NCBI GenBank assembly: GCA_001414485.1
Contig: LLEY01000198.1
Coordinates: 39,486-103,485, forward strand
Length of the DNA: 64,000 nucleotides
Source: Calycina herbarum
Lineage: Eukaryota > Ascomycota > Leotiomycetes > Helotiales > Pezizellaceae
Reading direction: 5' to 3'
Shown: positions 1-64,000 of the stretch, one piece after another
Numbering within the stretch: the stretch's first letter is position 1
How the letters are laid out: every line of letters starts with the position of its first letter
Made by a program: the position numbers and the translations under genes
Notes under the pieces: model-generated
What the model was told of the DNA's origin: nothing
What the model saw: only the letters and a program-made list of their open reading frames with translations
The model's database searches: none

Positions 1-2151
1 TCAAAGATGTGAATTGAGCAGACTCCACCTTGGTAAGCTTTGGGTTGGGGAGGAGGCGTTGGGGGTGTCGGTTTGGGTACGGCGCTGGGAGTGACATCAC
101 AGCTCGCAGGACGTGTTACACTGGCGGTTGGACAAATGGTTCCAGTTTCGGCAAACAATACAAGTCTGCAGTTGACGTATGAACTGCTCGAGCACTTCTT
201 GCTCAAGGTTGAGAGTGGCGGAGTGTCAATGGAAGTAGAATGCGATGTTAACGAAATAGTCTGTGTGGGAAGAGTCGTGAAGTTGCAATAATTCGTCGTT
301 GCCTTATCAACGGTTGAAAACGGTCCTCTACCTCCACAAAAACACCATGAAGCTGGCTCGTTGTTGAATCCCATGAGCACATTATTCCCCTCATTGCAAA
401 CTGGAGGGGGAGTAGGTGATGGAAAGGAAGTGCTAGATCTTGAAGATGTTTGCAAAACACTCGAGTTTTTGGAGCCTGAAAAGGAGGCAGTTACTGACGA
501 TCCAGTGGAGCTACTTGCACTAGAGCCAGGGGATGATGACATTGATGACAATGTCATTCCATCATTGGTGCCGTCGTCCCAAAATGCCAATGGAATCGTT
601 GTTCCACTAATCACTGTTGTCGGAACTCCAGCAATCGCTGATACACTGATACTTGAAATTTTGGCTTCTGCGGATATTGGACAAGCACCTACTACTGTTG
701 ATGAAACCGTTGTTGTTATATCGCATCCCGATGTTGTGACCGTTTGAGTGACACACCCAGAAGTAGCTGTAATTCCGGCTCCTGAACCTGACACCGAGGT
801 GCACGTAACGTACTTATCATAGCCCGTAGTAGGCTTAGTGCAAGTGCTTGAAGCTAACGATGTTTTTGACGCAGAAGTCCTGCTTCTACTTTCGTTTGCG
901 GTAGAGCTCGAGTGGTCCTCTTTTTCTTCTTCCTCCAGCTCGTCGATCTCGCCTTGAGCTCCTTCTAAGGCCCCTGTAACGGCACTGACAGCACCGGCGC
1001 CTACGTTTGGAAGATTGGTCGCGATTTTGGAAAGTCCATTGGTAATAGTCCCGAGGCCTTTCGTGAGAGCACTATTTGTAGAAAATTAGCATTCGATGTT
1101 AAAGAAATGGCATAAAAATCAGAAGCGGAAGAAATAGCTGAATTTTCGAGAGTGTCTAAGAAAAAGGATCCCTGGAAATATGTCAAGCAAGGAGGAAAGA
1201 TATCAAAGGTTTACTTACCCAAAGAGTCCACCGCCACCGCCACCGCCACCGCCTTTCGGAAGGCTTCCAAGCAGACCTGCGATACCCCCTAAGACACCAT
1301 TGATGTTATTAATGATAGGCGTTGCCTTTGCAGGTGAAGGATTGGAAGCCCATGCTGATATATCAGCGTAAAGCCCAACGACCTGGTTAGATACAGCAGC
1401 AACATTGGTAGAAAGAGCCGGCGAGTCTGACGTGATTGTAGTTGTAGGGGCCGGGAAAGTTATAGCTTGACCGGTTACGCCTATCAAAACAGCAACCTAC
1501 AAGAATATAGCGTCAGCATTGCCTTGTTAATAGAGGAGTTCAAAAGCAGGAGAATGTCTCAGATGCCCCGAGGATATATAAACATTCTCCAAACTTTGGC
1601 AAGAAGTGAGAAATGAATTCCCAAAAGTTGCTTACGATATTTGTAACTCCATTTTGAACAACCGTGGAGGTCGCGATGGAAGGCTGTGGGAGAGCTTCAA
1701 GCCCTGAAAGGGCGGAAGAAGCCGAAGCTGCAAGTGATGTAGTACTTGATGGTAGAGCCCTTGTTATGAAGCTACTACCACTTAAGCTAATTTGAGAAGC
1801 CGTACCTGAGATTGATGTCGAGCTGCTTTGAGAGAGCGAGTTTGTGGTTGATCCCGAGTTTGTACTGCTTAACACAGTGCCAGTACTATTTCCGAACGCG
1901 CTGCCTGGTTGAGAGGCGGATTTTGACTGTGTGGTTTGAATTATACTAGACGACTGAGAAGCAGAACTACTAACAGAACTGCTAGCATCACGACTGGCAC
2001 TTCTGGTTGAGTTGGTGTAACTCTGGAACATAGAGCTACTCGAGAGGAGAGAGCTTGTGAAGCTGGAACCTGGGCTAAGCGATGCAGTACTTGCTATACT
2101 TGCAAAGCAAAAAATTAATGTGACCCCCAAGAGAGGAATGTTGTGCGCCAT
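1..2151 (-). CDS. Ser/Thr-rich secreted protein, 3' end outside window
   Basis: Three exons can be read: 2151-1636, 1496-1219 and 1071 to the window edge. The introns have clean borders (GTAAGC...TTGTAG and GTAAGT...AAATAG) and phases 0 and 2 that agree. About 620 residues are visible and the frame is still open at base 1. The start MAHNIPLLGV begins a signal peptide (hydrophobic to about residue 22). A Ser/Thr-rich stretch to about residue 170 looks like an O-glycosylated stalk. Exon 2 ends in a run of nine glycines. After an acidic patch (DELEEEEKED) comes a Cys-containing domain with motifs such as YDKYVTCTS, GCVTQTV and WCFCGGRGPFST, a style seen in fungal cell-wall proteins. No catalytic motif is recognised, so a cell-wall or extracellular role is an inference from composition only. 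Confidence 0.8.
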
Positions 2152-3208
2152 TACAGGAGATCCAGATCCAAGGCGAAATATATCTTATCCCGAGTTAAGA
2201 TATAGAGCTGCTTGAAGGTTTTGATTTAAAAGAATACAAAATATCTCGATGGAAACCACCATACAAGGCATTTGGTGCCAGAAGTTGCGAATGGAAAGAG
2301 GTCGAAGCAAATTGGAGAACGGCTTTCTGGTCCATGAGTGTGCGCCAACTTATGTAGCATGAAGGAACAGCTTGTATGAAACTTGAGGTGGTCATCCGCG
2401 GCATAAGATTGAGAGAGAATCAAAAACAACAAAATATTAATTGTACGTCAGGCGCTGCAGGTTCTATTAAAGAGCCAATAGTCGAAATGATGAACTCGAA
2501 GGAATCGTTTCAAATCCTTCGCAGTGTTGTAAATCAGTTACGAGGGGTTTACAGCCTCCGGAAACAAAATGAGCAACAAGAATATGCAGGAAATGACTTC
2601 ATATTCATCTAGCGCGTACGTAAACGTCAGTATCACGCCCCTTGACCACATAACATTCATCTCATCCGAATCTTTTAGGGATGAAAGAGCCTAAAAGTGG
2701 CGTGTTGCTCAGCCCTATGAGGCGCCTCGCAGGAACACTCCCCTGAAACCCAGCTGTTAATTTACTTCGTACCAACTGGCTCGTCAAGGGATATCCAGAT
2801 TCAGACAGAAGTGCACGCTGGTCATACTCGAAGCAACAGTGAGAATAGTTAGTTACCTGGCTTATCATTCACCTCTGTGCCCCAAGAATCGCAAATGTGC
2901 CCTTTCATTTACTTTGCAGATCACCAACTAAGGATCGGTTTCCTTGTGCTGCTTTCGCTCGGACATCTCTCGTGATTTGAGAAATATTTCTGTTACCAAT
3001 TTTAGAATTTATATCGAGTTTCTAGAATACTATAACCAGAGATTTGAATCCTAACTCGTAGTTTAAATACCTTCCGTGCAAACCACTTTAGAATTTTCCG
3101 TCAAACCAGGACAGGACTTCTTCCAATTCTTGCTCGTATTTACCGCCCTTCGTCCGGTGTTTCTGATCACGTTCTTTAGTCACCCACTGCGCAGCCTTGT
3201 CTTCAATT
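2152..3208. other. Intergenic, no gene seen
   Basis: About 1 kb between the start of the minus-strand secreted-protein gene and the next plus-strand gene. Short open frames exist here but none has a credible exon structure or composition. The promoters of both flanking genes presumably lie here, because they diverge. Confidence 0.5.
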
Positions 3209-5163
3209 ATGAATATCTGGGTGGTTCTGGGGTTCATTATCTCTGTCGTAGCTTCTCCATTGGAAAGGCCGTTGAAAGGTCCTTTCGGACATCCGTTAGA
3301 ACAGTGAACACAGACCGGCCTTACCTTGCTAGGCTATAGAGCTCTTAGTGAGGTACTTTTATTATCATTGCAATATCGAGCAATTGAGTAACATGTTTTC
3401 ACAGGGATTGGCTAAGCTATATCAACAAAACAACAATAAACCTGTACCCAGTTTACCTGGCAGCAGTGACCAGTTAGGTCCAAGATACTACTTAACTCCA
3501 AATATACGTGAGCCTTATCCTCCTATTGAAACAATCCTTTCTTTTAGAGAGTTGTGAAGCTGGGAGTTGTTTTGCGAGTAATGTCGGCTCCAGAGATAAC
3601 TCTTGAATTATTCATCTCTCAATAACCCTTCGAATTTTCAGTATGCTAATGCGTTGAATAGGGGGATGGATAGGTGCATGGGACTGCGTCTTTCTTACGT
3701 CTTACACAGGAGACGACCCTACGAAAACCCCAATACCAACTGCTTGGAATAATGCGAACAAGGTGTGGGTACCTGCTTCATATGGCTGTGATCCACCAAA
3801 ACCGTTGTATCTCAGTGCACAAGGTCAGTGAACTTTCAGAGGCCCTATAGAAGCCCTCTTCCTATTCCCCATTTTTGATTTCCTATGTTGACATAGTTCA
3901 AAGCTGTCAACAGGCTCGGATTCTTGAAGGCCATCTTTGGCGAAAATTCAGGCGCCACTACCGAAAACACTTGTTTATTCAGCAAGATCTTTCTTCGAGG
4001 TATGGACACCGATCCGGAACAACAAAAGCTGCAGATGTTACTTCCACAGGGTATGCTTGATACTTTGGGTGTCACCGTTCAATGCGCTTCTAGGCAAGAC
4101 ATACCAGGCCAGGCAGCCCTAGCTGCATGGGGAACAGCGGATTGGTATAACTTGCCAAAAATGAGAGGTACGCCACAGAGGTTCTAGCTAGAGGCTTCAA
4201 GGTTGAAATGGGGTTGGGAAATTTATGTTCGCTATACCCGTTAGTCTTCCAGGTAGACAATAATTCGCTAGATTTTATTCATATGAAACTAGGGTGAAAA
4301 AGAAATGTGCAGGAATCTTACTCAAGTACGTCCTGAAGTCTCCAATATTGGTCGCGCTTACCTGGTAACTAATTGTTGTGATATCGGGCAATTACAAATA
4401 TAATCCCTTAATGCTTGAAATCATGATATTAGTCCTATGTGTAGAAGTGAAGGCCTAGCTACTGTTGCAATGCTGCACTTCAGAGGGCAAGAGTAAAAGA
4501 CTTGAATCCCATGCCATGCTCTACAAGAGCAGAAGGCACATTTATATACAACTTTGCAATAGCAATTGCCGCATCTATTTACCGGAAAACTCTTCCTCGG
4601 CATGCCCGACGGGCATACCGATATCTCCTTAAGTGGCTTGATCTAACAGATATCACCGTACCTATCAACAGCTACCTAGGCAAGGAGTGGAAGAGGAAAT
4701 GCTTCTTCGCTCAAGATGGGGCATGTGAACCTCCCGTACTTGCCCCTTAACTCCGCCGCATATCTTTTTCACTTTGCAGGATTCCTGTAACGTACATGCC
4801 AAAGATGCAATGGAAATTATTTCAGGGGGATACTATTGTGATGAAATAAATGCACGTAAGTTATCTAGATGGCGCCGCGGCGATCCATGAAGAACCTTTG
4901 CGGATTACGGTAGTACCGACCAATAAGGAATCAAACGCCAGTTACGCATAGTGACTGGTGGGATTTTACCAGGGTTCACCCCCTCGTTTGCGGCGATACA
5001 CATGCGCCACGATTTATGGGTGTTCACTTACATGTTCACTCCGTGGCTGGAGTATAATGCAGGTAGTAGAGAATATAAGCCACATCTCTACGACTTCACC
5101 TTCCCAATCTCGACCGCCCTTCCGCCCACCACAGTGTATTTGCAAGATTTGCCTGGCTCTTGA
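3209..5163 (+). CDS. Uncharacterised multi-exon protein, probably secreted
   Basis: The family is not recognised. The first exon at 3209 encodes a signal-peptide-like start (MNIWVVLGFIISVVASPLE). Downstream exons fit each other well: 3897-4167 (ends NLPKMR, donor G|GTACGC), 4533-4735 (starts EGTFIYN, ends ACEPP), 4780-4855 (DSCNVHAKD...YCDEINA) and 4952-5163 (TGGILPGF...LQDLPGS, stop). Phases 1, 0 and 1 match across these junctions. Two further likely exons lie at about 3405-3556 (GLAKLYQQNN) and 3655-3823 (WDCVFLTSYTGDD...YLSAQ). How they join the first exon and the exon at 3897 could not be settled; the obvious joins shift the frame. The 5' half may therefore be mis-modelled or damaged. Several cysteines and the leader suggest an extracellular protein. 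Confidence 0.5.
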
Positions 5164-5312
5164 TTTGCCTTGTCTCTGAATTATTTGGGTACCATTTTTG
5201 GCAGTGAAATTCGCGCTGTGGGCTACAATATTTCTGCTTCTTTGTCCTGCTGAGACGACCTTTTGTGAAATTTCAATCACGAGAGGTCAGACTTGGCGCA
5301 ACATTCCTCGAC

Positions 5313-5983
5313 ATGAACAAGGCACTCTGCTCTATTCTTTGTGGGGAGGACGAGTGGTGTTTTGATGGGGAGGACAAGGCGATGAAATTCAACTCGGATG
5401 GTACCGGAGAGGTGTGTAAGCTCCTAGATTTCCCAGCGCTTAATGCTGATTTCCTGTTACACAGCTTTGGGGCCGTACCACTTTCCAGTACTGGATTGTT
5501 GTAGACCTGCAGTGGAAGAGTATCAGCGTTGGACCACAAGACATAAATGTCACACCTGTGCAAAGCAACAAAGCCCCCAGCTTAATAGGGCAGATCAACC
5601 TCGAAATGACACTTTTAAACCGTATACCACAAGAGGTACAATCCTATCGGCCTATGCCCGTGTTTAACGAGCTTGAAGACGATGCGTTCCAACCCAGGCT
5701 ATACAGCATTAGAATCGAGAAAGGAAACTTCACATTACCTTGTTTCGCCGGATCTGAGAACGGGTACAGGCCCAACAACCGGTACGCGCTCCGTCTACTG
5801 TTTGATAGATCGCCATACCCGCCACGAAAGGACTGGATGAAACCGGAGTATGGACCTGATGGCTGCGGATTTTGGGATCGGAAGGAGTTTGTTGGTCGCA
5901 GCACTCCAGGGCTGGATAACAAGAAGAGAGCGATGAATGACCCCGCTCCAGCAGGCGGCTGGGATTCCTGCGCGGTCTGCTAG
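5313..5983 (+). CDS. Uncharacterised ascomycete protein, 205 residues
   Basis: Two exons, 5313-5411 and 5465-5983, joined at phase 0 across a 53-bp intron (GTGTGT...TTACACAG). The join is convincing because it continues FNSDGTGE directly into LWGRTTFQYW in an otherwise closed frame. The product starts MNKALCSILCGEDEW. It contains the motif FNSDGTGE near residue 30, an aromatic beta-rich segment (TTFQYWIVVDLQW), then LEDDAFQPRLYSIRIEKGNF, RYALRLLFDRSPYPPRKDW and FWDRKEFVGR, and ends GGWDSCAVC. The pattern of a W-x-F-x-DGTGE start and an ALRL-FD-SPYPPR-W block is reminiscent of uncharacterised single-domain proteins in Helotiales fungi, recalled without a search. No function is assigned. There is no signal peptide, so a cytosolic protein is likely. 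Confidence 0.75.
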
Positions 5984-6266
5984 TGGTGCAATTCACTTGT
6001 TGGAAGAGACTCAGTTAGGTGGCTAAGATGTGCTTGAGTATAGGAACTGGCAGGTTCGGGGTTGGTTTTCAAGAAGGAAGTTGAAGCGAATTAATTCATG
6101 ATGCGAACGGGGAGTTGCAGTGACACGATGAATGCATTTAGTAATTTTCGTTCTGCACTGTGGATGGTTTCCAATATTAAGAGAAGGGTTGGGCGCCTTG
6201 GGTGCAATCAATCCCTACATAGGATTACCTCGCCATGCTCATCTCCTTCAACTTCAAAACCAGCGC

Positions 6267-6323
6267 ATCCAATGGATGGATATATCAAATTGATATATCC
6301 ATAAATATCCAATCCATTGGATT
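6267..6323. repeat. Large imperfect palindrome
   Basis: Left arm ATCCAATGGATGGATATATC at 6267 is mirrored on the right by TTGATATATCCAT (6290-6302) and CCATTGGAT (6315-6323), with an extra AAATATCCAAT inside the right arm. Related GGATATATGG words continue to about 6360. It could be the end of a decayed foldback element; no target duplication was found. Confidence 0.6.
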
Positions 6324-6535
6324 TAGGTTATTAGATCTATTGGATATATGGGGATATATGGTGTTTTGGCTTAGTCTAATAGGGGTAGTTTTAGGGTTTT
6401 GTTTCAGGGCTTTTAGGGCGGACAAACGCTATTCCACCACCACCACCACTCCCATCTCAACACTATCAATACCAACAATATGGCATCCAGCGGAGACGAT
6501 TTAAGTGATTTGAGTGTGTTGAGTTACTAAGTTAC

Positions 6536-6860
6536 TGAAGGTCATTGAGAATTGATTGATTTGTGTAGGTCGGCCAGCTAAGTCTATATATAAGGAGTGA
6601 ATGCTGACAAAAGAGAGTATTACGCTATGGTAGTGCTTGGAACAAGTGATACAAAACGAGTGATCATTGTGAACGTGTGGAGTGAACCACTATTTGCTGT
6701 GATGAATACGGAGTCAAACTGAACACTGCTATATTGAACGAACAACAAAGTGAGGAAGGAAGAGAGTTCCAGAGGAACGGAAGCTTATATACAGGATGCC
6801 AGCAGCACGCACGTGCCGTGCTACACGTGATCTGCCCCCAGTTCCTCCAACTCCGTAACA
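6536..6860. mobile_element. Solo LTR (325 bp) with GTTAC target duplication
   Basis: The segment begins TGAAGG and ends GTAACA, the TG...CA ends typical of LTRs. It is flanked by perfect 5-bp direct repeats GTTAC at 6531-6535 and 6861-6865. On the minus strand a TATA-like GTATATAAGC sits roughly 70 bp in from the end at 6860, as expected for an LTR promoter, so the original element probably read toward lower coordinates. No internal coding region or second LTR is attached, so recombination between two LTRs probably removed the rest. A copia-type origin is a guess from style. Confidence 0.6.
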
Positions 6861-6862
6861 GT

Positions 6863-7190
6863 TACAGCTTCGGGGGTCTTGAGGCTACTACTACTTAACT
6901 CTAGCTCTCCAGGCGCTGAAGGATGCACCGAGCTGCTTTTACTTAAGGGAGTAGTACGCTGCAACTCTGAAAAACTGAAAACAATCAGGAGGTGCTATAG
7001 CTTCGGGGTCTTAAGGCTACTACCACACAGCTCCAGCGCTCCAAGCGCCGAAGGATGCTTTTCCTTCAGGGAGTAGTACGCTATAAATCCAGGAACCTGA
7101 AAACACACTAGAGGCCTACAGCTTCGAGGACTTTCGAGCTACCACCACACTGCTCCAGCACTCTAACCGCCGAAGCTGCTTTTCCAGTAC
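6863..7190. repeat. Three degenerate tandem units (~120-130 bp)
   Basis: Units start near 6863, 6996 and 7114. Each begins with a version of ACAGCTTCGGGGTCTT, followed by CTACTACCAC, GCTCCAG, CGCCGAAG and GCTGCTTTT. The first two units also share AGGGAGTAGTACGCT and CTGAAAA. Divergence and indels indicate an old duplication. None of the short open frames is consistent among the units, so protein coding is unlikely. Confidence 0.65.
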
Positions 7191-8061
7191 CTAGCCTGAA
7201 AACCAGAAAACCAGAAAACCGTTCTCCCTTTCTACAAAAACTGAAGTCATCTGAGGCTTGTGTACATGGAGAGCAAGGACTTAGCCCAATTCTCCTCAGT
7301 CTATAGTCGTATGTACCAGCAATTAGGTTATCCATGTATCAGTTAGAATTTGGAAGGGATGCCAGAATTTGGGCGCAAAGGCCCAAGTAACCGTACACAA
7401 CTAGTGAGAAATCTTAAAAGATCAAGCTTAATTGACTCAGATGACACACGGGGTAATGAAATTCAATTATATTAAGCCGTTGGAATCATGGATTGGCTGT
7501 CTATTGTTTTACTTGACGCAAGTGTCAAGAATATCGATTAAAGTGGTTAAAATAGTGATGATATTGTATATATTCTAGATCAAGACTCCTAAGCGCGGGG
7601 TAAACACAGCCCATTTGGATGACTAATCACCCACTCCCTGACAGCAAGATGCCCAGAGCGGCGGTAGAGACTCTTTCGGGATTTGGTAAGTGTTCAGAAA
7701 AATAGACTTATTTAACAACAATCCTTTGGAGATTACTATAGACTTTGCGATCTTTTTAGCAGTAGAGCATTTGAAGCTTTGGAGAGAGAAGGGATGTAAA
7801 TAGAAGCATTGTTACTTGATTGGCTCTTTTGCTTTCTGTGATATCGGTCCACGTGACTGGCCGATAATCACAGGGTCTGCTCCATATATGCGCTATTAGT
7901 CAAAATGATACCGTTCAGTAGTCATTTTAGGTGAACTTTTACGTTATTCCTGCTCTGGCGCAACGGTTACCTTGTATATTACGCAGACTAATAGTTGGTA
8001 ATATAACATTTCACCGTTCTCCAGTCCACGTGATGCTGCGCCAACGGATTTATTCCCCGCT
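7191..8061. other. Non-coding stretch; original upstream region of the HET gene
   Basis: No gene is seen. Because the LINE inserted at 8074/16708, this sequence originally lay directly upstream of the HET-domain gene now starting at 16746, so its promoter probably lies here. E-box-like CACGTG words occur near 7851 and 8027. Confidence 0.4.
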
Positions 8062-8074
8062 TCCATTCCCGTTC
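8062..8074. repeat. Target-site duplication of the LINE, left copy
   Basis: TCCATTCCCGTTC, identical to 16708-16720. The first T may instead belong to the AATC tail of the LINE, in which case the duplication is 12 bp. Confidence 0.85.
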
Positions 8075-8202
8075 GAAAAACTTCACAAACAGCGAGAACA
8101 AATTTTTTGAAATTAAGCAACGAAAACCACATCTAGCAGCCCTCCTTTTGGTTAGTTGAGAAGCCTAAGCCTGTGTACATTGCCTAGTATAACATAGGCA
8201 TC

Positions 8203-9540
8203 ATGGTAACACCGTGGCCTCAAGCGGTAGCATGGCCCAACAACATCCGCGAGCACGCTACACACCTTAGCGACTACCTTAGGAAAGCACTTGCCTATAT
8301 CGAGTCTAATAGAGACCAGCCGGTGCCAAAGCCCTTAATCAGAACCATGATCGCGTCTATAAGCGTCTTTATTACTAAATTCTAAAGTACCCTAGACGTT
8401 AGAACTATTATATAAGCTATTACAACTATCTAAAATAACCTCGAAACTACGGTAGAAACGGTATAATCTATAGCAACAAGGGTTTAATAAAACATAGTCA
8501 TATACTAACAAGCTGTTATACTTAGCTAGGAGACTAACTAAGCTGTAAAAGAAGCTACTGAATCGAGAAGAACAACCACCGTACTTATATAAGAGACGAA
8601 CGACATAGTAAAAGCAACAAATAATATTATAAAGGCTATCTAGACTATACTATCCTCTAAGGCTTTATATACGTCGGTATTAAGTAGTAATACCGTCCTA
8701 CTAAATAAGCTAATTATAATCTCTATATAAATATCTTTATTTATCTAAGTATAATATAAGATTATTATAAAGATTATAGACCTATTTACTATTAAAAGTC
8801 TTTATATAAAAAACCCTAGAAACCTATAAAGCTATATTAATCGAGCGATTAAATAGAGTAAAAACTAATATATTAAATAGATATATATTATATTAGCTAA
8901 CTAATTAAAGAGTAGAGACCTTAGTATTAAAATATTAAACAAAAACGAAGTAGATATACTAAAGCAATTCACGAACGACTAGATTAATCGAATTAGAAGA
9001 GTTATAAACATATAACTACCTATATATAAGGTTCTTATATATAGGATTAGAATACGTATACTAGATATAGAGAAGTTCGATAAGATTAAAGCAGAGCTAC
9101 TATATAATAACCGACTATTTATTCTAAACGTAGATATTAAATATATTAGATAGCTATTTAGAGCTATATATACGAAGATAGCTTTAACTATTATAGTTAA
9201 GTTTACTAGCCTAGAAGACGTGAATAAGATTATTAATAAAGGCCTTATTTAGTAAAGCGAGGTGTTTTAATATAAGAGATATAATAGATAATACTAACTA
9301 AAGCAATACTATAAATACCAAAGATATAGCTATATCGGAACCTAGTATAAAGCGAACATAGTATATAGCTATTATATAGAGGCGTACGACTTGAAAGATT
9401 ACTTAACAAAGGTTGATAAGATAGTGGCTAGGAAATACGCTATATATAAAGGAGTATATAAAGCGTGGAATAACTGATACCTAGTTAGGAAAGTTAAACT
9501 AGCGAAGGTAAAGGCGGTATATAATACTTAATAACTATAT
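8203..9540 (+). pseudogene. LINE ORF1 (gag-like, zinc knuckle), RIP-inactivated
   Basis: The first 60 codons (MVTPWPQAVAWPNN...) are intact to the stop at 8383-8385. After that the frame is riddled with TAA/TAG. Around 9310-9530 the frame reads Y-K-Y-Q-R-Y-S-Y-I-G-T, where the tyrosines stand where Cys/His of a CCHC knuckle would be (TGT/CAT changed to TAT by RIP). It is followed by an R-K-Y-A-I-Y-K-G pattern typical of a second knuckle. Such proteins bind the element RNA. The frame is certainly non-functional. Confidence 0.7.
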
Positions 9541-12500
9541 TATTTTATTCTAATTATAAGATAAAAACAGATAAACGAAAGCTTTACTTTTAGTATAGTA
9601 ATAGTAGAGCTAAACAGAAGTTAGAGAGGACGACTAAGCTCTACTACCGCTAGTATAATACCTATAGTATATTTTCCTACCTCTGGTAGATAGAGTACTA
9701 GAAGCAAGTCACCGACGAAGAGTAGAGCACTAAAAAGAATTAATATAGAGAGTATACTAGACAGTATATAAGACGAAAATAAGGATATCGTTATAGAAGA
9801 GAGTAGTTAGAGATTAAGAAGACTATACGTACTCTTAAGACAAGCACTAGAATCGATTATAATAAACTTAATACTTAGCTCCTAGTTTAATATAGAGGAG
9901 TTATAAGTTATAACAAAAGCAGCCTAAAAATACTATAGTATAACGTTATAAAATTAAAGAATATAGTAATAGCCTTACTATTATAAGACCTAAAGATTTA
10001 AGAATACGATATCCTAGCTCTCTAAGAGCTATAGAGGAACTCTTTTTCTCCGACTACTTATAACTTAATCCTATATATCTTTTAACTATACTTCTCTAGA
10101 GATAGTAGAGAAGCGCTAGCAAGGGTATACTTCTTTATTAATAAGAAGATTAGCTTATATAAATAGATATTTATAGAATATACCCGAGATCTAATTATAC
10201 TAGAAATTACTATAATAAATAAATCTATAAACAAAACAACAAAGATTATAATATATAATATATATAATCTCTTAAGAAGAATAGAACATAGGACGAGCTA
10301 CCTACTACAACTTCAAGTAGTACTATTAATATACTAAGGCGAAGAACAGGTTATTCTAGGAGATTTTAACCTATATTACGAACTCTAGAGTAGACTAGTA
10401 ATATAAGAAAGAGACCTAGAATCTAACGATCTAATTAATATTATCAACGAATTTTAGCTTAGTAGTATCCTACTAGTAAACATAGTTACTTATAATAATA
10501 AAAACATATAAACTTATATTAACCTCTATTATAGTATATAAGATCTCGTAGACAAAGTTATTACTTATATAATAGATAAGAGGATAGATTATAACTTCGA
10601 CTATCTTTTAATTATAACTTATCTAGACCTTAGAATAATAAACCGACTATAGAGAGAGATACGAGACTAGTCTAACACCGACGAGAAAGAGCTCTAGAAA
10701 AGACTATTAAAAGAGCTACTTATATAACGTTCCTCTAAAACCTAGACCGTGTTAGACAGATATATAGATAAAGTAATAACTGCTATATAATCAGCTATTA
10801 ATTACGCTACACCTCTGAAAAAGTGGTCCCTAAGAGTAAGAGCTAGTTAGACGACAGAATATAAAGAGATATAAGTATAAGTTAGAAGGTTAAAACGTTA
10901 AAACAGCCGATTATATACGGAGGAGAGCTAGGAGGCCTACTAAATAGCTTATAACTAAAAGGGAAGAGTAATACGTAGATCTCTATATTAAGGATTTAGA
11001 GAGTAGATAGAAAGTGCTATAGAAAGCCTAGAGAGTATATAGAAACTAGTAAAGTAGGCTAGAAATCGAAGCAAGATAAGAGCAGTAGTAATAACTCTAA
11101 TACTTAAAGATCCTATAACATATATTAAGTATAAAGAAGTATAAGAAAAAGTATAACTTCTTAAGACAACCTTCTTCCTAGCCCTACTAGAACCTGATTT
11201 ATAGGATATAAACGAGACTATATATTAAGATTATATTCTATTTCTAGATATTATAGAGAAAGAAGTACTTTAGATAATTACCGCGATGCCTCTAATAAAA
11301 GCTATAGGACTAGATAGTATAATAAACCGAATCCTTTATATTACTGCTACCTAAATAGCACTACATCTTATAAGAATATTTAACTAGAGTCTTTGCCTAG
11401 AATACTATCTAATATATTTCCGGCAGTCTATAACGATTGTCCTCTATAAGCCTAGTAAAGACGACTATACTATATCTAAGGTATATCGACTAATTATATT
11501 AATAAATACGATAGGTAAGATCATAGACGCTATTATTATAAAGAGAATCAGTTATATAATAGAGGTATACTAACTACTTCTAAGTACTTATATAGGAGGA
11601 TAGAAGAGGAGATTAACAGAGCACGCTGTCTATACTATTATCGAAAAGATTTATATAGCTTAGAATTCACCTAAGCTATAGATAGTAAGCCTTCTCCTAC
11701 TCGACGTCTTAGAGGCTTTTAACAACGTTTTATATACGAGGCTGCTTTATAACCTACGTAAGCGTAGAATAGACGAGAGAACAGTTAGATAGATAGCTAG
11801 CTTCTTAATAGACTAGAACATAACTATAACCTTTAACGTATTTAAATTAGACATCTACTAAATAATAACAGGTATCTCTTAAGAATTACCACTCTCGCTA
11901 ATACTATACCTATACTATAATACCGATCTAATCAATATCTATAATTAAGAAAACAATACTTTTATAATAAGATATATCGATAATATCGTAATCTTATAGT
12001 AGAGAAGCTTAATAGAAGAGATATATAAAAGCCTAGAAAGGATAATAGAATAGACTATAATATAGATAAAGAGATATATATTAGTATTCGCTCTAAGTAA
12101 ATTCTAACTTACTTACTATATAAGAAAGCAGTAAGTACTAAACATAGACATAGACTATAAAATATAAGTAGACTAGATAGAAGTCTACTTTTAACTAAGT
12201 TATAGATACCTAGGTATTATACTTAATATAGTATTAAACTAGAAATAATATATCTAAGATATTAGAATAAAAGTATCGAATTCTATTAGTACGCTAGCTA
12301 GTCTAGCCAGCTCTATATAGGGAATAGGAATTACCGAACTTAGAAGGATCTATTAGACAGTAGTTATCTTATAAATAATATATAGCTATTCTATATAGTT
12401 AGTCGTATAAGAATATAGAGAAGGTTATACTATAGAAATAATTAATTCTCTTAAAAGACTTTAAACAAAAGCGGCTAGAACTATAGAAGAGGCGTATAAA

Positions 12501-13185
12501 GCAACATTAGGTCTAGCCCTTGATATAGAGCTTTATCTCCTCTCTATAGAATAGTAGATCTAGAAGACTAGTACTAAGATAATTAGAAGAATCCTCGCTA
12601 TAGATAAGATACTAGCCTTAGAAGGGTTCCGTTCTAATAATTTAAATTAAGAGAGCTAGGTACTATATATAAGTCTACTAAGACATATTTATAGACGTTT
12701 ATACCTATGTCGAGGTATATTAATTATAGAGTAAGAGACAATCCTACTATATATTATACTACTATAGTAGTAAGGACTAAGTATATCTATTATATTAGAC
12801 ATAGAAATAGTAAAGATATAATATAAGAACTTCTTAAAGTATCTCTTAAATAGTATCTTTATCTATACTAATAGAAGTAGTATAGATAATTATATAGAGG
12901 CTACTATAATATCGCCTCTAACTAGATATATAAGGATAGCATATATAGGAAATAGTAAAACGTTAATAGTATACGCTATAGAACTTCAAGGAATTAAGCT
13001 AGCTCTATAGATCGTAGTCTAGGACTAAGAAAGTAGGAATAAAAGAAATAAAGTAGTTATCTTTATAAATAATTAAGTAGCTATTAGAACATTTTAACAC
13101 CTAGCTAGTAGATCTGATATATATATAGCTATAGAGACAGTACCTCTAATAGATAAGCTATAAAAGGACTATAAAACCTAGGTTA

Positions 13186-13466
13186 TATAACGGTACGAAA
13201 CGGATACTACTACAAAAGAGGTATATAGAAGTGCGTTCGATAGAATAACATATCCGAATACTAGGCTCTGATACGAAGGAAAAGACTAAATTAGTCTTTC
13301 CTTAAGAGAGAGTAAGGGCATCTATATATAAGAGGGCCAGATAATAACAAAAGTCTGTACCGATCCGGCTCTGACAATTCTAAAACCATCTGTGCCGTAC
13401 TATACTCGGCACGTATTCTTAGCTATTCCGATAGCTTAGCAATTCTATTAATAGCTGGCTATTACA
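13186..13466 (-). repeat. 3' LTR of nested retrotransposon
   Basis: 281 bp, aligned without gaps to 15521-15801. The differences seen by eye (about 18) are all C/T or G/A transitions and occur in both directions, as RIP would give when acting separately on each copy. Confidence 0.88.
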
Positions 13467-13479
13467 TTCCCCTCCCTTG

Positions 13480-15146
13480 AAAAAGACTCGTCCTCGAGTC
13501 TTCGTATTATCGGTGCGGTATCGGTAGGCAGTGTCTATAGGCGGTAGTATTAGTAGTAGAAGGATTGTCGTATAGAATACGGTTTATTAAGCGAGGTGTT
13601 TAGCGAAAGGTAGGATACGAGTCGTAGCTGGCCTTGTTTGTAGATGTTGCCTATATTAGGTGTTTTCTACTAAAAGCAAAGCATTTGCTAAAAGAGTGTA
13701 TAGTCTGACCCCTCGATTGTTCTATATATCGGAGGGGATTTAGATAGGAGTCGGAGGCGGAAGAGTCGGAATTTAGAAGTCGATATCGTAGAAGACAGTA
13801 ATAACTTAGCTAAGAGGTTACTTATTAGCGTACTTCTTCGATTCGTAACTGATTCGTATCTGATTTAAATTAGACTTCTAGAATCTAGCTAGAAGGTAAA
13901 AGAAAGTAAGGACTCCTTACTAAAGTAGCGAGTCGGAGGTGAGGTATCGGCTAGTTAAATGTTATTACTGATAATTGTCTAATACCTTGTTTTCCCACCG
14001 ATTCGGGGTACTCTACGAGGACTTGGTTTTATCTTCCCTTTAAACGGTAGAAAAGGATTCGTGTTTAGGTAGTAGGAGGTTTAGTATTATACTAGATAAG
14101 GATTAAAAGGTAGTCTTTTTAACTGAAGTGGTTATACTAACTAGCTTAGTCGTATTAGCTATGTATAACTTAGCGTTTCAGCGTCTTTCCTTATCTAGGG
14201 CTAGAAGATCTGCTACTATTTTAACGAAGTTATAGTTCTAACGTCTCTTAAGTATAGCAGCTGAGTTTCGTAGCTATAGTATAATCTTTTCCTATATATA
14301 GAAGAACCGTTCTAACTCTAGTATCTCTCCGAGTATAGCTATACTCGAAAATCGACCTCTGAAGTTAGTAAACGTTTCTTTACCTTTAGCGTCATCTATC
14401 TATAAAGCCTAGAAGGCGTTCTATATATCCTCTATCTCGTATCCGGTTAAGAAATATAAATCTAAAAGTTTAATTATATTTTAATAATCGTAGAAAGTAA
14501 TATAAATCGACTTGGACTCGTATCTAGGCTTAAGGTAGTTCCTGGCGTAGCCTGTAGTTGTTTCTTAGATAAGAGCCTTTCGAGTCGGTGCGGTATTATA
14601 ATAATCGGCGTTTACTAGGAGTCTATCGCGTACCGATATCTTCTATTGTTAGTAGGTAGGTGAGGTACTGTTATTTAAGGGTTTAATCCTTTCTATGATC
14701 TTGCTTTTAGCGGTTCAGAGTAGGAGCGGATTCGGGGTGCCTTCTAAGACTAGGAGGGTGGTCTGCCGTCGAGGGAAGGTATCAGAGGTAGGATCCCTTA
14801 AGCAAAAAGGGTCTCGCGTAGTACTTGGAGGCGAAAGAGGCTCGGGATCGATTCTAGGTAGATTCGTAGAGGCTAGTTAGAGTTCGCTTATTATCCTTTC
14901 TAACTAGGCGAATCGATCGTTGTTATCTTAAAGTTTTTCTTCTAAGCCTTATACTACACCTTATATCTCATCTATATTAGAAAAGTCTCAGTTGTCTTTA
15001 GGGTTTCGAATAGGTTACTTTCCTTTCTAGGACCTTTTGTTTTTAGGCGTGCGAGTGCGGTTCGTAGACCTTTCGAAGGGGGGTCTACTAGCTTCCTTAG
15101 TAGGTTGCTCAACGCTCTTAAGAAGCGGAGCATTAGAATTCGACAT
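13480..15146 (-). pseudogene. Retrotransposon gag-like frame with RIP stops
   Basis: The minus-strand start ATG at 15146 opens MSNSNAPLLKSVEQPTKEAS and an Arg/Lys-rich segment, then meets TAG. The frame can be followed with stops through a typical gag capsid pattern (LLDLYFLTGYEI..., ETFTNFRGRFSSIA, ELERFFYI) between about 14550 and 14200. Capsid proteins of this kind package element RNA. No zinc knuckle was clearly seen. It is non-functional because of the many stops. Confidence 0.6.
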
Positions 15147-15520
15147 GTCGTATATCGATTCGAAAAAGGGAGGGGTTAAGAGGTAGATTCAGGAGCCTTC
15201 CGAGTAACTATATATCGTCGGCTGTTCGTATCTTATGTAGTAATCCTTATATAGAGAGGGTTATTAGAAGTCTCAGGAGTACTTAGCGTAGTCTACTCCT
15301 ATTAACGTAGGAATCGCCTACGATTTTACTAGCTAACTGTTTAAACACTAAACCCCGGTGTTACTAGCCGTCTAGGTAGTCTCTGATTACCTAGCTATTT
15401 AAGGTTGTCGATATACTAATCTAAATCTAGGCTAAATCGAATTCGAAGCAAGTACGCCGGCGCGCTCGAGTAAGATATTATAACAGGCCGTCCCCGGCGG
15501 AGTTAAATTTAGTCTTTTAA

Positions 15521-15801
15521 TATAACAGTATAAAACGGATACTACTATAAAAGAGGTATATAGAAGTGCGTTCGATAGAATAACATATCCGAATACTAGG
15601 CTCTGATACGAAGGAAAAGACTAAATTAGTCTTTTCTTAAGAGAGAGTAAGGGCATCTATATATAAGAGGGCCGGATAATAACAAAAGTCCGTACCGATC
15701 TAGCTCTGACAATTCCGAAACCATCTGTGCTGTACTATACTCGGCACGTATTCTTAGCTGTTCCGATAGCTCGGCAATTCTATTAATAGCTAGCTATTAT
15801 A
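15521..15801 (-). repeat. 5' LTR of nested retrotransposon
   Basis: Partner of 13186-13466. Its outer end reads TATTATA instead of TATTACA, a C-to-T change relative to the other copy. It is followed by the target duplication GGTTA. Confidence 0.88.
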
Positions 15802-16590
15802 GGTTAAGATAAGATAAATACTAGTCTATATAAGTATCTAAGGAAATAAAGTAGTAGATAAGGCAGCTAAGATTATAGTAAAATTACAACTAGAGAGGAA
15901 TTAGAAAAACCTAAACGTCGCTTAACCTAAGACTTACTACTTATAAGCAACTCTAAAGACGTGGATTATAAAGTAGATAAGAGCCGAGTAAGTATATAAG
16001 TAGGATCTAGAACTAAGAGAGAGAACTATATATAAATATACTTAGAAGCTAATATATAAGATCCTACGTCTCTACTAGAGACTAAAGAAGTAGCAAAGCT
16101 CTCTACTAATCTAGATACGTATAGAAAAGATCGGATTAAAAGATTTCCTCTAGAAGAGAAATATACCTAGGTATAATAATCTAGGATATAAATATAGAGA
16201 GGGACGATAAACTATAGGATATATTATATTAAGATGTCGAAAATTCAAAGACCTATAACTAAGAGAATTTAGAGGAAGAAGGTAGTTAGACTTAAAGATA
16301 ATCTTAAACGAGTTAAAAACAGCTATAAAGGTAATAAGATTTATAGAACAGACGCAACTCCTTAGGCAATTTAGGAGTTGTAGTACAGTGTAGAAAGACG
16401 AAGCGGAACGCTAGGGGGAGACTAAAGATATAAGGATATAAGATAGCTAGTAGAAGCGGTAGCTAAGGAACCTGATATACTCTAAAAAGATCAAGCAAAG
16501 CACTTCTTTTATACTATATATATAGTTGTAGATAGAAGCCAGACCGTCTAGTAGAGGAGGCTGCTGGTCACTATATAGTGATAAAGTGAA

Positions 16591-16674
16591 GTACGCTTGC
16601 CAAATACGGTAAGCGTACTTCGGCAGCTGCGCCGAAGCTGGACCACCCCGGCATAGCCGCCCTACGGCGGGCGG
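16591..16674 (+). other. Hairpins in the LINE 3' untranslated end
   Basis: Three adjacent inverted repeats survive in the non-mutated 3' end. GTACGCTTGCC pairs with GGTAAGCGTAC (16591-16618, one mismatch). CTTCGGC pairs with GCCGAAG (16618-16637). GCCGCC pairs with GGCGGC (16656-16674). 3' structures of this kind are used by some LINEs for recognition by their own reverse transcriptase; that role here is inferred. Confidence 0.5.
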
Positions 16675-16707
16675 CTGGAACCGAGTATGAATAAATCAAT
16701 CAATCAA

Positions 16708-16720
16708 TCCATTCCCGTTC
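16708..16720. repeat. Target-site duplication of the LINE, right copy
   Basis: TCCATTCCCGTTC, matching 8062-8074. It ends 25 bp before the ATG of the HET-domain gene. Confidence 0.85.
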
Positions 16721-16745
16721 TTCATTCCCGTCATCTATTTTGTAG

Positions 16746-19110
16746 ATGACGGACATCTCTCAGGTCGTCGCACCTGTAAAGACTACCATTACGGACTCTT
16801 TTACTCGTTATTCATCCCTTCATGGGTTTGAAATACGGGTTTTGGATCTCCAGGCGTGCGACAATACGACTGACAGCTCCACCGCCCTGGTTACTGGCAG
16901 ACTTCGGGTCGTGAATTTGAATGAGAAGCCCGAATTTACAACATTATCCTACACTTGGGGCGAACGGAGACCCTCCCAGACGATAATCTGCGATGGCCAT
17001 TCCATCAAAGTCCCCAGAAACTGCTGGCTCGCGCTGCAGGATTTTCGTCGCCAATTCGGAGGCATTACGATTTGGGTAGACTCAATCTGCATCAATCAAG
17101 ATGACGAAGAAGAAAAGAACGTGCAGATACCTTTGATGGGTCAAATTTACGCTTCTGCTCATACTGGCTACATCTGGCTTGGAGATGGGCCGAAGAACTT
17201 CAAGACATCAATTCCCAGAGCTATGAGATATATTGGTAAAGGGGGGCTACCATTTTCATTTCTGATAAATCGCACCATCTATGGGGTTCCTACAGGACTC
17301 GGGATGGCTGTAAGGTTAGCTTTGCATCTACTTGGAGGCGTCAATACCAGGAATGCGCATAATATATATGCCGACTCACTCGAAGAGATCATTCGAAGCG
17401 TCTGGATGTAAGCAATTCTTTTCCTTTCTATTGCGAATTTGTGGAGGTAGTCCGTCTTTCAGGCTCCTCTCGACACTTTTCCATCAGAAAGAGTGTACTG
17501 CATATATGTTGCAGATAAGCAACTTTTTCGATTCCCAATTTTGGGGGGTTCCGATTTCATAATTATGGTGATGAGGACGGTTCGTCTTATTCGCTTCTCC
17601 ACGCTCCGTTTCTTTTATTTTATATGAAATGTATACTGATATATTGTAGCGAGCGCTTGTGGACTTTACAAGAAGTGTTACTTTCACCAAACTCGGTCCT
17701 GGTCTGTGGGGACCAGTCAATCCCTGGCTATCCATGGTCTACATGTTAGAATACTTCAGCTTTCTCAAGTCGAAAGGATACATCGGAGTTTTCACGGATT
17801 TACGAGGTCTTCCGAACTGGACGAGACTGGAGTTTCTCTGGCTACGACATCAGCGCAAGATTTCGGCCGACAGCATCAATTCGCTCGAATCACGATTGAA
17901 ACTGCACCGGAGGTCACTGGAAATGGGATGGAAAGTTTATCGCATTTTATCCCTTGGGATGATGGTCATTCTCACCTGGTCCGCAATTTTTAGCATTTTC
18001 GGATACGCAGGTAAATTCTGGTGGATATTTTACATGGCGACATCAATGTTCCCCATTTATCAGAAAGTTCGAATCTTTTTGGCCTATGATCGTAAATTGG
18101 GGCTATGTCTTCCGGATCGAGAAAACGAAGCCCTGATAACAGAAATACAAACCCGGGGATGTTTTAACCCAAAGGACAAATATCGAGGCTTGCTTGGTGT
18201 GATAGGGGCACAATCATCACCTTAGATTATGAGTGGCTCAGAGAGTCTAGCGAGAACTTACGAAAGGCTTTTCCATGATGTTTTGGATTTTACGGGGTCG
18301 CTGGATCTCCTTCTTTTCACATCCGGATCAAGATTTGACCACGCTGCTTCCTGGGTCATCGACTGGCGGTTAGCTTCGTTGCGTTGGATGAAGTGTCAGT
18401 ACTGGGCGAAATGTGGCTGGTGGGTTGCAACTCCCGATTGGCCTCGTAGTAACATCTATCAATATGCAGGTGCAACATTGGCATCGAAGTCATCGTGGAA
18501 ATTTAAAAGAGATGGGAACCTCGTTGTCCGCGGAAAAACTATCGCCACCTTGTCCTGGTGCTCCTCGGACATTGAAAAGATCACTTCACCACGGGAGCGT
18601 TCAACTTACGATGAGATTCAGCAAAATGTAACTACCTTCGAGTTTGCGTTTGCGGGTTTGACTCCTCCTACGCAGAGAAAGATAGCCAGGGACTTATCAC
18701 GACTCGTCGAAGTGTTCTCCGACATACTCGAGGGGCCAGCTTGGAGTAGTTGGTGTCGTATCATATGCGAGGGTATCAATACCCTGACAAGACTAACAAC
18801 TCATCGTCAAAAGTGGCCACCGCTTTTCAGAGCCTGGAACTTCCACGTAAAGCTGTCCAACATTTTGGCCGAAGAAAGAATGATCCTGGCTCGTTGCGAT
18901 GTGGCTTTTTTCCCGCTTGGTCTTGCTCCAATAGATGCCAAGGTGGAAGACCTTGTGGCTCTCATCTCAGGGGTCTCGATGCCTGTTCTCTTGCGGCCCT
19001 GCTCGGGTGGTTATAAATATATAGGGCCTATATTTCTACCTGGAACCATGGACGGCGAAATGTGGAAAGAAGCCTGTGACAATGGCTTGAAAGACTTGGT
19101 TTTGACATAG
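16746..19110 (+). pseudogene. HET-domain (heterokaryon incompatibility) gene, broken
   Basis: Exon 1 (16746-17407) and the start of exon 2 (from 17650, intron GTAAGC...TTGTAG) encode the three HET blocks: LSYTWG (residues 67-72), VDSICINQDD (111-120) with IYASAHTGYIWLG, and ERLWTLQEV. HET proteins trigger cell death when genetically different hyphae fuse. Two lesions follow. After VCGDQSIP the frame closes at TAG 17747-17749, while the family-like continuation (PWLSMVYMLEYFSFLKS) is in another frame, so about one base is missing near 17715-17745. That frame then stops at TAG 18223-18225 within GLLGVIGAQSSP and continues in frame from 18226 (SESLARTYERLF...FTGSLDLLL) to the stop at 19110. A tail of ~290 residues with WRLASLRWMK and CDVAFFPLGLAP follows. 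Upstream control sequence was separated from the start codon by the LINE. Confidence 0.8.
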
Positions 19111-19476
19111 AGGGGTTTTTTTCCGGAAATGATGATTGCACAACTTGTCAAAGCTTCGGTAATTGCCCCGCGTACACCTCATTTACTTTGAGAAAGTCTA
19201 GGCTAATGAAGAGAATTATTTGAGAAAGGTTAGTAGAAGTTCTCCTATCCCGAAAGAAGCCATTCGACATGGACTTAGCAATGGGAGAAGGCGGGCGCAC
19301 ACAAAGCAAGGACCAGGTCTCTTTCACTCTTTCATCTTCTGTGTTCATTGCATTGTCATATTTCTATTTATAAGACACTTCTGTTCCAGGCATCGAAGCG
19401 AAGTGAGGGAGAAAGGGAGTCCATCAACTGATCATTAAGCTATCCAATCACTCAAAACACATAGAGCTATGCCCAC
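19111..19476. other. Intergenic between convergent genes
   Basis: 366 bp between the 3' ends of the HET pseudogene and the transporter gene. No gene is seen; the polyadenylation signals of both presumably lie here. Confidence 0.5.
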
Positions 19477-21585
19477 TCATCCCTTAAGCTCCTTCGACTC
19501 CCCACTCTCAATCTTCTTCTCATCCAAACTGCTAGGTTTAGACTCCTCATCCTTAATAACAGCACTCGGCAACGGCAAAGTATCCCCCACATTAACAAAG
19601 AAATCCTCATTATCCAAGTCTCTAAACAAAAACCAAAAGATCGGCGCCGAAACAAATCCAATAACCGATGGTACAGCAAACACCCAAACAAGGTTTGGGT
19701 CCTCAATAACGCTAGCGGTCGCCAGAGAAATAGCCGTACTGATAGCTTGCATGAAGAGGGAAAGAGCCATAACGAACCCTTTCATGTTTTGGGGTGCGCG
19801 AGAGTAGGCGATTCCATAGGCGGTGACGTTGATGAAGATTTCGGAGCAAGCGGTTACGATTGTTGGGATTCCGTAGAGCCAGACTGAGAGGGAGGAGACT
19901 CCGGAGCCGATTTCGCAGTCTGTTGCGTGGTCGAGGCAGGGGGAGGTGATGTAGATGTAGTGCTGGATGACGGCGTATGATGATGCTCCCACGGCGGCGA
20001 CGAAGAGACCGAAAGTTATGCGGGCGATGGGTCCGAATCTGATGCCGAGCTTTCTCAGGAGTGGGTAAATACCGTCTACTGCATGTTAGCTATGGTTTTT
20101 TTCGAATAGGAAGACATTGGAAAAGGCTGCATACGGTTCATGATGGGAATCAAGATAATGATTGCCAGTGGATTCAAGTTATCGAGTAAATCATTGGGAG
20201 TACCATTCGAAGTCAAGGAAGCGGATTGAGCATTCGCAGCCGCGCCCAAAGCACCGTCATTGATCCTATTCAAGAGTCAGGAGCCGACTTTTAACGGAAG
20301 AATCAGGGAGCGGGGCTTACTGTTGAATCGGGAAGAACAAGAAAATAGCACAAGCACCCATAGTTCGACGAACATCCTCAACAAACTCATCATCCCAAGC
20401 AACAACTCTCTGGTCACCTGAAGCAGCCAAAACCGAAGGCTTCGCCCGTTCCCAGTAACCTTTTCGGCCGAATCCACCAAACCCAGCTTTTGTCAACGCA
20501 AGGATGTTGACTTTACAAAAGTTACCAAGAGCGGAGCCTCCGGGTGGGAATTTGATCAAGCGGAAGTTGACGAAGTATAGTAGGGGTGGAAGCATGAGGT
20601 AGATGATACATGGGAGGAGGTAAGCAGCCCAGAAACCGACGTATTTAGCGAGGTACGAAGTTGCGACACCGAAAAAGCCTCCGATATTTACGAGCAGGTA
20701 GAACCTTTTTGAGTTAGTGTTGAAAAGCATTAGATGATAGAGGGCTTGGAGCTTACCATAACATGATTGACTCAGATGTCGCTTCTGGATCAACGATGAC
20801 CTTGGAGCCATTCTTCTTCGTCACAACGTGAGGTTTCATATGTGGATTCTGGTCTAGGACTGTCGGAGCGATATTGGCTTTGAAGAGTCCTGCCCCGACG
20901 GCAAGCATGTATAGACTGAGTGCAAAGGGACCGATGGCTTTCCCTGCTTGGATGACACTTGGGATTGCTGATATGACCATAATGATGTGCGCCTAAAGAG
21001 AACAAGCGAGTCAGCTTATTTTCAAATATCAGGGATATGAAGTTTACTCACAACACCACAAACAGCAATTCCGATGCAGATTGTCTTGAATCTCCCGAGT
21101 TTCGCATCGGCAAGCCAGCCTCCGAAAATCGGCAGACCATATGCCAACATGGTGAAAGAATCAGACATAGCAGAAGCGATGACCGTTCCCTTGCCCAAAG
21201 CTCCCGCTGTCTTCTGGGACCCTCTAGGAGGGGCTCCGGCACCGTTTCCGCCTACAGGAAGTTTACCTCTAACGAAGTTCTTGAAAACCTGTTTACATCC
21301 GTAGTATGAAGCACGCTCGGCGAACTCAACAGCACAGAGCATGTATGCTGTCCAGGGCATTGTTCCCGCAACTCGGGGAAGTGTTGCAAGTTCCTCGTCT
21401 GTAGGGGTGATATGACCACTAATATCCATAACATCGTATTTTCCATGGTGGTTTACATTCTGGTGCTCTGGGTCGATGGCATTGATGAGCTCTGGTCCAG
21501 CGACCAAGCTGTCGTCTATAGCACCTTCCTCTTGGTGGTGTCAGCTTGAGACTTTGGAGTGTAAAGGGTTGGGCAACTTACTCAT
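19477..21585 (-). CDS. Proton-coupled oligopeptide transporter (POT/PTR2 family)
   Basis: Six exons (21585-21582, 21530-21052, 20992-20757, 20704-20321, 20265-20135, 20078-19477) give 611 residues, the usual size for fungal PTR2. All phases agree, including a 4-nt first exon (ATG A) spliced to give MKEGAIDDSL. Family marks are EFAER (residues 70-74, the ExxER proton-coupling motif), FGGWLADAKLGRFKT, and GAGLFKANIAPTVLDQNP (the PTR2 signature). About 12 hydrophobic segments follow with a long exposed loop (TKKNGSKVIVDPEATSES). The protein would import di- and tripeptides with protons at the plasma membrane. The acidic, Ser/Lys-rich C-terminus (KDEESKPSSLDEKK) is cytosolic. An alternative later start would remove only the nine residues before VAGPEL. 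Confidence 0.92.
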
Positions 21586-22889
21586 AGTTCCTATGGTAAT
21601 TTGATAAAGCACGTGAACTCAAGAAACGCAACTCGACGAGGTGGAGAAAATTTAAAGGGGAATGACCCCATTCATATAGGCCTTCCCAACGGGTCGGATA
21701 CTCCCAAGCTCCCCATCCTAGAGTGTGATCTGGAATTGGCTTTCTTGGAAAGCGCTGCGCTAGCGAACAAGCAATGTCAAGCATCACGCAGTAATTCTTA
21801 TCAACCAGGGATCAATGATACCCAAGCGGCCGCCGTTCAGTCTAGAAAGCTTTTAGAAGCACTAGAACAATGCAGTCCACCAATGGTAGCTCGGGAATAC
21901 ACCATAGATGCATGCTATCCACGTAGTTCTATATGCGAACCCTCTCCCATGCAGCCGAAGAACTGATGGGAAGCTCTTGGCAACGGCCATCATTCAGATA
22001 ACAGAAGCTTAAACGCGGGAAGCTCATCACAAGGCTTTTTGATGCATGGATGTTGGCTCTAAAAGATCGGCGGTAGGCTCGATTAAGAAGGTATCAACAA
22101 TTTCACCAACAAAGGATATAGAACGCGATCCCGAAATGGAGAGCTGAAAGATGGGGAAAAGGGAAGAAGGGGACTTTTTAGGACTTCCCATACATTTATT
22201 GTTGCTTTCAAGGACTTTCCACACTTTGTCCCAAGACAAGTATTCACGGGAAAGCCCAAAACTCAGACCACCTTGTCCTAATCAACGTGGATTTTGACAC
22301 CTAGCGGCGAAAGCTCATGCACCGAAGCACGCAAAAAGAGAGTTGCATGTTGCAAAATCCCAAAGTGGATCGCTACCCAAAAATCCGGGGACAGTGAAAC
22401 TAGAAGGTATCCATTCAAACCCCGGTCCCAGCGGGGAATTTCCGTTTTTTCAAGAACGGTTGGGAATCCTGATCAAGCAACCCGTGATTGGACGCCACTT
22501 GGGGTTTTAAATAGTCCAATATTACAGATGTTCGAGAGAGGAAGGAGAAAGTAATAGAGAAGCGAAGTTTACAGAAAACGGTCAGAGAAGAATGCTAACA
22601 GACAGAATAATTTGAGTTCAGAAAAAACGGGCCGGTTATACCAACCGGGTAAATGATAATCTGGAGGGTAGTGAGACGGTTGCCAACAGCCAACAAATGT
22701 TCAAAATAGAGTTTGAGGGAATTGGTAATATACTGATGGCAAACCACCATCAATCTACAGGTACTTCTGTGTGAAAGTACTTTTGTAGATAAGGCGAGTG
22801 AGATTAGGGGTCTATAGTCGCGGACTGGTGTCAGGGCAAGGGAACCAATCAACCTACCGATCTCAATGCAGTGAGGCGGCCCGAGGCAG
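21586..22889. other. Intergenic, promoter side of the transporter
   Basis: 1.3 kb with no convincing gene. It includes the promoter of the POT transporter. Short frames at 21601-21966 and 22294-22554 have no recognisable content. Confidence 0.45.
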
Positions 22890-23215
22890 CTTCCAACCCA
22901 TGACATGCGCATCGAAATGGGATTATAACTGCTCGATTTGGCAAGCAACGAAATAGCCACCTCCAGCCGCTTGGATTTTGAACTTGATATGGAAAGGCAG
23001 GAAAAAGACGTAAGGGGCATCGAGACGAGATTGGGCTTGGTGTTCCAACCCATCTCATGCCATCGAAGAACTGTTCAAACTGGAAAGGAACGAAATAGCC
23101 GCCTCTACCTGTCTGAATTTTGGATTTGATGGTGATCAAGTTCCATATGGAAAGGTAATAAAGAGGCGTAAGAAACACAGAGACGAGGTTGGGGCTAGTC
23201 ATGAAAAAAATATCT
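22890..23215. repeat. Tandem duplication of a ~155-bp unit, diverged
   Basis: Two units (about 22890-23040 and 23045-23210) share, in order, CCAACCCAT, CATCGAA, AACTG, CGAAATAGCC, CCTC, TTGGATTT, CATATGGAAAG or GATATGGAAAG, and GAGACGAG-TTGGG. Read on the minus strand both units give similar peptides (PNLVS...LT...LSI...KSK and ...MRWVG or ...MSWVG), so a small protein fragment may have been duplicated. No full gene can be drawn. Confidence 0.55.
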
Positions 23216-23629
23216 TATCAGCTATCAGTTGTTGTCTGTTGTCTGTTCAGCCAAATTTCGAACGGGTGAGCAAAAACTAACACTGATGGAAAAATAGAAG
23301 GGAACTGAATTTTGATAACGAGAGCCATGATGTTCCCTGCTGGACCGCGATCGCATCGTAGAATAGCCTAGATAACTTCTTTTTCGCTCGATCAGCTGAG
23401 TGTTGAGATAATATTGGCTGAAGGTGTCTCTAGAAGACGAAAGGTAGATCTAGTGAGTTCGTATTCAGAGTCACGTGATGGTCGCTTTCGCCGCGTTTCT
23501 AAAGTCACACCCACTAATTTAGTAGCTTAGCCCTCTCTCCCATTCCTCACTTAAGCTCCACACCCACCAACGCCAATTGTTTACTGTGCTCAAGTGTTAA
23601 CATATATTTACTAGAAACCGAAGAACGGA

Positions 23630-23827
23630 ATGAGTGCCTCTCAGCCCCAAGCATACATACCACTCAGGACCTCCAACTCGCACGGAAAGCCACCTGGCCC
23701 TGCCTCCAAAATCGCGAGTACGATTGGTCGGGTTCGCACGACGAACTACTGCAAAGACCCATCAGCATCCAGTCTTCTTGTAGACCCGATCGCACATTTG
23801 AATATGCGATTCTGCGAAGCCGTATAA
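23630..23827 (+). CDS. Possible small protein, 65 residues
   Basis: A single open frame starting ATG at 23630 in a favourable context (ACGGAATGAG) encodes a basic, proline- and serine-rich peptide (MSASQPQAYIPLRTSNSHGK...). It ends with TAA at 23825-23827. About 150 bp upstream is TCACGTGA (23471-23478), an E-box-like palindrome. There is no recognised domain. It may equally be chance. Confidence 0.25.
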   Translation: MSASQPQAYIPLRTSNSHGKPPGPASKIASTIGRVRTTNYCKDPSASSLLVDPIAHLNMRFCEAV

Positions 23828-25474
23828 AATGAATAAGGGGCGAAGAGAATACTCGAGTATAGGTCGAGACGTCAAGCTTTGAAAAGGTGCTCGAGAGGAT
23901 GACTCTTACGGTTAGGGGCCTTAATTACGGCGCGCGATAGACCTGCGAATACATATTATGACTGTTTTTTCAAACGAACCTGCGAATATGTGGTCTGCCA
24001 CCTCAGAACGATGTTAATGGCGAGATGTTGCTTCTGAGGTCGTTGATAGAAGGCCTTCCAGGATATTGGCATCACCAGCGCCACGGCTTGGCCAATCCCC
24101 AAGCTCTGGTGCCGACTTGGCTGCATCGAGCATCCAAGTGCCGAAAATATCACACGCATTACGAGATGGCCGTTAAATATATGGTTGGGATTTGATTGGT
24201 CTGTCCGTAAGGTACTCAGGTCCATATTTTGCTAGCTCATGTTTCGCTAGCTCCCTGTTGTATCGATGTTCTATTCTTCCTCTTTCTCCTTCCTCTCCCC
24301 CGTTCACTTCAAGTTGAAGATTTCCAAAAGGAATATCTTATGAACTAGTGTAATTTTCAAGATGTAGATCCTGAACCTCCTTTTGGTGCATCTTTTTTGT
24401 TGTAGAGAAGACATTTCACCCATGAAATTCACAAGCGATTGTTTCCAAGGTATGGACATATCTTTCCATTTCAAGGAAGCCCTCTGATATCATGGTTTCG
24501 AAAGTTAGCTACAAAGGGATACTTTGTCAAAAGACTATCCCGGGGAAATAACGCCAAAAAACCCCCCAGACAAAGCATTGTGTATCAATGTACATGGTAT
24601 TCGAGCAGGATGGGATACTGTCTAAACTATTCCTATTTCAGTGATCCATTATCCGATGTTTCTTTCCTTCGAGAACGGGGAATTGAGGTTGGGTTCTTTC
24701 ATAGTACAACCGAGTGTTTCGAGGATTTCTAAAAACTTTCCCCTGTCAAGTTACATAAGGTCTCAATAAGGGGGTCAATATGCATGTCGCACAATTGTGA
24801 CTGGGTTGCGAACAAACGAAAGCAGGGAATATTCTCGAAGTTTCATGAGTCTGAGTACCTACTAGTTGCTTTGTGTGTTAGATTCTTCTACTGGCAAACC
24901 CCAGTCAGGATGAAATTTTATTTTGTTGTCTCGTAGGACTTGGGGTAGCTATCATAGACTTTTGCATTGGAGAGTCGTATTTTAGTACTTCGGCTATTTC
25001 TGTTTTATATCTGGGATCTGAAATTTTTTCTTATGCTTGAAGCATCCTTGGGCATTTGAATAAAGAGTCAAAGTCTTTTAAGAACAATGGTCTGATAGCT
25101 TACGGTTTCTCTGTTTTGGTTTCAGTTTCGCCTTATCCATGTCAATTTCAGTAGATTGGCCATTGTTCTGTTCGTGATGAACTTGAAAATGATACATGTA
25201 CAACTTGTTCTGCGTCAGGGGTATCTGTTGAAATTTCAATTGTACTAACACTGCTGTTTTTAATTCGGTGAGTTTGAAGTCAATGCTTAACACATCTGTA
25301 CTATCATGACTCCATTGAAGTTCCAGCCAGAGGTTCTGGGGGACCTTCAAATGTATAAGAGGTACCTTCCTCGCATCCAAATGAAGACCACATCATATTT
25401 ACATCAGCTTATCTTATTACACCAACATTTCCATCCAAACCAAAACCGGAAACCGGAAACTAAAAACCGAAATC
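23828..25474. other. Intergenic, no gene seen
   Basis: 1.6 kb. Open frames such as 24439-24732 show no recognisable motif or exon structure. The end of this stretch should hold the promoter of the gene at 25475. Confidence 0.45.
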
Positions 25475-26253
25475 ATGAACTCATCCGGAGCCTCAAAAGC
25501 CCCCGTGAAGGCGTTGTTGCCCTTCAAAGGCACTGAGAAAGAATCCGAGAAGCGTGAACTGGATATGCTTCTCAGCATCATTGAAACGGAATATCTACAA
25601 TTTCGATTGAATACCCGCAACGATGGACTCACATTGTCATCGCTCAAGCACTTTTGCGAAAAATATGGTGACTTTCTCCTCCGTACCTCTAAGGAAATCA
25701 ATGTTTCAAATCACGAAAAACAGCAAATCCCGGGTTCCTTGGAATTTCCAGCTTCTTTTGAGAAGAGCACATTGCCGTTCGACAACTAGAGCGAAAAGGG
25801 CAAGTTTCCTCACAGAAGTGTGAGCCAACTTAGTCTATCTTTCACCTGGCGAGCTACTCCAACCGAAGTATTCTCACCCTTTCCCAACTTCAATTTGGGT
25901 TACCATGAAGCCTCTCCACGTGGGCAGAGTGTTAGGAAACCCATAGGAACTTACGTCGACAAAAAAGTCGGCGAATATCCTAAGGGAAAATTGCCCAGCA
26001 TACCTCGGGGTGCTACTCTCTTCTGGAGATGTGTAAGTTCCTCGTCCCATTTTCCCCCTGAAACGTAGTATACGATATAGGATACTAATAATCTGCTTTA
26101 CAGAGTGGACTTTTGCCTGGATTTGGTTCCAAAGGCGCAGGGGCACCAGTGCCATGCCGTTTTATCAATGGTGTGCACCTCACCCGTTGTAACGCCCCAG
26201 GCTGCCGTCACAAAAAATGTGAGAACTGCACGTATGAGTATCGCTATGTTTAA
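25475..26253 (+). pseudogene. W-x-C intron family, copy A, with an in-frame stop
   Basis: Exon 1 (25475-26032) and exon 2 (26104-26253) join at phase 0 across an intron GTAAGT...TTTACAG placed right after F-W-R-C. The frame starts MNSSGASKAPVKALLPFKG and runs to FDN, meets TAG (25787-25789), then continues in the same frame (SEKGKFPHRSVSQ...GYHEASPRG...PRGATLFWRC). Exon 2 gives SGLLPGFGSK, then a Cys/His cluster: C-R-F, R-C-N-A-P-G-C-R-H-K-K-C-E-N-C. The spacing C-x4-C-x4-C-x2-C after the intron, together with the W-R-C before it, suggests a small zinc-binding module. Without the stop the protein would have about 235 residues. A 39-nt intron spanning the stop is formally possible but shorter than normal. 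Compare copy B at 27439. Confidence 0.6.
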
Positions 26254-27438
26254 CAACATAGTCGATGATGGAGAAGACAGAAGGATACTGTGAAGTGTTC
26301 TTCAGGTTGTAAGATAAAGTAGAACTGAAATTTGATGCGATGATTTAACCACTTGCTGAACGCGAATTCTCTTTCGTTAAAAATTGCAAATGTGATTCTA
26401 CTTGATCCGCTACTATATAACTATCTTTTTGGAATTCCAGAAATGTTGTGAGACACTGCACCCCGTCGTACTGGAAATCGGGAAGACTTTCTTGCCGAAA
26501 TTAACTACAAAGGCTTGCCTACCTTCTTGATTGAAAGCGATTGGTAACAAGGTCTAATTGCAAGCTTTGCTTGGATGGGTTTCTTGGTTGATCTCTTATT
26601 AGTTAAACTGAAAGGTAAAGAAGAGGCCAATTCCAATAGGGAGAAAGTGGAAGAAACACATGGGGTGGTTTGAAAGTCACTAATCATCATTTTAGATTTT
26701 TTTAAGTTTCCTGGTTAAGAGTTCCTGACACAGAGTTTGTGATGATACTTATGTGTTTTGTTTAAGGCTTGAATGTACTGTAGACTTTGCTATCCGAATC
26801 ACAGTCACGATGTACCTCCTGTTGTTTGGTGAAACTTGGAAAGTTGTGTTTAACACATCCATTGTGGACTCATACATCTAAGTTTATCACGACTCCCACC
26901 CACCATGAATATACTGAAAATATTTTGTGTTTGGCTTTTGAAAGTCATCTCTATTGGAAACATTCATACGAGGCGAGCCAAACCCCTCCCGCGCCACTCT
27001 GCATGAATTCTCGGGCTTTAGCCATAACAGAAATGGATATTGTTATGGTTCTCCAAGTTGGATATGGAGTCAAACAAGCCAATATGCATGGAATGAAACT
27101 CCTGAGTCGCGTTTTCGTATTCTAGCTGCGTAATATCTATCCAAAATCCAGTCAGATATCAGTAGATCAAAGCAAACGTGTAAGGATAGTGTCGTCTTCT
27201 GATGACTTTGAAGTCGATGCTTCCACTTCTCCCTGATATTCTGACTGCACCGTCAACATTGAAATTACAGTCAGAACATCGTGGTAGATCAAGTTGAACA
27301 GTCGAAGGAGGTATAAAATGTGCCCTCATCTCAACAAGATGAGCCTCATCAGAAACTCAAATCACTCCATCCTTTCTCAGCACCAGACCAATTCCACAAC
27401 TCAGAAACTCAAAGCTCAAAGCGGTGGAGTAAAAAATC
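26254..27438. other. Intergenic between the two W-x-C genes
   Basis: No gene is seen. It holds the 3' end of copy A and the promoter of copy B. An open frame at 26787-27125 is not supported by motifs. Confidence 0.45.
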
Positions 27439-28334
27439 ATGCCTCTCTTAACGACCCAAGAACCCTCCGTGCGCGAGCCACCACTTCCAAAAGGAAGAAC
27501 CATGAAATGCTCCCCCAACACACCATTCAAATCAGGAATCAAACGCAATGTCATCCCTAATTTCAGTCTGAGCTTTGATCCAACCAATCTCAGCAAAGAG
27601 GATTTTTTGGAACTTGCTCTCCGGGCGCAGGACCTTTTGGAGATTCTCGTCAAGCCCAAAAACACCAAGGATGAGGAATTAGAGAATTTCGACGAAGCAA
27701 CGAAGCGTTCCTATGCGGTGCTCAATTGGCAAAAATCTCTTTCTCGTACCTCGAGTCACACTTACCGCATTTTCTTCGAGTGCCAATCTGTCGATTCGAT
27801 GATAGAAAAAGAGCTTGGTGATACCGAAAAGGCCACTGCAAAACCTCCTACTTCGGAAATCCCAAAATTTGAATGGCTCCAGATTGCTGATAGGGACGCA
27901 TACTTTCAGCTAATAGATTTTGAGGATGCAAAATTCAAGCAAGCCGGCACTCCTTCATCATCGAAGACTAAGAATAGAAAGGCTGTTCAGGATGCGGGAA
28001 ATGACGAAGAATCCAAAAAGCCCAAGCATGATGAGGATGATGGCTACTGGATATGTGTAAGTCCTCTCGATGTTCAGTATTTTGCTTCAGTAACATACTG
28101 ACCCTTTTATAGCAGAGGGTCATTCAGGAAAACAGAAACGGTCGAACTCCCAAGAAGAATGCCCCGAGAAATGCAAACGGGCAATTAATTTGCGGCACGA
28201 GGAATTATCGAAGAAGCAACTGCGTGAAATGCAATAGTGATGGCCGCAACAATGTTTCCAAGTTGCCTCTCCTACTCCCCGAAGACGATGAGTACTATGA
28301 AGACCCTGAAGATTACGAAATGCCCGAGTGTTAG
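27439..28334 (+). CDS. W-x-C intron family, copy B (279 residues)
   Basis: Exon 1 27439-28056 and exon 2 28113-28334 join at phase 0. The intron (GTAAGT...TTTTATAG) lies immediately after Y-W-I-C, the same place and phase as in copy A at 25475. The protein starts MPLLTTQEPSVREP; an internal ATG at 27502 is an alternative start. It contains a predicted helical middle (FSLSFDPTNLSKEDFLELAL...DLLEIL), a Lys/Glu-rich segment (NDEESKKPKHDEDDG), W-I-C, then C-G-T and C-V-K-C in exon 2, and an acidic end (PEDDEYYEDPEDYEMPEC). The paired cysteines could hold a metal ion. No function is known. Unlike copy A it has no internal stop. Both genes have the same layout: charged N-terminal part, W-x-C, intron, Cys cluster. 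Confidence 0.7.
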
Positions 28335-28886
28335 GAATAGGAAGACGGATTGATGGAATGATAGACCTACAATGCAATATTAGATAGACTTTTAGACTAA
28401 AAACTGATTTCGTTGCTTTTTGGAACCTCTTGAGCCTGTTTTGACACTCGCTGAAAAATAAATTGAAATGTACTTCTCGGTATGAGAACTTGATGTATAT
28501 GATTTAGTAGAACGGATAGATGTTAGTGATCAAGTCGAAGACCTTCAACCTATTACGCTATTGGCTGATCGCCTAATATCAGAAACGAGCAATAAGCGAA
28601 GATATCCTGGCCAATTACTTGAAGTCAGAAACATACAGATGTAATTGTACTTATAAGCGATTTAGTTTCGAGATATACGGCTCTAGACCCATAGATACAT
28701 AAAAAGGTGTTTCAATTTCAACTAGTACCGTGAATATTTCTCATAGGAAGGGAATAAACACCACAAGTTCCCGAAAAATACACAGAGGCCCTAAACACCA
28801 TTTTCCGAAACAGGAGAGAAGAATTAAAGAAGTTCTATCTAATAGGAAATATTCTTTGCTTTCGTTTATTTTGAGACACCATGTCT
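28335..28886. other. Intergenic between convergent loci
   Basis: 552 bp between the 3' ends of copy B and the Clr5-type pseudogene. No gene is seen. Confidence 0.5.
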
Positions 28887-30042
28887 CTAAAGAGAGTTGA
28901 ATGGTGACGAATAAGCACTATCAACTGTTAGAGTGTTTTTAACCAGCCGCTCCAGTGTTAAGTTACAAAAGTCCCAGGACGCATTGATTTCAAGGCCCCC
29001 TTTCTCGGCGCCCCTTATTAAAGCCGTATAAGCCTCCACGGTTGCTGAGAGCCCCAAGGACGAGCTTCTCGCCGCCTGCCTTTTGCACAATGCAGTCGCC
29101 GTTGAACTCTCGTTTGTTTTCTTCCAAGCCTACCGAGTCGATAGTGGAAAAACCTTCACATAACATAATAACCCACTCTTCTCTAGGTACGGGGACAAAT
29201 TCGAAGCTTTAGGTGGGAAACTTGATTCATTAGAGCAGCAATGAGAACTCGGTGGTCTTTTATTGGTATCATTTCTTGAAGCAGATTGAAGATGTTACCA
29301 GTTCCATAAATAGTCGGGTTCAGGATATATCCAGCCAATTGGGTCTTTCGTATTCTCTTGAAACCCTCATTTAAGTAGTCTCCGTCGGTCTGCCATTTCA
29401 TGAAGAATGCCTCTATCGCATGTTGCGAGTCGACCCCAAACATTCCAGAGGGATCGGAAGCTGACATACGCCCAGCGCGAATGTGTACTACTCTCATTGG
29501 CTCAGTTGTGAATGAACTTTGGTAGGTAAAACGGGATAAATGCAACTCTACGTATAATAGCGCTTACGCTAAAGAAATTGTGAAAGCAGAGATGGTGCTA
29601 GGGACGATGTCATGCTTTGATGAGAAACTGGAGGAAGTGAGGAGGGGTAATTTCTGGTTGAAGCGATTGGTCCCGGAAAATTTGAACTTAGAACTACGGG
29701 AACTGGCGGAGTTGATAATTGGTGTGTCTTAGTAGATACTGTCGTGGATTTTGCAGCGCAGTTGATTTTTCTAAGAGATACGTATCGAACTTTGGGATTT
29801 CTGGAGGATTTGTTCTTCCGGAAGTCCCATTCATCGAACTTCAAACGGTAACCTCTGATACTAAGATTGAGGTTAGAATAAAAGATATTGCCAGAAATGC
29901 TCCGGGCGTTCTGGCAAGCTGCTTACGACGCAATGAAGCCATGGTAGACCTCCAAAATTTCTTCCACTTCATCCAAGGTCCGACCCTTTGTAAGATAAAG
30001 CTGTTTCAACGTAGTCTTGTGGCAATTCCAATTCTTAGACAT
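28887..30042 (-). pseudogene. Clr5-domain gene, decayed paralogue
   Basis: Exon 1 (30042-29927, 116 nt) encodes MSKNWNCHKTTLKQLYL...DEVEEIL...YHGFIAS. It splices (GTAAGC...AATCTTAG) to exon 2 at 29860, which continues IRGYRLKFDEWDFRKNKSSR, so the Clr5 domain is complete. Clr5 domains are found at the N-terminus of many fungal proteins, the name coming from a yeast silencing factor. The exon-2 frame then stops at 29571-29569. A family-like segment continues in another frame (29545-29183: VVHIRAGRMSASDP...AIEAFFMKWQ...DYLNEGF). Another frame holds EEWVIMLCEGFSTIDSVGLEEN, and a last one reaches 28887. Compared with the intact paralogue at 34392-35585 there are at least two or three frame changes. 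Confidence 0.75.
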
Positions 30043-30215
30043 CTCGAAAAGTCGTGATGGTGAACTTGAGCCATACGAGTGGTTTACGCAGTTGGCTTGT
30101 TATGAGATTGCATCTTGGTTTGTGGCTTTAGCTAAGCAGGTACTTCTTCCAAGCGCGAACCCTGGCAGAGGGCAGCAGGCAGAAAACCACCCTTTGTCAG
30201 ACCACGGAAGCGACA

Positions 30216-30335
30216 AGTTCAAAGTGCAAAATGCAAAGGGCATGTGCAAAGTTAATTAAAGTGTACGTGTCAAGATTAAGCGAGTTTAGACGTGCAAAAT
30301 TCAAAAGGCAAGCGGCAAGTGGTAAGCGGCATAGA
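30216..30335. repeat. GTGCAAA-type word cluster upstream of the Clr5 pseudogene
   Basis: AAGTGCAAAATGCAAAGGGC, ATGTGCAAAG and CGTGCAAAATTCAAAAGGCA occur within 120 bp. A similar cluster lies upstream of the intact Clr5 paralogue at 35939-36031. Confidence 0.5.
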
Positions 30336-30727
30336 CTTAGGAGGTATATGGTATCGTCTCGCTTCTATTGTGAATCACTGTCTGGCGAGTTTACTAGTCA
30401 GTAAATAAATTCCCGAATGATAGTGGAGTAGGATTTTGCGCTGATTCTGATTGGCAGTATTTGTAGCGTATATCATGGTAATATGTACTTGTAAGCAGAT
30501 TTGACACGCGTGGTGTCGCCTCACGCCGCCCCTATGGCTGACACGCTGTAACTGAACACAAACGACGCTGCACTCTTTCGGCATCGTACTCGAGATAACT
30601 GGAGAAGCTTTCGTCATTGGATCTTATCTACGGAATCACAGGACGACTTTGATTACAATTACACGAATCTCGCCACCCGGTATTGTTCTACAGGGTGAGT
30701 TCTATGCGTGTGGTTGCGGGGTCTCTA

Positions 30728-30955
30728 CGGGGACGGAAAAAGTGTCGGAATTTGTCCCCTTGGAAAATAGTCTTAAATTCAATATAAAACTACAACACAG
30801 CAATTAAAAAGGATGTAGCTTTATTATATTATTGATTAGTAGTTAGGGACTTACCTTAGATTTTTTGGGTATTTTTCTGAACTCTTTTAGATATACTATT
30901 ATAGTAATGGTGGGGTTCTGCGCAAGAGGAAATTCCGACACTTTTTCCGTCCCCG
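30728..30955. mobile_element. MITE with TA target duplication
   Basis: A 228-bp, AT-rich element begins CGGGGACGGAAAAAGTGTCG and ends with its exact reverse complement. TA dinucleotides flank it (30726-30727, 30956-30957). The inverted repeat is perfect for 31 bp if the flanking CTCTA/TAGAG is counted (30723-30753 and 30930-30960). There is no coding capacity. Termini and TA duplication point to mobilisation by a Tc1/mariner-type transposase. Confidence 0.8.
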
Positions 30956-30960
30956 TAGAG

Positions 30961-31780
30961 GGTCTTCCCTAAACGTACCTGGAAACCGGAACCAGCCTTC
31001 TTTTACGATGTATATGAATATATGAATGTAGGAATCCTTGTTCAGAGCTCGCACGACACAACACCGACACTCAGACTCATGATGGCGTGAGTGCAATAGG
31101 CTGATTTATTCCGAAGGCTGTCGGCATCCCTGAGACGAAAGTTCTCGGGCTTCGGAATGTATTTTCTGATCCCTACTATTAGATAATTGCGAAGAGAGAA
31201 AAATATTTAAGAGAAAATAAAAAGATACTCAATGTTCAAGCTAATTCTATTCAAATCAAGCAAGTCGTAAGAAAAAAGTTAATAAGAACGTTCAACAATG
31301 GTTTGGAAGTAGCCCAGCAAGGTTTGCCACTCATCCTCGCAGAGACTCGACGGAGGGAACTCACATGAACACACAAGGCAGATTCTATGCCGTGATCAAG
31401 TGAGCATACACCGCCGGGCGTGATCAAGGACATTTCTCCGGAGAGATGATTGAATTGCTGAATATTTGATAACGTGTAAAGCTTCAAGGTGCAGCCGGGA
31501 GTGTGATATGTGTAATGTGCTGACGGAGGAGGTATATTGAAGTCCGGGGCAATTTGGCTGAACTCGTAGTAGTGTGTACGGAAAACATTTCGTACGTGGC
31601 AACAAAATGTTTCAAGAACGGTCGTAGCGAGGGCGGGCAATATCGCACAACTGGAAGCAACTGAGTCCCAGGGCGCAGTTTTGCTGCCCAAATGCTATTG
31701 GGGAATTTTGGGAATTGAGCATGATAACCTTATATACAAGGCCACGAGGCTGCAAAGGAGGGGTGCAAAAGACAAAATAG
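30961..31780. other. Intergenic, no supported gene
   Basis: A minus-strand frame of 146 codons (31691-31251) is open but begins at a TTG, has no recognised motif and no confirmed exon structure. It is not called as a gene. Confidence 0.4.
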
Positions 31781-32285
31781 AGAGGAAAAGTCAAGTGGGA
31801 GAGGCGCGGATGCTGAATTAATGGTTCGCAAATGGTGCGCGGTCCACCAAAAACAGGGGTATTTTCGAAAGGCAACGAGAATACTACCCTATAATGCGAC
31901 CCTATTTTGCCTCTAAGCCTTATAAGTAAGGCTTTGAGTACTTGCGTGTACAGAACGAGCAGTAACCAAGAGAGAGAGAGGAAAAGAGAAGTGGGTGGGG
32001 AGGTTGCTGAATTTATATGGTTCGCAAAATTGCGAACTACTTATACTTGACAGGGATCTTGTCAAAAGGCAACTACAATACCACCCTATAATGCTACTCT
32101 ACTTTGCCTTCAAGCCTTACAAGTAAGGCTGAAAACCTAAAATTGAGTGAGAGGGATGAACAACAACTGAGAAACAGAGGGAAAAGGAAGTGGGCGGGGA
32201 GGTTGATGAATATATATGGTTCGCAAAATTGCGAACCATTTGCATCAGACTAGGATCTTACTAAAGCAATTGCCTTTTCGCCACC
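31781..32285. repeat. Tandem repeat, ~200-bp unit, 2.5 copies
   Basis: Units start near 31781, 31977 and 32176. Each opens with GAGGGAAAAG-AAGTGGG-GGGGAGG, then TGAAT, then ATGGTTCGCAAA, AGG-ATCTT or a related word, AAGGCAAC and CCTATAATGC, and the first two close with CTCTAAGCCTTATAAGTAAG or a near copy. Units 2 and 3 contain GGTTCGCAAAATTGCGAAC, an almost perfect palindrome. In unit 1 the palindrome is eroded (GGTTCGCAAATGGTGCGCGG). Confidence 0.75.
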
Positions 32286-32524
32286 ATAGAGTACAACAAC
32301 GACGGAATCTTGTGATGCATGGATCGTTGGTATCTTTTTTACCCCCCTTCAAGTGTGTATTGGATTACCCAAAACCATACCGGATACACTCAATGGCCTA
32401 TCATCCTCTAATCATGCAGTTTAAAATTGCAATTGGACACGCGCCAACAACCCAGCAATAAGCGTGGGCTGTTGATGGATCGTTCGGCTCTCTTCTTTAA
32501 TCCAACAGCGACTTCTTCATATTG

Positions 32525-32533
32525 TATATAAAA
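32525..32533 (+). promoter_or_regulatory. TATA box candidate of the gene at 32779
   Basis: TATATAAAA about 250 bp before the ATG, followed by a pyrimidine-rich leader (TTTCTACCTTTCCCGG, CTTTCTTTTG) typical of highly expressed fungal promoters. Confidence 0.45.
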
Positions 32534-32778
32534 ACGCATTCCCGCTGAATCAGTGTCAAAGCAGGACTCATTTCTACCTTTCCCGGTCTTTCTTTTGCCC
32601 CTCCTTACAACTTACACCTTTATTATTTCATACTTGGTCTCCCGCATCCCCTCTCAATAATCATACACCTTCCTATATCTATATCAACAGTTGCCATTGT
32701 TTGTTTCAATTGATCGGCTTTTATCTTAGAGCACCTCAAGTCGAAACCAAAAAGCCACCAGGTCCGAAATTCTTCATC

Positions 32779-33732
32779 ATGTCAGCCCATAGTCATCACC
32801 GTGTCACTTCTTCGAGGTGAGTTGCCACCCCCTCCCTCACCAAACTTCGAACTCTCCACTTGCCCATAACCTCAACAAACTTCTCTACCTTCAATCATCT
32901 GAACTCTTCCCTCCTCTCGCTCACCCAACCTTTCACATCTTCACTTGCCTCCTTGGTACTCCCCCCCCCCAAAGGGCGAGTGTCGCCGCTCACTCTCAAC
33001 CACCATCTCACTCATACGAGCTATACAATACTAACTGTCCCCAGAAGCACCACCATGCACCAAAGAACCACATCAAGGACCACCAGCAATGGCGTCCAAC
33101 CTCACGCTTCTCACCAACAATTTCATACCTCCCACCAATCATCCACTCATCGACCCCTCACCCCTCAAGCCATACAAGCTCATGACCTTCACCAAGTATT
33201 CGTCCACCAAGACCCCTCATACCTCACCAACCTTCAACACAGCCAAGCTCGCCTCATCTCAACATCCCTGGATACCCTTGATGACTTCGGCCGTCGTCTC
33301 CCAGAGGATCTCCAGACCCGTGTCATCTACGGGACTTCCGGTATGGCACCAATGGAACGTTTCGAAGTTTCGTCGGAATATCCATTAAGAAGCCACAAGC
33401 TAGTCGGCACTTCTTCCAACCCACAAAACTTCATTCAAGACCCTCACACCACAACACCTCACCCGCATCAAACATCCTCAACACAAGTCCAACCTCCCTC
33501 CACCGAATCTGCCTACTACCCAGAGGAAAATGATGAATACCTCCCGCCCTCAATGCAAGCCGTGTTTTCATCCCAAACCCAAGACACCTACACCTACACC
33601 TACACCTCCCCCTCAAACACAAACCAAACCCACTCGGGCCGTCCGCTCTCCATCATCCAGTTCCCAAACTCCACTCAATCACAAAACTCGTACCCACAAA
33701 CAATAAACGGGTACAACAAGCCAGAAGCCTGA
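32779..33732 (+). CDS. Pro/Ser/Thr/His/Gln-rich protein, paralogue 1 (241 residues)
   Basis: Exon 1 32779-32816 (38 nt, MSAHSHHRVTSS plus two bases) joins exon 2 33045-33732 across a 228-bp intron (GTGAGT...GTCCCCAG) at phase 2. The protein is rich in T, S, H, Q and P and probably disordered. Recognisable blocks are LTPQAIQAHDL, STSLDTLDDFGRRLPEDLQ, SGMAPMERF, YTYTYTSPSN and, at the end, YPQTINGYNKPEA. All recur in the gene at 38774, which has the same 38-nt first exon and intron phase. No domain or function is recognised. The upstream region has a TATA box (32525). Confidence 0.75.
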
Positions 33733-34391
33733 AGAACACTACTCCAAAAGTCCGAAATACTGTTGTCCACACTTTCAGCATCACTTTGCCCTACAACAAA
33801 GCTATAGTGCAATTTGATTTTGAAGTCTTTCTTAAAAAAAGGAATAGAGAGCCGACGCCAAAAGGGGGTTCAAGCAGTTAAGCGAAAACGCACTGAGCAA
33901 TTAGTTCACTTCGGAGAGATGGAAGTGTAATTTTATGCTAAGGAGAGTTTCTTTCAAGAGAGTGGTCGTATGCTCAATGATAGTAAAAATATGACAAGAG
34001 ACTTTCTTTTCCAATTCCCATGTATTTCCACTTCCCATGTATATCCTTTCTCAGACCAAAAAAACAATGGGCGCTCCACTTTTCCAGAATACATACTAAA
34101 CACCCAAACAGTATCTCCAAAAACAGTTTGAAAAAGAAGAGTAAGAGAAGTCTAGTCAAGATAGACAGAAAGTATTTTCGCTCTCGCTGCTATATGGAAT
34201 ATGCAGTGTAGTAGTGCTAAGGCCTCCCCTCTGCCCCCGGAACACAATAGACTACTTGAAAAATTAGAAAGAAAGAGAAAGCATAACCAATTTCACGAGC
34301 GGGTGTGTATCTTTAAAGATGACACCATTAAATTTGTAAAAAAATCTTGGATCCTGTTGAGATCGGAGTGATGCCTTCGTTGTTCTCCAAG
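33733..34391. other. Intergenic between convergent genes
   Basis: 659 bp, no gene seen. Confidence 0.5.
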
Positions 34392-35585
34392 TTAAATTTT
34401 TTGCGAAGAAACTGGTGAGGTTTTATCAATACACGAGTAATGGGGCTTCATAACTATGTCGTAATAACCTTCCACGTCGACGTAAATCATGAACCAGAAA
34501 AGGTTGACAGTTAGGCGCATCTGCCTCGTTTCTCTAATTATGGCCATATACTCAACATGAGCATTACGTAGCTCTTGCACCGGAAAATAGGCGTGACGGT
34601 AGTCAAGAAGAGGCTTGAGCATCCAATGAAGTTTTGATAAACGTCTTTCTGCAAGCATTTTGAGTGCGCAATAGACGAGCTGATTTCCACAGGCTACTCG
34701 TACATCGGAAGAACTCCATATATTCTTTTTGTGAATTGCCCAGGTTGATGAATGATTTGTGTTGAAGGCAGAACATAGAGTGCCAACCCAAGTTACCCCT
34801 TTGGGATAAGTTTCATGCTCCTCGTCCTTGGGCCGGAATCTGATATTCAACATTGCCGTGATCAAGTTAGGTTGTTCTTTCTCTGAGACCTTTGCTTGAA
34901 GCAACACGAACAAACTAACGCCAGGAATCAAAACTCGGGTCGGTACCAATATACAGCGTGGCTGAAATTCTTCGGCTTCAAGAAGTTCGACAACCTTCCT
35001 CAGGTACTGCCCACCATCCTGCCATTTTGCAATGAATGCTTCAAGCGCGTAGGGAGACTCGGCCCACACGAGCTTACTGAGCTCTTGAGCACTCATAGCA
35101 CCTGCGGGGATATGAACACTCTCTGTCTCTTGCCTGCCCCTGCCGGGAAACTTCAACTCGGGGTATTTTGATGCATCGGTTGGAGCCTGCTGGTTTGCAT
35201 CGGCTGGAAGTGGCGACATTGTTACTCCCGATAACTGGGAGCTTGGGGTCAAGACTCGATTGCCTTTGTCGAGTGTAGCCGTCCTTGCTTGAGGAAGATT
35301 TGATTTCTTCTGGGAAGGGTAATGGACATGCGGGCCTTTGGCCGACTTGTTTTTTCGAAAGTCCCATTCGCCGAACTTCGTACGGTAGGTTCGAATTCTA
35401 TTTCTTTTACATTAGATCGACACGATAGGAATTAAATGTCAGCTTGGAGCGTGCCGGTAAATATCTTACGATTTGGTAAAACCATGATCCTTTTCAAGTT
35501 TCTCTTTCACTTCTGCCAGAGGCAGTCTCTCTTTGAGGTAGAGCTCTTTCAGCAAGTCCTTGTGGATATTCCAATCCCTGGACAT
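34392..35585 (-). CDS. Clr5-domain protein, intact paralogue (373 residues)
   Basis: Exon 1 35585-35470 (116 nt) and exon 2 35397-34392 join at phase 2 (GTAAGA...AAATAG). The Clr5 domain spans residues ~1-60: MSRDWNIHKDLLKELYL, LAEVKEKLEKDHGFTKS, then across the intron IRTYRTKFGEWDFRKNKSAK. The rest is a ~300-residue segment with VHIPAGAMSAQELSKLVWA, ALEAFIAKWQDGGQYL, LKMLAERRLSKLHWML and VNLFWFMIYVDVEGYY, ending SSQKI. No ankyrin or TPR repeats are apparent. The decayed copy at 28887-30042 has identical exon-1 length and intron position. Clr5-type domains are inferred to act in nucleic-acid or chromatin contexts; the molecular role here is unknown. Confidence 0.85.
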
Positions 35586-35938
35586 CTCGAGGTTCTGAGT
35601 GATTGAAACACAAGAGCAGGGGTACGTGAACGAGCTGGATTTTCCACTCGAGAACGTGGTTTGCTTTTGGGTGAAATTTCTTTCCCTTCCCAATTGGCAG
35701 TACACAAGAAGAAAATTTTATAACCAGCGGGGGATCTGTTCCTATTTCCATTTTCGTTGCTGATTTTCGACGCATTGTCTACCAGCTTAACCACAGGATG
35801 ATAATGAGGACCTGTCAAGCCACGATCCGGGAGCCCTTCCCCGGGACCACGCGGGGCAAACAGATGCAGCGGTACGACCAGCTGCATATCCGGAAACAAT
35901 GTGAAGAACTGCTCCTAAGAATCTAAAATGAAAGGAAG

Positions 35939-36031
35939 AAAGTGAAGTGCAAAGTACATGAAAGTGCAGTGAAAAGTGCAGTACAAAGTGCAAGGTGCAA
36001 GGTGCAAGGCATATTGGAAAGTGCAGGTTAA
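35939..36031. repeat. GTGCAA-rich word cluster upstream of the Clr5 gene
   Basis: AAGTGCA or GTGCAAG words recur at least eight times (AGTGAAGTGCAAAG, GAAAGTGCAG, AAAGTGCAAGGTGCAAGG). It lies 350-450 bp upstream of the Clr5 start codon. It matches in type the cluster upstream of the decayed paralogue, so it may be duplicated along with the gene or be a regulatory element. Confidence 0.55.
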
Positions 36032-38773
36032 ATATAGACAGGAAGCGCAATGCGACAAGCAATTGTTTTGTAACCGATTAAAACGTTGATACTGATAGGA
36101 CCTAAGAGTAGCTTTGCCCAGGTAATTAATTAACATCATAGAAAGATCACGATACCAAATCTCCCCTACTCTTTTCCCAAGTTGTTTGCATTTCCTGTGG
36201 ACTCTTCAGCATAGCTAAACCAGCAACACTGATGTTGGAACCATCATGTTGACACGGGTAGCTACCCTATCTTTTCTTTTGGTGGGTTTTCACTTTTTCC
36301 TGCTCTGAAAGTGCTTCAACTTTCCCATATGCTTGAGCACATACCTAGAGCATTCGCGTGAAAAGGAGCAAAATATGATGCGGTAAATGCGGCCGCAGGG
36401 CGAAGCAGAGGTACACTTCACACTGCATGCAACCCCAACTGCAACCCCCTAGCACGGCTACTCGCCCTGCTATCGTCACGTAGCTGGGGCTGGGTTACCT
36501 CAACCCTACCGCAACATGCGCCCAGAATCCGATAGAGATGCAGAATCCAGGGCCTGTACTTAAACTGGTCTGGGGGCTTACCGGGTTTTTTCTTAGGACC
36601 TAGGATTCGCATTATGTTCTGATGATCGCTGCAATAGGCACGGATCGAGAAAACAACCCCGCCGAGATTATATTCCATCTTGAGTATTTCAAGCTGTTTG
36701 TTAGTATCTGAGGATAAATCCGAAATCATATTCTACTTAAAAGAGCTACGGGGGAGAAGCGAAAAGATTGGCGTTTCTGCATTGCGAGCCGTAGAGAGCG
36801 TGTACCTATGGCGCAAAGGACTATTCGTCGTTGTTCAAGATAGAGATACCCTACATCTAGAACGCTGAGCAACAGGAGGTAGATCGAGACTCGAGTTCTT
36901 ACACCTACAGTAATCTTCTGGAAGCTATTTGGAAGGTTGTCCAGGTCAATACGGCCTTGACAACCAGCGAGGGGAGACACCCACACCGCCCCCGTGGCGC
37001 TTCACACGCTGCACCGCTGCACCTACTCTCCGCCCCCCCCCTTAATTGTCTGTCAGGTGCAAGGGTAATTTGGCTGTGAAATGTCTTTGCGGTCTACAGA
37101 CAATTAAGGGGCGATCCCGTCGCAATGGAAGAAGCTGCCGAGATGTGGCTGGCCCTTTTGTGTCTCTTCCTATCATCAGAAGCTGGGGGTCGGTGAGTCA
37201 CTTTGGAGGGCATAGTCTGTAGCTCGGTATTGTGTGAAAGGGAGTTTAGAACCCAGTGAAAAGTTTCTCTTCTGCATTCGTAAAATGCACCTTGAAATCA
37301 TTATGCTCGGATAAATTTTGAGGGTTGGAGTCGGAAAACAAAGCGAGGAGAGAAGTTGTGTGAGCGAGGCTGGAGTCAATTGCACATTCGACGGGAAAAG
37401 ATAATGAGGGACTCATCCAAGAGATAAACACTTGCCAAAACTGAAAAGGTTGCAAGCATCTGACGAACAAGTGGATAGGCAGGTTTACTGGAGTGGACGT
37501 TGAAGGAAACACTTATCAGCGAATTCTCGAGCTTTCCAACTGCAGCCTTCCGCAGAACCGATAGCTAAGCAGACACATCCATATTCGACAGACCCCGAGC
37601 CCACTGGTGAGAGCCTCGACTCGTGGCAACCAACTGTATTAAATTGCATTGACACCCGGAAACCTCCCCGGAGTGTGACAAGCCACTGTTGGTATTGATA
37701 GCATAATGGCAGAGCGCCACTGTTGCCTCTGTAAACTTGGATCGGGAAGTTTTTTTGTCGACGAGTGCCGATTGCTTTCGTATCGTTCCGCACCATGGCC
37801 TCCATGCACACAATTGGATTGGCATGCATGACCAAAGAACCATGTTTTCTTGTTCGGAAAGCTAAAAGACTTCTCCAAATGTTGAGCCATGAGTTCCGTA
37901 AACGGCCCACTGATCGATGATGGGTACGTATCCGACCAAGAACTACCAAAGTGTTGCTGAACCATTGTGGTATAACCTGGTGCGCTGTCTAAATGAGATT
38001 CCCTAACCCGAGAATATCAGGGTACGAAGAGGATGTGCAATCCGAAAGACGACCCGGAGAAAAACAAAGAACAAGATACTGAAAGACAAGGACCCAAAAA
38101 CACATGGGTGTTCCAGGTTGGCCGTCGAGACTCGCATCGAGAATTGAAAGGGGGTTTGAGAGGCGCCAAGTTGAGGTAAGACGATGTAAGATGAGATGGG
38201 ACGAGCAGATGAACTGCACCCCCTGCTCAGCGCCCACTCTGCGCGGGGTGAGGGTGAACAACCACACCAATTGACGAGTGGTGTGGCTGGCTTTGGCCGC
38301 TCGATCGCCGTCCAAAGCGCAGCCAAAAGTGCTGAAAGCGAGACGAGTGCAGAAAATGCCAGAACTGTCTCACCTCCGTTCGTAAATCGACGTTCACCGG
38401 ATCATGGACCCTCTTTTAATCCCTGCCGCACCTGGGACCGCCAAAGCAATTCGGTTTTGGCAGCTTCTGGTGTTCCACTGCCGTAGGGCTAAGAATCCAA
38501 AAATGCTGACCAGAGCGATCACTGCTGCTGCGAAGGCTACGGAATGATGAGTTCGCTGCCGTGATTTCAATTTCTCCTCAATCTTGTGCTCTGCTTCTCT
38601 AGGGTGGGAAACTCTACCTATAAGATGGAGCTCCCAACTCAAAGGCTTTTATATCGCCATCGCCATCGACTTCGACTCAACTTCAACACCGACACCGACA
38701 CCGAATTCGATATCATAGTCCATGTTTTGTTTCCCCGATGAGCTTGCTCTCTCGAAAGGTCTCCACATCCATC
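36032..38773. other. Gene-poor stretch
   Basis: 2.7 kb with no gene that can be supported. It contains a small inverted repeat at 37037-37113. A minus-strand frame near 38640-38400 would encode one membrane-like segment (SVAFAAAVIALVSIFGFLAL) but starts without an ATG. (CGACAC)n and (CATCGC)n microsatellites lie near 38650-38702. Confidence 0.4.
37037..37113. repeat. Inverted repeat with 16-bp arms
   Basis: CCCCTTAATTGTCTGT (37037-37052) is mirrored by ACAGACAATTAAGGGG (37096-37111), enclosing 43 bp. The outer bases CG (with extra Cs) extend the symmetry. It may be a very short MITE or a stem-loop; no clear target duplication was seen. Confidence 0.55.
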
Positions 38774-39693
38774 ATGACTGGACCCATCCGTCACAACGAG
38801 TTTTCTTCCAGGTAAGCTCATATCCTTCTTGGACTCCTGCACCCCTCTTCCACTCCTTCTCTCCCACTACCTTTCCTTCTCCAGCTCAATTTCTACACTC
38901 CCCTCTCGAGTATCCATTCAACACAGTCAAAGTCTGTCTGCAATCCCAACCAGATTACCTTCCCTTTCCCTCATACATCGGATATTATCGAAAAATCAAA
39001 GTCTGTCTGCAATCCCTCAAACACTAAGCTAACCCAAATCTTCCCAGACGCCATCCAAGAACTCAATCAAGGACCAACACCAACGGCATCCACCCCCAAA
39101 CTTCAAACGAATTCTCCGCTCTCACCCCTCAAGCTATACAAGCTCATGACCTCCAACAACTGACCATTGACGAAGACCCCTATCACCTTCCCAACAAACA
39201 GGCAGAGCAAAGCCAGGTTATCCAGACCTCCCTCGCTAGCCTGGATGTCCATCTCTCACGAGCCCTTCAAGAGCAAGTCATCGACAACGCTTTTGGCATG
39301 GCACCAGCGGAATATGGGGAATCTTCATCATATCCGTTGCAGAGACACACTGGGCATGAGCCAGTCGTTGAGGACCAGAGCAACGGCACTTATCCTCAAG
39401 ACTTCCAAACCCAAAGACCTCAACACAACCCAAGCTCTTCAATCCAAGTCCAACACAACAACCTATCTGAAGAATCATACCCACACGCCTATCCATACAC
39501 ACAACAATACAACCAAGAAACCGAAGGGTACTACTCCTCCCCATCCCAAAACACCTACACCAGCCCACCAAACACAGACCCAACCCACTGGGGTCATCCA
39601 CTTTCCGGTTCCGGGACACAGTTCCCAAACACCCCTCAATCTCAAGATCCATACGCACGAACAATAAACGGGTACAACAATTCTCAGGGATAA
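38774..39693 (+). CDS. Pro/Ser/Thr/His/Gln-rich protein, paralogue 2 (227 residues)
   Basis: Exon 1 38774-38811 (38 nt, MTGPIRHNEFSS plus two bases) and exon 2 39048-39693 join at phase 2 across a 236-bp intron (GTAAGC...CTTCCCAG). Blocks shared with the gene at 32779 are LTPQAIQAHDLQQ, IQTSLASLD, GMAPAEYGESSSYPL, TYTSPPNTDPTHWG, QFPNTPQSQ and YARTINGYNNSQG. The intron contains a 19-bp direct repeat (AAAGTCTGTCTGCAATCCC near 38929 and 38999). The protein is low-complexity and probably disordered. Function is unknown. The common first-exon length, intron phase and C-terminus show the two genes arose by duplication. Confidence 0.75.
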
Positions 39694-40072
39694 GCTGTCG
39701 TACCTGTCTCACGTGACACGACTTGGCGAGCTCGCAAAATAAGGGGGGAGTTTTGAAAGCAAGGAAAAGGATATAACAGGACTTTATGGAGTAATGGATA
39801 ACTGGTAGATAATGGATGACGGGAGTTAGGGAAGGAAAAGGAAATGAATGACATATAAGGATATACAAAAAGGGAATGTACAGCAAAAGGAAGATTGGAA
39901 AACTGGGAAGGGGGCGCATCAGCTAAAAATTAACAAATTTCTATTCAACTCTCCATTCATCGGGAAATAAAACTTCACCTGGATACTCACTAAGAATCAT
40001 CTTCCCTTCTTCAAATTCCTCATATCGCCTTCATCATTTCATCGTAAATATCTCGTCCCAGATTCATCCCAC
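39694..40072. other. Intergenic between convergent genes
   Basis: 379 bp, no gene seen; 3' ends of the paralogue-2 gene and the proline-rich protein gene. Confidence 0.5.
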
Positions 40073-41783
40073 TCAACCAATCTTCTTCTCCAACCTCTTA
40101 AACAAACTAGTAGCACCCTTCTCCAACCTCCCTGCCCTCTCCTCCAGCTTCCCACCCGGTGGTTTCGGTGCCTTCTGCGGTTTCGTCGCCTCAACTTCAG
40201 TCGGTCGATAAACCTGCTGATGGATAGAATAATCCGTCTGATGCGGCCGGGTATTACTCAATTGATCAGGTTGGTTTTGGTAACTATATTGCGAGAAGCC
40301 ACCTGGTGGAGGGGCTGGCGCAGTTGCTGGCGGTGGAGCTGGGGGCGAGGATCCGAATGATGGGTTCATGGGGGAGTAGATACCTGGTGATGACAGCCCT
40401 GGGGAGGAAAGGCCGGGGGACATGGGGTATTGTGCGTATTGTTGTGTTACTGGGATGTGAGGGGTGTTGGATGCTGGTGGTGTTGGTTGATGGTAGGATG
40501 GCGGAGGAGGCGCAGAGGCGACTGCTGATGGGGGTTGAGCGTAGGGACTAGATGTTGCGGGTGCGGTAGGAGGAGCAGCGAATGAATTTTGGAAATGTTG
40601 AGCGTATGGTGATTGTAAGCCCGCCGATGGTGGAGGAGGAGGTTGACCAAAGCTTGATTGAAAACCAGCGGAAGGAGGGGGATGCTGGTTAAATTGTGAT
40701 GGTGGGGTATGGGCGGCTGGAGAGCCTGGGAAGTAGTTCGCTTGTTGCGGTTGTGGAGGACCGGAGAAGCCTCCGTGGTTTTGATATGGGGCTCCGAATT
40801 GTTGTCCTTGATCAGCTGCCGCGGCTGCTACAAGTGGATTGCCTGCGCCGTCTTCAGGCGGGGGCGTCTTTTCTCGGTGTTGGATTGTCTCGGGCGCAGC
40901 AGGTGCAGCGGGGTTGTATGCTAGAGGTACGAAATTTGATGCTTCCATGCTTTGGGGAGTTGCTGAAATTGGTGGTCCGGGAAATGTCGTGGTACTGCTT
41001 CGAGAAACAGGGGCAATTGGAGGTCCGGGAAAATTACCGGTACTACTTCGTGACAATGGAGCTGGAGGGTGTGATGTGGTCTGGGAATTTCGAGTTTGGC
41101 CTTGCTGATAGGATGGGTCCGCAATCGCTACATTTTCTAGTCGTTGGACCACCGGGCTCATATCGTGTTGGTGAGGGGGTGGAGCAACTGGCTCATCCTG
41201 AACAGTAACTTGTGGTTGGGGTAAAACCCTTCTGACCCCATTTACAAACAGAAGCGCATCTTCCTTGACCCAAAAATAAATATCGATGGTATGTAGTTTG
41301 TACATATATTTGTTCTCGTTTCGTGGATCGAATGTAGGTAAATGCCATTCTTGGTTGTCTGCGGGTGGACTTCCGAAAGAGCTTCGATTTGATCCTTCTA
41401 CTGTCAAGGTAACAAGAGTAGAGTGCTTGTAGGAGTAATTAACATGGGCGCCATCCAGATCTGATATTTGACAGTCAGTAAGGTCTGCGACAGTTCTATC
41501 TGGAGGTCTATAACTGACGTCCATTGAAAGCATCTTGCTCGGGGGTTCCTGCGTTGTTTGCGACTTCTACTCGCGCACGCCGATGGCCAGGGTTCTCGAA
41601 AAGATAGACATATGAGCCTTTATCGAATCGATGATGAGGGGGTTTGGCAGTAGGAGGGCCATAGTAATAATGTATATCGGCGAAGCTGTTTGTCGCAATA
41701 TTAGCATAGCAGGAAAAGAGGCCCAGGAGCGGGATTTCAGCTCACAGAGTCGCAACAAGCTCCTCGCCAGGTCTCGCGGCCAT
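40073..41783 (-). CDS. Conserved proline-rich protein of filamentous fungi (530 residues)
   Basis: Three exons (41783-41746, 41685-41519, 41460-40073) with matching phases 2 and 1. The second intron (GTCAGT...TATCAG) is needed to link AFNG to HLDGAHVNYSYKH. Residues ~1-150 form a folded, beta-rich domain: MAARPGEELVATLFADIHYYYGPPTAKPPHHRF..., NNAGTPEQDAFNG, EWHLPTFDPRNE and TIDIYFWVKEDALLFVNGV. A ~350-residue P/Q/A/S-rich disordered region follows, including a repeated SRSST-FPGPPI and SPGLSSPG units. The C-terminal ~35 residues (KLEERAGRLEKGATSLFKRL) look like an amphipathic helix. The layout suggests an adaptor protein; no enzymatic motif is visible and the cellular role is unknown. It diverges from the mitochondrial ribosomal gene at 42505. 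Confidence 0.85.
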
Positions 41784-42504
41784 GCTGTCTCTGTCTACTG
41801 AGAACGCCTTGCGCAAAGGGGTATTTGATGAAGGAAAGCGCTCGCCAAAAATGGAAAAAAGAGGAGAAAGAGAGAAGTTGGATCTGAAGAAAGAGAGCGG
41901 GAGAAGCAATTGAATCGCTGTTGGAGGGGTTGAAGAGCTCGGCGTTAACTTGCATAAGAGTCAACCAATGAGAAGCTGCTACTGTGTGTGTATTTTAAGC
42001 GCGATTTTTCTTGCATACCGCGCTGGTGGTTGGCTGAAGATGGGATATAAATGGCATCTGCAACATGTATGGATCAATTTGTACAACAACTTAATTTCGT
42101 AAGTTGGGTTTGTCTGGAATGCAAAATATTTCTAGACCTCGGGAAGTCAAGGTTCTAGGTTGACAGGGATAAATTGACTTGGGCGGAATCCCGCTGTGCC
42201 AAGTCCTCCCGCGAGCTCATATCTTGGCAAACTTATTTTTTAAGCTTCGATTTCATGTTCAACGTCAAGAACATCCACCAAGCAACATTGCAACCCAACA
42301 CCACACCTCCTCATCACCGCAGATACCGATCTCTCAAACCACTGTCTCTACAATCTCAAGAGCTCCTCAAAATCCGGATACTATAACCAAAACGCCCTCG
42401 AAAAGCACCAAAGCTTCTCTACTGCAATAGACCACAAAACCACAAACTTGCGCCCACCCGGGCCACCTACCCAACCCAAGAATTTCTTCACAACAACACC
42501 CAAG
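41784..42504. other. Shared divergent promoter region
   Basis: 721 bp between the start codons of the proline-rich protein (-) and uS8m (+). No gene is seen. Confidence 0.5.
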
Positions 42505-42993
42505 ATGTCTCTAGTCCACCTCTCAAACGTCTGCTCCCACCTCCAAAACGCCTCCAAAGCCCGTCTAGGCCTCACCTCCGTCCCCCACACAAACATGATC
42601 CTCACCCTAACCCTCGCCCTCCAAGCCTCCGGCTTCCTCTCCTCCGTCACCCGAGGCGGCCTCACACCACCCCCTCTGCACTCCCTCTCAACCTACGTCC
42701 CAGAGCCGGTAACACAGGATAACATCGCTACACGCAGGTTATGGCTGGGGATGAAGTATTACAATAATGAGCCGGTGTTGGGTAGTATGGGCATGGTTAG
42801 TAAACCCACGAAGAGGATTTGGATGGATGTTGAGGGACTGGGGAGGATTGTTAGGGGGAGGGAGGCGGGGTTTGTGAAGGGGCTTACGAGGCCGGGAGAG
42901 TGTCTTTTTGTTAGTACTGATAGGGGGGTTATGGAGGCGAGGGATTGTGTGGAGAGGAAGGTTGGGGGGATGTTGTTGTGTAGGGTTTTGTAG
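42505..42993 (+). CDS. MRPS8: Mitochondrial small-subunit ribosomal protein uS8m
   Basis: A single exon of 162 residues. The N-terminus MSLVHLSNVCSHLQNASKAR is characteristic of fungal MRPS8, followed by ASGFLSSVTRGG, LWLGMKYYNNEPVL and the C-terminal S8 signature region GECLFVSTDRGVMEARDCVERKVGG. It binds 16S-type rRNA in the central domain of the mitochondrial 30S-like subunit. The length matches fungal homologues. The second ATG context and the pyrimidine-rich leader support the chosen start. It converges with LYS12, 221 bp apart. Confidence 0.93.
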   Translation: MSLVHLSNVCSHLQNASKARLGLTSVPHTNMILTLTLALQASGFLSSVTRGGLTPPPLHSLSTYVPEPVTQDNIATRRLWLGMKYYNNEPVLGSMGMVSKPTKRIWMDVEGLGRIVRGREAGFVKGLTRPGECLFVSTDRGVMEARDCVERKVGGMLLCRVL

Positions 42994-43214
42994 GATGGGG
43001 AAGAATAGGGAAGACAATAGGAGATTGAAAAGATATGTGTATGATATGGATTGGACATTTGTGGTCGGATCCGAGTACTTTGGTACACTGAAGCATAAGG
43101 GATGGCTGTATAAAAGGGGTGTCAGAATACAGACGATTGATTGAGCATGAAAATTTTGGATTGGTATCAAATCTAAATTCTACTTTTTGACTTTTTGATG
43201 TACTATTTGAACAC

Positions 43215-45394
<2,180 letters not shown>

Positions 45395-47514
45395 ATGTCG
45401 GGAGGTGTACGCAACCTGCGGGCCATGTTCGAGAATAAAGATCCGGCAGAGGGCGAGGATCGAGGCCGTTCCCCTGGGGGAGGTTCAGTAGGTCAGGAGC
45501 TCCTTCCCTTCCGTGATTAAACTTCAACTAAACCATCCAAGGTGGTGCAAGTACAGGGACTTCACCTCGGCCTCTTTCCAAAGTTCGGACAAGCTTTGTT
45601 ACCGTCGAGAGAAGTGGTCAGCTAGGAAATCAGATAGGCCTCAAGAGAGCGGATAGCGGTGCATCGAGCACATCGAGGCGGAGGACAAGTTTCAGTATCG
45701 ACGAAGAGACTTCCAACGAGATGCCGGCAAAGAAACAATCGATGGCTCCCGAGCTGGGCCCAAGGAAGCATTCTGCATTGGAGGAGCGGATACCAGAGGC
45801 AGTTGTAGAGAAGGCCCAGCCTGCAGAGAAGAAAATGCCCACCTCGAATGGTACTGAGAAGAAGAAGGAACCTGCAAAACCTGCACCCAGTAAGGTGGAA
45901 GAGAAGGCAACGAATGCACATACAAATGGGGCTGCAAAATCTTCAACTGTCAAACCTGCCGAAAAGCCAACCGCAAGCAAGACTACAACCAAGCCTGCAC
46001 CAATCTCTACTGCGAGGACCACCGTTCCCTCCAAAGCCTCTCCCCAGAAAAACCTCAAATCCCCGGCAATGCCCAAGACTCCAACAACCCCAAATAGAAC
46101 TCAGGCAAAGGCAAAGGAGGCACCGGCGAAAACCAAGGAAACAAAAGCCCCCAGAGGTTCATTGGCACCAAAGCCTGCTACAACACGGGCATCCAGTAGA
46201 CCACCTACAGCACAGGCTCATGGTTCTGCTCCCAAGACAAGAATCCCCAAGGAATCACCACCACAAACTGGCTTCAAGAAGCCCCGCCCAAAGTCACCAA
46301 CACGACCAGTCAAGCTACCTGCTTCTCTCACGGCGCATACTGCTTCCTCGGGCTCGAAGACATCAGCATCCCCCCCAGCGGCCACAAGACAATCACTCAG
46401 TCGTGCATCTGGCAATTCCCAGCCAATTAATTCACTTCAAGCCCACGCTGCTGCTTCTCGCTCACCAAGTCGAGTAAGTACAACATCCACATTAGGTCGC
46501 AAGCCTTCAACCTTGAAGCACGGTAGTGGTAGACCTTCACTTGGTCCTCCACCACAGGTAATCAAGAAGCAGACTTCTCGAGCGAGTTTACCCCACCAAC
46601 CTGCGCCTGCAGATGATTCCTTCCTAGCACGTATGATGCGACCAACAAATGCATCCTCAGGGAAAATTGCTGAAAAGCAAGAAACTACCGGGCCACCAAA
46701 ACGAGCACCATCCGTTAGACGTCCTGTTACGAGGGATGGTCCCCCAAAAACTCATGATGCCTCAAAGGGTAGCCCTGCGCCAAAAATCAGACAAGCTGCC
46801 CCAGCGAAGATTGCCACAAAGCATACGAAGTCTGTGGAGAAGGGACCTAAGACGCCAACACCAGTTACCAAATCAGCTACGAAGTCGGTAGCCAAGTCAG
46901 GGCCCAAGGAGAAGTCAGTTGTCGCTGCACCTGTTCCAGAGGAGAAGATTGATGTTCCAGAAGTCCAGGAAGCGCCAATTGAGGAGACTACTGAAATCGC
47001 ACCAGTTTCCGAACCTGAGATCAAGGAAGTTGAGCCAGAGGTATCCAAGGATGAGCCTGAAGTTGAAGAGAAGGTCGTCACCCCAGTTGTCGAGACTAAG
47101 GAAGAAGTCGTCGTTCCAGAGCCAGAGCCTGTAAAGGAGCAAGCACCAATTGAGGAGCCAGTGGCCATTTCCGAACCAGTCGATGATGCCGTTGTTGAAA
47201 CCAAGGAAGATACCCCAGAAATCGAGGCCCCAGAAGTTCAAGAGCCAGAGATTGTCGAGAAGAAACAAGAGATATCCGCAGTCGTTGAGCCAGAAGTCAG
47301 AGAGCAAGCGATCGTTGCACCTAAGGCCTCCGTCGAAGAACCGATCAAGGAAATCACCATTGAGGAGCCAGCAAAGGTCGAGGCCGCCCCTGCACCAATC
47401 GAAAGCAAGGTAGAGGTTGAGGAAGAAGACCCTGAGGATGCCAAAGCCCGTGAGGAGATTGAGAAACTCAATGCTGAGTTCGCTAAGATTGCAGCTGCTC
47501 CAGAGGTTAAGTAG
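45395..47514 (+). CDS. Low-complexity Lys/Pro/Ser/Glu-rich protein (689 residues)
   Basis: Exon 1 45395-45491 (MSGGVRNLRAMFENKDPAEG...) and exon 2 45542-47514 join at phase 1 (donor G|GTCAGG, acceptor CCAAG). The N-terminus with RAMFENK, SPRPLSKVRTSFVTVERSGQ and RTSFSID is a conserved start in filamentous fungi. Residues ~120-430 are K/P/S/T/A-rich and basic, with a small conserved spot DDSFLARMMRPTNASSGK. Residues ~450-660 are Glu/Pro/Val-rich with imperfect repeats such as EEPVAISEP and PEVQEPEIV. The end is an acidic helix (EDAKAREEIEKLNAEFAKIAA). The basic then acidic disordered layout is like cytoskeleton- or nucleolus-associated proteins, but no domain proves this. The antisense open frames are by-products of the repeats. 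Confidence 0.85.
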
Positions 47515-48830
47515 GTGCAGAGAGAATGGGAGAGGGGAAATTAGTATTTAGTGCCCTTGTAGTTTTGATACCAGTGTTTGTTGTTCTTCACAAATTTGTA
47601 AGATGGCGAGAGTGTAGTTTTTTGAGAAATTTTTGATTTTGGAGGAGAGGTGCTCTGACGGCGGGAGCGGAGAAGGGAAAGAAAGAGAATGCCAACCTCT
47701 CAGCACGTACTGCTACTATTCCACTTTGGCTAATTTAATAGTAGTTTATGTGTAGCGTTAGCTTAGGTATGGGGGAATGCATTACACAACCTTCTGTATT
47801 ACCTTTTTTACATTATGTTTTGTGGCTGTTGACTTTTGAATTCCGTGCTTCCAAATATTCAGTTCGTGAGTGTTGGCCTATTCATACTCGCACCCTCTTA
47901 TTGTCTGGCTTTTCTTTGGCAAGTCAGCTGCGAGTAACCCACGAGTAATCCACAAGTAATCCACGAGTAATCCACGTGTAATCCACGAGTAACCCATCGA
48001 AATCTCAGCTACACAGCCACTCACGTGACGTCTGCCCCGTTCAGGCTTTGGCATACATACTTTAGAAGACGAATACTCTAGATTGCAGTTGATGGAGAAC
48101 ATGTCTCTTGGTTGTAGGTAGGGAGAGTGTGCGATTAGTGATTCTTGGTGTAGTTTCTGCATTGGAAAGAACAGTAAATAGGCTGGGTTCGCTATGGAGA
48201 ATAAAGGTAGTAGACTGATAGCTCCGCGGTCTTAATTACTTTTGGACAACGTGGGCCATTTGCTGCAATTTTTCAGTCTAAGGTATGATTGGCTTGCGGT
48301 GGACAGATAAGGCGGCAGTAAATTACTCTCGTTGTTAGTTCATGTCTAGAATTGCTCTAGTCTCTAGAGAATTTATTGCAGTCACTTTGAGCGAGGAAAG
48401 GCAATCGGAATAACAAATATCACATTTTTTTCCGGTTGTGTTTCTCAAGGATCCCACCAAGGATCCCACCCTGGTAGCAACCCTCAATAATAACAGTGGT
48501 GAGTTCCTTAAAGATCAGCTTGTCTCAAAAGCAAGCCCTTTATAAGTAGGTTGTTTAGATACCCCTTTGAACACAAGGAGAGCTATTTACTGCCGCCTTT
48601 CTATTCGTTTGATTGAGTAAGTTGGCTGGTCGACGATGTTGCAATTCGATTCACAAGTGTTTCCATGGTTTGATGTGGTTTTCAAATAATCATTCTATTC
48701 CGAATCTATTTACACTTATAAAGCAAGTACAACATTTACAATAGCGGCTGTTAACTTTAACTTTCCTAAGGTTACACTGCAACTTCGTCGACATCTTCAT
48801 CCCTTATTCTTCCCATTCTTTTTAGCCTTC
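47515..48830. other. Intergenic with a minisatellite
   Basis: 1.3 kb between convergent loci; no gene seen apart from the 11-bp repeat at 47932-47995. Confidence 0.5.
47932..47995. repeat. 11-bp minisatellite, six units
   Basis: Unit GAGTAATCCAC with small changes (GAGTAACCCAC, AAGTAATCCAC, GTGTAATCCAC) repeated head to tail; the last unit is incomplete. Confidence 0.85.
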
Positions 48831-49994
48831 TTATCCCTTCCTGATTATCATTTCCATCTTCTTCACTCTCGCTTCCTTCTGTCTCTCCTCCTCCTCCTTA
48901 GCAATATCTTTCCTCTCTCTTCTCCATGGTTTCTCTCTCCTCCTTGTCTTCGGTCTCCTTTTTTTTCTAAGTCTCTCCTCCTTCTCAGCTTTCCTCCTTT
49001 TATTTCCCTCCGTAATCCTCTCTTTCTCCTTCTCTACCCATTCCCTATCTTCTTTAGTACAAATTCTATTAAGTTGAGCTTCTTAAATTCTCCTCTCAAT
49101 TTGTCTCTCTTCTTCGGTCATAATTGGCTCCCGTTCTTGCTGAGCTTGAGAGCTCTCACCAGGTTCATCTCCAGAGGAAAGATCGAAATCATTACCACTC
49201 AGAACTTCCATGGTTTTCGCGCGTTCTTGTTCCTCCCTTTCCTCGCGCTCAGAAATCGCCTTCTCCCTTAAACGTGCCTCCTCAGCCTCCTTCTTAACTC
49301 TCTCTTCCGCTCTCCTTGCTTCCTTGGCCTTTCTCTCTTCCTCCATTAACCTCTCCCTCTCCTCTTCCACCCATCTCTCCTCTTGTTTCTCTAGAAGCCC
49401 CTTCTTTAACCTATCCATAGCCCCAGAACACAGCTAATTCCACTTAAACACCGCTAACAATCCAGCACAGGCTTTGAGAATATTTGCTGACTCCCAACTA
49501 AGTAGTTCCGGGCCGATAAAAGATTGTATCAACAAATTTGGTAGGATTGGGAAGAAAGGCGGGATTTGGAGATGTTTCGTTACGAGGAGGGGTGCGTGTT
49601 TGTGCGCGTCGATGGAGAGTTGTTTGAGAATTGAAAGGGCGGATAGGATTATGGTTTCGATGGCTATTGCGAGGAGAGCGATAAGGAGAGAGGGGATGAT
49701 TGTGAGGAGGTTGGTTGATTGGGGTGTTAGTGAAACGTGGTTTGCGATAAGTTGAAATTCAGGGTTGTTGTTTTGGGAATTTCTGTTCCGATAAGTGGTG
49801 TTACTGTTGGTATTAATTTCGATGAGTGTTGGTCTAGATAGTTGATAGATGTGCTTGCGTCGACCTTGAGCAGGGTGGGTTTGATGAGTGACGGTTTCGA
49901 TATGATCGTGTTAAAATATAAGAAACTCGGCGAAAGCGAATGAAAAGAAATTCGCGGTATTATAGTCTACGGTATGTTTGAATTCTGATGCCAT
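48831..49994 (-). pseudogene. Membrane/coiled-coil protein frame with three in-frame stops
   Basis: One minus-strand frame runs 388 codons from ATG 49994 to TAA 48833-48831 with only three internal stops: TAA 49913-49911, TAG 49436-49434 and TAA 49085-49083. All segments have protein-like character. They are MASEFKHTVDYNTANFF..., then a region with a strong membrane helix (SLLIALLAIAIETIILSAL), then a Glu/Arg-rich coiled coil (KQEERWVEEERERLMEEERK...), then a second charged helix (EDREWVEKEKERITEG) and a basic tail. Each stop is one C-to-T change away from CAA or CAG. The family is unknown. The region borders a TA-rich, RIP-like tract. An inactivated gene is the simplest reading; undetected introns over the stops are possible. 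Confidence 0.6.
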
Positions 49995-50208
49995 TATTGA
50001 TATTGGTAGTTCGCGAGCTAGACGCAAGCGCCGTGATCGTAGCACTAAAATGTTTAGGTCCATTTTAGTAGGACGCTTTCGGGGCGCTAACTGGGAAAGT
50101 TGGGTCAGGTCGAAGTGCCAGTCCTCGCTAAGAGGTCCCACGCTAAAAGTCTTGGCATATAAGCCTAATTAGGTAAAACCTCTTTTTGAAGTGAGCATCT
50201 ACTTTCTG

Positions 50209-50228
50209 AGGGTTCGGGTTAGGGTTAG
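50209..50228. repeat. Telomere-like GGGTTAGGGTTAG
   Basis: GGGTTCGGGTTAGGGTTAG: short interstitial copies of the TTAGGG telomere unit; two similar runs lie at 51061-51080 and 51125-51144. Confidence 0.6.
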
Positions 50229-50366
50229 ATATGTACCTTTTAAAATATAAGAGTAATAAGTAACTCTGAGAGTGTATTTAAGCATAAGTATTAGTGATTT
50301 AAAAGTATGATTTTAAGTAATTTAAGTACTATAAGTGCGATATGTAGGACTGGCACCCCCCACCAA

Positions 50367-50470
50367 AAGGGACTGACACTTTTCCCCTCAGAATAAGCAT
50401 GCCGGGGGTTTTAAGCCTAAATTTAGCCTACGCAGAAAGAGTATTCTGAGGGTAAAAGTGTCAGTCCCTT
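50367..50470. mobile_element. Short inverted-repeat (MITE-like) element
   Basis: Arms of 29 bp: AAGGGACTGACACTTTT-CCCTCAGAATA (50367-50395) and its reverse complement (50442-50470), one mismatch, around a 46-bp centre. A further palindrome CCACTAGAAAGTGG follows at about 50474. There is no coding content, and the target duplication is unclear. Confidence 0.65.
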
Positions 50471-51060
50471 GAGCCACTAGAAAGTGGTGGGTAGTAGGTG
50501 GTGAAGTGAAAAGCGTTCGTAAAAATCGAAGGGCGCCTCCGGCGCCTTCTAGCTATACAACACCTGAATTTTTTAGGAGTTCTCTTTATAATTTACGAGG
50601 GTACACCTTATTTAGTATCTACTATTAATATAAGGCCTTTTTAATACGATTTGCGTGTATACTTTTGAAGTGTTAGGAGGGAGTGATTAAATATAAGTAG
50701 GCTAAGCCCTCGAAATATACGATACTTTTTAAAAGCCCTCGGACAATACCACAACGTCGATTTTATTAGGGCTTTTCTTGATGCATCTACTTATTAGGGT
50801 CTAAATATACTCTCTACGGATTTTAAAGCACTTTAATCAACGTGGAGAGTTCCTATACTCCTGGGAGTGTGGTCGTAGGCCAGGACTTTTTGATGGGGGA
50901 GTGTGGTCTTGGCGTTTCTTGGCACCTTTTTATGTGAATGTATTAGTGTATTACTTCGGACAGCGATTGCGCACGCAGTTTGCAAGCAATTTAGATGATT
51001 TTAAGTGCAAAATATGCTTCAGAGAGCGCTCTATCGATGCATGCAAAAAAGTAATTCATT

Positions 51061-51144
51061 AGGGCTAGGGTTAGGGTTGGGAAAGGGGCGGGGGGTGGGC
51101 GTGGATTTGACTGCACTGGAATTTGGGTTGGGGTTAGGGGCTAG
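51061..51144. repeat. Telomere-like TTAGGG runs
   Basis: AGGGCTAGGGTTAGGGTTGG at 51061 and GGTTGGGGTTAGGGGCTAGG at about 51125, separated by a G-rich stretch. They are degenerate interstitial telomere-like repeats. Confidence 0.5.
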
Positions 51145-51654
51145 GCCCGATTAGGAATAGCCACCCCTGCTAGCGCGGGATACGCGACGACTGGCACTTT
51201 TCCTGTCTGAAGGCCCCATTCTAGGTGAGAGATAAACTTTCGTTGCTTTTATTATTTTTGATTTGGAGTGAATTCAAGGCGGGCTCGTTTTATTGGTGGC
51301 TGATGCTACGGTGAATTTCAGGCCACCCAAACCCAACTCTCTCCCCTTTACTTAGCGCGAGTTGCTCGCGATAAACACTTGACATCGGCAGTTAATATAT
51401 ATAGCCAATAATTGTAGAACATTCACAGTTGAAAGTTTCAGAAGATGAACCTAAAGTCCCATTTCCAATTGTACTAGAAGGGTAGCTTAACGAGAGAATC
51501 AGCTGTCCAAAATTGGCTGGCTTCAATGAAGTAAGTCTACTAAAATCACGACAAAAACGTTGAGTTAGAAGATAGACAAGTCTGAGAAACTAGTTGCTTC
51601 AATAACTACGGCTGGAATATATATGTACATACACCTTTTTTACACACACCCAAC

Positions 51655-53883
51655 TCAGCCAAGAACCTCATTCGGCAAATAAAGCGGCATAGAATCCTCC
51701 CACTTGCTATCCGTCAAAATAGTCTTATTCGCCCCATCAGCATTCATAATGAAAATCTGACCATAAGGCTGGAAAGTATCGTCATAAAGAGCAGCCTCAG
51801 TACGGAATCCATACATTCCACTCGAGTACAAGATTTGGCCGTCGGCAGCCCAGACAGCATGTGCGTCATTGGCACCGCTTGAAGTAACAACAGTGAGATC
51901 GCTTCCATCTGGTCGGATAGTGTAAACATCGTAGTTGGTGGCATTTGCCCGACGAGTGAAGACTATTTCCTTTCCGTCTGGAGAGAAACCGGGGAGGTTG
52001 TCGAGGCCGGTCGTGAGTGTGGTTACACTTTTGTCAGTGAGGTTCATGATTCTAAGTCCAAAGTCCTCGGATCCGACGGCTCCCCAGAGTCTGTAGACGA
52101 GAGATTGACCATCGTGGGAGTAACTGGGGAACCCAGTATTTACAGACCCATCGGTGAGTTGTTCGTAATCTAATCCATTGAGTCTGACGCGGTATAACCA
52201 TGCAGTGGCAACAGCTCGCATTTGGAACCAAGATCCCAACCCGAATGCAAGCCACTCTCCATCTGGAGACCAGGCGGGCATGAATGCACCAGCCAATCCC
52301 TGGGAAGCGTATGTAGCATCGATTTGGCCTGTGGTGAAAGTGTTGAATGTGGCAACTTGGTCTGAGCCATCTGGATTCATCGTGATGAGGGAGGAGTTGA
52401 CGGCGTGTTCGGTGATTGCCACTTTGTTGGTGGATGAGAGCGCGGGGAAAATGTCAGTGTAGCGATAGTCCCATTCGGAATCCCAGCTGTAGGGTTCTTC
52501 CTCCTGTGCGCGAGCGGTGAAAGCTTGCTTTTCGTAAACTACCAATGTTCCATCTGGTGACCACGCGGGAGAACGGATGTCATTAGAAATAACAGACGTG
52601 GTGTTTGAGCTGTAGGTAAGCCCAGCGACTGTGGCTGGAGCCTTTACAAGGTAACCGATCTCAGTCTGGGTCACGTATTGTGGTGCCAACTTGAGTCCAA
52701 CAGCAGAACTTTCCTCAACACGATCAAGTCCAGTAGCGACATCGACAGAAACGATGGTTGAGTTGGTGGTTTGAGAATCTTCAGGTCGGTGTGCGTTCCA
52801 TGTCTCTTCACGAGTGATCTCGTAGTAGACAAGAGGAGTAAGAAACATGGGCTTTGCTCTGAGTACAACCCCTCCATCTATTACTTAAGAAACTTGACAT
52901 AATCTTAACTATTGTCTGAAGGTATCTAGGAGAATGGAGAAATCAGTTTTCCTATTCTTCTAAACCTTCTCAGAGAATAAATCTCGTTTTCCTAGACCCT
53001 TTCGCACAATTTCTGCGACAGCGGGTGTACTCGGAGCAAAGCCCATGTTTCTTACCGTCTGGGGACCATTTTGGTGAACCAAGAGAGTAGCCTGCCTTGG
53101 TTGCGACTTGTCGGAAATCGGTTCCATTGGGTCTAATGATGTAGATAGATAGTTCTTGAGTATGCTCCCAACCAGTTCCGTTGCCATGGCCAGTCCAGGT
53201 GGTGTTTCGGTCAGAGGCGAAAGCAATCCATTCTCCGTTAGGTGACCAACTCTAAAAGATGAAAAGTCAATATTTGATGGCTTCAAATTTCCCGGGTTGA
53301 AATTTGAATTTGTGTATCAACTTACGGGTGAGAAATAACTGTCATGGCTCCAAGAAACACCTTTTACAGCATCAGTGTTGGTGAGGTTGCGAGCGCTGCT
53401 AGTACCAGCTTCAAGATCCATCACCCAAATGTTTGCAACATATCCATTCGCAGTGGAGATATAAGCGCATTGAGTTCCGTCAGGAGAGACCACAAGTCCA
53501 CCCTCAAAGGACGAAGTTGCCAATATTTGTTCGATACCAGAGCCATCCAATCGACATCTGAACAAATCCGAGTTACCGGCTCCGTTGCGCTCGCTGGTAA
53601 AGGTGATCCATTCTCCGTCTGGTGAGAAAGCTGCATGGTAGTCGAAGGTAGACCGGTTGAAAAACTGTCGTTCATCGCTGCCATCGGTATTTGCCACGTA
53701 TAAAGTCGAGGTTGAGGGGCCAATTCGGTTCATGAGCACTACATCTTTCTTGCCGGGGATGCGAACTGAATGTGGTGATTGAGCAGCGACATCTCTTTTG
53801 TCTACATGCTTCATGTATGGACATTCGGCAGCAATGGTGAGACCCGTAGCGAGTCCCAACAGGAAAACGATTGAGAGACGCAT
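51655..53883 (-). CDS. Secreted TolB-like (PD40) beta-propeller protein, 651 residues, with a transposon-derived intron
   Basis: Exons 53883-53326, 53251-53056 and 52856-51655. The start MRLSIVFLLGLATGLTIAAE is a signal peptide; the first upstream frame extension lacks one. At least eight WD40-like PD40 blades are visible: FSPDGEWITFTSERNG, VSPDGTQCAYIS, WSPNGEWIAFASDRN, WSPDG, WSPDGTLVVYEK, WSPDGEWLAFG, YSHDGQSLVYR and FSPDGKEIVFTRR. There are many N-glycosylation-type Asn sites. Such propellers bind partners or sugars outside the cell; no catalytic triad or peptidase domain follows, so an enzyme role is not supported. The second intron (53055-52857) is almost entirely a foldback transposon. 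Its donor G|GTAAGA is made by the target TA plus the element end, and the acceptor CAGAG|CA restores the frame. Removing the element in thought leaves PDG-TPLVYYEITREE in frame. Confidence 0.88.
52841..53052 (+). mobile_element. Foldback element copy 1, acting as an intron
   Basis: A 212-bp element with terminal inverted repeats AGAAACATGGGCTTTGCTC followed by C/T-GAGTACA. It is flanked by TA on both sides (52839-52840, 53053-53054). Internal TCTAGGAGAA and TTCTCCTAGA words form further inverted pairs, so most of the element folds back. It lies in the coding sequence of the propeller gene. The same family is at 60740-60978. There is no coding capacity. TA duplication and size fit a Tc1/mariner-type MITE. 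Confidence 0.88.
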
Positions 53884-54973
53884 TATGTCGCTTCTATATC
53901 TTTTCTTCAAGAAAACACGGAAAAAGAAGACGGCGGTGGTGGAGCGAAGCAAGTAAGCTTGCCTCCAAGCTTCGAGATTCCATTGCGATGTAGTTATAGA
54001 GTTCTTTCCACCTTGCTAGTTAGCATAAAGAAATTCGAGGAGGAGATACCCCGTAGAGTCCACAGCAAGCTGTGTCACCAATTGTGCCGCATAGCCGAAA
54101 GGCAAACCTTTAAACGTTTACAACACAAAAAAAAGGATCTGGATCCCAAAAGCCAGTGTTACTTTCCTTTCCAAGCAGGCACCGAGGTCTGATTGAGGCT
54201 CAGAGGTCAGGCATCCCTTCGGAAAAAAGGCATCTCCCCATCTCTATCATCTGGATAAACTCCAGGACCAATTTGCTTGGCTGTTTCCAGCAATGCAAGA
54301 GGATCTGCCATCTTTGTCTGCAGTTTGAACTTGTACAGATTTAGAACGATGAGGCGATGAGCGTGGGGTTTGCTCCCTTGGAGACCTGATGTATTTGGAA
54401 GAACACGCCTACGGAGTACTCATGGACTTCCAGCAGCTTGCCTGCAAAAGATGTCGAAAAAGAAAAATGAAGACGCGAGCGCGTAAAGTAGCCGTGGCCT
54501 CACAAACGCGCAATCCCGTGACAAAAAAAGACATGCCCCGGAGTCTCCACTGGTACCTCCAAGTTTCTGTTCGTGACCCGTAAGATTTTAAATAAAACTG
54601 AGATAATCATGAGATTCTAAAGAACCTCCAGCTGGACGGAGAAGATATAGCTCTCCAAGTCACGTGGTGCTGTGAATGTAAAGCTAACCTACGAATAGCA
54701 TCCGGAATATGAGAAGTATGTTAATGTAAATTCATCCAGTATGAATGACCACAGTGCTTCCTCATTCACTGGGAAGTATATAACTCTCTCCGATTTCAAT
54801 ATCCTCAAGTGTTTCTCTCATCCAACTTCACATCTCTATCTAAATAGACAATATTGTTCCTTGACCACACTATCATATATCTATATCAATCATTATATAT
54901 CAATATCAGAACTCCAAAGGAACAGCTTCAACCCACGCATCCACAACTGAACAAAACAAAAATATCCTACGCC
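53884..54973. other. Divergent promoter region
   Basis: 1.1 kb between the propeller gene (-) and the coiled-coil gene (+). No gene is seen; several short frames have no recognisable content. Confidence 0.5.
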
Positions 54974-57900
54974 ATGCCCATATGCATCAACTGCGGCAAT
55001 TGCCAACACCGCTGCGTATGCGATTTCTACATCCTCGACACACTTTGGGTCCCACCCCCAGTAATAATCACTGAGACCTACCATGAGCATTACTCCTCCG
55101 TCGGCGGTTCCCATATCCACCATGAATCTCACTCTCACTCTGGACATGACCATGGAAGCTATTCAGAACAATACGGATCAAGTTCCAACCAACTTCAAGG
55201 TGTTGAAGTCCCTCAAAGCTATGCCACTGCCGAAGAAGCTTTTGAGGCGGAAAGGCGGAAGGGACGACGGAATAATCGACAATATGAGAATGATTTGAGG
55301 GAACAGGAGAAGATTGCGGATGCTGATAGGAAACGACAGGCTGAAGAGGCTCAACGTCGGTAAGTTTATATCCTCTCCAAAAATATTGGATCCGGGATTG
55401 TGAAAGGATTTGTCGCTAACTTTGCTTAGAGCTGCTACTGCGGACGCTCAAATGCAAGCCGCCTTCGAGCAAAACAAGAAACGCATAGCCGAACAGGGAC
55501 GACAAGCTGATGAACAATTACGCGCAGCCACCGAAGCCGAGAACCTGCGCTTACAAAAGGAAGCCGACGCAGTTGACGCCGAGATCCGGAACCAAGAACA
55601 ATATATTGAGCAACAGAGACGAGAAATGGAGAGCTTAGCGGAAAAAGCACGAACTGAAAAGCAGAAAAGAGAGTTAGAAGAGTTGAGGGTCAAAGGGGAA
55701 GCCAGGCTAGCTGAGCAGCGATTGGAAATGGAAGCCGAACGAGAGCGAGCTAGGCTGGAAGCTAGGAAAGAGGCTATGGCTGCTGAGAGACTAGCGAGGG
55801 ATGAGGAGTTGAGAGAGGAAAAAAGGAATGCTGAGTTGCGTGCTGAAGAGGAGAAATATGCACATGAAAGACGTAAGATGGAAGCGGAAAAAGAAAGAAG
55901 AGAGGAAATGCTTCGAGAAGAGCAGCGAAATGCTGATCTCGAAGCCGAAATGCAAAAGCATGAGCTAGAAAAGCGACGAATGGAAGAAGAAAGAAAGCTC
56001 ACACGTGACCGCAAACGAGATGAGGAGGCATTTGCCAGGGAAGAGAAAATGAGAGAGGAAGATAGAAGACACAAGGCAAGACTCGAGGAACAACGACTTG
56101 TTAGGGAGCGTCAACGAGAAGAGGAATCTCTTTCAAGAGAGGAAGCACTGAGACTGGAAAAACAACGCCATCAAGACAGATTAGATGCTCAGAAGCGAGA
56201 AATCGAGGAAGAGAAGCGTCGCATGGCTGAGCAAAGACTTGCTGCTGAGAGAGATCGTGAAGAGGCAAGACGTAAGGAACTTGAATGGCAAGAGGAGCAA
56301 AGATATAAAGCACAACTCGAATCAGAAAGACAAAAGATCGAGGAAGAGAAACGTCGAGCGGAACAACAAAGACTTGCCGCGGAACGTACACGGGAGAACG
56401 AGAAAAGAAGAGCACTTGAACGCCAAGAAGAGCAGCGACGAAGAGATGAAATGGATGTAGAGCAACGGAGATATGAAGAGCGGAAGCGTCGTCGTGAAGA
56501 AGAGCATCGTTTAGCGATGGAAAATTTACGTACAGATGCAAGTAACAAGCAAATCGAGTGGCAAGCTGAGGATACTCGAAAGAAAGAAGCCGAAGCTGAG
56601 AAGCACAAATACGAGGAGCAGGTCCGTCGCTTTGAAGCCGAGCAACGTGCCCAAGCCGAGCGAAAGAGGCAAGCAGATGAAAACACAAGGAAAGCACAAG
56701 AAGCGATGCGAGCCCAGGTAAGTCATCCTTCTTCCCCAATTCTAAAGGTTTAAGAGCATGCACGATGATCCTAGAATTCTTGGAGCGAGTTTTTCAATTA
56801 TTCTAGGCTCTCTCACTCAATTACTCCCGGAGGTCAAAACAAGCATCATGATGTTTCCCCAGAGAAACTAACTCCAGAACAGGAACAAGCAAGCCGAGCC
56901 GAAAATCAGCGAAAACAAATTGAAGACTCCAAACACGACAGAGAAATGGAAGATCTCCGTAGAAAGACCCAAGAACTCGAGGAAGCACGAAAACACCATG
57001 CCGAAGAGTTTACGAAAGCCCTAAAGCGTGAAGAATACTGGAAGCAAGACCAAGAAAATACAGCTCGGGCACTCAACCAGAAGCGACTTGACGATGAGAA
57101 AAGACGATTGGATGAACAGCGAAAGAGAGTCGAGCAGGGACGGAACAATGATCTTGAAGCAAGAAAACAGAGAGAGGAGAAAGCGCATAGAAAGGCGATC
57201 GAATCAAGTGCCAAGGAGGTCGAGAGAATGAGAGAGGAAACTAGATCTCTTGGTCTTGGTTTGCAGAAACGTTCAGATTCTCAGCAACTGACTGGTAAGG
57301 CCGCTCAGATGTCTGCTATGCGTGAGAAGTTGGCGAATTTGAAACTCAAAGCTATTGGTGCTTCATCGTCAAACACACCCACTACTTCTTCGTACCCCAG
57401 TTCTTCCACAGTAGCCGCTCTACCTGCAACTCCTCCGATGAGACAGTTGCGAGGGTAAGTCAAATTACCGGAGCCTATTGCACCCAGACAATTAGCTAAC
57501 TTTGTTGAATAGGTCAAGCTCAACAACTTCCCCACCATCAACTTCTCTAGTTCTAGAAAAGGAACGCAAATTGGCCGAACTTAAAGAAAAGCTTGAACAG
57601 AGCAAGGCGAGACTCGCAACAACAACTAAAGCATTGCCTTCATCCTCGAGCGGAAGCTCAGCAAGTGGAGCAAGACGAGTTCAAGATCTGGAGAGGATAG
57701 CCCCAACCAAATCGACAGCTTTGGTCTCAGAGCAAGAACGCAGATTAAACGAGCTCAAGGAAAAGCAAGCGGCACTAAAGGCCAGACTCAACACCGCAGC
57801 CTCAGCTCAAAGCTCCTCAGCACTGCCATCCAGTGTTGCGAAATCCTCGTACACTAGAGAAGCCAAACCATTACCAAGCCCACCAGCACAGCGAGCGATC

Positions 57901-58125
57901 CGGGATGTTGGATCGTCGAGTCGTCCATACTCCCCAGCTCACACATCATATTCGGGAACCAGTGATAGTTTGCCACCTGCGACGGAAAGACTCGCTATTG
58001 AACCCGCGGAAAGCGAAAACGATAATTCTCGTGGTGCGTTGGCTCTTGCAAGAGTAGAACGGGGTCTGACAAAGACAAAGAAGGTCGGGTCGTCGATGCT
58101 TGGTTTGTTGAAGAAGAAGAAATGA
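54974..58125 (+). CDS. Long coiled-coil protein with N-terminal Cys cluster (965 residues)
   Basis: Four exons: 54974-55359, 55430-56717, 56844-57454, 57513-58125. The first and last junctions are clear. At the third exon the acceptor AACAAG|CAT keeps the frame, while the better-looking TTCTAG at about 56805 would not, so that border is tentative. The N-terminus MPICINCGNCQHRCVCDFY has C-x2-C-x2-C-x3-C-x-C, a metal-binding type cluster, and is followed by a His/Ser-rich stretch (HIHHESHSHSGHDHG). Residues ~100-800 are nearly continuous E/R/K/Q heptads (MEAERERARLEARKEAMAAE and similar), a very long coiled coil. The C-terminus has two similar segments (LVLEKERKLAELKEKLEQSK and LVSEQERRLNELKEKQAALK), a Ser/Pro-rich linker and a basic end (GLLKKKK). 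A scaffold or cytoskeletal role is plausible but not shown. Confidence 0.82.
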
Positions 58126-59025
58126 TGAAGAAGAACGGGGAATGTTGGTATAGAAGGTGATATAAATGGCGGGTGTTTTAAAAAGCCTATGTAGTATACG
58201 CGTGACTAGATCCGAACGATGAGCTATATGATATTTTCAAGCCAAGAGACCAGAATACTTGATTCTTGTGTGAGAGTTACTTGAACAATTAATATTGTAC
58301 CAGGAGAATTAAATTAATTATGTGAGGAGGTTTAGGGTAAATAACCCAAGCTTGCATAATTTTAATTTCGCTGTTTAATTACGATAAACAGAACTCTCCA
58401 CAAATATAACAACAAAAAACACCAAACAAGCATCATTTGTAAAAAGAAATCAAATACTTACCTCCCAATTAGAAGTAAGTCTGCACAAACACCGAAATAT
58501 CAGCGCTAAACCAACTCCAAAAAAACAAGCGTGCATCCGTAGATGCCGACAGAGAAAAACCCCGCGGATAGATCCTCAGCCGGATCGCCAAAGATGCACC
58601 AGGCATCATAAATAAGCCGGCCTTCATTCCGCACCACATATATTTCAGCGGTGACGCATTGTGGAGTCGTTGATGAATTTTGATCGAGGTTGTGACGCGT
58701 TGAAGCTGGGATGGCGGCTCATGTGCTCATGGTCGGCTCGGAGCCGCCTCGGCATTGAGGTGGTTGGGAGAACGACACGTGATTCGCCTCGATCTGTAGA
58801 TCACGTTAGTTACGGGAGTTGAAGTCGGTTTGTCGTAGGGCGTTGGGGGTGATAAGTGATGGGAAAGTATTGTGATAGTGGCGTGTGTACGAAGAATAAT
58901 CACCGAAATCGTGAGAAGAAAAACTCAATCATTATATTCGTAGCAGTTATTACTGTCTAGTTTAAACTTTATACACACATCTAGACATTTTCTATCTATT
59001 ATCAATCCAATGAGTTTTCCCATAT
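58126..59025. other. Intergenic between convergent genes
   Basis: 900 bp, no gene seen. Confidence 0.5.
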
Positions 59026-61274
59026 CTACAACTTCGCACTAATCTCATCGCTATCCTCCATAATGGCCTTCTCAGCATCAACCTTCTCAGCGTGCGAAGC
59101 GATGACATCTCCCTTCTCGTCAACCGGAATGTTTGGTGTTCGCTTCGATTGTTTGATGCTCTGTCTGACAACAGCGAAAATGGAATCGTTCTCCTTGAAC
59201 ATCGAGTCGATCTGTTCAAGACTTTGACCCATAGTTTCAGGGTAGAAGAAGAAAACGGATAGTGGGATGCAGAGTGAGATGACGCAGTAGAGGACGTAGT
59301 ATTTCCATCCGATTGAATTGATGGCTGTCGGGGTGACCATTGCGACGACGAAGTTCCAGAGCCAGTGGTTGGCTGTTGAGACGGAGGACATTGCTACTCG
59401 GAGACTGAGAGGTGCAATCTCGGCGCAGTAAAGGAAGTTAGCTCCAAGGAATCCGATTGGGACGAAGAAGTTGAACTATGAGTTTGTTAACAATTATAGA
59501 GGTGCTAGGGAGTTTGGAAATGCATACCATGAATACGAAGAATACAGAGGCGATTGAAGCAGCTTTGTTGTCTTCCATTGAGGTAGAGATTGCCAATGCT
59601 AACATGCAGCATCCCATTCCGATACCGCTGAACATGAAAAGAGCTCGGCGACCGAATCTGTCGATAGTGAAGAAAGCAACGAAGCATGACAAAAACTTCC
59701 AGGTGAGAGTTCCACCAGCAAGGATTCTGGAAGTTTGACTGTCAAGTCCGAGACCTTCCTGGAAAATGATTGGCGCGTAAACAGCTGTGAATTGTTAGTA
59801 ACAGAGAATCGTGTTTCCGAAATGATGTGACTTACAGATCAAGTTACTTCCAGACATCTGTTGGTAGAACTGGAGCAGAATACAGAGAGTAAATCTGTAG
59901 AAAAGCTTATCTGGACCACTCTTGAAGCAATCTTTTAATCCGACGGGACTGGCGTTCATCTCCTCAATGTTTGCCTCAATGCTGTTGATAGCCAAATTGA
60001 CAACAACATTATCCTCCTCAACATCGTTCAAAATAGCCAAATTTCGTCTAGCTTCCGCGGTTCTTCCAACACGAATCAGCCATCGAGGTGATTCTGGCAT
60101 GGTAAAGATGCTGGCCATGAGCAACAAAGAGACGATTGTTGGCAGTGCGAGTGGTAATCTCCAGGAGATGGATCCGGTCTTGATTTGGAAGAATCCGAGG
60201 TTAATCCATGACTCTAGAACGTATCCTAGAGAGATAAAAAGACCATCAAGTACAACGTGTTTACCACGATGTTTTGCGTCTGAACATTCTGCCTGCCAGA
60301 CTGGAACTGTTGCGGAAAGAATACCGACACCGACTCCAATGATGACCCGACCGACGATGAATTGAGGTAAGCTGAAAGAGGTGCAGCAGATTGCCTCTCC
60401 GATGAAGGTTAAAAGGGCACCACCACTAAAAGTAATTGTTAGGTTTTCTCGTCGAACCGAAGAGCTAATGAGGACAAACCGTTCCTCCAGCTACTAAGAA
60501 TTGAAAGGAAAACTTACAAAATCAATTTCCTACGTCCGAAGATATCGCCAGTGAAAATACATGAAAGAGCTCCTACTAGTGCACCAAGAACGAAGGTGGC
60601 AACAGTGGTGCCTTGCACAAGTGCGTGTTGTGTTTTCACGGCCCCGGTGACGTCTAAAATCCGGAAATTAGTAATTGCCTCAATTGATCAAATTTCAACA
60701 AGTTCAGGATATTTGAAGAAAGATAGAAAATTGGATGTAAGAAACATAGGCTTTGCTCCGAGTACACCCGCTTTCGCGAATATTGTGCGAAAGGGTCTAG
60801 GAGAACGAGATTCATTATCTGAGAAGGTTTAGAAGAATGGGGAAACTGATTTCTCCATTCTCCTAGATGCTTTCGCACAATGGTTGAGACTGTGTCAAGT
60901 TTCTAGAGTAATGGATGGAGGGGGTGTACTCATAGTAATAGATGGAGGGGGTGTACTCAGAGCAAAGCTCGGGATTCTTACTTACGGACGGTATCAATCG
61001 CTGGGAAAGTCTCTGTCCAATCCTGCACACTAAGTAGGCCCCCGATTCCCGCTTGATTATAGCCTAGAGGACGATCTCGGAGTCAGTATTGCCCTTTCTA
61101 GAAATATGTTTGAAGAAATGAGGACGGAATAGGGGTGTCTGAGGAGGAAATGATGTCTCAATCCTCCCGAAAGAGGAAACAATAACTCGGAGAATACCCA
61201 CCAAAAAGAACGAAAGCTGGAGCGACAACCAGACCAAGCTGGGCGAGGGAAGAGGATTTTCCACGTAAAACCAT
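59026..61274 (-). CDS. MFS sugar transporter (527 residues)
   Basis: Six exons: 61274-61202, 61063-60986, 60653-60518, 60425-59836, 59784-59528, 59475-59026, phases consistent throughout. Family marks of the sugar porter group are FGRRKLI, GRVIIGVGVGI, VPVWQAECS, the PESPRWL motif (FTMPESPRWLIRVGR), QQMSGSN, IDRFGRRALF and PETMGQSLEQID, with twelve hydrophobic segments. It would take up a hexose, pentose or disaccharide at the plasma membrane by proton symport; substrate cannot be read from the sequence. The cytosolic tail (VIASHAEKVDAEKAIMED) has lysines that could be ubiquitinated. The second intron (60985-60654) carries a foldback transposon starting seven bases inside the donor site. Confidence 0.92.
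60740..60978 (-). mobile_element. Foldback element copy 2, within an intron of the sugar transporter
   Basis: A 239-bp member of the same family as 52841-53052, in opposite orientation in the window. It is flanked by TA (60738-60739, 60979-60980). The ends are less similar to each other (AGAATCCCGAGCTTTGCTC against AGAAACATAGGCTTTGCTC). The 27-bp excess over copy 1 is a tandem duplication of ATGGAGGGGGTGTACTCA-containing sequence near 60915-60960. The element starts immediately after the GTAAGTA of the host intron donor. Confidence 0.87.
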
Positions 61275-63029
61275 GATTGTGATAGATAGCTGATATAATG
61301 TTCAAGTGGCCTGACGAATCGAGGAGGGAGCTCAAATATATATTTTTCCGGCAGTGATGAGAAACGTGGGGGAATTCATAAAAATGATTGCCCCATACCC
61401 CAAGACATATGGAAACATGATCAATTTCACAAAATGTTGCGGTGTGGACACTAAGGAGCGAGCTTCTGTGGGCTTTTGGGGTCCTCGACCAAAACAGGTT
61501 CCCCATGCTTGTCAGTCGAGGCTGTCCGCGGCGTGATTATGGGGAATTGCTGGGTAAACAAGGGCAAATAAGGCCCGAAGACGAACAGAGCGCGCAATGG
61601 GGTGCGGAGAAGAGAATTTTTGATGGGTCAGTCATGGTGTTTTTGCGTGGTTTTCTGCTCCATAAAAACTGTCGGCGGATAAGAGATGACTCGAGCATCG
61701 TATTGATAGTCGTTGCATTACCAATGACCCTTTTGTCATCGGTTTTTGGGGAGCTCGTGGCGACACTGATTTCTCTATAAGTGTCAGTGAGTCCCTCGTC
61801 GTTGGACGTTGGAGAAACCGACCTACAAGCGACAATTGCCGATGCATCTCTTGTTTATTCTGGTGGCTGAATGCTTATCTCAACTTGGCCAACTTGGAAT
61901 ATGCTTGTGGAAACTCCACCCTTCTGATTGGGCAATTGGATTGGCGTATGAGCTTGTTCCTGCTGCCAAGTTGCCTATCACGCAGGTGTTGGGTGCTTGC
62001 CAAGCGGCTTTCTCTCCGCAGCTGTGGCCAAGTGCGAGAAGGGCAACACTGACGACGCTCAAAGGAGAACACCAAGACAACACCAAGAGAACCAAGAGTT
62101 TTGTTCGAACTCTGCTCGAACTCTGCACGGTTATATCGTCCACTATTTGGAGCCTCATACTGAAAATATCAACTGCCATTGTGGTTCTGATGTTTGAAGG
62201 AGATGAAGACTCAGATGGCCAAGAACATCTCGGTGGTATTTTGATGGCGACTTGTTTGGAGCACACATGTTTGATAGTCCTTACGTGAGGATTTCAAAGC
62301 AAGAAGTTGCAATGTTGTCGCGGCCAGGAGGGCTCAAGTGAGCTATTATCTCGCGGAGTGCAGGTGTTTTCTTAAAATGCTCGCAATCAGGAACGATAAG
62401 CTTTCTCCTTACGCAGAACGTTACTTTTTTTTGGGTCAGCGCGAGGTCGAGGTCGTTCCCAGATTTGATCTCGTCCACCACTGGAGAAAGACGAGATTTG
62501 AGGTCGCTCCTTTCCTTTATCTCAACCTCGAGGAGGGAAGGTGCGACCGTCCACATCCAGAGTGTAGACCCTGCCCCCCTCCATATATTTTACCTCGTCG
62601 AAAATGTATCCGGAGGCCTCACTCCCCATGTTGTCCGCAGCGCCTGTCTCTCTTCGTCAAGAATGGCCAGGATCTTCAAGTCCCGGGTTCCCCTGAATTT
62701 GGCTCATAGCGATTGTTTTGGAAGGTCGATTCGAGTTCCCTTGAAGAGGGAAAATATCCCATGTATTTTCAAAAATCTATTTCCGGAGATGCTGGCTGTT
62801 TTGCTTCAAGTTGCTTGTCCTGCCATTCTTGGCATTTTTGCTTCGAGCTGCCGTGCCCCGGAATCCGGAGAGAAATTTCGAACGCACGCGGCATGATATA
62901 ATTCTATAATTATTGTAAAACTTTTGAAAGCGAATCATTCAGGGTGTTAGTTGGGTTGAGTAACCTGACTCAACTTAAGTTCCACCTCAGTACTGAAAAA
63001 TACCTATCACGTGACGATTGTCTTTCTCA
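61275..63029. other. No supported gene
   Basis: 1.75 kb. An open plus-strand frame of 160 codons (61809-62288) overlaps an equally long antisense frame; neither has a recognisable motif or a good start. The promoter of the sugar transporter lies at the left. Confidence 0.4.
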
Positions 63030-63720
63030 GGCGAAAAAAATCTAGATTAAGCTTAGTACAGTTTATAGATTAGTAAAGAACGCGGTCCTTTAGGTAGAGT
63101 CTAAGAGTCTTTAGTAATAGTTTTAGTAACAAACGTCTATTTGGTTTTAATATGTCAAGGTAGAATATTAATATCTTAACAACTACTCTCTTAAGCTAAA
63201 ATCTAGCTTGTTAAACTATATAAAAATACTATTTTTACCTATATATCTATCTCTATTAATACCTTAAAGCTATAGAGAAGAATGATCTTTCGGCTATATA
63301 TTACTTTAAAAAGTATAAAATACTATTTAAGAATTACTATATTTTAATATTTTAATATTAATAAATAACTATACTCTTTTTACAAAATCCAGCTCGATAG
63401 ACTACTAGAAAGTATATATAGAACCTTCTCAGAAGTTATTTTAGCTAATTAAAACTATATTCGTAGTATAATCTTTATTCTACGTTTTATATAAGTAAAC
63501 CCTACTTTAATTAAAGAGTAAACTACGACGCTAGCCTAGAGCTAGCTATATAGGAAATAAAGTTTAGGATTGTAGCTATCTAAATATAAAAACCTTTTTT
63601 TAATAGCTTTTTAATTAGCTATAATACGAGTAATATAAAGTATAGAAACGAAATAGCGTTTTGTTACTAAAGCTATTACTCAAAGCTTTTAGACGCTCTA
63701 GTAAAAACTCGCCTGCCCCA
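63030..63720. repeat. RIP-degraded repeat, unidentified
   Basis: Very TA-rich with abundant TATA, TTAG and CTAA words, and stops in all frames, exactly like the mutated LINE body. The borders are sharp against normal-composition DNA on both sides (GCGAAAAAAATC near 63030 and CGCCTGCCCCACCC at 63710). The parent element cannot be identified by eye. Confidence 0.6.
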
Positions 63721-64000
63721 CCCTCCCTACGATATGATTAGATACTTAATTAGATTTAGTCTATGCCTAATATATATGGGTCGGTTTGTAAAAGAGCGGC
63801 TGAGGAACTGAGATAACGGTAGTTAGGCATAATGTGGTTGAATTTTGGTACCATTTCTTCTATTTCGAAAATCAATTTTATGGTACATTGTCTCCGAGTG
63901 AAAATACTTAGGTTTATGTATACTCAGGTACTGTCATTATTGCCTAGATCACAATAGCAAGTATAAAGTTTCGGGTTATCAGTGTCAAATTATGGGGTGG

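Follow-up and report, generated by a model that had tools for sequence, protein, structure and literature searches.

MITEs of fungi that duplicate TA upon insertion are Tc1/mariner-like and non-autonomous. The family described here, from Calycina herbarum, resembles them in its size of about 212 bp, its TIRs, the TA duplication and its many dispersed copies, of which those examined are mostly outside coding sequence, but differs in an added preference for G and C on either side of the TA (GTAC); our search found it no parent transposase.

Introners are the other systems to which the locus can be compared. In the accessible part of Gozashti et al. (2022, PMC9860276), the insertion of introners with TIRs and TSDs gives a 5' splice site derived partly from the target, as would be the case here. 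The same text reports gene enrichment of introners for 161 of 175 genomes, whereas the present family is not gene-enriched, and describes fungal introners without TSDs and TIRs, the ascomycetes being an outlier. Fungal Introner-Like Elements, as presented in the available portion of PMC4457414, are multiplying invasive introns; they share with our elements the nature of short repeated elements in a filamentous ascomycete, but the copies examined here are mostly outside coding frames, with a single exon hit. Among the open-access papers listed for fungi on introners and MITEs, on the gain of introns and on introns derived from transposons, we recognised, as far as titles and the beginnings of abstracts tell, no TA-type MITE copy of a fungus that was presented as a new intron.

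Splicing of the copy described below would mean that a TIR/TSD element gave rise to an intron in one step in an ascomycete; introners of this group reportedly lack such signatures in the part of PMC9860276 available.

A MITE in the exon of a propeller gene

The window, i.e., the whole stretch of 64,000 nucleotides analysed, carries a PD40/TolB-like propeller gene with the following features, given in the order of the gene.

53883-51655, minus strand: PD40/TolB-like propeller gene, ATG at 53883
53326-53883, minus strand: exon 1
53252-53325, minus strand: intron 1, ordinary, 74 nt, phase 0, GTAAGT...TTTTAG, as read from the sequence and frame
53056-53251, minus strand: exon 2, 196 nt, ending ...WSPD plus one base
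53053-53054: right TA target-site duplication, next to C at 53055
53020-53055, minus strand: right inverted arm, starting on the gene strand with GTAAGA, a potential 5' splice site at 53055
52841-53052, minus strand: MITE body of 212 bp, flanked by the two TAs
52838-52873, plus strand: left inverted arm
52839-52840: left TA target-site duplication, next to G at 52838
51655-52837, minus strand: remainder of the interrupted exon, restarting TPLVYYEI

The unit at 52841-53052 is a non-autonomous TIR/TA transposon (MITE) interrupting a PD40 exon. Its identical 19-base ends, AGAAACATGGGCTTTGCTC, lie at 52841-52859 (plus strand) and 53034-53052 (minus strand) with no mismatch, and belong to inverted arms of 36 nt each that are 92% complementary. 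When up to three mismatches are allowed, AGAAACATGGGCTTTGCTC matches three times in the window, compared with 0.02 times on average in shuffled sequence, the third match being part of a second family copy. The TA target duplication is inferred from the flanking TAs and the frame. The first-pass annotation had placed a TIR/TA element inside this coding sequence and had noted that deleting it with one TA restores the frame; both points hold, as the deduced protein then has 646 residues plus the terminal stop, with no internal stop.

The gene is single-copy, as the protein search of the genome returned one match. The best named match of the deduced protein was that of Hyaloscypha bicolor (68%), followed by Cadophora (65%), Phialocephala (64%) and Glarea (61%). 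Proteins of Dothideomycetes and Sordariomycetes score about as high as the latter three (e.g., Melanomma 63%, Eutypa 63%), and bacterial matches reach up to about 60%. The nearest relative, P0001, is 90% identical; it has no counterpart of the element and is continuous across the insertion point. Comparison with orthologues lacking the intron had been named as a check, and all 11 aligned relatives (P0001 and ten others, from 120 listed matches) carry no extra residues there, as judged on protein, a level at which annotated fungal proteins alone cannot rule out an intron at the insertion point. The P0001 protein looks like an ungapped call, judging from its sequence. A search of viral contigs for the DNA encoding P0001 gave no match, as expected for a fungal gene. 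The residue adjoining the insertion is P in the focal protein and invariably R in the 11 others. Amino-acid changes assigned to the focal and P0001 lineages numbered 11 each, with 19 ambiguous, so there is no sign of relaxed selection, albeit a young insertion would show none either.

Family, target site and relatives

The 68.8-Mb, 379-contig assembly was searched with three DNA queries, which gave 89 loci at 66 non-redundant places, 49 of them with both ends recognisable. One query yielded 53 matches, and the two others added further copies. The terminus pattern (up to three mismatches) occurs at 226 sites genome-wide, against none for the reversed pattern. Since there are 226 termini and more places were listed than fetched, the true copy number exceeds 66. 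The family thus sampled consists of many dispersed non-coding copies with TIRs, and TA is present on both sides in most of the 49 complete ones. The focal copy clusters with L074 (91.7%) and L072 (90.4%). The second copy in the window is as follows.

60737-60981, plus strand: second family copy, 245 bp, outside any scored coding frame

It includes about 27 extra bases that repeat a subterminal stretch.

Among the 49 complete copies, the left flank reads G in 41, T in 42 and A in 41, and the right flank A in 44 and C in 43. The target is probably GTAC with the TA duplicated, to judge from these flanks. Alternatively, the G and C could be part of the element ends; removal of the element with one TA leaves a continuous protein frame at the focal site, which fits the GTAC target. 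Target and element end together produce the GTAAGA donor incidentally, in whichever orientation the element inserts at GTAC.

The genome contains at least 150 DDE_1 and at least 115 DDE_3 matches, with scoring limited to the best candidates; the match nearest to any of the 66 copies or of the 100 listed of the 226 termini is 6.6 kb away. Hence, of the Tc1/mariner-type signature proposed earlier, the TA duplication stood and is the one ground on which the family may be given that label, while no transposase match accompanied the copies and termini compared. In-frame stops in the first 40 of the DDE_1 matches are TAG in 124 cases, TAA in 48 and TGA in 4. Such a bias, rich in TAG and TAA and poor in TGA as RIP would leave it, suggests that RIP has acted in this genome.

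Copies of the family and coding sequence

For each complete copy, we rebuilt the empty site and asked whether a coding-scored frame runs across it. The coding model was weak, being trained on ORFs of at least 200 codons from the same loci and the window; the focal gene was among them, which favours detection of the focal copy. The test covers the 49 complete ones of the 66 fetched copies, the other 17 being incomplete. In the strict version (sensitivity 132/339), the focal copy was the only one of the 49 to fall in a coding frame; for control GTAC sites flanking the 66 loci the count was 29 of 316. The loose version (sensitivity 143/195) placed two of the 49 in coding frames, compared with 59 of the 316 flank sites (Fisher, 0.007) and 24 of 160 GTAC sites in the window (0.048, with 0.11 and 0.17 at two higher thresholds). 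When the codon score was ignored and the frame had only to be open for 30 codons on each side, the condition held at 15 of the 49 copies, compared with 161 of the 316 control sites. The examined copies look depleted, not enriched, in coding sequence, with a significance that varies with control and threshold. If anything, such a depletion would match, by analogy, MITEs that are purged from exons.

The second copy detected by the loose test, L035:1499-1714, lies in a gene that we take, from its motifs, to encode a GMC oxidoreductase; no Pfam family matched the joined frame. Read by eye, its empty site contains an ordinary intron of ~54 nt, GTGAGT...TTAAC...AAAG, the donor of which (GTGAGTAC) overlaps with the GTAC target. 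This copy seems to have entered a pre-existing intron at the donor end rather than to have created one. The family is a useful negative: on either strand the MITE ends resemble a 5' splice site, yet the examined copies avoid coding sequence. This suggests that a donor by itself is not enough for an intron to be tolerated.

Splice signals of the focal copy

The first-pass annotation had also described a donor G/GTAAGA and a frame-restoring acceptor that adds about five residues (a slash marks the splice point). Both are present and the arithmetic is right: the donor is at 53055 on the gene strand, and splicing from there to 52857 would give WSPD-AKPMFL-TPLVYYEI and lengthen the protein by five residues net. 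Six of the 24 AGs listed keep the frame, so that one in-frame acceptor is unsurprising by itself. These, and the out-of-frame acceptor closest to the CTGAT motif, are as follows.

52926-52927, minus strand: TAG/A acceptor, 15 nt past CTGAT, out of frame
52884: AAG/T acceptor, in frame, in the element
52878-52879, minus strand: TAG/A acceptor, in frame, with CTTAA just 6 nt upstream; the TAG needs a RIP-type change at 52879
52872: GAG/G acceptor, in frame, in the element
52857-52858, minus strand: GAG/C acceptor, in frame, the one proposed at first
52806 and 52779: AAG/A acceptors, in frame, already within the exon

As a yardstick we used Fusarium, not C. herbarum itself. In the accessible part of PMC5677156, acceptors of Fusarium core genes are YAG/R in 94.31%, RAG/R in 3.51% and RAG/Y in 2.18%, and branch sites are CTRAY in 91%, with CTTAC in the rarer CTHAH group. 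Introns of the present genome were also tried in this role and set aside, since the 10 candidates, six with a unique acceptor, were too few.

By this yardstick, GAG/C at 52857 is of a rare class, and CAG/A at 52859, two bases ahead of it, is out of frame. The sole branch-like site of the CTRAY type in the element is CTGAT at 52946; the other branch-like motifs are CTTAA, which fits the CTHAH pattern of PMC5677156 as given there, and CTTAC. The AGs found 15-37 nt past CTGAT, namely TAG/A (52926), CAG/A (52916), TAG/T (52909) and AAG/A (52904), are all out of frame, and splicing at them would bring stops at amino acids 256, 254, 284 and 258, respectively. An unspliced reading stops after 279 amino acids, at 52972. 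The RNA of the MITE folds into one long hairpin (-93.7 kcal/mol, z about -10), with the donor within an uninterrupted 23-bp stem. From these signals, clean removal of the element would be less likely than plain disruption.

RIP-like changes and age

Compared with its two sisters, the focal copy shows 13 differences; at two it agrees with the rest of the subfamily, which leaves 11. These comprise six C>T at CpA, one G>A at TpG, one other C>T and three others, i.e., seven of 11 at CpA/TpG, albeit at some of the 11 the base occurs also in up to three of the other seven subfamily copies. Counted more strictly, the private changes came to six, three of them at CpA, and several other copies have few or no RIP-type changes. 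With moderate confidence, given such small numbers, the focal copy appears to carry RIP-like C-to-T changes. Those at 52879 and 52886, which may predate or postdate the insertion, created the TAG acceptor and the nearby CTTAA. Dating by divergence was tried (FastTree terminal branch 0.053) and abandoned, as RIP-biased changes make the age unreliable; we infer that the insertion is recent.

Consequences for the propeller gene

We consider it probable that the MITE in the exon, which carries RIP-like changes, is a young insertion that leaves the gene disrupted or weakened. An element favouring GTAC and duplicating TA landed in an exon of the single-copy gene; transcripts left unspliced, or spliced at the best-looking acceptors, would run into an early stop, so that the full-length protein would most likely be lost or reduced in the strain sequenced. 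Chance sites may still allow in-frame splicing of a small share of transcripts. Against disruption, the gene is otherwise intact and has changed no faster than in the P0001 lineage, as for a working gene, six acceptors are in frame, and the stem around the donor does not exclude splicing; the insertion may be too young to show gene decay.

The claim that the element has become an intron is not supported, and the splice signals that look best do not keep the frame. We regard it as unlikely, although deserving attention, that the focal copy works as a new intron and is spliced out in frame from 53055 to 52857, 52872 or 52878, which would add about 5-12 residues to a propeller loop. The good donor, the element acceptors in frame at 52884, 52878, 52872 and 52857 and the otherwise intact, unaccelerated gene would suit such an intron, and residue-adding introners are known, according to the part of PMC9860276 at hand. 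On the other hand, all in-frame acceptors but the TAG at 52878 belong to the RAG class, and the branch-like CTTAA is just 6 nt from that TAG; at 52859, shortly before the GAG/C acceptor, stands a CAG that would be used out of frame; and no other copy in the set of 49 was seen to behave as its own intron, in tests of limited sensitivity. More doubtful still is a working intron gained in one step: its donor would consist of the GTAC target and the element end, and the in-frame TAG acceptor and its branch-like site would exist solely through RIP (52879 and 52886).

It is very improbable that the gene is split and its downstream part expressed as a 397-aa ORF (MFLTPLVYY...) from an ATG in the element end: the ORF at 51655-52848 does begin at an ATG inside the TIR, but the product would lack the first blades as well as an N-terminus that by eye is signal-like, and the ATG looks fortuitous. 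Least credible of all is the introner-like behaviour once suggested, by which the family would make introns across many genes; the TIRs, the TA duplication, a GTAAGA end in either orientation and more than 60 copies would fit it, but only two of the 49 complete copies lie in coding frames, fewer in proportion than control sites, and the L035 copy is apparently within an older intron. Disruption by a single insertion stays our preferred account of the locus.

Elsewhere in the window, the stretch at 8001-16000 is AT-rich (GC 0.30 and 0.35, against 0.42-0.50 in the rest) and is possibly a RIP-degraded repeat block. A long ORF at 55410-56753 on the plus strand encodes a highly charged product, coiled-coil-like by eye.
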